Source of the DNA: a virus
IMG/VR virus record: IMGVR_UViG_3300021440_000523
Coordinates: 1-24,971 of that record
Strand: one strand, 5' to 3'
DNA length: 24,971 bases
Shown: one piece after another, positions 1-24,971 of the stretch
Position numbering within the stretch: the first letter of the stretch is position 1
How the letters are laid out: each line of letters starts with the position of its first letter
Translations under genes and position numbers: made by a program
The notes under the pieces: generated by a model
The model's database searches: none
Told to the model about the DNA's origin: nothing
Seen by the model: only the letters and a program-made list of their open reading frames with translations

Positions 1-1
1 C

Positions 2-1819
2 ATCCCCGTCTACAACGAAGAGGGTAAAATCTGTAACCTTTTCGCTTGGGAAGGTCCGGGGAGCAAGATGCTACCTACCGGAGGACTTGTAACGCAACTT
101 TCCGGTATCGAGCAGTTAAAGTCTTGCTCCGATATGGAGATAATTCACGTTATCTGCGAAGGCTATTGGGATGCTATCGCTTTACGTTGGGCTATCTCGA
201 AATCCGACTTAGCCGGTAAGTACCTCGTCTACTCCGTACCGGGAGCTTCTACCTTCAAAAATGAATGGGTAGAGAAGCTAAAAGGTCGTCATATCATCTT
301 GCTCTACGATGCCGACGAACCGGGAAAGAAAGGTATCGAACGAGCGGAGAAGTTGCTAGCTCCCGTAGCTAAATCTCTTCGTCGTATCAATTGGCCGGAA
401 GGTTCCTCAGATGGTTACGACGTTAACGACTTCGTAGCCGAACGTCTCAAGGAACCGAAGAAGGCAGTTAGCGATTTGTTGACGATGCTCGTTCCTTCCA
501 GAGAAAAGGTAGGCAACGGAACAGCTAACGAGACTCCCATCATTGAACGTCCGAAAATTTTCAAGTCTCGTCCTAGCTTTGCTCAAGTCGTAAAAGAGTT
601 TCGGTCAAGTGGGGTTTATCTCGATACCGAAATGGAATCGACGTTAGCAATCATCTATGCCGTAGCTCTCTCCAATCAAATCCTTACTGATTGTCCGGTA
701 TGGCTTTTCGTCGTAGCCCCCCCGGGTAGTGGAAAAACATTATTAACGCTAACACTTTCTGATGCTCCCAGTTGTTACTTCCTCTCTAACCTTCGTCCTC
801 ATGCTCTCGTTAGCGGTTACAAACCTTCTAACGATCCTGACGACGATCCGAGCTTGCTACCTAATCTCATCGGTAAGACGTTAGCCGTTAAGGATTATAC
901 TGAAGTTATGAGTATGCCTAACATGGCTCAAGAAGAGTTATACGGTATGCTTCGTGGTGCTTACGATGGACGAGTAGAGGTAGCTTTCGGGCATGGTGTT
1001 CATCGCATCTATCCTAACTGCCACTTCACGATGATTGCCGCCGTGACTACCGCGATTCACGGACACAACCGAGCATCGTTAGGAGAACGCTTCCTCAAGG
1101 TGAACATGCTCAACAAACGAAAGCACGATAAGAAGGCGCATATCCGTGCCGCTCTCAATCGTGGAACGGACGTAGCTAAATTCGTAGCTAAAGAAGCTCG
1201 AATCAAACAAATAAGTTACGAATTCTTGGACGTACAAATCAACACGAAGAATCTTCCCCGTATCCCCGCTGAAATCAACAACCGTCTTATCAGCTTGGCT
1301 CAAATCCTTGCCGATCTTCGGGCGGATGTTCATCGGCATCACGGCGGGGAATTGTCATATGCTCCCGAATCGGAAGTAGGTACTCGTCCCGCCAAACAGT
1401 TAATGAAATTATCGCAAGGCTTAGCGTACGTCTTCTCGAAAGATATCGTAGATGAACGATGTTACCGGCTCGTAGAAAAAATTGCTTTCGATAGCTGCAT
1501 TGAATACAACCTTCGCGTAGTAGCTTGCTTGATTGCCGCTAAAAAGCCTCTCGAAACTTCTGACGTTGCCTTTCGTTGCGGAATGTCTCACACTAACGTC
1601 CATCGTCGTTTAGAGAACATGATTGAGCTTGAGATAGCTACCCGCGAAAAGATCGTTAAAGAACGTGGTAGACCGTCCTACGGTTATCGAGTATCCGACA
1701 ATTTCTTAGACCTATGGAGGGAAGCTAAAGTAGACGAGAACCGCTTCAAAACGAAAGCTAAAGACGCTCGTAACGCCGTCTCACTCGCTACCGCAGGAAG
1801 TCCGACAAGTGCTAGGTAA
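2..1819 (+). CDS. Toprim-ATPase primase/helicase, 5' end cut by window
   Basis: The reading frame is open from the window edge, so the N-terminus is missing; an internal ATG lies at 68. Counting from that ATG, residues 31-36 (EGYWDA) and 80-83 (YDAD) are the acidic motifs of a Toprim domain, the nucleotidyl-transfer fold of DnaG-type primases. A linker follows, then a P-loop at 217-224 (APPGSGKT) of a helicase-like ATPase. The C-terminal part (about 490-560) looks like a winged helix that could bind DNA. This layout fits a phage replicative primase-helicase that primes and unwinds DNA during replication. A near copy of the dispersed motif (CTTCCAGAGAAAA, 495-507) lies in the inter-domain linker. 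Domain calls are from motifs only; the missing N-terminus may hold a zinc-binding domain. Confidence 0.75.
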   Translation: MPVYNEEGKICNLFAWEGPGSKMLPTGGLVTQLSGIEQLKSCSDMEIIHVICEGYWDAIALRWAISKSDLAGKYLVYSVPGASTFKNEWVEKLKGRHIILLYDADEPGKKGIERAEKLLAPVAKSLRRINWPEGSSDGYDVNDFVAERLKEPKKAVSDLLTMLVPSREKVGNGTANETPIIERPKIFKSRPSFAQVVKEFRSSGVYLDTEMESTLAIIYAVALSNQILTDCPVWLFVVAPPGSGKTLLTLTLSDAPSCYFLSNLRPHALVSGYKPSNDPDDDPSLLPNLIGKTLAVKDYTEVMSMPNMAQEELYGMLRGAYDGRVEVAFGHGVHRIYPNCHFTMIAAVTTAIHGHNRASLGERFLKVNMLNKRKHDKKAHIRAALNRGTDVAKFVAKEARIKQISYEFLDVQINTKNLPRIPAEINNRLISLAQILADLRADVHRHHGGELSYAPESEVGTRPAKQLMKLSQGLAYVFSKDIVDERCYRLVEKIAFDSCIEYNLRVVACLIAAKKPLETSDVAFRCGMSHTNVHRRLENMIELEIATREKIVKERGRPSYGYRVSDNFLDLWREAKVDENRFKTKAKDARNAVSLATAGSPTSAR

Positions 1820-1844
1820 TATGCCGTTCGCAAACACCCGTACG

Positions 1845-1860
1845 TTTCTCTTCCAGAAAA
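1845..1860 (+). repeat. dispersed motif copy, exact core 1851-1860
   Basis: Core TTCCAGAAAA preceded by TTTCTC. The copy lies between the primase gene and the start at 1872, with its A-run merging into the ribosome-binding site. Confidence 0.8.
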
Positions 1861-1871
1861 GGAAATCTCAG

Positions 1872-2435
1872 ATGCCGTTAGCCAACTCTCTCCAACGACG
1901 TTTGGAAACCATGAAGGATGCCGTAGCTCTACAACTTCTCAATCGTAAGGTGATTGGGTGGTTCCAAGATCGTACCGCTCACGTTGATGCCGATAAGCTG
2001 ATGAATTCGGACTTGTTCAACAAAGTTTATACGGACTTCGCTACGCTTCTCAATCAACTCCAAGCTCAAGTAGCGGTAATCCAACAAGACAATCGTATCA
2101 CTCTCTCAGAAGCTGTTAGCTTCATCGGTAGTGCGATTCAACAAGCATACTTGATCGTCAACAAGTACGCCGCTACTCCTTCCGACCGTAAAGACTTAGT
2201 ATTGATGCTCGTAGACGAGTTCTACGCTAAGGTACTTGCTCCTCTTGATATTCCGTACGTTCCTTCCGTCGTGGAAAACACTTTCCTTGATCCGATGATT
2301 GGTAAAGGTCTTCACTACGCCGTAGACGGACTCTACGACGTTATCGTGAATGCTCTCTTCACGACTCCTCCGCTACAAGCATCTAATATCGGAAGTCCGT
2401 CTCCGAATGTCGGTTCCGCCAATCCCAACAACTAA
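1872..2435 (+). CDS. hypothetical helical protein (187 aa)
   Basis: I do not recognise this protein. It is mostly predicted helix with many Ala, Leu, Gln and Val residues, has no clear membrane segment, and ends in a Pro/Ser/Asn-rich tail of about 25 residues that is probably disordered. I chose ATG 1872 because AAAAGGAAA lies just upstream. In-frame starts at GTG 1809 and ATG 1821 would make it 208 or 204 aa but would overlap or abut the primase gene end and place the dispersed motif (1845-1860) inside the gene. With the 1872 start the motif sits between the two genes and overlaps the ribosome-binding site, so it could affect this gene's expression. Confidence 0.6.
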   Translation: MPLANSLQRRLETMKDAVALQLLNRKVIGWFQDRTAHVDADKLMNSDLFNKVYTDFATLLNQLQAQVAVIQQDNRITLSEAVSFIGSAIQQAYLIVNKYAATPSDRKDLVLMLVDEFYAKVLAPLDIPYVPSVVENTFLDPMIGKGLHYAVDGLYDVIVNALFTTPPLQASNIGSPSPNVGSANPNN

Positions 2436-2460
2436 CTTCCCATTCTCGGAAGGTACACGC

Positions 2461-2853
2461 ATGTTATTTTCCCAAGCTACTGTTTCATTCGACGCTTCCA
2501 AGTCTTTCAATGGTCACTCTTTACTGATGCTTGCTGCTATAGGCATCTGTATCACAATCGTTTGCAACATTCCGCTACTCTACAATTGGTTTCAAGCATG
2601 GAAGAACAGGCAGGTAGTCAATGTTGTCGATAACCTTCCTCCTCTCATGCCTACTAATCAATCCCACGACGAACCACCTACCGAAGCAGAGTATCGCGTG
2701 ATGCTCTTCGGATGGGTAGATGAGATTCGGAGCTATGCCGTAGAGACGGGTAACGATAAGGCTCTCGCTACCGCTAACACGCTCATCAACGATCTATTAG
2801 CTACCGTGCCTAAGAAGGAGGCTAACAATGCAGTACCGACGATTACTACCTGA
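2461..2853 (+). CDS. small single-pass membrane protein (130 aa)
   Basis: ATG 2461 has GGAAGG 8 nt upstream; an in-frame ATG at 2350 would overlap the preceding gene by 86 nt and is less likely. Residues about 19-43 form one strongly hydrophobic stretch, followed by a basic residue pair and a polar C-terminal region of about 85 residues with acidic helices. The topology is that of an N-terminally anchored protein. Its end overlaps the start of the next small membrane-protein gene (ATG 2828) by 26 nt, which suggests translational coupling. Small anchored proteins in phage accessory regions include holins, spanins and superinfection-exclusion proteins; nothing here separates these options. Confidence 0.6.
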   Translation: MLFSQATVSFDASKSFNGHSLLMLAAIGICITIVCNIPLLYNWFQAWKNRQVVNVVDNLPPLMPTNQSHDEPPTEAEYRVMLFGWVDEIRSYAVETGNDKALATANTLINDLLATVPKKEANNAVPTITT

Positions 2854-2896
2854 TTATCGTGGAGTTATTATTACGACTCTCTTCATCATGGCATGT

Positions 2897-2904
2897 ATTG
2901 AATG
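2897..2904 (+). repeat. left target-site duplication (ATTGAATG)
   Basis: An 8-bp direct repeat identical to 4086-4093 borders the element. Eight base pairs is the usual duplication length of the IS1595 family. Confidence 0.85.
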
Positions 2905-2928
2905 GGTAACTACTTACTTGACTCATCA
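2905..2928 (+). repeat. left terminal inverted repeat of the IS
   Basis: It begins with GG and ends in TACTTGACTCATCA. It pairs with 4062-4085 in inverted orientation, with mismatches at positions 3, 9 and 10. Confidence 0.85.
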
Positions 2929-2941
2929 AGGTGACACATGA

Positions 2942-3085
2942 TTACTTCTTACGCTTCCGTGCCTTTTTCTTTTGCTTCTTCGCGGCATCCTTCTCGATTT
3001 CGCGGTCTAGTTCCGCTTTTGGTACTTGCGCTAGTTTGCCTAGCAGGTCTCGAAAGTCGCCAATCCGTTCGCGCTTCGTGTTCAT
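2942..3085 (-). CDS. 47-aa Lys-rich protein of the IS
   Basis: The ATG overlaps the transposase stop in an ATGA arrangement, so the two are probably translationally coupled. The first 30 residues (start MNTKRERIGDFRDLLGKL) look like an amphipathic helix; the last 15 are almost all Lys and Arg. I recall similar short, basic-tailed proteins next to transposases in planctomycete genomes, which would make it a conserved passenger or accessory protein of this IS group, but this is from memory. It could help bind DNA ends or only be a remnant. It is too short for a confident family call. Confidence 0.5.
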   Translation of the reverse strand: MNTKRERIGDFRDLLGKLAQVPKAELDREIEKDAAKKQKKKARKRKK

Positions 3086-3741
3086 TTGATCCCCATAAAA
3101 CCGGCGTCGCCTTGGGCGGTCAGTTGTCGGAAGGTCAGCCGCTTGCCCACTACGTCCGACAGGATGCGGCGGAACCGTCCGCCGATCTTCTCCATGCGGA
3201 CCTCTCCGCCGCGTTCCAAGAGCCCCTGGACGATTGCCTTGCCCACCGTGCCGCGCCCCTTGATCTTGTCGGCCCGCTTGTGCTTGTGCATGTTGCGGGC
3301 CTTCCCGCCGATAAACGTCTCATCGGACTCCACCTCGCCGCTGAGTTTGCGGAACGACTTGGTTTGCATCGCCAGCCGGATTCTGTGCAGCATGAACCAC
3401 GCCGTCTTTTGAGTGACGCCGAGCGACCGGCCCAACTCGCAGGACGAAATGCCGTTCTTCGCGTTGGCGATGCACCACACCGCGACGAACCACTTATTCA
3501 GGCCGAGCGGGCTATCCTCAAAGATCGTGCCGACCTTACACGAGAACTGTTTGCGGCAGTCCTTCGCCTTGCATTGCAGCATCGACCGGCTGGTGATGAC
3601 GCCGACCGATTCGCAGCCGCACTTAGGGCAGGCCAGTTTGCCGTCAGGCCACTTGGCCGCGAGCATCGCCTTGAACGTCACGGCCGGATCGGCGAAGTAG
3701 GTCACGGCTTCGAGCAGGGTTTTCGGGGTGTCGTCGTTCAT
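3082..3741 (-). CDS. IS1595-type transposase with in-frame core deletion
   Basis: The 219-aa protein has the IS1595/ISXO2 layout at its start: a zinc ribbon (C38-x2-C41 and C57-x4-C62), a helix-turn-helix-like region (about 98-125), and the first acidic catalytic residue D140 in ESDETFIGGK. The alignment then breaks: after about residue 186 it jumps to GGRFRRILSDVVGKRLTF, which in this family is the extreme C-terminal end. Roughly 80-110 residues carrying the second and third catalytic positions appear to be missing without loss of frame. The usual family length is about 300 aa. It could still bind the element's ends but should not catalyse transposition. It starts 3 nt after the stop of the Cys-rich gene upstream. 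Confidence 0.75.
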   Translation of the reverse strand: MNDDTPKTLLEAVTYFADPAVTFKAMLAAKWPDGKLACPKCGCESVGVITSRSMLQCKAKDCRKQFSCKVGTIFEDSPLGLNKWFVAVWCIANAKNGISSCELGRSLGVTQKTAWFMLHRIRLAMQTKSFRKLSGEVESDETFIGGKARNMHKHKRADKIKGRGTVGKAIVQGLLERGGEVRMEKIGGRFRRILSDVVGKRLTFRQLTAQGDAGFMGIK

Positions 3742-3744
3742 GGA

Positions 3745-3948
3745 CTAATACTCGCCCTTTCCAACGTCTTTTTTGTCGATTCCGAGGATTCTCGCTTCGG
3801 TTGCCTCGCTGGCAGCAATGACCAGTCGGCGGAACTTCGGGCAGGCATCACGGCAGCCGCAGTCACAGCCTGGGCCGCAACATTCGCAGCCACGACCGCC
3901 AGGGCACCTACTGCGGGACCGCCTTACTTGATCGTTCACGGTTTTCAT
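3745..3948 (-). CDS. 67-aa Cys-rich protein of the IS
   Basis: It lies directly upstream of the transposase on the same strand, with a 3-nt gap. Residues 15-36 hold eight cysteines spaced among Gly, Asp and Pro, a pattern suited to binding a metal such as zinc; the N-terminal part is basic. I do not recognise it as a named family. It is inside the inverted repeats, so it travels with the element as a passenger or a transposition cofactor. An annotation pipeline may miss it because of its length and composition. Confidence 0.4.
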   Translation of the reverse strand: MKTVNDQVRRSRSRCPGGRGCECCGPGCDCGCRDACPKFRRLVIAASEATEARILGIDKKDVGKGEY

Positions 3949-4061
3949 ACGGCCTCCAGCGCTTCACGCATCGCGTTCAACGGTTAGTTGGTGCGACATG
4001 GCTTCGGCTCCAAAAACGAGAGATATTCACTGCCCATAAACCAATCATAGCCGCTTAAGTC

Positions 4062-4085
4062 TGATGAGTCAAGTATATAGTTGCC
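4062..4085 (-). repeat. right terminal inverted repeat of the IS
   Basis: Reverse complement of the left repeat at 21 of 24 positions, with a perfect inner 14 bp at 4062-4075. Confidence 0.85.
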
Positions 4086-4093
4086 ATTGAATG
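4086..4093 (+). repeat. right target-site duplication (ATTGAATG)
   Basis: Identical to 2897-2904. The interrupted reading frame resumes through this copy. Confidence 0.85.
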
Positions 4094-4195
4094 GGGTCTT
4101 ATCTTCGCTCACGCCTACTATCCCCGCGAAGTAAATCTAATCGTTAACGTCGTCTGTAACGAACTACGAATCGACTAATAGCAAGGAGCTACGGC

Positions 4196-4495
4196 ATGGC
4201 AGCGAAGAAGCAAGACGCTAAGACTTCCGCAGTAGAACTAACGGCTACGGAACGTACGTTGCTTGATGAGGTACACAATCTCAAGCATCGGCTAGTGTTG
4301 ATGGAAGAAGCTCGCAGGCTTGTTATTGGAGTGGTAGAGTTCCTGATGGACCTACAAGCCGGTAAATACCCTTTTCTTCCAGAAAAAGGAGATACTGCCG
4401 GGGATACCTCTAGGAACCCCGATTCTTGCCGCTGTCACGCTTCTCCTCCTACTTGCGGCTCTCTTGACCCATACCCCGTTCCTGACGCATCTTAA
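4196..4495 (+). CDS. hypothetical coiled-coil protein, C-terminal frame doubtful
   Basis: AAGGAG lies 9 nt before ATG 4196, and the first 65 residues look genuine: a Lys-rich start and a charged helical stretch that may form a coiled coil. After the dispersed motif (4372-4387) the frame gives a Pro/Ser/Cys-rich tail of about 34 residues that does not look like a natural protein. The +1 frame at the same place encodes a strong membrane helix (see 4395-4505). Either the gene really ends oddly, or the native product shifts frame at the A-run in the motif, or there is a one-base error or mutation there. The function is unknown. Confidence 0.5.
   Translation: MAAKKQDAKTSAVELTATERTLLDEVHNLKHRLVLMEEARRLVIGVVEFLMDLQAGKYPFLPEKGDTAGDTSRNPDSCRCHASPPTCGSLDPYPVPDAS
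4372..4387 (+). repeat. dispersed motif copy, exact core 4377-4386
   Basis: TTTTCTTCCAGAAAAA, inside the 4196 gene and read there as Leu-Pro-Glu-Lys. Coding character changes frame exactly here. Confidence 0.85.
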
Positions 4496-4505
4496 GCGAA
4501 GCTAG
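4395..4505 (+). CDS. membrane-helix reading frame without a normal start
   Basis: From about 4392 to the TAG at 4503-4505 this frame encodes a Leu/Ala-rich stretch (PILAAVTLLLLLAALL) followed by a short basic end, a convincing transmembrane helix. The frame is closed upstream by TGA at 4344-4346 and has no ATG, GTG or TTG; the only candidate is CTG 4395, with AAAAAGGAG ending 3 nt before it, which is very close. It may instead be the second half of the 4196 gene reached by a +1 shift. The coordinates cover only the part after the possible CTG start. Confidence 0.3.
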   Translation: MPGIPLGTPILAAVTLLLLLAALLTHTPFLTHLKRS

Positions 4506-4592
4506 GCCCATTCCTGAGTCTGTTAAGGTAGGTAATTTATATATCCGTAGGTCCAATCAACCATCAAACTCTACTTATATCAAGGTTCTTTT

Positions 4593-5039
4593 ATGGATAG
4601 TACCGCCCCTCCCGTACGTTGGAAACTGCCCCTAGTTCTCACGCTCGTAGCTCACCTATTCATTACTCAAGGTTGGCTAGGTCTTGACTCGATTGCCGGT
4701 GATCCTCCCGGACCTAGAACAGCTAACATCGTGTACGAATCTTTCAATTTAGACCCTCACTTCGATGATACTCTCCGTCTCCTTCGTACCGGACCTACCT
4801 ACGCTCAGCTACAAGCGGAAGGAGACAAGGTAGTTATTCTTGACAAAGATGCTAAAGACGAGAACAACAATCCCTCTCCGATTGTCGCTCAAGCTCTCAA
4901 GGTGTTAGGTGATATTCCGCTACCGGCTATCGTAGTTATCAACCCTGCCACTAAGCACGTAACGTATAAAGGGAGTCTCTTCGATCCTTCATCACAGAAG
5001 TATCTAACCGCTGACCAAATCTCTAAACTCATTAAGTAG
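4593..5039 (+). CDS. N-terminally anchored or exported protein (148 aa)
   Basis: ATG 4593 is preceded by CAAGG. Residues 13-29 form a hydrophobic stretch after a basic residue, so the protein is either secreted or anchored with its bulk outside the cytoplasm. The remaining 115 residues alternate strands and helices; the part around LPAIVVINP followed by a strand and a terminal helix is loosely like the end of a thioredoxin fold, but no CXXC motif is present. I do not assign a function. It heads a tight run with the genes at 5046 and 5255, the latter a cysteine protease, so a shared role at the cell surface or in lysis is possible. Confidence 0.6.
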   Translation: MDSTAPPVRWKLPLVLTLVAHLFITQGWLGLDSIAGDPPGPRTANIVYESFNLDPHFDDTLRLLRTGPTYAQLQAEGDKVVILDKDAKDENNNPSPIVAQALKVLGDIPLPAIVVINPATKHVTYKGSLFDPSSQKYLTADQISKLIK

Positions 5040-5045
5040 GTAGTT

Positions 5046-5255
5046 ATGCTTCTCTCTCAACAATTAAAGAATCGCCTACCTTCGCATCCGAAACGTTCGT
5101 TACCTCTCGGTTATGAAGAGACAAAGGACGAAGATAGAACAATAGTAACTACCGAAACGGAGATGTTAAATCGTATCATCGGCGGCGATTTAATTCCGAT
5201 AGCTCGTAGTACCTTACTACGGATCATTGAAACACTAGAAAAAGGTAATCTCTAA
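5046..5255 (+). CDS. hypothetical 69-aa protein
   Basis: A small gene 6 nt after the previous stop, with AAGTAGG upstream, whose stop overlaps the start of the protease gene by one base (TAATG). The protein has a basic N-terminal third, an acidic middle (EETKDEDR) and an amphipathic C-terminal helix. No family is recognised. The tight coupling to the protease on one side and the exported protein on the other suggests that the three are made together; an inhibitor or chaperone of the protease is possible but unsupported. Confidence 0.55.
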   Translation: MLLSQQLKNRLPSHPKRSLPLGYEETKDEDRTIVTTETEMLNRIIGGDLIPIARSTLLRIIETLEKGNL

Positions 5256-6082
5256 TGTCTCTAGTAGTTAATCCGCAATTTGTAGATTGCGACTTCCGTA
5301 CGTTCCCTCAATACGTGATGGGTGAAGTACGCCCTAGTCCTCAGGCTATGCAAGCCTATCTAGACTCCGCTACCACTTACGAAGATGCCGTATCACTTAT
5401 CCCTAAATCTGATTGGCAAACTCTTTCCCACGATACGCAGCAAGCTAAGAGCGGATTAGAATACCTAATCAATCGCATATACTCGCAAGGGCAGGAAGGG
5501 AGCTGTGTGGCAAATGCGTCCGATCAAGGCGTACAAGTCCGTTGGAACTTCCAACTAGGGCTAGCTAACTTCGTAGACCTAGCACCTATCAGCCTCTACA
5601 AGCTGATTGGTAGTAGTCCTATGTCGGGAAGTATGGTTAGCGATGCTCTCGAAACTCTCAAGCAAGTAGGTACGCTTCCTCTCGATACCCCGGAAAATAT
5701 CAAACGTTTCGGAGCAGACGCATGTATGCCCGCTACAGGGTTCTACACTCGTTTCCCTGCTAAGCATAAGGAGACTGCTAAGAGCTTCCGTATCGACGAA
5801 TACAACGTTATCCGTACGTTTGAAGGACTCGTTACGTCTCTGCTACGTGGTGAACCAGTCGTAGTAGGTCGTAACGGTCATAGCATCCTCTATCTAGGTA
5901 TCCTCTTTATCGACGGCAAGATGTATTTCTTGTACGTTAACTCTTGGGGTAAGTGGGGTATGGCGGCAGGTAACTTCGGTTACGGTTTCGGACTCGATTC
6001 GGAATCGGTAGGTCGTAAGTCTGCCGGATGGGCTTTCTCGATTCGTTCCGTACTCGTACCTTCCTGGGCTCTTGCCGCTTAG
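5255..6082 (+). CDS. papain-like (C1A) cysteine protease
   Basis: The 275-aa protein has the full set of C1A active-site signatures: oxyanion glutamine Q78 and catalytic C84 in QGQEGSC, histidine H209 in NGHS, and asparagine N229 in VNSWGKWG. Their order and spacing fit papain-family peptidases, which cleave peptide bonds through a Cys-His pair. No signal peptide or membrane segment is visible, and the roughly 75 residues before the catalytic Cys are short for a standard inhibitory propeptide. It follows the 69-aa gene with a TAATG overlap. Candidate roles are processing of virion proteins, attack on a host protein, or degradation of a protein-rich envelope at lysis. The fold call is strong; the role is open. 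Confidence 0.8.
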   Translation: MSLVVNPQFVDCDFRTFPQYVMGEVRPSPQAMQAYLDSATTYEDAVSLIPKSDWQTLSHDTQQAKSGLEYLINRIYSQGQEGSCVANASDQGVQVRWNFQLGLANFVDLAPISLYKLIGSSPMSGSMVSDALETLKQVGTLPLDTPENIKRFGADACMPATGFYTRFPAKHKETAKSFRIDEYNVIRTFEGLVTSLLRGEPVVVGRNGHSILYLGILFIDGKMYFLYVNSWGKWGMAAGNFGYGFGLDSESVGRKSAGWAFSIRSVLVPSWALAA

Positions 6083-6106
6083 TAACTTTAGAAAGGATTC
6101 TCACGC

Positions 6107-6286
6107 ATGTTAGTTCTATCGAGACAAAAGGGAGAAGCGATTGTTATCGGTGACGGTCTCATAACCGTAATCGTTCAAGAGATCAGAGGAGATAAGGTAC
6201 GATTAGCTTTTGAAGCTCCTAAGGATATCAGTATCCATCGTAAAGAAGTTCAAGACGCAATCGAACGAGAGAAGAAGCATAAGTAA
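6107..6286 (+). CDS. csrA: CsrA-family RNA-binding translational regulator
   Basis: The 59-aa product starts MLVLSRQKGEAIVIGD and has EIRGDKVRLAFEAPKDI and IHRKEV, matching CsrA along its whole length. The RNA-contact residues known from CsrA are present: L4 and R6 at the N-terminus and the H-R pair at 44-45. CsrA dimers bind GGA motifs, often over ribosome-binding sites, and change translation or stability of the mRNA. It sits 24 nt after the protease gene, with AAAGGA 8-9 nt before the ATG. A phage copy could switch host physiology or control the phage's own messages, most of which have GGAG-type binding sites. Confidence 0.9.
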   Translation: MLVLSRQKGEAIVIGDGLITVIVQEIRGDKVRLAFEAPKDISIHRKEVQDAIEREKKHK

Positions 6287-6333
6287 TCTTGAAACCGTAA
6301 CCACGCATACGGTACGTTTCAGTAGTTCCGTTC

Positions 6334-6345
6334 CTATCCAGAAAA
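6334..6345 (+). repeat. dispersed motif near copy (one mismatch)
   Basis: ATCCAGAAAA at 6336-6345 differs from the core in its first base. It lies between csrA and the lipoprotein gene, just before the GAGAGG ribosome-binding site. Confidence 0.55.
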
Positions 6346-6357
6346 GAGAGGTATCGT

Positions 6358-6732
6358 ATGCGTAGTTTTATTGTCTGTAGTCTGTTGTTAACTGTGCTAT
6401 GTTCCGTTCCCGGCTGTAACGAAGAGTTAGCACAAGCGGAGACTTGGGAGGATACCCAAGTAGCGTCTTACATCGGTAGCGGTTCTTTTCTGGAAGAAAA
6501 TGTACCTACTGTTACAGAATCCCCGGTACGTTACCGATGGGTACAGAAGTGCAACGGTAATAGCTGTGAGTGGGTTCAACAGCCTATCCCGGATAGCATC
6601 TCTACTCCGCAAGCTACCGTAGTCCGTAGCTATTCTAGTTCTAGCTACCGTGCTACTCCTCTCCGTGCTTTAGGTGGCCTGGTACGTGGTCTATTCTCCC
6701 ATATCCGTAGTCGTTTCAGCCGTGGTTGCTAG
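6358..6732 (+). CDS. small lipoprotein (124 aa)
   Basis: The N-terminus (MRSFIVCSLLLTVLCSVPGC) has a short basic start, a hydrophobic core and a lipobox-like VPGC, giving a lipidated Cys at residue 20. The mature part has the pattern YRWVQKCNGNSCEWV, which I remember from short exported planctomycete proteins, and a Ser- then Arg-rich C-terminus. It is expected in a membrane, facing away from the cytoplasm. Outer spanins are lipoproteins of similar size, so a role in lysis is possible, but no inner partner is identified. GAGAGG lies upstream of the ATG, and a perfect reverse copy of the dispersed motif (6486-6500) is inside the gene. Confidence 0.65.
   Translation: MRSFIVCSLLLTVLCSVPGCNEELAQAETWEDTQVASYIGSGSFLEENVPTVTESPVRYRWVQKCNGNSCEWVQQPIPDSISTPQATVVRSYSSSSYRATPLRALGGLVRGLFSHIRSRFSRGC
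6486..6500 (-). repeat. dispersed motif copy, full 15-bp palindromic form
   Basis: TTTTCTGGAAGAAAA on the + strand, the reverse orientation of most copies, inside the lipoprotein gene where it is read Phe-Leu-Glu-Glu. Confidence 0.85.
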
Positions 6733-6774
6733 TTAACTTCTAACACGCAATCACAATCGTTACGGAGATAAGCT

Positions 6775-7065
6775 ATGGGCATCGAACCTATGCGAAGAGT
6801 CTTGTTACACCACAAACTCCAAGAGTCTTACGCTACTCACCCGGAACATTCCGCAGAGATAACCCGCTTAATTGAAGATGGGAACGTATTCAATCAGTGG
6901 GTAGATGCCATAGCTAACGCTAATCAAGGACTCGTCACAATGGATTATGGCGGGTTCTTTAATTTCATCCGTGAACATTGGGTAGATTTACTTTTACTCG
7001 GTATCAAGTTAGCTCTGATCTTCGTGAAACCTAATCCCAATCTCGATATGCAAGGAGAACGGTAA
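6775..7065 (+). CDS. membrane-anchored hypothetical protein (96 aa)
   Basis: CGGAGA lies 8 nt before ATG 6775. Residues 1-65 are soluble-looking and helical; residues 70-84 (VDLLLLGIKLALIFV) form a single membrane segment near the C-terminus, followed by a short polar tail. This is the topology of a tail-anchored protein with most of its mass in the cytoplasm. The stop overlaps the next start by one base (TAATG). It is the first of five consecutive small genes, four of which encode very short hydrophobic proteins. No family is recognised. Confidence 0.6.
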   Translation: MGIEPMRRVLLHHKLQESYATHPEHSAEITRLIEDGNVFNQWVDAIANANQGLVTMDYGGFFNFIREHWVDLLLLGIKLALIFVKPNPNLDMQGER

Positions 7066-7217
7066 TGGATGATTCACCAAAATCTGTTTTTGGATTATTA
7101 GTAGTAATCACCATCACAATCGGCATCGGATGCTTGTTGCAAATCGGTTGCCTCAAGGTACTTGAACATGAAATGCAACGAAGCAGCGATGCAATTCGTA
7201 AGGGGTACTTTGAATGA
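7065..7217 (+). CDS. 50-aa single-pass membrane protein
   Basis: It starts in a TAATG overlap with the 96-aa gene, with AAGGAGAACGG just upstream. Residues 8-30 are one hydrophobic segment (VFGLLVVITITIGIGCLL then a polar residue and Cys), followed by a charged helical tail of 20 residues. It ends in an ATGA overlap with the next gene. The size and topology resemble class II/III-like holins and inner spanin or immunity peptides, but sequence alone cannot decide. Confidence 0.5.
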   Translation: MDDSPKSVFGLLVVITITIGIGCLLQIGCLKVLEHEMQRSSDAIRKGYFE

Positions 7218-7315
7218 TTGTCGCTTACCGATTCTTGTTGTTGATAATGATGCCGCTGTGGATTCCATTAACGTGGATGATTGATTCTTGTGTTTGTGAA
7301 GATCGTCTTGAATAA
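7214..7315 (+). CDS. 33-aa hydrophobic peptide
   Basis: The ATG overlaps the stop of the preceding gene (ATGA), with AAGGGG 10 nt upstream. Residues 5-23 are almost all Leu, Ile, Met, Pro and Trp, a likely membrane segment; the remainder has two Cys and four charged residues. Overlap with its neighbour and position within a run of like genes favour a real gene, but the length makes this uncertain. Confidence 0.4.
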   Translation: MIVAYRFLLLIMMPLWIPLTWMIDSCVCEDRLE

Positions 7316-7326
7316 GGAATAAGCAA

Positions 7327-7437
7327 ATGGGGTTTACGTTCATCGTCTCTTTTGTGATTGCAATTTGTCGCATCTTCGTGCCGTCTATGTCCGAATTGGG
7401 AGCAAATATCTTAAGGATATTGCTCATATTTGGGTAG
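7327..7437 (+). CDS. 36-aa hydrophobic peptide
   Basis: TAAGGAATAAGCAA gives a good ribosome-binding site for ATG 7327. The peptide has two hydrophobic halves (residues 3-17 and 27-36) around a short polar middle, so it could lie in or across the membrane. The stop is followed after 5 nt by the next ATG. Function unknown. Confidence 0.4.
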   Translation: MGFTFIVSFVIAICRIFVPSMSELGANILRILLIFG

Positions 7438-7442
7438 GTGCA

Positions 7443-7595
7443 ATGTTTGCATCGTGGTTTTGTTGCCGCTCGTTGGAATCCGTTGGTGACGTTACTACAT
7501 ACCTGCACACGACGAATGCCGCTGACGAATTTAAGTTGCAGGCATTAGGTTTGACGGCATGGGAAGTTGGATGCTTTTTCTTCACTAGTAGGTAA
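7443..7595 (+). CDS. 50-aa Cys/Phe-rich hypothetical protein
   Basis: GGGTAGGTG lies just before ATG 7443, which I prefer to a longer in-frame reading that would run through the preceding gene. The N-terminus (MFASWFCC) and the C-terminus (FFFTSR) are hydrophobic, with a polar middle of 30 residues. It is weakly membrane-prone and ends the cluster of tiny genes that precedes the terminase region. Not recognised. Confidence 0.4.
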   Translation: MFASWFCCRSLESVGDVTTYLHTTNAADEFKLQALGLTAWEVGCFFFTSR

Positions 7596-7652
7596 GTAAA
7601 CCAAAGTTAATAATCTTTCTTTTCACTCATTTGGGCCTATATAGATACCCTC

Positions 7653-8630
7653 ATGGCAGACGATAAACCCAAGGCTAGACCAAGGCTTAAAACCTTCCAA
7701 CCTAGCACCGAAGAACAGGGTAAGAAGCCTACTCCCAACCCGCTTCCCTCAAGCTCGAAACCTACGGTAAATCACGCTCCAAAACGTAAGCCTTACCCTA
7801 GTACCAAAGAGCCTAAGAAACCCGCTCAGAAGCCTCCTAAAGAGCCTCTAAAAGCCGGTATCAAGAAGGGTGTAGAAGCTGCCAAACGACAGGCAAAACA
7901 GAACTACGAACGAGAGGAATCCGTTCCCTTCTCTTCCAGAAAAAGAGGTACGCAGAATCCTACTAACGCTACAGTAGCTAACGATACCGAAACAAGTGCT
8001 CCTAAGACGGTAGATGAACTACTAGCAAACCTCATCGGCCCTCTCGCTCTACAGCTACCGGAAGTTAACGCTAATCTTCGTGGTCGTAGACCTAAGATCA
8101 ATCAATTAACTCCGAAAACTCTCGGACGTATTTGCTTGATGATTAGAGCGGGAGCGTACCATCAAGACGCTGCAAGAGCGGCGGGAGTGCATGAAGCTAC
8201 ATGGACGGATTGGTTATCGAAGGGACGTAAGGATTATGAAGACAACAAAAACACCGCTTATTGCCAATTATTCTTGTTGATAGATAAGTCTATCGGAGAA
8301 GCTATCACGGCTAAGAGCATCGAAGCGGTAACAGCCGATCCGAAGTTCTATCTCACGCATGGTCCGGGTAAGACTCGTCCGGGTCGTGAGGGATGGTCTC
8401 CAAGCATCAAAATTGAGGGTGGAAACGATCCTATTCGGGTAGAACATGAACATGGCGGAAAGATCGAAATTGAAGGCTCTCCGCACCTCACGATTAACCT
8501 CACTCAAGCACAAGGAGTTAACGACGTAGCGGAAGCCTTCGCCAACCTCCAAGAGTTAGGTATCGTGATCCCTCAAAAGTTGTTGGAAAGCATGAAACAG
8601 CCCATCCCCGTAGACGCAAAGAAAGGCTAA
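7653..8630 (+). CDS. terminase small subunit candidate
   Basis: The 325-aa protein has a disordered, Lys/Pro-rich first 125 residues, then a domain beginning LRGRRPKINQLTP with a helix-turn-helix (about 165-190: DAARAAGVHEATWTDWLSKG) and a helical region, and a C-terminal part with short strands and helices. HTH domains of this kind, followed by a helical segment, are typical of phage small terminases that bind the packaging site and load DNA onto the large subunit. The large terminase is on the same strand about 4 kb downstream, separated by small genes. There is no convincing Shine-Dalgarno before ATG 7653; the start follows CCTATATAGATACCCTC, so it may be leaderless or weakly initiated. 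Other DNA-binding roles are possible. Confidence 0.65.
   Translation: MADDKPKARPRLKTFQPSTEEQGKKPTPNPLPSSSKPTVNHAPKRKPYPSTKEPKKPAQKPPKEPLKAGIKKGVEAAKRQAKQNYEREESVPFSSRKRGTQNPTNATVANDTETSAPKTVDELLANLIGPLALQLPEVNANLRGRRPKINQLTPKTLGRICLMIRAGAYHQDAARAAGVHEATWTDWLSKGRKDYEDNKNTAYCQLFLLIDKSIGEAITAKSIEAVTADPKFYLTHGPGKTRPGREGWSPSIKIEGGNDPIRVEHEHGGKIEIEGSPHLTINLTQAQGVNDVAEAFANLQELGIVIPQKLLESMKQPIPVDAKKG
7929..7945 (+). repeat. dispersed motif copy, exact core 7934-7943
   Basis: TTCTCTTCCAGAAAAAG inside the disordered part of the small-terminase candidate, read Ser-Ser-Arg-Lys, a different frame from the copies at 4372 and 11338. Confidence 0.8.
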
Positions 8631-8634
8631 CAAA

Positions 8635-8895
8635 ATGCTAGGTAGATTAGCTCTCAAAATGAAGGAATTAGCGGAAGCGGAACTACAGTACGAATGCCAT
8701 AAGAACGGTAATTCAGCGTTAACGAATGACTTACAAAAACTACGAGACGGATTAGAAAGAGAAGTTAGCGTACTGCTACACAGAGTAACAGGAGTAATTG
8801 AATTGATATCTCCGCATAATCTCTCTTACGTATATAGTAATAAGAAATTGAGTGTTGAGGATATCGACCTCAATATGCGGAAGGACTTTGGTTAA
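8635..8895 (+). CDS. hypothetical helical protein (86 aa)
   Basis: It starts 4 nt after the small-terminase stop with GAAAGG 9 nt before the ATG, and ends in a TAATG overlap with the next gene. The first 60 residues are charged and helical (LKMKELAEAELQ onward), compatible with a coiled coil; the rest is more polar with several Tyr and Asn. No family is recognised. Confidence 0.55.
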   Translation: MLGRLALKMKELAEAELQYECHKNGNSALTNDLQKLRDGLEREVSVLLHRVTGVIELISPHNLSYVYSNKKLSVEDIDLNMRKDFG

Positions 8896-9359
8896 TGAGT
8901 AACAACAGTAAAGTTAACAGAGCATACCAACACTCCCAACGTAACAAAACTCAAGATAGTGAGTATGTTAGGTATGTTGACAGTTGTGACGGTAGACCAT
9001 TCAACGATAACGCTCTTAATCAATGGTTTGATAGTCACGTAAAGAATTGTTACGATACAACACCGGACGTTACAGTATTAACAATCATAAGTAACCCCGG
9101 AGTATTGCAGTCAATCAGTGAGACGATTGTTGACTACATGAACAGAGAAGAGGTCTACGCTAATAAATTCAGAGACGTTACTAAAGAAGATGAAAGAGGC
9201 TTTAGCTTCTGCAATTACGTAGCTAAACGTCTCGTACTTCTCAGAAAAGCCGGGAAGCTCGTACGTAAGAAGATGCCTAATAGAAAAGTACGGGAGAACA
9301 AACGTAAGAAGAGAGTTAACAATGCGGTAGGTGGTTCATTAGTAAGAAAGGTGGAGTAA
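8895..9359 (+). CDS. basic hypothetical protein, possible DNA binding
   Basis: The 154-aa protein overlaps the preceding stop by one base. Its N-terminal half is polar and Asn/Asp-rich; residues about 100-125 (FCNYVAKRLVLLRKAGKLV) look like the recognition part of a winged helix, and the last 30 residues are strongly basic (RKVRENKRKKR). This combination suggests nucleic-acid binding, but no family is identified. Confidence 0.5.
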   Translation: MSNNSKVNRAYQHSQRNKTQDSEYVRYVDSCDGRPFNDNALNQWFDSHVKNCYDTTPDVTVLTIISNPGVLQSISETIVDYMNREEVYANKFRDVTKEDERGFSFCNYVAKRLVLLRKAGKLVRKKMPNRKVRENKRKKRVNNAVGGSLVRKVE

Positions 9360-9363
9360 CGAG

Positions 9364-9813
9364 ATGAGCAGCACGCAAGAGAACGAAGCTAAAGAGTTAC
9401 GAGATGCTTGGGAATACTTTTGGACTTGCTTAGAAGGAGATGCTTTCAAATGGGATGCGTTAACTGATGAAGCTAATAACGAATATCGCAACGCTCTCAA
9501 GGAGAAAGTTAAATTAGCTTTTGAAGCTACGGTATTCGTATTCTGGAAGAAACAGGAAGAACCCGTAGACGCTCCCAAGGTAGGCGAGTGGTGGTACGTC
9601 AAAGTAGGGGCAACTAACGCTGTCCCGGTAAAACTTGTAGCCGTCAATACGATGGGAAGCTACCTTTTCAAAGGTTCTAACTCCTTCGGAGATATCGTTC
9701 ATTGCATAATAGATGCTAATGAGATTATGGGCAGGGTTCCGCCGATGTTCCCACGATTGCACAGATTGGTAGCTAAAATACGGGCTTTCTGGAATACTCC
9801 GCTCAGCTACTAG
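9364..9813 (+). CDS. hypothetical protein (149 aa)
   Basis: It follows the basic protein after 4 nt; a GGAG-type site (GGTGGAG) lies near the previous stop. Residues 1-60 are acidic helices rich in Trp, residues 70-105 (GEWWYVKVGATNAVPVKLVAVN) look like a small beta barrel, and the C-terminus is a basic amphipathic helix. It is the last gene before a 260-bp gene-free stretch. Function unknown. Confidence 0.5.
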   Translation: MSSTQENEAKELRDAWEYFWTCLEGDAFKWDALTDEANNEYRNALKEKVKLAFEATVFVFWKKQEEPVDAPKVGEWWYVKVGATNAVPVKLVAVNTMGSYLFKGSNSFGDIVHCIIDANEIMGRVPPMFPRLHRLVAKIRAFWNTPLSY

Positions 9814-9814
9814 C

Positions 9815-9831
9815 TTTCTTTTCCAGAAAAA
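9815..9831 (+). repeat. dispersed motif copy, exact core 9821-9830
   Basis: TTTCTTTTCCAGAAAAA directly after the stop of the 9364 gene, at the head of the hairpin-rich gene-free stretch. Confidence 0.8.
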
Positions 9832-9843
9832 GTAGACGTTAGC

Positions 9844-10010
9844 TCTAGCAGTAGTCGATTAGTTTTGCTAGAACCATACGAATACTTCCGTAGTTCAAGC
9901 CTTCCCGACAATCGGAACCTCGACAGGGGAAAGAACGTCGTTACTTAGGATGCCCAATAGTTAACAGCTATTGGAGAGTGTGACGAAGATGCTCGTAAGC
10001 AAGTAGCTTG
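9844..10010 (+). ncRNA. candidate structured RNA in a gene-free stretch
   Basis: The stretch 9814-10073 has no credible gene but many consecutive hairpins: TCTAGCA/TGCTAGA (9844-9850 with 9866-9872), CCGA/TCGG with loop CAA (9905-9908 with 9912-9915), CGAC/GTCG (9921-9924 with 9937-9940), CCAATAG/CTATTGG (9954-9960 with 9968-9974), and short Ala-Gly-type stems (AAGC/GCTT) near 9998-10010. Such density suggests a folded RNA: a 5' leader of the gene at 10074, a regulatory RNA, or a packaging-related element. I cannot match it to a known RNA class, and it has no tRNA features. Confidence 0.35.
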
Positions 10011-10073
10011 TAGCTAATCTTGAATTGGTAGCGAGCCGGAAGTTTTTACAACACCTAACGCAAGAGGTAGATT

Positions 10074-10298
10074 ATGCTACATCCGCCTATTGAAATTAGT
10101 ACGGTCCAATGCAATCCGCCTATCAGTATTCCAGACGATAGGTTTATTTACTGGAAGATGATGGTAACAGACGAACGAATACCGTTAGGTAAACGAGAGC
10201 TAATAACATCTCAAGAACCTAGCGGAGTATTCCATTCCGACATGGTAGCGGGGTTAATCAAGAGAGCGGAGAACTACATAAAAGGAGTTAAACAATGA
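10074..10298 (+). CDS. hypothetical protein (74 aa)
   Basis: GAGGTAG lies just before ATG 10074, behind the hairpin-rich stretch. The protein is Pro/Ile-rich at the start, mixed strand and helix, with a C-terminal amphipathic helix (DMVAGLIKRAENYIKGV). Its stop overlaps the next start (ATGA). It opens a run of four overlapping genes that includes the HTH regulator. No family is recognised. Confidence 0.5.
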   Translation: MLHPPIEISTVQCNPPISIPDDRFIYWKMMVTDERIPLGKRELITSQEPSGVFHSDMVAGLIKRAENYIKGVKQ

Positions 10299-10444
10299 GT
10301 GACGGTAATACCGCCGACCTCGACGCCGTAGTTGCGAAACTGGATAGCGAGTGCCGAGAATACTCCGAGTCTTGTAAGCATTGGCGTCAACGTGCCGAGC
10401 GGGCCGAGGACTTGGTTAAAGAACTAGAGAAAGGAATCAAGTAA
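10295..10444 (+). CDS. 49-aa acidic coiled-coil peptide
   Basis: ATG 10295 is within the stop of the preceding gene and has AAAGGAG 8 nt upstream; its own stop overlaps ATG 10444. The peptide is one long charged helix (LDAVVAKLDSECREYSE, then RQRAERAEDLVKELEKG) with heptad-like spacing, so it may form a coiled coil. Its codon use is somewhat richer in G+C than its neighbours. Overlaps on both sides support a real gene. Confidence 0.5.
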   Translation: MSDGNTADLDAVVAKLDSECREYSESCKHWRQRAERAEDLVKELEKGIK

Positions 10445-10692
10445 TGATGCACGATAAACTATTAACTATCATCAAACAACGATTCCAAGAACTAGGACTA
10501 TCTCAATACAGACTCACAAAGCTAACAGGACTTGGGAAGAAAACAATTCAACGCATGTTAACCGCCGACAGTCTTGATACGTTTGAAATGTTCTCAGTAA
10601 CGTGCGTAGCGGAAGCATTAGGACTAGAGTTAACTTTTACATGCAAGACGAGTAGCTTTAGCTACGAGAAAGAGGAGAAGGTAGAGGTATGA
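10444..10692 (+). CDS. HTH (Cro/CI-type) DNA-binding protein
   Basis: The 82-aa protein has a helix-turn-helix at about residues 20-40 (SQYRLTKLTGLGKKTIQRML), followed by helices that complete a compact lambda-repressor-like domain, then a short acidic/basic tail without a second domain. Proteins of this size usually act as dimeric repressors or activators of phage promoters. It starts in a TAATG overlap, with AAAGGA 7-8 nt upstream; a second Met follows at once. It is the only clear sequence-specific regulator in the window and so the first candidate to bind the dispersed motif, though nothing links the two directly. Confidence 0.7.
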   Translation: MMHDKLLTIIKQRFQELGLSQYRLTKLTGLGKKTIQRMLTADSLDTFEMFSVTCVAEALGLELTFTCKTSSFSYEKEEKVEV

Positions 10693-11099
10693 AGAACAAA
10701 GGTTTCAACAAACAAGGTTTAGAAAAAGCGGGTATCGGCATGAACGTAGGTAACGACGGTGTACGGTTAGCTCTTCCTCCTAACGAAGCTCAACGCATAG
10801 CTGTGGAGCAACACCAAAAGCAACAGCAAGAGCATCAAGCACGGCAAGAGCTACAGGGACTTATTAACTTCCGCTCTACTTGTGCGATGAATAATCTAGG
10901 TTGTCTACTACAGTCCTACGACGTTAGCGATTTCCAAGGTACTTGTATCGAAGACCTCGCCCATATTCAAGAAAACGTATCGTTAGCTCGTAAGTATGCC
11001 GAAGCTCTCATGGTAGAGTTGGCAATGATCCCCGATACGAAATTCTTCCGTGATCTTGAGGAGGCTATGGAACAGAAGCCGGAAATCGTCACTGAGTAA
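10689..11099 (+). CDS. Gln-rich helical hypothetical protein (136 aa)
   Basis: The ATG overlaps the HTH gene's stop, with GAGGT just before it. Residues 1-40 are basic and Gly-rich, 45-58 are Gln/His-rich (QKQQQEHQARQE), and 60-130 form long helices with three Cys. The N-terminal third is probably disordered. It is followed by a hairpin at 11113-11135, so it may end a transcript. No family is recognised. Confidence 0.5.
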   Translation: MKNKGFNKQGLEKAGIGMNVGNDGVRLALPPNEAQRIAVEQHQKQQQEHQARQELQGLINFRSTCAMNNLGCLLQSYDVSDFQGTCIEDLAHIQENVSLARKYAEALMVELAMIPDTKFFRDLEEAMEQKPEIVTE

Positions 11100-11112
11100 C
11101 TAACACGGTAGT

Positions 11113-11135
11113 AGAGCGGGAATGCCAACCGCTCT
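11113..11135 (+). terminator. hairpin, possible weak terminator
   Basis: AGAGCGG (11113-11119) and CCGCTCT (11129-11135) form a perfect 7-bp stem with a 9-nt loop, followed by TTACTCATTT. The T-run is weak, so partial termination or mRNA stability is as likely. It lies between the 10689 and 11157 genes. Confidence 0.4.
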
Positions 11136-11156
11136 TTACTCATTTAAGGAGCTAAC

Positions 11157-11519
11157 ATGCAAGAACGACGATGGAGAGTGCGTAACGAGCCTACGACAGT
11201 TTGGAAACAGACGGAAGAAGGATTCTTTATTTCTGGGAACAACGGCTACTCTTGGGAAGTTCCTAGAGGAATCTTAACAGAAGAAACCTTTCAAGACGTA
11301 GCACGCTACGAAGAGACGTTCGACCATCTACCTTCTCTTCCAGAAAAAGAACCTAACGTAACTAATCAATGCCCAATGGACGTATGCCTAGCTCCTAAAC
11401 GATTAGCTCTGCTAGAAGATTTCTACGAAGAGGTACAACGTATTCTTTCTGACGTAGACGGTAGTGCGAGAGTTCAAGCGGCACTTAGCAACGCATTACG
11501 GAAAGTAGATCATGCGTAA
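11157..11519 (+). CDS. hypothetical protein (120 aa)
   Basis: AAGGAGCTAAC precedes ATG 11157, a strong phage-style start signal. The first 50 residues alternate strands with several Trp, and the last 45 are helical (LALLEDFYEEVQRIL). A copy of the dispersed motif at 11334-11349 adds Ser-Leu-Pro-Glu-Lys in the linker between the two halves. The end overlaps the HNH gene by 8 nt. Function unknown. Confidence 0.55.
   Translation: MQERRWRVRNEPTTVWKQTEEGFFISGNNGYSWEVPRGILTEETFQDVARYEETFDHLPSLPEKEPNVTNQCPMDVCLAPKRLALLEDFYEEVQRILSDVDGSARVQAALSNALRKVDHA
11334..11349 (+). repeat. dispersed motif copy, exact core 11338-11347
   Basis: TCTCTTCCAGAAAAAG, inside the 11157 gene, read as Leu-Pro-Glu-Lys. 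Confidence 0.8.
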
Positions 11520-11916
11520 GAAGTCTAAGCGTAAGTACGGAAAGCTAACTCAACAAATGATCTTGCAACGTATTCGTGAGGGTACGTTGCTTGTTTGTTT
11601 TGATACCTTACGAGTTCTCAGTACGTTAGACGGTCATAAGGTGCTAACAATACCTAGACCGTTATCAACTAAGCATCGTGGAGGTAGAAATAAAGAATAT
11701 CCCTGTACGAAAATAGCCTACAAAGGATACTTACTACAGATTGCCTTGCATCGTCTCGCATGGATATCCTACAACCTGCGAGAGATACCGGACGGATGCG
11801 AGATAGATCATCTTGATAAGAACCCGGAGAATTGGCACTACTCAAATCTCCAACTCCGTACGAGAGAAGAACATCAACAACGTCACGCAAGCGAAGAGGG
11901 AGATTTACCAACATGA
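11512..11916 (+). CDS. HNH homing-type endonuclease
   Basis: The 134-aa protein has an HNH signature in residues about 85-125: LHRLAWISYN, then GCEIDHLDKNPENWHYSNLQ and REEHQQRH, with the histidines and asparagines that bind metal and cut DNA. The N-terminus is very basic. Such free-standing HNH enzymes are common in phage genomes, where they spread by nicking or cutting related genomes, and some assist packaging next to terminase genes. Here it lies about 650 nt before the large terminase gene. It overlaps both neighbours by a few bases, so it is now part of the local operon rather than a loose insert. Confidence 0.8.
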   Translation: MRKKSKRKYGKLTQQMILQRIREGTLLVCFDTLRVLSTLDGHKVLTIPRPLSTKHRGGRNKEYPCTKIAYKGYLLQIALHRLAWISYNLREIPDGCEIDHLDKNPENWHYSNLQLRTREEHQQRHASEEGDLPT

Positions 11917-12113
11917 AGACCTACGAAGAGATTAAAACAGCACGTTATGCTATTACACAAGCAATCAATAAATTGACCGCAGGTAATCATACTCAACAAC
12001 AATACAACGTACTTGTAGGGATGAGTACGGCATTGCAATGGGTCTGTGATGAGGGAGGATCGACATTACAACGCTTATTAGACGGTGAACCCATAGCACG
12101 GAAGAGTAGTTAA
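11913..12113 (+). CDS. hypothetical helical protein (66 aa)
   Basis: I chose ATG 11913, which overlaps the HNH stop (ATGA) and has GAGGGAGA upstream; an in-frame ATG at 11832 would lie wholly inside the HNH gene. The protein is helical (TYEEIKTARYAITQAINKLT) with a mid-region like a small helical hairpin. The stop overlaps the next ATG. No family is recognised. Confidence 0.5.
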   Translation: MKTYEEIKTARYAITQAINKLTAGNHTQQQYNVLVGMSTALQWVCDEGGSTLQRLLDGEPIARKSS

Positions 12114-12298
12114 TGGGTACTCGTATAGCTGTTTTCACAAGACATAGAAAACTCCGTACGTCTAAACGATCTACGTTAGCTCTTGTAGAACATTACAAAT
12201 GGTTGGAAAACGATAGTGAGTCTCGTAGCCGTTGGTTTTGGTTTGACTACTATCGCGGTACGCAATTCGATAAATCTCTTCCAGGGAAAGCACGGTAA
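12113..12298 (+). CDS. basic Trp/Arg-rich hypothetical protein (61 aa)
   Basis: It begins in a TAATG overlap and ends flush with the next start (TAA then ATG). Basic, with many Arg and a cluster of aromatic residues (SRWFWFDYYRG). A near copy of the dispersed motif (TTCCAGGGAAA, 12279-12289) lies near its 3' end and could be a decayed copy. Function unknown. Confidence 0.45.
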   Translation: MGTRIAVFTRHRKLRTSKRSTLALVEHYKWLENDSESRSRWFWFDYYRGTQFDKSLPGKAR

Positions 12299-12562
12299 AT
12301 GAGTAATACAGCTACAGAATATGAAGCACCGTTAATAGTAGAACTATTCAAACTTTGGCAAGAGTTTCAGAAACTCAATTGGAAAGAAGTTATGTATGCT
12401 CCCTGGAATTCGTCCGTACAGCTAGAATTGATTGAACCAGGTAGTACGGGAATTCATCTAGGCTATCGTGATGAGCAAGGTAACTTTTGGATTGTTGACG
12501 AAATGGGAGCTAATCCGTCGTTACCGATCTTCTTTCGTTTAATCAGTGAGAAAGTTAACTAG
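12299..12562 (+). CDS. hypothetical protein (87 aa)
   Basis: It starts directly after the preceding stop and ends directly before the large terminase start, so the three are one transcript; GGGAAAGCACGG gives a weak binding site. The protein has an acidic helical start (APLIVELFKLWQEFQKL), then alternating strands with a Gly-rich turn (GIHLGYRDEQGNFWIVDE). No family is recognised. Confidence 0.5.
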   Translation: MSNTATEYEAPLIVELFKLWQEFQKLNWKEVMYAPWNSSVQLELIEPGSTGIHLGYRDEQGNFWIVDEMGANPSLPIFFRLISEKVN

Positions 12563-14176
12563 ATGATTGCTGAAAATCCTCACGTAGATCGTCAAGAAGA
12601 ACGTTTACAAGCTATCTACGAACAGATAGAAGCTAAACGTAAGAATCGTGAAGAGACGACGATACCTTACTGGAAAGGAAAAATCGGTGAACTAGGTATC
12701 GGCAACCTTTCGATACCTTGGAGCGAATACATTCCCGAAGTACCTACGCCTAAGCAACTCGCAGCGTTACTCCTCAACGATTACGAAGAGGTTATGTATG
12801 GTGGTTCGGTGGGCGGAGGAAAATCGTTCTATCTACTCATGGCAGCGATGCAATTCGTAGATCGTCCCGGCTATAACGCTCTCGTACTACGCCGCTCGTT
12901 AACGGCTTCCGCTCAAGCAGGAAGCGTTATGGATATCGGGCATCAATGGTTAAAGGGACTCGTACCGTGGGAGTCACGTACGAACACCTACCGTTTTCCA
13001 TCAGGAGCGGGACTAACATTCGGCTACGCTGATTCTCTGCAAGACGTAGTTAATCAGTATCAAGGATCAAACTTTCAATTCATCGGATGGGATGAACTAA
13101 CGCAATACCCGGAGACTTGCGTAGACGATGATGGGGAAGGAGTCTGCGAATGGTACTTGTATATGTTCTCTCGTCTGCGTAAGAGCGTAGAGAACGACGA
13201 CATTCCGTTACGTGTACGATCAACGGCTAACCCCGGAGGTATCGGACATAATTGGGTGAAGAATCGTTTCAAGCTACAGTACGATGAGAAAGCTAAACTC
13301 TTTCGAGGATTCAATCCTACTCGTCCGATGGTTCCTAGCTTCTGTTGGGACAACAAGCATCTCGATATCAAGAGCTACATCAAATCCCTAATGTTCCTTG
13401 ATCCCAACACTCGCAATCAACTCTTGCTTGGAGATTGGAACGCAAGCGTCAACGGACGTATCAAAGCGGAATGGTTTAAGAATCGTCGCTACGTTACACG
13501 TGGTCCGTACCTAACGCTCGATAGCGAGTTTCGTACGAAGCCTTACGAAGTTAGCTCCCTTCGTTTCTTTATGACGGTAGACCCGGCTGCTTCTTCCAGA
13601 GAAGGTCCGGGAGATAGCCAAATCTTTCGTAACAAGGAACCTAGCTGGACGGTTATCGCTACATGGTTCGTAGTTGGTAACGGCATCCTTGGACTCTGGA
13701 ACGTAAAGCGATTCCAGAAGGAGATACCGGAAGTCTGCAAAGAGATTCACGATACCTACAAGGAACTTCTCCACGATCCTCGGAATATTCGGCCTGAGTT
13801 CATTGGTATCGAGTGGAACGGACTTAACAAGGGAGTCTATCAAGTCTGCGAACGAATGGGGCTACCTACCCGACCGCTAGACCCTGGAGCATCGGACAAG
13901 CTAGTACGCTCCTCAGACTTCCAGAATCGTTCGGAGAGGGGCTTAGTCTATCTCCCTTACCATTCAGACCCTCAAGCCGGTACGTGGCTCAGCAAGTACG
14001 AGAACGAGCTTTATACGTGGACGGGACATCCCGGACAGGCGGCAGATCAAATCGACGTATCGAGCTACGCCGCTATCTGCGTCTCTACGGAGTTCAGTCA
14101 CTACGATCAATCGGTAATCTCCGATATGACCCCCGTGTACGAAACCGGGGCTTACAACGGATTCGGAAGGAGCTAA
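12563..14176 (+). CDS. terL: terminase large subunit
   Basis: The 537-aa protein is the DNA-packaging motor. The ATPase half has Walker A at 80-88 (GGSVGGGKS), Walker B at 171-178 (FQFIGWDE) with catalytic E178, and a coupling motif TANPGG at 221-226. The C-terminal RNase H-like nuclease has acidic positions at D340 (TVDPAAS), E417 (GIEWNG) and the DQID around 496-499. It hydrolyses ATP to pump DNA into the prohead at the portal and cuts the concatemer. The length is normal for the family. It follows the 87-aa gene without a gap. The near motif copy TTCCAGAGAA (13594-13603) is inside the nuclease region and a weaker one (14189-14198) follows the stop. Confidence 0.95.
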   Translation: MIAENPHVDRQEERLQAIYEQIEAKRKNREETTIPYWKGKIGELGIGNLSIPWSEYIPEVPTPKQLAALLLNDYEEVMYGGSVGGGKSFYLLMAAMQFVDRPGYNALVLRRSLTASAQAGSVMDIGHQWLKGLVPWESRTNTYRFPSGAGLTFGYADSLQDVVNQYQGSNFQFIGWDELTQYPETCVDDDGEGVCEWYLYMFSRLRKSVENDDIPLRVRSTANPGGIGHNWVKNRFKLQYDEKAKLFRGFNPTRPMVPSFCWDNKHLDIKSYIKSLMFLDPNTRNQLLLGDWNASVNGRIKAEWFKNRRYVTRGPYLTLDSEFRTKPYEVSSLRFFMTVDPAASSREGPGDSQIFRNKEPSWTVIATWFVVGNGILGLWNVKRFQKEIPEVCKEIHDTYKELLHDPRNIRPEFIGIEWNGLNKGVYQVCERMGLPTRPLDPGASDKLVRSSDFQNRSERGLVYLPYHSDPQAGTWLSKYENELYTWTGHPGQAADQIDVSSYAAICVSTEFSHYDQSVISDMTPVYETGAYNGFGRS

Positions 14177-14188
14177 TACCCGTCCAAA

Positions 14189-14198
14189 TTCCTGAAAA
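14189..14198 (+). repeat. dispersed motif near copy (one mismatch)
   Basis: TTCCTGAAAA, 12 nt after the large-terminase stop. The rest of 14177-14322 has no gene longer than about 11 codons. Confidence 0.4.
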
Positions 14199-14322
14199 GA
14201 AGTAGTTTTAACTATCTTCAAGAAAATCTTAGATTCCGTAATGTTAGCTCTTGTATCTGCCGATTCCTTCCTATAGGATGATCGTAGTTATGGGAACTAA
14301 CACTGTTTAGGAGCTAACGAAC

Positions 14323-14541
14323 ATGAAGACTCGCTTTAAGAAAGGTGACTCCATCAAGTGCGTACAACGGGACTTCCCCACACAAAGAGAACCGCGTGTC
14401 AACTTCATGGAGGTGGCTACCGTGGAGAACACCGAAGATGGTATCTTCTACGGAGACGGTTTCGGCAACTACTGCGAAGAGTGTGACGCTTACCCTGCTA
14501 ACGAAGACTGCAACACCCTCAACGAAGAAGAAGACGAGTAA
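14323..14541 (+). CDS. acidic Cys-containing hypothetical protein (72 aa)
   Basis: TAGGAGCTAACGAAC precedes ATG 14323, a strong site. The basic first 25 residues are followed by a strand-rich middle and a very acidic C-terminus (NEEEDE), with four Cys spaced CEEC plus two singles that could bind metal. The start KKGDSIKCV resembles a small SH3-like/KOW barrel. It overlaps the next gene by one base. Function unknown. Confidence 0.55.
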   Translation: MKTRFKKGDSIKCVQRDFPTQREPRVNFMEVATVENTEDGIFYGDGFGNYCEECDAYPANEDCNTLNEEEDE

Positions 14542-14702
14542 TGCAACCTATCGCTATCATTCATTGGACGGGATTAATAGGTGGAACCGATCTTGAAACT
14601 TTCGTTACGTCTAAAGAACAGATTGAATCGGCTCTCAAAACTTACCGCTTTTATAAGTGTCTCAACTTCGTAGAATGGCTATCTCAAGAAGGAGTTAACT
14701 AG
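14541..14702 (+). CDS. hypothetical 53-aa protein
   Basis: It starts in a TAATG overlap with the acidic protein and ends in GTTAACTAG next to another ATG. The sequence is mixed: a hydrophobic start (IAIIHWTGLIGG), a helix (SKEQIESALKTYRFY) and an aromatic end. No family is recognised; the overlap and phage-like codon use support it. Confidence 0.45.
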   Translation: MQPIAIIHWTGLIGGTDLETFVTSKEQIESALKTYRFYKCLNFVEWLSQEGVN

Positions 14703-14738
14703 ATGGGGCGGAAGAGTCTTGAGACGGTTACGGTTTAG
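14703..14738 (+). CDS. possible 11-aa peptide
   Basis: ATG 14703 follows directly on the previous stop with AAGGAGTTAACTAG upstream, which is the best start signal in this stretch, yet the frame closes after 11 codons. It may be a remnant of a longer gene or a chance start. The dispersed motif follows at 14740. Confidence 0.2.
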   Translation: MGRKSLETVTV

Positions 14739-14739
14739 T

Positions 14740-14753
14740 TCTCTTCCAGAAAA
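14740..14753 (+). repeat. dispersed motif copy, exact core 14744-14753
   Basis: TCTCTTCCAGAAAA, in the gap between convergent genes, just before a long inverted repeat. Confidence 0.8.
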
Positions 14754-14767
14754 GTACGCTCGGTAAA

Positions 14768-14841
14768 CAACGATACCCTAGTAAGCTTCATAGGAAGTAC
14801 CTTTAGGTACGACCCAACGGCTCGCTAGGGTATTGTCGTTG
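14768..14841. terminator. large inverted repeat between convergent genes
   Basis: CAACGATACCCTAG (14768-14781) pairs with 14825-14841 as 8 + 6 bp around a TTG bulge; the loop carries a second hairpin GTACCTTTAGGTAC (14797-14810). Further small palindromes follow at 14848-14864 and 14878-14891. Position between the + strand genes ending at 14738 and the - strand gene ending at 14892 suggests termination of both, but a clear T-run is absent. Confidence 0.45.
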
Positions 14842-14891
14842 ACGCATGTAGTAACGCTAACTACTACAGGTAACTTCGTACCTAAAGGTAC

Positions 14892-16181
14892 TTAGAGAGC
14901 GGTCATTTCAATCTTCTGATTCTTACCTACGATTACGCTAACGTCTCCAATCCCACAGAGATTCAAATTGATACCGTTAGTGGTCGTCACGTATCCGTTA
15001 GGATCGTTCCACGAAGCCCCCGCATACAAGTCTACGTTAGTGAACGCTACCGCAGACGTAGAGTTGACGTTAGTGAAGTCTACCGTACCTCCCACGCTCG
15101 TATAGTTCGTAACGGTTCCGGTTGCTCGTCTCCAATTCAACGTACTACCGGCTTGCTGCTTGATCGTCGTTACATCTCCGCTACGTCCGAAAAGCGTAAC
15201 CGTCGTGCCCACCTTCATATCAATCAACGTAGGATCATCGATAGCGTAGCTCACTAACGATCCGCCGTTAACGGTAATCGAGGTAGCTAACACTACGCCC
15301 TCTCCCAACTCAATATCCGATCCCGCTCCTTGAGCAATCGTACCTAACGACGATGTTTGTCCCGGTTCCTTAGCGATATCTAAAGCGGCATAGCATTCCT
15401 TTACGTTAGAGGAAGTGCTGTTACATAACCACAAAAACGGTGCTTGTCCGTCACCGTCACGGCTACCGCTCTTGTAAACGTAAACATCACAAGCTTGCGT
15501 ACCCGTATTCAACCGTAAGGAAGGTACGCTTGCTCCTAACCCTTCTCCGTACTGTACGGAAAAAGCACCTAACAACAACTCCGTTCCAAGGTACTCCACA
15601 AATCCATTAGCATTCTGCTTAGGTAGTCCGACTAATAAACCAGCTTGAGAAGTGCTAACAACGTGAAGCTCAATATTGGTAACTGCCGCATGGCTCAAGT
15701 TGTATTGCGGAACGATTCCGTATACCCCTAGCCATACCTTATCGTTCGTAGCGGGTACTGCTCCGGTATCCCAATTGTCTACGTTGTTCCAATCCAACGA
15801 TCCCGTACCGGGAGTAGGATTACTCTTAGCAATCGTCTGTGCGTCTGCCGCCCCTCCACCTGCTTCCGTAGTAGCTACGCTCAAGCTTGCGTAGATAGGT
15901 CTACCATCACTCGGTCCCGTACCGATGATGTACGTAGGCGTAACCGTACTATTAAGCTCCCAAGTCAAATCTTGAAACTCTAAGGGAGCATCACCGCTAG
16001 ATAACGCAGCTTGAAGATCGGTACAGACGCTTGCAATCGTCGTAGCACTAGCTGCAATTTGTACCGTAGAGATGCCGATAGTCACCTTAAAAATATCGCC
16101 TACCTCAATCGTTCCTCCCGGTGTGATATTAATAACATCGGCTACATTTGCCGCTCCACCCGTATAGATAACCGTTCCCAT
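14892..16181 (-). CDS. lone reverse-strand beta-rich protein (429 aa)
   Basis: This is the only phage gene on the - strand. The protein is rich in Thr, Val, Gly and Asn with little charge, typical of beta-rich surface proteins. Its first 110 residues have the pattern GGTIEVGDIFKVTIG followed by an Ala/Thr helix (ASATTIASVCTDLQAAL), then a Gly/Ala linker and LDWNNVDNWDTGAVPATNDKVWLG; I recall this order from proteins of planctomycete prophages. The remainder repeats short strands like a beta-helix. A tail-fibre, decoration or surface-exposed moron product fits. Codon use matches the phage, so it is not recent. The start is served by CTGGAAGGAAACAA, which is the dispersed motif read in reverse. 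Confidence 0.6.
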   Translation of the reverse strand: MGTVIYTGGAANVADVINITPGGTIEVGDIFKVTIGISTVQIAASATTIASVCTDLQAALSSGDAPLEFQDLTWELNSTVTPTYIIGTGPSDGRPIYASLSVATTEAGGGAADAQTIAKSNPTPGTGSLDWNNVDNWDTGAVPATNDKVWLGVYGIVPQYNLSHAAVTNIELHVVSTSQAGLLVGLPKQNANGFVEYLGTELLLGAFSVQYGEGLGASVPSLRLNTGTQACDVYVYKSGSRDGDGQAPFLWLCNSTSSNVKECYAALDIAKEPGQTSSLGTIAQGAGSDIELGEGVVLATSITVNGGSLVSYAIDDPTLIDMKVGTTVTLFGRSGDVTTIKQQAGSTLNWRRATGTVTNYTSVGGTVDFTNVNSTSAVAFTNVDLYAGASWNDPNGYVTTTNGINLNLCGIGDVSVIVGKNQKIEMTAL

Positions 16182-16186
16182 TTGTT

Positions 16187-16200
16187 TCCTTCCAGAAAAA
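16187..16200 (+). repeat. dispersed motif copy, exact core 16190-16199
   Basis: TCCTTCCAGAAAAA, 9 nt upstream of the - strand gene's start. Read on that strand, its GGAAGGA is the ribosome-binding site. Confidence 0.8.
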
Positions 16201-16264
16201 TATTCTTCGGTATCGAATCCTACTAACGCTTAACTAGCTAACAAATCTTCTTTACTCACTCATT

Positions 16265-16282
16265 AGCCTACATAACTAGGCT
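16265..16282. terminator. small hairpin followed by T/C-rich run
   Basis: AGCCTA and TAGGCT with loop CATAAC, followed by TTCTCTCT on the + strand. No + strand gene ends nearby, so a role in the leader or insulation of the divergent promoters is as likely. Confidence 0.3.
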
Positions 16283-16305
16283 TTCTCTCTACGTACGATT
16301 CCTTC

Positions 16306-16320
16306 TTCTCTGGAAGGAAA
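16306..16320 (-). repeat. dispersed motif near copy, reverse orientation
   Basis: TTCTCTGGAAGGAAA; one mismatch to the core in the reverse strand. Lies in the 273-bp divergent gap. Confidence 0.5.
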
Positions 16321-16358
16321 TAGCGGTTCTTTATGCCGCCTAATATCCGTAACAGTGT

Positions 16359-16409
16359 TGCAATTGCACGACTAATGTAATTGACGCACAGTTACAGGTT
16401 TACTAATTT
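16359..16409 (+). promoter_or_regulatory. possible promoter and palindrome for head genes
   Basis: The gap 16182-16454 separates divergent genes and so should hold promoters. A perfect palindrome TGCAATTGCA (16359-16368) is followed by TTGACG (16381-16386) and, after 17 nt, TAATTT. The first hexamer is close to the sigma-70 -35 consensus, the second poor. The gene at 16455 begins 45 nt further on, behind TAGGAGTTAACTA. Confidence 0.3.
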
Positions 16410-16454
16410 CCGACTCAGCAAGCAAGTTTCATCTTTTACATTAGGAGTTAACTA

Positions 16455-16700
16455 ATGCACTATCGTAACGGTAAAGAAGCGAAGAACGGCGACAAGATCG
16501 TTCAACTTGATTGCAACGGAAATGTTGTTGCTCTCGGCATTCTCTACAACGCAGTAGCCGGTAATGATTATTGCAACGGTTCTATTGCTCCAATTCACGC
16601 AGCACCTACGGGAGCTTGTATGTGCGATTGCCTCTCTTTGGAATGCTTGGCCGAAATTTTGAAAGAAAAGGGTTTGGATAAACGACCGGCAGGCAAGTAA
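16455..16700 (+). CDS. small Cys-containing protein (81 aa)
   Basis: TAGGAGTTAAC lies just before ATG 16455. The first half (MHYRNGKEAKNGDKIVQLD, then AVAGNDYCNG) matches a pattern I remember from short proteins in planctomycete and other phages, probably a small beta barrel. The second half has four further Cys (GACMCDCLSLEC), possibly a metal site, and a basic tail. It is the first gene of the head operon and its role there is unknown. Confidence 0.6.
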   Translation: MHYRNGKEAKNGDKIVQLDCNGNVVALGILYNAVAGNDYCNGSIAPIHAAPTGACMCDCLSLECLAEILKEKGLDKRPAGK

Positions 16701-16734
16701 CCAATCCGTTAACTATTCTTTCAGGTATCTAATC

Positions 16735-17973
16735 GTGAAGTTTACAAAAGAAATCGCCCGTCCCGGTAAGTACGTAGTTAACGTACCTCGCAAGCAAGCG
16801 GACGGTACGGTAAAGATGGTCCGAGAAGAAAAGCAAATCACGAAGGACCATATCGCTAGTTGGGAATCGAAGTTCCTCAAGATGCGTGAGAAGGGTCTAC
16901 TAGTACCCGCTCCCTTCTATCACGATCTTTCCGCTCTACCGTTAACTCCCGAAGAACGTACGGCATTAGAACTAGAGCAACGTAAGGAAGAGAATCGTAC
17001 GAAGAACAACGCCGGTTATTGGGAACATATGTTTCGTGATGCCGATGGAAAGCTTCACGGCATTATCGACGTAGAAGTTCCCGAATATCAGGAACGTATG
17101 GGTAAGAGCTTCAAGGAATGCTCCCTTCTCTCGCTCCCCACGTTCGTAGACGGTAACGGTGAGGAGTGGAAGGATAGCATTCTCCACGTAGCCGTAGTTA
17201 CCAATCCCGTCCAAGCGGGACAAGAAAACTTCAAGCCTATCGAATCTAACGAAGGTGCGTTAGCTCTCTCTATGAGCATGGCTATCGAAGAGACTCCCGT
17301 ACCCGAAGTGAAACCTACCGTAGCTCTCGTTAAGGAAGACGGTACGGCTATGGCTCTCGGAGATATCACGGCGGTACTTCCGCAAATGGGCATCACCCTT
17401 CCCCAAGACACGAACGAAGCAAATTTCTTAGATCGTCTGTTAACTGCTATTACCGCTCTCGTAGCTACGAAGAATGTCAACGGCAAGCAACTACAAGACG
17501 GTAACGGTTTAACCATCATTCCCGGAGGACTCGCTATGTCTCACAGTGTCGATATCAACACCCCGCACGGTAAGAACCTCGCTAAGCAACAGCGGGACAA
17601 GATTACCGCTCGTATCACGACGTTGCTGGAACGGGGTGTAATCTCCGCTCCTTACGTCAAGGATACGCTTAACCCTCTTCTCGAAGGTTGTGCTTTGTCC
17701 CTCACGCTTGACGATGAAGGCAACCTCGGCCCTACGTCGCTCGATCCGCTCTTGGATGCTCTGGAACGTACCCCCGCTTTCCTTGCCGCTAACGGTAAGA
17801 AGATCAACGGCGATAAGGCCAAGCTGAACATCGGTGCGGTAGCTCTCGCTCTCGGTGAAGACTCGGACGAAGTAAACATCGTTAACGATGAACAAGCGGA
17901 TTCGGTACGCGACCAAATCTTTAAGAACGTCGGCTACCGTGGTGCTCCGCAACCTCAGCAAATCGTTCAGTAG
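16735..17973 (+). CDS. probable prohead protease/scaffold protein
   Basis: The start is GTG 16735, with CAGGTA 8-10 nt upstream. The first 165 residues include a segment ending ILHVAVVTNPVQAGQENF, which resembles the protease-like part of Mu-gpI-type capsid assembly proteins, where HVALVTNPV-like text is common. Residues 170-290 are Pro/Ala-rich, and the C-terminal part is helical, as in fused scaffolds. The position directly before decoration and major capsid genes is where a protease or scaffold is expected; it would cut capsid precursor and itself during head maturation. I cannot point to a certain catalytic residue. It could be scaffold only. Confidence 0.6.
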   Translation: MKFTKEIARPGKYVVNVPRKQADGTVKMVREEKQITKDHIASWESKFLKMREKGLLVPAPFYHDLSALPLTPEERTALELEQRKEENRTKNNAGYWEHMFRDADGKLHGIIDVEVPEYQERMGKSFKECSLLSLPTFVDGNGEEWKDSILHVAVVTNPVQAGQENFKPIESNEGALALSMSMAIEETPVPEVKPTVALVKEDGTAMALGDITAVLPQMGITLPQDTNEANFLDRLLTAITALVATKNVNGKQLQDGNGLTIIPGGLAMSHSVDINTPHGKNLAKQQRDKITARITTLLERGVISAPYVKDTLNPLLEGCALSLTLDDEGNLGPTSLDPLLDALERTPAFLAANGKKINGDKAKLNIGAVALALGEDSDEVNIVNDEQADSVRDQIFKNVGYRGAPQPQQIVQ

Positions 17974-17976
17974 TCC

Positions 17977-17994
17977 TTTCTCTTCCAGAAAAAA
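17977..17994 (+). repeat. dispersed motif copy, exact core 17983-17992
   Basis: TTTCTCTTCCAGAAAAAA between the protease/scaffold and decoration genes, 3 nt after the stop. Confidence 0.85.
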
Positions 17995-18031
17995 CCATAA
18001 CCAACAGATAAGAAAATAAGAGAGTTAAACA

Positions 18032-18856
18032 ATGCTAACTAGTATGGCGAATGAATTGGCAGTACCGGGTATCTCTACCCAATACAATCAGGACACTATT
18101 GAGATTCTTTTCGGTCGTGCCGAAATGGCTCTCTTTACTCCGGGTCTCCTTAGCGGTGCTGCCCGCGATAGCGGCAACACCCCTACGACGCTGCTCCGTG
18201 CAGGTCTCTTGCTCGGCAAGATTACTTCCAGCGGTAAGCTTGTCCAAGCTTCTCCTACGGCTACGGACGGTTCGCAAAATATCGTAGGCGTACTACCCAT
18301 CGATATGAACGCTCAGCTTATGGCGACCAACGAAGATCGGTACTTGCCGGTTCTTACGAAGGGATGCGTAAAAGCTGCGAGTTTGCTCATCGGCGGTAAC
18401 GCTAGCCGTGGCATCGCAGGTGATGCGTACGAATATTGGGTTCGTGCCCAAATGTCGCCTAACTTCACTTTCGACGATGCTTCTCCGAAGGCTAACGCTA
18501 TCGGACCTTGGCAGCGTGTTGAATACGTTACCGCTGATCGCACGGTAGTTGCCGCCGATCATGGCACGTTGTTCATCTGCCAAGGCGGTAGTGCTAACGT
18601 CAACTTCACCCTCCCGGCTATGCTTCACGGCTATGCTTTTGGGTTCTATAACGCCCAAGACTACAACATGACGATTACATCTGCCCCGGCAGATACGCTG
18701 ATCGTTTACAACGATGCCGCTGCCGATAGCGTAGCTCTCTCCACTACCTCGGAAAAGATTGGTGGTGGATTCAACGTCTACGGTACTTCCACTAGCGGTA
18801 AGGCAATCGTTATCCCACAATTGTGGGAAGGTCAAACCCCGACGATTGCTACCTAA
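18032..18856 (+). CDS. head decoration protein
   Basis: The 274-aa protein has, at about 56-95, the pattern LRAGLLLGKITSSGKLVQASPTATDGSQ followed by IVGVLPIDM, which is typical of lambda gpD-like decoration proteins that cap the capsid at threefold sites and stabilise it after expansion. Residues 160-270 add a beta-rich second domain of unknown role (FICQGGSANVNFTLP), so the protein is about twice the length of gpD. ATG 18032 has AGAGAG upstream; an inner ATG at 18044 is possible. It lies 61 nt before the major capsid gene, in the usual order. Confidence 0.75.
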   Translation: MLTSMANELAVPGISTQYNQDTIEILFGRAEMALFTPGLLSGAARDSGNTPTTLLRAGLLLGKITSSGKLVQASPTATDGSQNIVGVLPIDMNAQLMATNEDRYLPVLTKGCVKAASLLIGGNASRGIAGDAYEYWVRAQMSPNFTFDDASPKANAIGPWQRVEYVTADRTVVAADHGTLFICQGGSANVNFTLPAMLHGYAFGFYNAQDYNMTITSAPADTLIVYNDAAADSVALSTTSEKIGGGFNVYGTSTSGKAIVIPQLWEGQTPTIAT

Positions 18857-18917
18857 TCCTGTTAACTGTTCATCCCTTTACTTTCAACTCAATCAGATAT
18901 TTAGGAACTAACAAGCA

Positions 18918-20045
18918 ATGGCAGTTAACATTTCTACTCGGGAGCTTTTCGCTTCCCCGGTCGTTACTAAGGTGGTGCGAACCATCGTAAGTCCTCAGGA
19001 CTTGCTACAACGGTTCTTCGGTCTTACCCCGGACAGTGCCAACGTTACCGACGTAAGCGGTCACGATTGCTCTTGGGACGTTTTCGAGAATACTCGTCAA
19101 CTCGCTAACATGCGTAGTCCCGGTACTGGTCCAGGTACTCGTAAGTTGCAACCGGCTGGACACGTTTTCGCTCGCATCCCTCGGATGCACGAAAAGGTTC
19201 ACTTGCTGGACGAACAGATTTTCCGTATGCGTCAACTCGGACAGAATCCGAATAATGTTGACGTTAAGGGTCAATCGTACGTCTTCAAGCAACAGGAAAT
19301 CATTGCTCAACGGTTCCGTAATACCCGTGAGTTCATGGTTTCGCGTATGCTTCGCGGTAGCTTCCAAGTGAAGCAATCGGGAGACGATTGGGTTCCTTGC
19401 GACAGCGGCGGTACGTTTACCGTTGACTTCCAGATTCCGGCCGGTAACAAGTCGCAACTCAACATTACCGGAGCCGGTGATGCTATCGCGGCTACGTGGG
19501 CTACGCTCTCGACGGATATCCCGACGCATATCAATACCGTCAAGAAGTATTTCGCTCAAACGCACGGTATGCAGCTTAAGTACGCTATGTGTAGCTCGAC
19601 CACGTTCCACCAACGTGTAGCAGCTAACACGGTCATGCAAGCTCAGGCGGGTACTGCCAACTACTACTGGCAGGAATACAACGTCAACGCTAAGCTCGGT
19701 CCTAACGGTGAGCAAGGTTTCACAACCATCGTTCACAAGGCTCTACCGTGGCTACAGTGGATTCTCTACGATGCCATGTTGGAAGTGGATGGTACGACCA
19801 CTCAAGTTATCCCCGATGATCGTGTCGTATTCCTCCCGGAACCTACTAGCCAATGGGTGAGCGGTTTCAACGGTTCGGAAATCGTCCGTGAGAATCGTCT
19901 TGCTCCGGGTGAAGAACGCTTCGGTATGCAAGCTTGGACGGAACCGACTACGCAACCTGCCGGTTTCGAGTTGCTTGCGGTGGATAACTTCCTTCCCGCT
20001 CTGTTCATCCCGAAGGCTATCGGATATGCGACAGTAGCGTTCTGA
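18918..20045 (+). CDS. major capsid protein (gpE-like, HK97 fold)
   Basis: The 375-aa protein follows the decoration gene and has features of the major capsid protein E family: an N-terminal arm, a segment rich in basic residues around 100-150 (RIPRMHEKVHLLDEQIFRMR), strand-rich middle and a C-terminal domain with VDNFLPALFIPKAIGYATV. It should form the icosahedral shell. TAGGAACTAACAAGCA precedes the ATG. Codon use is less AT-rich and very regular, as expected for a highly expressed gene. A strong terminator lies 130 nt downstream. No obvious delta domain is cut from this protein; the scaffold role may lie in the 16735 gene. Confidence 0.85.
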   Translation: MAVNISTRELFASPVVTKVVRTIVSPQDLLQRFFGLTPDSANVTDVSGHDCSWDVFENTRQLANMRSPGTGPGTRKLQPAGHVFARIPRMHEKVHLLDEQIFRMRQLGQNPNNVDVKGQSYVFKQQEIIAQRFRNTREFMVSRMLRGSFQVKQSGDDWVPCDSGGTFTVDFQIPAGNKSQLNITGAGDAIAATWATLSTDIPTHINTVKKYFAQTHGMQLKYAMCSSTTFHQRVAANTVMQAQAGTANYYWQEYNVNAKLGPNGEQGFTTIVHKALPWLQWILYDAMLEVDGTTTQVIPDDRVVFLPEPTSQWVSGFNGSEIVRENRLAPGEERFGMQAWTEPTTQPAGFELLAVDNFLPALFIPKAIGYATVAF

Positions 20046-20177
20046 TACGCTCAAGTAGTCTTTTAATCCTACTCGGGGTTTGCTGATCGTGTTTCTTTGA
20101 CAACGTTACTTGTCTGCGTGTTACTTGACAACTTGACCAATCGACCTACTAGCTTTCCGGCTACGTAGGTGAACATA

Positions 20178-20248
20178 AGGGGGCTTCCCTTAGCAACACT
20201 TTTCTTGCGTGGAGTGTTAACTACCGGAAGCTCCCTATTTTTATTTTT
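20178..20248 (+). terminator. strong intrinsic terminator after major capsid gene
   Basis: AGGGGGCTTCC (20178-20188) pairs with GGAAGCTCCCT (20226-20236), one G-T pair; inner stems TAG/CTA (20191-20193 with 20221-20223) and AACACT/AGTGTT (20195-20200 with 20213-20218) extend it. ATTTTTATTTTT (20237-20248) follows. A second hairpin (CCTAC/GTAGG, 20145-20169) lies just before. The gap 20046-20272 otherwise holds two copies of TTGACAAC (20097, 20125) and no gene. Confidence 0.85.
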
Positions 20249-20259
20249 CTGGAAGAAAG
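20244..20259 (-). repeat. dispersed motif copy, exact core 20245-20254
   Basis: TTTTTCTGGAAGAAAG on the + strand (reverse orientation), overlapping the T-tail of the terminator. Confidence 0.8.
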
Positions 20260-20272
20260 TCCATACCTAAAG

Positions 20273-20500
20273 GTGTTTACAATAGTTCTTAAGAAATCTA
20301 CTAAAGATCTCATCCGTATTGCGAAGAAAGAACGTCCTAAAGCGACAAAAGCTATTATGTCCGGCTTTTGGGACGGTCAAAAAAGCAATCGTAGCGTAGC
20401 TCGTACGAAATCTGCCGGTATACTTCGGAGCAATCGTAAGTTTTTCGGCAATAAGGAAGCTCGTCGGTTAGTTCTTCGTGGACACGGCTACGGTAAGTAA
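20273..20500 (+). CDS. very basic small protein (75 aa)
   Basis: I use GTG 20273 as start, directly behind CCTAAAG; the first ATG (20357) would leave only 47 residues. About a third of all residues are Lys or Arg, with few acids, and the sequence has SNRSVARTKSAGILRSNRKFF, with no membrane segment. It is the first of six such genes in a row behind the capsid terminator. Small basic proteins here could condense DNA, be minor virion parts, or bind RNA; no family is recognised. Confidence 0.5.
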   Translation: MFTIVLKKSTKDLIRIAKKERPKATKAIMSGFWDGQKSNRSVARTKSAGILRSNRKFFGNKEARRLVLRGHGYGK

Positions 20501-20502
20501 CA

Positions 20503-20518
20503 TTCTCTTCCAGAAAAA
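20503..20518 (+). repeat. dispersed motif copy, exact core 20508-20517
   Basis: TTCTCTTCCAGAAAAA, between the 20273 and 20546 genes. Confidence 0.8.
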
Positions 20519-20545
20519 GCAAGACGCTACAGAGGTTAACAATCA

Positions 20546-20902
20546 ATGTCGTTAGAACGTTCTAGATACGATTGGCCGAAGCTCATAGAGAAGTTAGGTA
20601 TCTCTACCTTCTACACTTGTGCTATCTGCTTTGCTCTTTGGCAAGTAGTGTTATGGCTCGGACCTCGGTTAGACACTGTAGTTAACAAGCATCTAGAGTT
20701 TGTTGACAAAGCGGGTCTTATCATGGAAGAGAACAAGGATACTCAACAACGTAATACGATTATCCTTGAGAAGCTATCGTTAGAGCAAATGTCTCATAAT
20801 GGTATTAGTTCCGGTCATTTAATGACTACGGAACGTATCGAGAAGAAGATTGATACAATCGGTTCCGATCTAACAGAAGTTAAAAAGAAGGTACTTCAAT
20901 AA
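20546..20902 (+). CDS. membrane-anchored coiled-coil protein (118 aa)
   Basis: GAGGTTAACAATCA precedes ATG 20546. Residues 20-40 (TFYTCAICFALWQVVLWL) form a membrane segment; after it the protein is a long charged helix with heptad character to the end (TERIEKKIDTIGSDLTEVKKKV). This N-terminal anchor plus coiled coil resembles small phage membrane proteins of unknown role and some holin-associated or Rz-like inner spanins. The stop overlaps the next start (TAATG). It is the only membrane protein in a run of basic ones. Confidence 0.6.
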   Translation: MSLERSRYDWPKLIEKLGISTFYTCAICFALWQVVLWLGPRLDTVVNKHLEFVDKAGLIMEENKDTQQRNTIILEKLSLEQMSHNGISSGHLMTTERIEKKIDTIGSDLTEVKKKVLQ

Positions 20903-21147
20903 TGTCTAAAGCAGTTAAACGTGTTCAATCGTTAGTTAACAAAATCGCTCGTCCTTACGCTAAGGCATATCATGGTGCTCATAAGCCTATGCCTAACAAT
21001 TATCTCCGTACGGGACGTAAAGGTACGGGTCTTCGTAAGCTAGTAGCAGATCGTATCAAGCTGGAACGTAAGCACGGCATGATTAAGAAACGTGACGGCT
21101 ATATCGGCAGCAAGTACGTCTATTCTTCGCATCACAAGCAATACTAA
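20902..21147 (+). CDS. very basic small protein (81 aa)
   Basis: The ATG overlaps the preceding stop. The protein has over 20 Lys/Arg residues and several His and Tyr, with segments such as LVADRIKLERKHGMIKKRDG and a C-terminus SSHHKQY. It is expected to bind nucleic acid or a strongly acidic surface. The stop is followed by one base and the next ATG. No family is recognised. Confidence 0.5.
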   Translation: MSKAVKRVQSLVNKIARPYAKAYHGAHKPMPNNYLRTGRKGTGLRKLVADRIKLERKHGMIKKRDGYIGSKYVYSSHHKQY

Positions 21148-21148
21148 C

Positions 21149-21301
21149 ATGCGTAAACGTCTCGCAACTCTCAACACTAGAGCTAATCGTATCTCCCAAC
21201 GTAAATCTCGTACGATTCTCCATGAGGGAGTAGTTCGCGGTCATGCTCTCACTAACAAACAACGTCGTTTCTTCGGAGCGATGAGTAGTAAGAAAGGGTA
21301 G
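21149..21301 (+). CDS. protamine-like basic protein (50 aa)
   Basis: I start at ATG 21149, one base after the previous stop; the in-frame ATG at 21092 lies inside the preceding gene. In 50 residues there are 14 Lys/Arg and a single acid (MRKRLATLNTRANRISQRKS onward), giving a strong net positive charge. There is no hydrophobic core, so it is unlikely to fold alone. Possible roles are DNA condensation or a minor capsid role. Not recognised. Confidence 0.5.
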   Translation: MRKRLATLNTRANRISQRKSRTILHEGVVRGHALTNKQRRFFGAMSSKKG

Positions 21302-21306
21302 TTAAT

Positions 21307-21483
21307 ATGGCTCTCAAACATCTTAAAAGCAGTACGAAACTTATTCTCAATCACGCTTCCGGCAACAAAGCTCTCGGTAAGATTCTCCGTAACGCAAGAG
21401 CTAAGGATATGAAGAATCGTCGTAAGATTCTTGGTCCCTTAGCTTCCAGAAAAGACCGTCAACACTATCAGAACTTTCAATAA
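21307..21483 (+). CDS. basic small protein (58 aa)
   Basis: ATG 21307 follows the preceding stop by 5 nt, with AAAGGGTAG upstream. Sixteen Lys/Arg against two acids in 58 residues, in two amphipathic helices (start MALKHLKSSTKLIL). An exact copy of the dispersed motif (21444-21453) is near the 3' end, read as Ala-Ser-Arg-Lys. It fits the surrounding set in size and charge. Confidence 0.5.
   Translation: MALKHLKSSTKLILNHASGNKALGKILRNARAKDMKNRRKILGPLASRKDRQHYQNFQ
21442..21453 (+). repeat. dispersed motif copy, exact core 21444-21453
   Basis: GCTTCCAGAAAA inside the 21307 gene; the left palindromic arm is lost here, leaving only the core. Confidence 0.7.
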
Positions 21484-21491
21484 GGTCTAAT

Positions 21492-21716
21492 ATGGCTCTA
21501 CGTCGTAAACGTATCAAGCCTTCCGTTATCTCTCATGCAGTTAAGAGAGCTACCGGGATGATGTACGCTCAAAGCGGTAATGTCGGTAGCGACAATATCC
21601 GCAAGTCAAAAGCTAATCATATCCGTTTTGTACGTAAGCAACCGGAAGGTAGAAAGTTTCTCCGTTCCGAAGTTAAAAGCAATATTCGCTCCTACGGGAA
21701 GAAAGCATACCTATGA
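21492..21716 (+). CDS. very basic small protein (74 aa)
   Basis: AAGGTCTAAT lies before ATG 21492. The protein is Arg/Lys-rich throughout (MALRRKRIKPSVISHAVKR at the start) with a Gly/Ser/Asn loop in the middle and a basic end. The start resembles the 58-aa neighbour (MAL followed by basic residues), so the two may be distant duplicates. It overlaps the next gene by 4 nt. No family is recognised. Confidence 0.5.
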   Translation: MALRRKRIKPSVISHAVKRATGMMYAQSGNVGSDNIRKSKANHIRFVRKQPEGRKFLRSEVKSNIRSYGKKAYL

Positions 21717-21919
21717 GTAAGCTAACAATCGTACATCGTCGTACGCATTACGCTTACCGTGATCTACTCAAACGTGGAGTGGGAGTAGATATCGGAGAAT
21801 ACAAAGGTAAGCGAATGGTTCCCGATAAACGTCGTCCCGTAGATAAGAAGAATCGTAAGAATGTCGCATCTATCCTAAAGACTCGCCGTAAAGCGGGTGA
21901 GTACGCTAGGGGACTCTAA
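21713..21919 (+). CDS. very basic small protein (68 aa)
   Basis: The ATG overlaps the previous stop (ATGA). About 21 of 68 residues are Lys or Arg, with six acids; the middle is Gly/Asp/Lys-rich (GVGVDIGEYKGKRMVPDKRR) and may form a small strand region. It stops 2 nt before the gp36-like gene, so it is co-translated with head-completion proteins, which supports a structural role. Function unknown. Confidence 0.5.
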   Translation: MSKLTIVHRRTHYAYRDLLKRGVGVDIGEYKGKRMVPDKRRPVDKKNRKNVASILKTRRKAGEYARGL

Positions 21920-21921
21920 CT

Positions 21922-22413
21922 ATGGTTGAATCTCTCAACTACACGTACTCTAGTGAGGCTGAGGTAAAACGCATTCTCACGACTAACGGTTATACGGACT
22001 ACACTACCGATGACCGTACTCCCGCAGACGTTATCGGAGATGCAGTTAATCAAGCTACTGATGAGGTTAATATCCGTTGCCTTAAATGGTACGGAGAATC
22101 CGACCTAGCTAATAACAGTTTCGTACGTCGATTAGCTACGTGGATTGCTTGTTACTTGTTAACGCAAGATCGTGGAGACGAGCCCCGTTATCAGGATGCT
22201 TATAACAAAGCTATCGAGACGCTAGACAAGGTATCAAGCGGGGAGTTTCAATTACCCCGTTGTCCTCAACGTGCGGACCTAACTCCGTGTATGAGCAACT
22301 ACGTGATTGACGATCGGTTCAAGAAGTCCAAGGTACGTGTTCAGGGTGCTACGAGTGTAGGACCAACGTATACGGAACAGAAACAAGACATTACTTTTGA
22401 TCCCCTTTGGTAG
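21922..22413 (+). CDS. gp36-like head-completion protein
   Basis: The 163-aa protein matches in pattern the phage Mu gp36 (DUF1320) family: an N-terminal helix-rich part, a segment PADVIGDAVNQATDEVNIRC, then LATWIACYLLTQDRGDEPRYQDAYNKA and LDKVSSGEFQLP. In related phages proteins of this kind sit at the head-tail junction, joining portal and tail. It starts 2 nt after the last basic gene. The C-terminal 50 residues (DDRFKKSKVRVQG) are longer than usual and may be disordered. The dispersed motif follows the stop. Confidence 0.7.
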   Translation: MVESLNYTYSSEAEVKRILTTNGYTDYTTDDRTPADVIGDAVNQATDEVNIRCLKWYGESDLANNSFVRRLATWIACYLLTQDRGDEPRYQDAYNKAIETLDKVSSGEFQLPRCPQRADLTPCMSNYVIDDRFKKSKVRVQGATSVGPTYTEQKQDITFDPLW

Positions 22414-22415
22414 TC

Positions 22416-22433
22416 CTTTTCCTTCCAGAAAAA
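22416..22433 (+). repeat. dispersed motif copy, exact core 22423-22432
   Basis: CTTTTCCTTCCAGAAAAA, in the 43-bp gap after the gp36-like gene. Confidence 0.8.
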
Positions 22434-22456
22434 GAATCCTCACACAGTAGTTAACA

Positions 22457-22777
22457 ATGCCAGCTAATAACACAATCATCAGTACTCCCGTCATTACGAA
22501 TACAACAATGACGAGTGCTAATACGGAATACTCATTCGAGATTCCGGCAGGAAGCGTACGGTTCTCCATCAAGTGCCAAGACGGTACTGCCTTTCGTCTA
22601 GCTTTCGTAACGGGAAAAGTAGCTACTCCTACCGCTCCCTACCTCACGATTCTCGCTAATGGTGCGTTAAATGATCCGGGAGATATCCAAATCGGTAGTA
22701 CCGCTCTCACGGTGTACGTAGCTTGTGCTTCCGCAGGGAAGATCATCGAATGTGTTAGCTATCCTCCCCGTACTTAG
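22457..22777 (+). CDS. beta-sandwich structural protein (106 aa)
   Basis: GTAGTTAACA precedes ATG 22457. The protein is beta-rich, with NTEYSFEIPAGSVRFSIKCQ and AFVTGKVATPTAPYLTILA, a pattern I remember in small phage proteins next to head-completion genes. Thr- and Val-rich strands and few charges suggest a virion protein, possibly a decoration or neck component. It is followed by the reverse-orientation motif that serves the next gene. Confidence 0.6.
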   Translation: MPANNTIISTPVITNTTMTSANTEYSFEIPAGSVRFSIKCQDGTAFRLAFVTGKVATPTAPYLTILANGALNDPGDIQIGSTALTVYVACASAGKIIECVSYPPRT

Positions 22778-22791
22778 AAGAAGCTTCTAGC

Positions 22792-22808
22792 TTTTCTCTG
22801 GAAGAAAA
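22792..22808 (-). repeat. dispersed motif near copy used as ribosome-binding site
   Basis: TTTTCTCTGGAAGAAAA; GGAAG ends 7 nt before ATG 22812. One mismatch to the core on the reverse strand. Confidence 0.6.
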
Positions 22809-22811
22809 TAA

Positions 22812-23834
22812 ATGATCGGCTCTCTATTTATGGGTGGTAGGAACGGAATCGGCGGACCATCGCTAGGTTTCGTTTCGTTGGTATCTGATAATGCCGCAGG
22901 CGGCGATTCGCCCACTGTCTTTACACTCGTCCTCGACGATTTGCTGACGCGGCGATTCACCGGCAAAAACCAACAGATGCAGTTGACGCTAGGGGGGCCG
23001 GCACCCGGCGACACCGCTTCTCTCACCCTCGACACCACCGATGTAACGTCGCTAGCGGCAAATATCCAGGCTGCGATCATTGCTATCAACGGCACGCTCA
23101 CTGGTCTAGTAACGGTCAGCGGTGTGGAAACGAATGCAGGCGACACTCAGACATTCACCATCACGTTCGACGCTTCGCTCGAAGCGGTGACGCTCGCCTT
23201 CCATGCTTCGTCTCAGTGGTATCCCACGATCACGCTCACCGAAGCGGTGACGCAGCAAGGTGTCGCGGACGTTGCCGGGGTCTATGAAGTGTCGCAAGTG
23301 CAAGCCATTGCAGTAGAAAATGGCGTTACCGGAGATACGACCACTGACAACAACGGAAACTCGGTCACTTGCGATGGAAACGGAACCTACGCATCTCACG
23401 TCACGGCATCCAACTGGACGAACGGAACGCCGGGAAACCCGATGAGTTTTACCTGCGATTCCTACGGACCACAGGGGACGGTCATTGGGTCAGGCAATGG
23501 TTCCGTCACGCGAATGGTGCTAGGCGTTACTCCGGTCACAGGCCAGCCCGAAATCCACACGATCACGCCGACACCGGCGAGCCCTACGGGCGGAACATGG
23601 AAGCCGTATGTTTCTGGTTCGGCGGTTGGATACGCAGACGGTGCTGCTCCAATTGCGGGAGTAATAGGTAACGTATTCGACCCAGCAAATTCTGCTCAGC
23701 CATCGGTTTCCGGTGGAATCGAATCAGGCCCAATTACCATCACAGCGCCAAGTAACGGCGTCCTTGCCGACGACGTACTCTCCCCCGTCAACGTCTCCCT
23801 GACCGCACCGGAAATCACGCACTCGATTAGTTAA
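22812..23834 (+). CDS. large beta-rich structural protein, foreign composition
   Basis: The 340-aa protein is Thr/Gly/Ser-rich with few charges. A region at about 45-140 has a strand-helix-strand pattern (QLTLGGPAPGDTASLTLD, then an Ala-rich helix) broadly like the N-terminal domain of the 14892 gene; later parts look like linked beta domains. It is probably a tail or fibre protein, or an adhesin-like virion part. From about 22857 the DNA is visibly richer in G+C than its neighbours and uses codons such as GGC, GCG and GAC, while the first 15 codons look phage-like. This suggests that most of the gene came recently from a host or another phage. Confidence 0.55.
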   Translation: MIGSLFMGGRNGIGGPSLGFVSLVSDNAAGGDSPTVFTLVLDDLLTRRFTGKNQQMQLTLGGPAPGDTASLTLDTTDVTSLAANIQAAIIAINGTLTGLVTVSGVETNAGDTQTFTITFDASLEAVTLAFHASSQWYPTITLTEAVTQQGVADVAGVYEVSQVQAIAVENGVTGDTTTDNNGNSVTCDGNGTYASHVTASNWTNGTPGNPMSFTCDSYGPQGTVIGSGNGSVTRMVLGVTPVTGQPEIHTITPTPASPTGGTWKPYVSGSAVGYADGAAPIAGVIGNVFDPANSAQPSVSGGIESGPITITAPSNGVLADDVLSPVNVSLTAPEITHSIS

Positions 23835-23836
23835 TT

Positions 23837-24589
23837 ATGCCCGTAATCGTCAAAGTTAAAGCAGCATCACGTACCGTACAACGGTATCTGAAAACGATAC
23901 CTCAACAGTTAGCTTCCAAGTCTCGTTCCGATCTAAACAAATGTCTTACCAACCACCTAGCCTACAATCTTTTCTCTAAGATCGAAAAAGCTTTCATAGA
24001 TAAGAGCAAGGGAGGATCGGACGAGCTTGGAAATTATTGGAAACCATTAGACCCGAAGACGATTGCCGCAAGACCACTCACGGAGAAAGAGGAGAAGAGA
24101 TTTGCTGACCGTAGCGAGAAGGGACTGTTAACTCCCGGAGAACTACGAATCTGGAAAGGTATCTTCGCTAGTCAGTTCGCTAAACATCGTAAGAGTATGA
24201 ACGATGCGAGAGCTAAATACCTTGCCGCTAAATCCGCATGGGCAATCTTGAAGAGTAAGGGAGCTAAGACACGGATAGGTTTCCTTTCCAGAAGAAAGGT
24301 ACTCATCCTACGTATCTCTGAAAGGTTGCTTAAATCAGTATCAGCCGGTACTCTTTCTGGAAACAGATATTACAAACCTCAAGAGCAAATCTTTAAGAAT
24401 GATGATGGAGAGTTACAGCTAGGTTCCGCAGTACCGTATGCAGAGCATATAAACAAAGCACGCAAGATCATCCCTAGTAAAACGGCTATGATTAGGGGTG
24501 GATGGGTTCGATGGGCTCTCAAGAAGTCCGCAATAGGTGTAGCCGAAGTTATCGCAACGAAAGTCTCAAGGTTAAACAATAGGAGTTAG
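23837..24589 (+). CDS. probable neck/tail-completion protein (250 aa)
   Basis: It begins 2 nt after the foreign gene and returns to phage codon use. The basic, helical first 150 residues are followed by a loop and a segment with AVPYAEHINKARKIIP, the pattern VPYAxxxxxxR seen in phage virion-morphogenesis (tail-completion) proteins, and a final amphipathic helix. In those families the protein closes the tail or neck at the junction to the head. Position after gp36-like and decoration-type genes agrees. Near copies of the dispersed motif are at 24286-24295 and 24354-24363. Confidence 0.6.
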   Translation: MPVIVKVKAASRTVQRYLKTIPQQLASKSRSDLNKCLTNHLAYNLFSKIEKAFIDKSKGGSDELGNYWKPLDPKTIAARPLTEKEEKRFADRSEKGLLTPGELRIWKGIFASQFAKHRKSMNDARAKYLAAKSAWAILKSKGAKTRIGFLSRRKVLILRISERLLKSVSAGTLSGNRYYKPQEQIFKNDDGELQLGSAVPYAEHINKARKIIPSKTAMIRGGWVRWALKKSAIGVAEVIATKVSRLNNRS

Positions 24590-24596
24590 TGATATG
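24572..24596 (+). repeat. duplicated gene leader, copy 1
   Basis: The 25-bp stretch including the end of the 23837 gene, the AGGAG site and ATG 24594 matches 24823-24847 at 24 positions. Confidence 0.7.
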
Positions 24597-24812
24597 GCTA
24601 AGAAGATAAAACTAAAAGTAGTAAGAGCCGTACAAGCTGTTACACGAGAAAGCGTACACCCTAACTATGCTAAGCATTTAATCAATAAACGTTCTGCTAA
24701 AAATCGGGATTATCGAAAAGATCGTGCTAAAAGTCTCAAAGATTGGCGTAAACGTATGCCGTCTACGGTACGGGGAATTGTTAAAGATAAGATGCAAAGT
24801 AGCTATACCTAA
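24594..24812 (+). CDS. very basic small protein (72 aa)
   Basis: ATAGGAGTTAGTGAT precedes ATG 24594. More than a third of the residues are Lys or Arg (RSAKNRDYRKDRAKSLKDWR in the middle). It is similar in size and charge to the six basic proteins at 20273-21919 and has the same leader as the next gene, so it may be one of a duplicated family. No known family. Confidence 0.5.
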   Translation: MAKKIKLKVVRAVQAVTRESVHPNYAKHLINKRSAKNRDYRKDRAKSLKDWRKRMPSTVRGIVKDKMQSSYT

Positions 24813-24822
24813 TGTCTCTCGA

Positions 24823-24847
24823 TTAAACAATAGGAGTTAATGATATG
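24823..24847 (+). repeat. duplicated gene leader, copy 2
   Basis: Matches 24572-24596 at 24 of 25 positions, covering the ribosome-binding site and start of the next basic gene. Confidence 0.7.
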
Positions 24848-24971
24848 TCTAACAAAATGAAAACGATCAAACGTCGTACCGTCTATACCGGGGATTCGTT
24901 ATCAGCAAATCGTAACTATGCTATGTTTAGCAAAAAGACAAAAATAGGTCGTGTGCGTCGTAAGGAATTGG
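24845..24971 (+). CDS. basic small protein, 3' end beyond window
   Basis: The first 42 codons are visible: MSNKMKTIKRRTVYTGDSLS and onward, with KKTKIGRVRRKE near the edge, very basic. The AGGAGTTAATGAT leader is almost the same as that of the 24594 gene, and the piece around NRNYA resembles HPNYA in that protein, so the two are likely paralogues. The gene continues past the window. Confidence 0.5.
   Translation, partial: MSNKMKTIKRRTVYTGDSLSANRNYAMFSKKTKIGRVRRKEL

Follow-up and report, generated by a model that had tools for sequence, protein, structure and literature searches.

What do small, strongly basic proteins do when their genes stand in a row inside the head module of a phage? The window that raises this question is the whole stretch of viral DNA analysed here (24,971 bases), whose head genes encode the small and large terminase subunits, a decoration protein, the major capsid protein and a gp36-like connector. 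An earlier note had located an array of such genes among the head-completion genes. Its gene coordinates are correct, and the main row of the array lies between the capsid gene and the gp36-like connector gene.

The head module and the basic-gene array

The major capsid protein gene (18918..20045, + strand; PHROG 29 major head protein, E 2e-21) forms the upstream border of the array. At 20178..20236 (+) it is followed by a predicted RNA hairpin with a U-rich tail (-30 kcal/mol, z -5.25; equal stability in 0 of 200 shuffles), which would be a terminator-like element dividing the capsid gene from the array. On the other side stands the gene of the gp36-like connector or head-completion protein (21922..22413, +), which matches Pfam PF07030 Phage_Mu_Gp36 (E 1e-7) and PHROG 195 head-tail adaptor. 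Further downstream, a basic connector-type protein of 250 aa (23837..24589, +; net charge +32) is 38% identical to a protein of relative G001 and, in part, 41% identical to one of relative L008, while its counterpart in relative L142 weakly matches PHROG 26 tail completion/Neck1. A capsid-profile scan yielded 16 relatives; searches with single capsid proteins found none, so that alignments were needed. Capsid protein identity to the relatives is 28–47%, and the terminase is 44% identical to that of a distant relative. Since the window encodes a gp36 homolog and relatives L150 and L144 carry Portal_Mu portals, the head module is Mu-like. Phage Mu shares the gp36 homolog with the window; Mu itself is not known to carry such an array of basic genes.

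The stretch from 20273 to 21919 holds seven genes, tightly packed in tandem on one strand. Six encode basic proteins (g1–g6: 50–81 aa, 26–31% Lys+Arg, net charge +13 to +18, pI 10.7–12) and one a neutral, single-span membrane protein. The earlier note had counted six genes including the membrane protein, all of them basic and 50–81 aa long; the six basic genes are there, but the membrane protein is an additional seventh, has 118 aa and carries a net charge of 0. The same note's "up to one third Lys/Arg" captures the strongly basic character and is slightly high, the maximum being 31%.

The array begins with g1 (20273..20500, +; 75 aa, GTG start, 28% Lys+Arg, net +17). The membrane protein gene comes next (20546..20902, +); its product, as read from the sequence, has one hydrophobic stretch followed by a charged helix, and it found no family match in Pfam and PHROG searches. 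Then follow g2 (20902..21147, +; 81 aa, 26%, net +18), the 50-aa g3 (21149..21301, +) and g4 (21307..21483, +; 58 aa, 26%, net +13), which weakly matches PHROG 34299, a family of unknown function (E 0.001). The row ends with g5 (21492..21716, +; 74 aa, 27%, net +17) and g6 (21713..21919, +; 68 aa, 31%, net +15), whose start overlaps the stop of g5 by 4 bases. Two further basic genes, announced at 24594 and 24845, are present 3' of the 250-aa connector-type gene: g7 (24594..24812, +; 72 aa, 31%, net +17) and g8 (24845..24971, +), which is cut by the contig end with 42 residues seen (31%, net +11). A 52-nt leader with a ribosome site is duplicated at 83% identity before g7 (24560-24611) and before g8 (24811-24862), a hint of a recent duplication of leader or gene.

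Are these ORFs genes? Their composition by itself could be chance, as the same cut lets through 7 of the window's 97 spurious ORFs. The clustering is non-random: six of the eight basic genes fall inside seven consecutive genes (permutation p 0.0007). Codon usage supports coding for most of the array, the scores of g2–g6 being clearly positive in the correct frame (0.12–0.22 per codon; 0.21 for g2, 0.14 for g4, 0.12 for g5 and 0.20 for g6), against a mean of -0.07 and a maximum of 0.11 among 61 spurious minus-strand ORFs. Scores are moderate for g1 and g7 (0.06 each) and uninformative for the incomplete g8 (0.01). That some or all of the array ORFs are not genes is scarcely credible: beside the composition cut, this reading can invoke the weak scores of g1 and g8, but it has to contend with codon bias in the correct frame, with tight tandem packing on one strand together with the clustering, and with homologs of g3 at E 8e-18.

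Other features of the window were noted in passing. A lone minus-strand gene lies between terminase and protease (14892-16181, -), as in several relatives (L003 at 12207, L138 at 2478, L144 at 5005 and 6439, L146 at 5340); the sequences are unlike one another, and it is possibly an exchangeable fibre or adhesin gene. The 13-bp dyad TTTCTGGAAGAAA recurs throughout the window: when up to 3 mismatches are allowed there are 33 sites where 9.3 are expected, a count reached by 0 of 100 shuffles. Examples are those at 1847, 9817, 14740, 16186, 17979, 20246, 20504, 22419 and 22795. Eleven of the 20 good sites lie between genes, where 10% would be expected to lie (p 7e-7), and inverted pairs flank g1 and the gene at 22457. 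The dyad has the look of a dispersed operator, similar to the stoperators of mycobacteriophages, or of a CsrA-type GGA hairpin. A clear CsrA homolog is encoded at 6107-6286 (PF02599, E 9e-21), and GGA-loop-like repeats occur elsewhere in the genome. The stretch 2938-4112 has 60% GC against about 47% in the rest and contains a minus-strand ORF (3082-3741) that by eye resembles an ISXO2-type transposase; it is probably an insertion.

The predicted hairpin of g3 and its family

Among the array proteins, g3 led to a family. It shares RGH-x-[LM]T-x-x-QRR with the basic gene of G001, and when viral contigs were scanned at the DNA level with a degenerate pattern for GH-LT--QRRFFG, 12 contigs were found. 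With a relaxed motif, the domain was found in at least 119 viral contigs. We call it DOM: a predicted helical hairpin of about 30 residues with the consensus KAKKIL-DG-VHGK-LT-KQ--FFGA. Among the matches listed, 69 are stand-alone ORFs (49 distinct), with a median length of 53 aa, 33% Lys/Arg and a net charge of +15; the other 52 are longer or cut by the contig end, and in almost all of these the motif starts near residue 20. Residues outside the search pattern, KA-KIL-DG, also agree, which would not be expected of chance pattern matches. A profile HMM built from other phages only, with the window excluded, recovers g3 at E 8e-18 (61 bits) and the G001 gene at 0.003, and the first array gene of relative L148 matches at 6e-4. 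In an alignment of 27 sequences g3 has all invariant columns of the core K..IL..G...G..LT.KQ..F.GA. By its profile match and alignment, g3 is thus a stand-alone member of a widespread microdomain family; when the ORFs of the window were scored, the other seven array proteins did not match the profile.

AlphaFold2 predicts a two-helix hairpin within residues 17-46 of g3 (core pLDDT about 94). Fold searches with g3 against the PDB and BFVD gave no significant match, nor did a sequence-profile search of the PDB. An Rfam search found nothing. A translated search of annotated phages with g3 and the DOM consensus returned nothing useful, as the low-complexity filter probably strips basic queries. 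The family is not named in Pfam, PHROG or NCBIfam. There is a weak resemblance to Pfam DUF6906 (PF21847), matched by 4 of 27 DOM proteins (best E 3e-4) and not by g3 itself, and a literature search found no paper on DUF6906. In the libraries searched, the family thus appears to be undescribed.

This predicted fold bears on the suggestion, made in the earlier note, that the proteins are protamine-like DNA condensers, taken here to be disordered proteins that act by charge alone. A Lys/Arg content of 26–31% and net charges of +13 to +18 would suit such a role. The idea does not fit g3, a confidently predicted folded hairpin whose family conserves uncharged G, L, T, Q, F and A and not just charge, and the structure model of g7 is all-helical, at low confidence. 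By our own estimate, moreover, neutralising the charge of a phage genome would take thousands of copies. We therefore regard protamine-like condensation as very improbable.

Basic genes beside head genes in relatives and other phages

Is the array shared by related phages, as the earlier note proposed to check? In part, it is. L148 (capsid 47% identical) has three consecutive basic genes immediately 5' of gp36 (54, 71 and 72 aa; 32–39% Lys/Arg), G001 (capsid 42%) has one 52-aa basic gene overlapping the gp36 start, and in L142 (capsid 39%) basic genes of 57–72 aa stand on either side of the connector gene, like in the window, with more near the protease gene. These are matching places; at the gp36 position, on the other hand, no basic genes were found in L138/L139, L140, L141, L144, L145, L146, L007 and L008. 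Gene counts in these loci are approximate, as a simple ORF picker was used. The sister contigs L003 and L004, 99% identical, have one and two basic genes, respectively, between terminase and protease, and the pair in L004 are paralogs, which argues for fast turnover. Altogether, the basic-gene theme is common to the relatives, its number and sequence change fast, and its distribution is mosaic.

Within this mosaic, individual proteins are hard to trace, and only g3 has homologs outside the lineage that sequence comparison makes certain. Possible homologs are L148 7234-7449 for g1 (p 7e-4 before correction for 300 pairs) and L142 11289-11498, which lies 3' of the same connector gene, for g7 (p 1e-3 before correction). 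Both similarities fail correction for 300 comparisons, and the pairing rests on gene position. A motif scan derived from g1 and its L148 counterpart gave two unrelated, incoherent matches, so that g1 is not shown to be widespread; the scan doubles as a control for the DOM scan. For g2, g4, g5 and g6 no homologs were found outside the lineage.

In G001 and L150 a conserved basic protein is also encoded after the Mu-type portal, and a similar one lies near the portal in L154. Its motif, RVRWG..REIDRR.HVGT.AW, was seen at or near Mu-type portals in L013 (8399-8653, reverse strand), L150 (3660-3971) and L154 (3825-4208); the window ends before this site.

Where do DOM genes lie in other phages? 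The 98 proteins that flank stand-alone DOM genes belong, by PHROG assignment and in a purely descriptive tally, mainly to terminase large subunit, portal, major head protein and head-tail adaptor; g3 itself lies between the capsid gene and gp36. In L030, L050, L062, L094 and L107 the DOM gene has a portal-sized gene on one side and, on the other, an acidic scaffold-like gene and then the capsid gene; portal and scaffold were assigned partly by position and size. Many of the large DOM proteins resemble each other and come from crassvirus-like contigs; the DOM-fused proteins had no annotated crassvirus match. In contig L017, a crassvirus muzzle protein (PF25731, E 4e-38) is encoded two genes 5' of a DOM-fused gene.

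These neighbourhoods could mean that the basic proteins are assembly factors outside the finished virion, which attach to the acidic scaffold, portal or connector while the head is being built and are later released or degraded. We consider this possible, if somewhat unlikely. The scaffold-like proteins next to the DOM genes of L050, L062, L094 and L107 carry net charges of -14 to -22, the basic genes of G001 and L148 abut gp36, and the conserved portal-adjacent protein of G001 and L150 would be in place for such a task. However, many relatives build heads without such proteins, and in the crassvirus-like fusions DOM sits on large and varied proteins, unlike what is expected of a dedicated assembly factor.

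Alternatively, the genes may be morons in the head operon whose products act in the cell, e.g. on host nucleic acids, ribosomes, nucleases or defence proteins. The mosaic of presence and absence and the fast divergence are typical of accessory genes, and the strong hairpin would divide the array from the capsid transcript. Yet the tie between DOM and head genes, seen in phages that are otherwise unrelated, is tighter than free-floating morons would lead one to expect, and no match to any described inhibitor family was found. We hold this reading to be unlikely, but count it, like the assembly factors, as a serious rival.

A proposed role as internal head proteins and a possible loading module

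We tentatively favour, at somewhat less than even confidence, a third reading: the array encodes mosaic, fast-evolving small basic head-accessory proteins that are taken into the head like the internal proteins of T4. In its favour are the clustering and codon use of the genes, the basic genes that precede gp36 in L148 and G001 and surround the connector gene in L142, and the differing copy number in L003 and L004. Further support comes from g3 as a member of DOM, whose stand-alone genes have chiefly those for terminase, portal, major head protein and adaptor as neighbours, and from the place of DOM in large proteins encoded close to a crassvirus muzzle gene. Among the functions proposed, "internal head protein" would fit the gene position best. 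The proteins would probably be made late, together with the head-completion proteins. Their likeliest partners would be nucleic acid, as their charge suggests, and/or the inner surfaces of the head. They would most likely be enclosed in the head during assembly and stay with the packaged DNA, possibly entering the cell together with it. Head building does not depend on them, as several relatives whose head module is the same lack them next to gp36.

The T4 internal proteins are small, contact DNA through lysines and are highly diverse between phages, and one of them, IPI*, once injected, blocks a restriction enzyme (PMC3012670). IPI and the others likewise form a small, basic, varied and head-linked set that differs between related phages (PMC3012670). 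The phage type differs, the head module here being Mu-like. A common N-terminal targeting sequence was sought, and the similarity was no better than in shuffled sequences (z 1.6 in the window, 0.3 with relatives); as no shared targeting tag was found, we do not file the array in the T4 internal-protein family.

The larger DOM proteins hint at a broader role. In phi-crAss001, muzzle gp44 is accompanied by the virion cargo proteins gp45 and gp46 (PMC10172136). In the crassvirus-like contigs the large proteins that carry DOM close to their N-terminus are encoded in the vicinity of a muzzle gene, and by position they may be virion cargo as well; the window proteins differ in being tiny and stand-alone. 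As a separate observation, in the crassvirus-like contigs L022 (2-1390, -) and L027 (4221-8672, +) DOM lies near the N-terminus and a histidine phosphatase domain comes after it (PF00300 in L022; PHROG 12933 in both), which suggests an enzyme delivered by the virion. One might propose that DOM, as a folded basic hairpin of about 30 residues, is a general head loading or anchoring module in unrelated phages, crassvirus-like ones included, a generalisation that we hold to be unlikely as it stands. If so, DOM alone would constitute a small internal protein, and near the N-terminus of large proteins it would bring these into the head or bind them to the packaged DNA.

In summary, variable small head-accessory proteins are already known as a kind, and the array is a variant of that kind. 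Small proteins of head modules are routinely left "hypothetical"; in this array, one such protein defines a widespread domain, undescribed in the main family libraries, which occurs on its own as well as near the N-terminus of large proteins. Should DOM help in assembly, it would supply a part that has been missing from many head modules. Should it load proteins into heads, it could be seen as a portable packaging tag.
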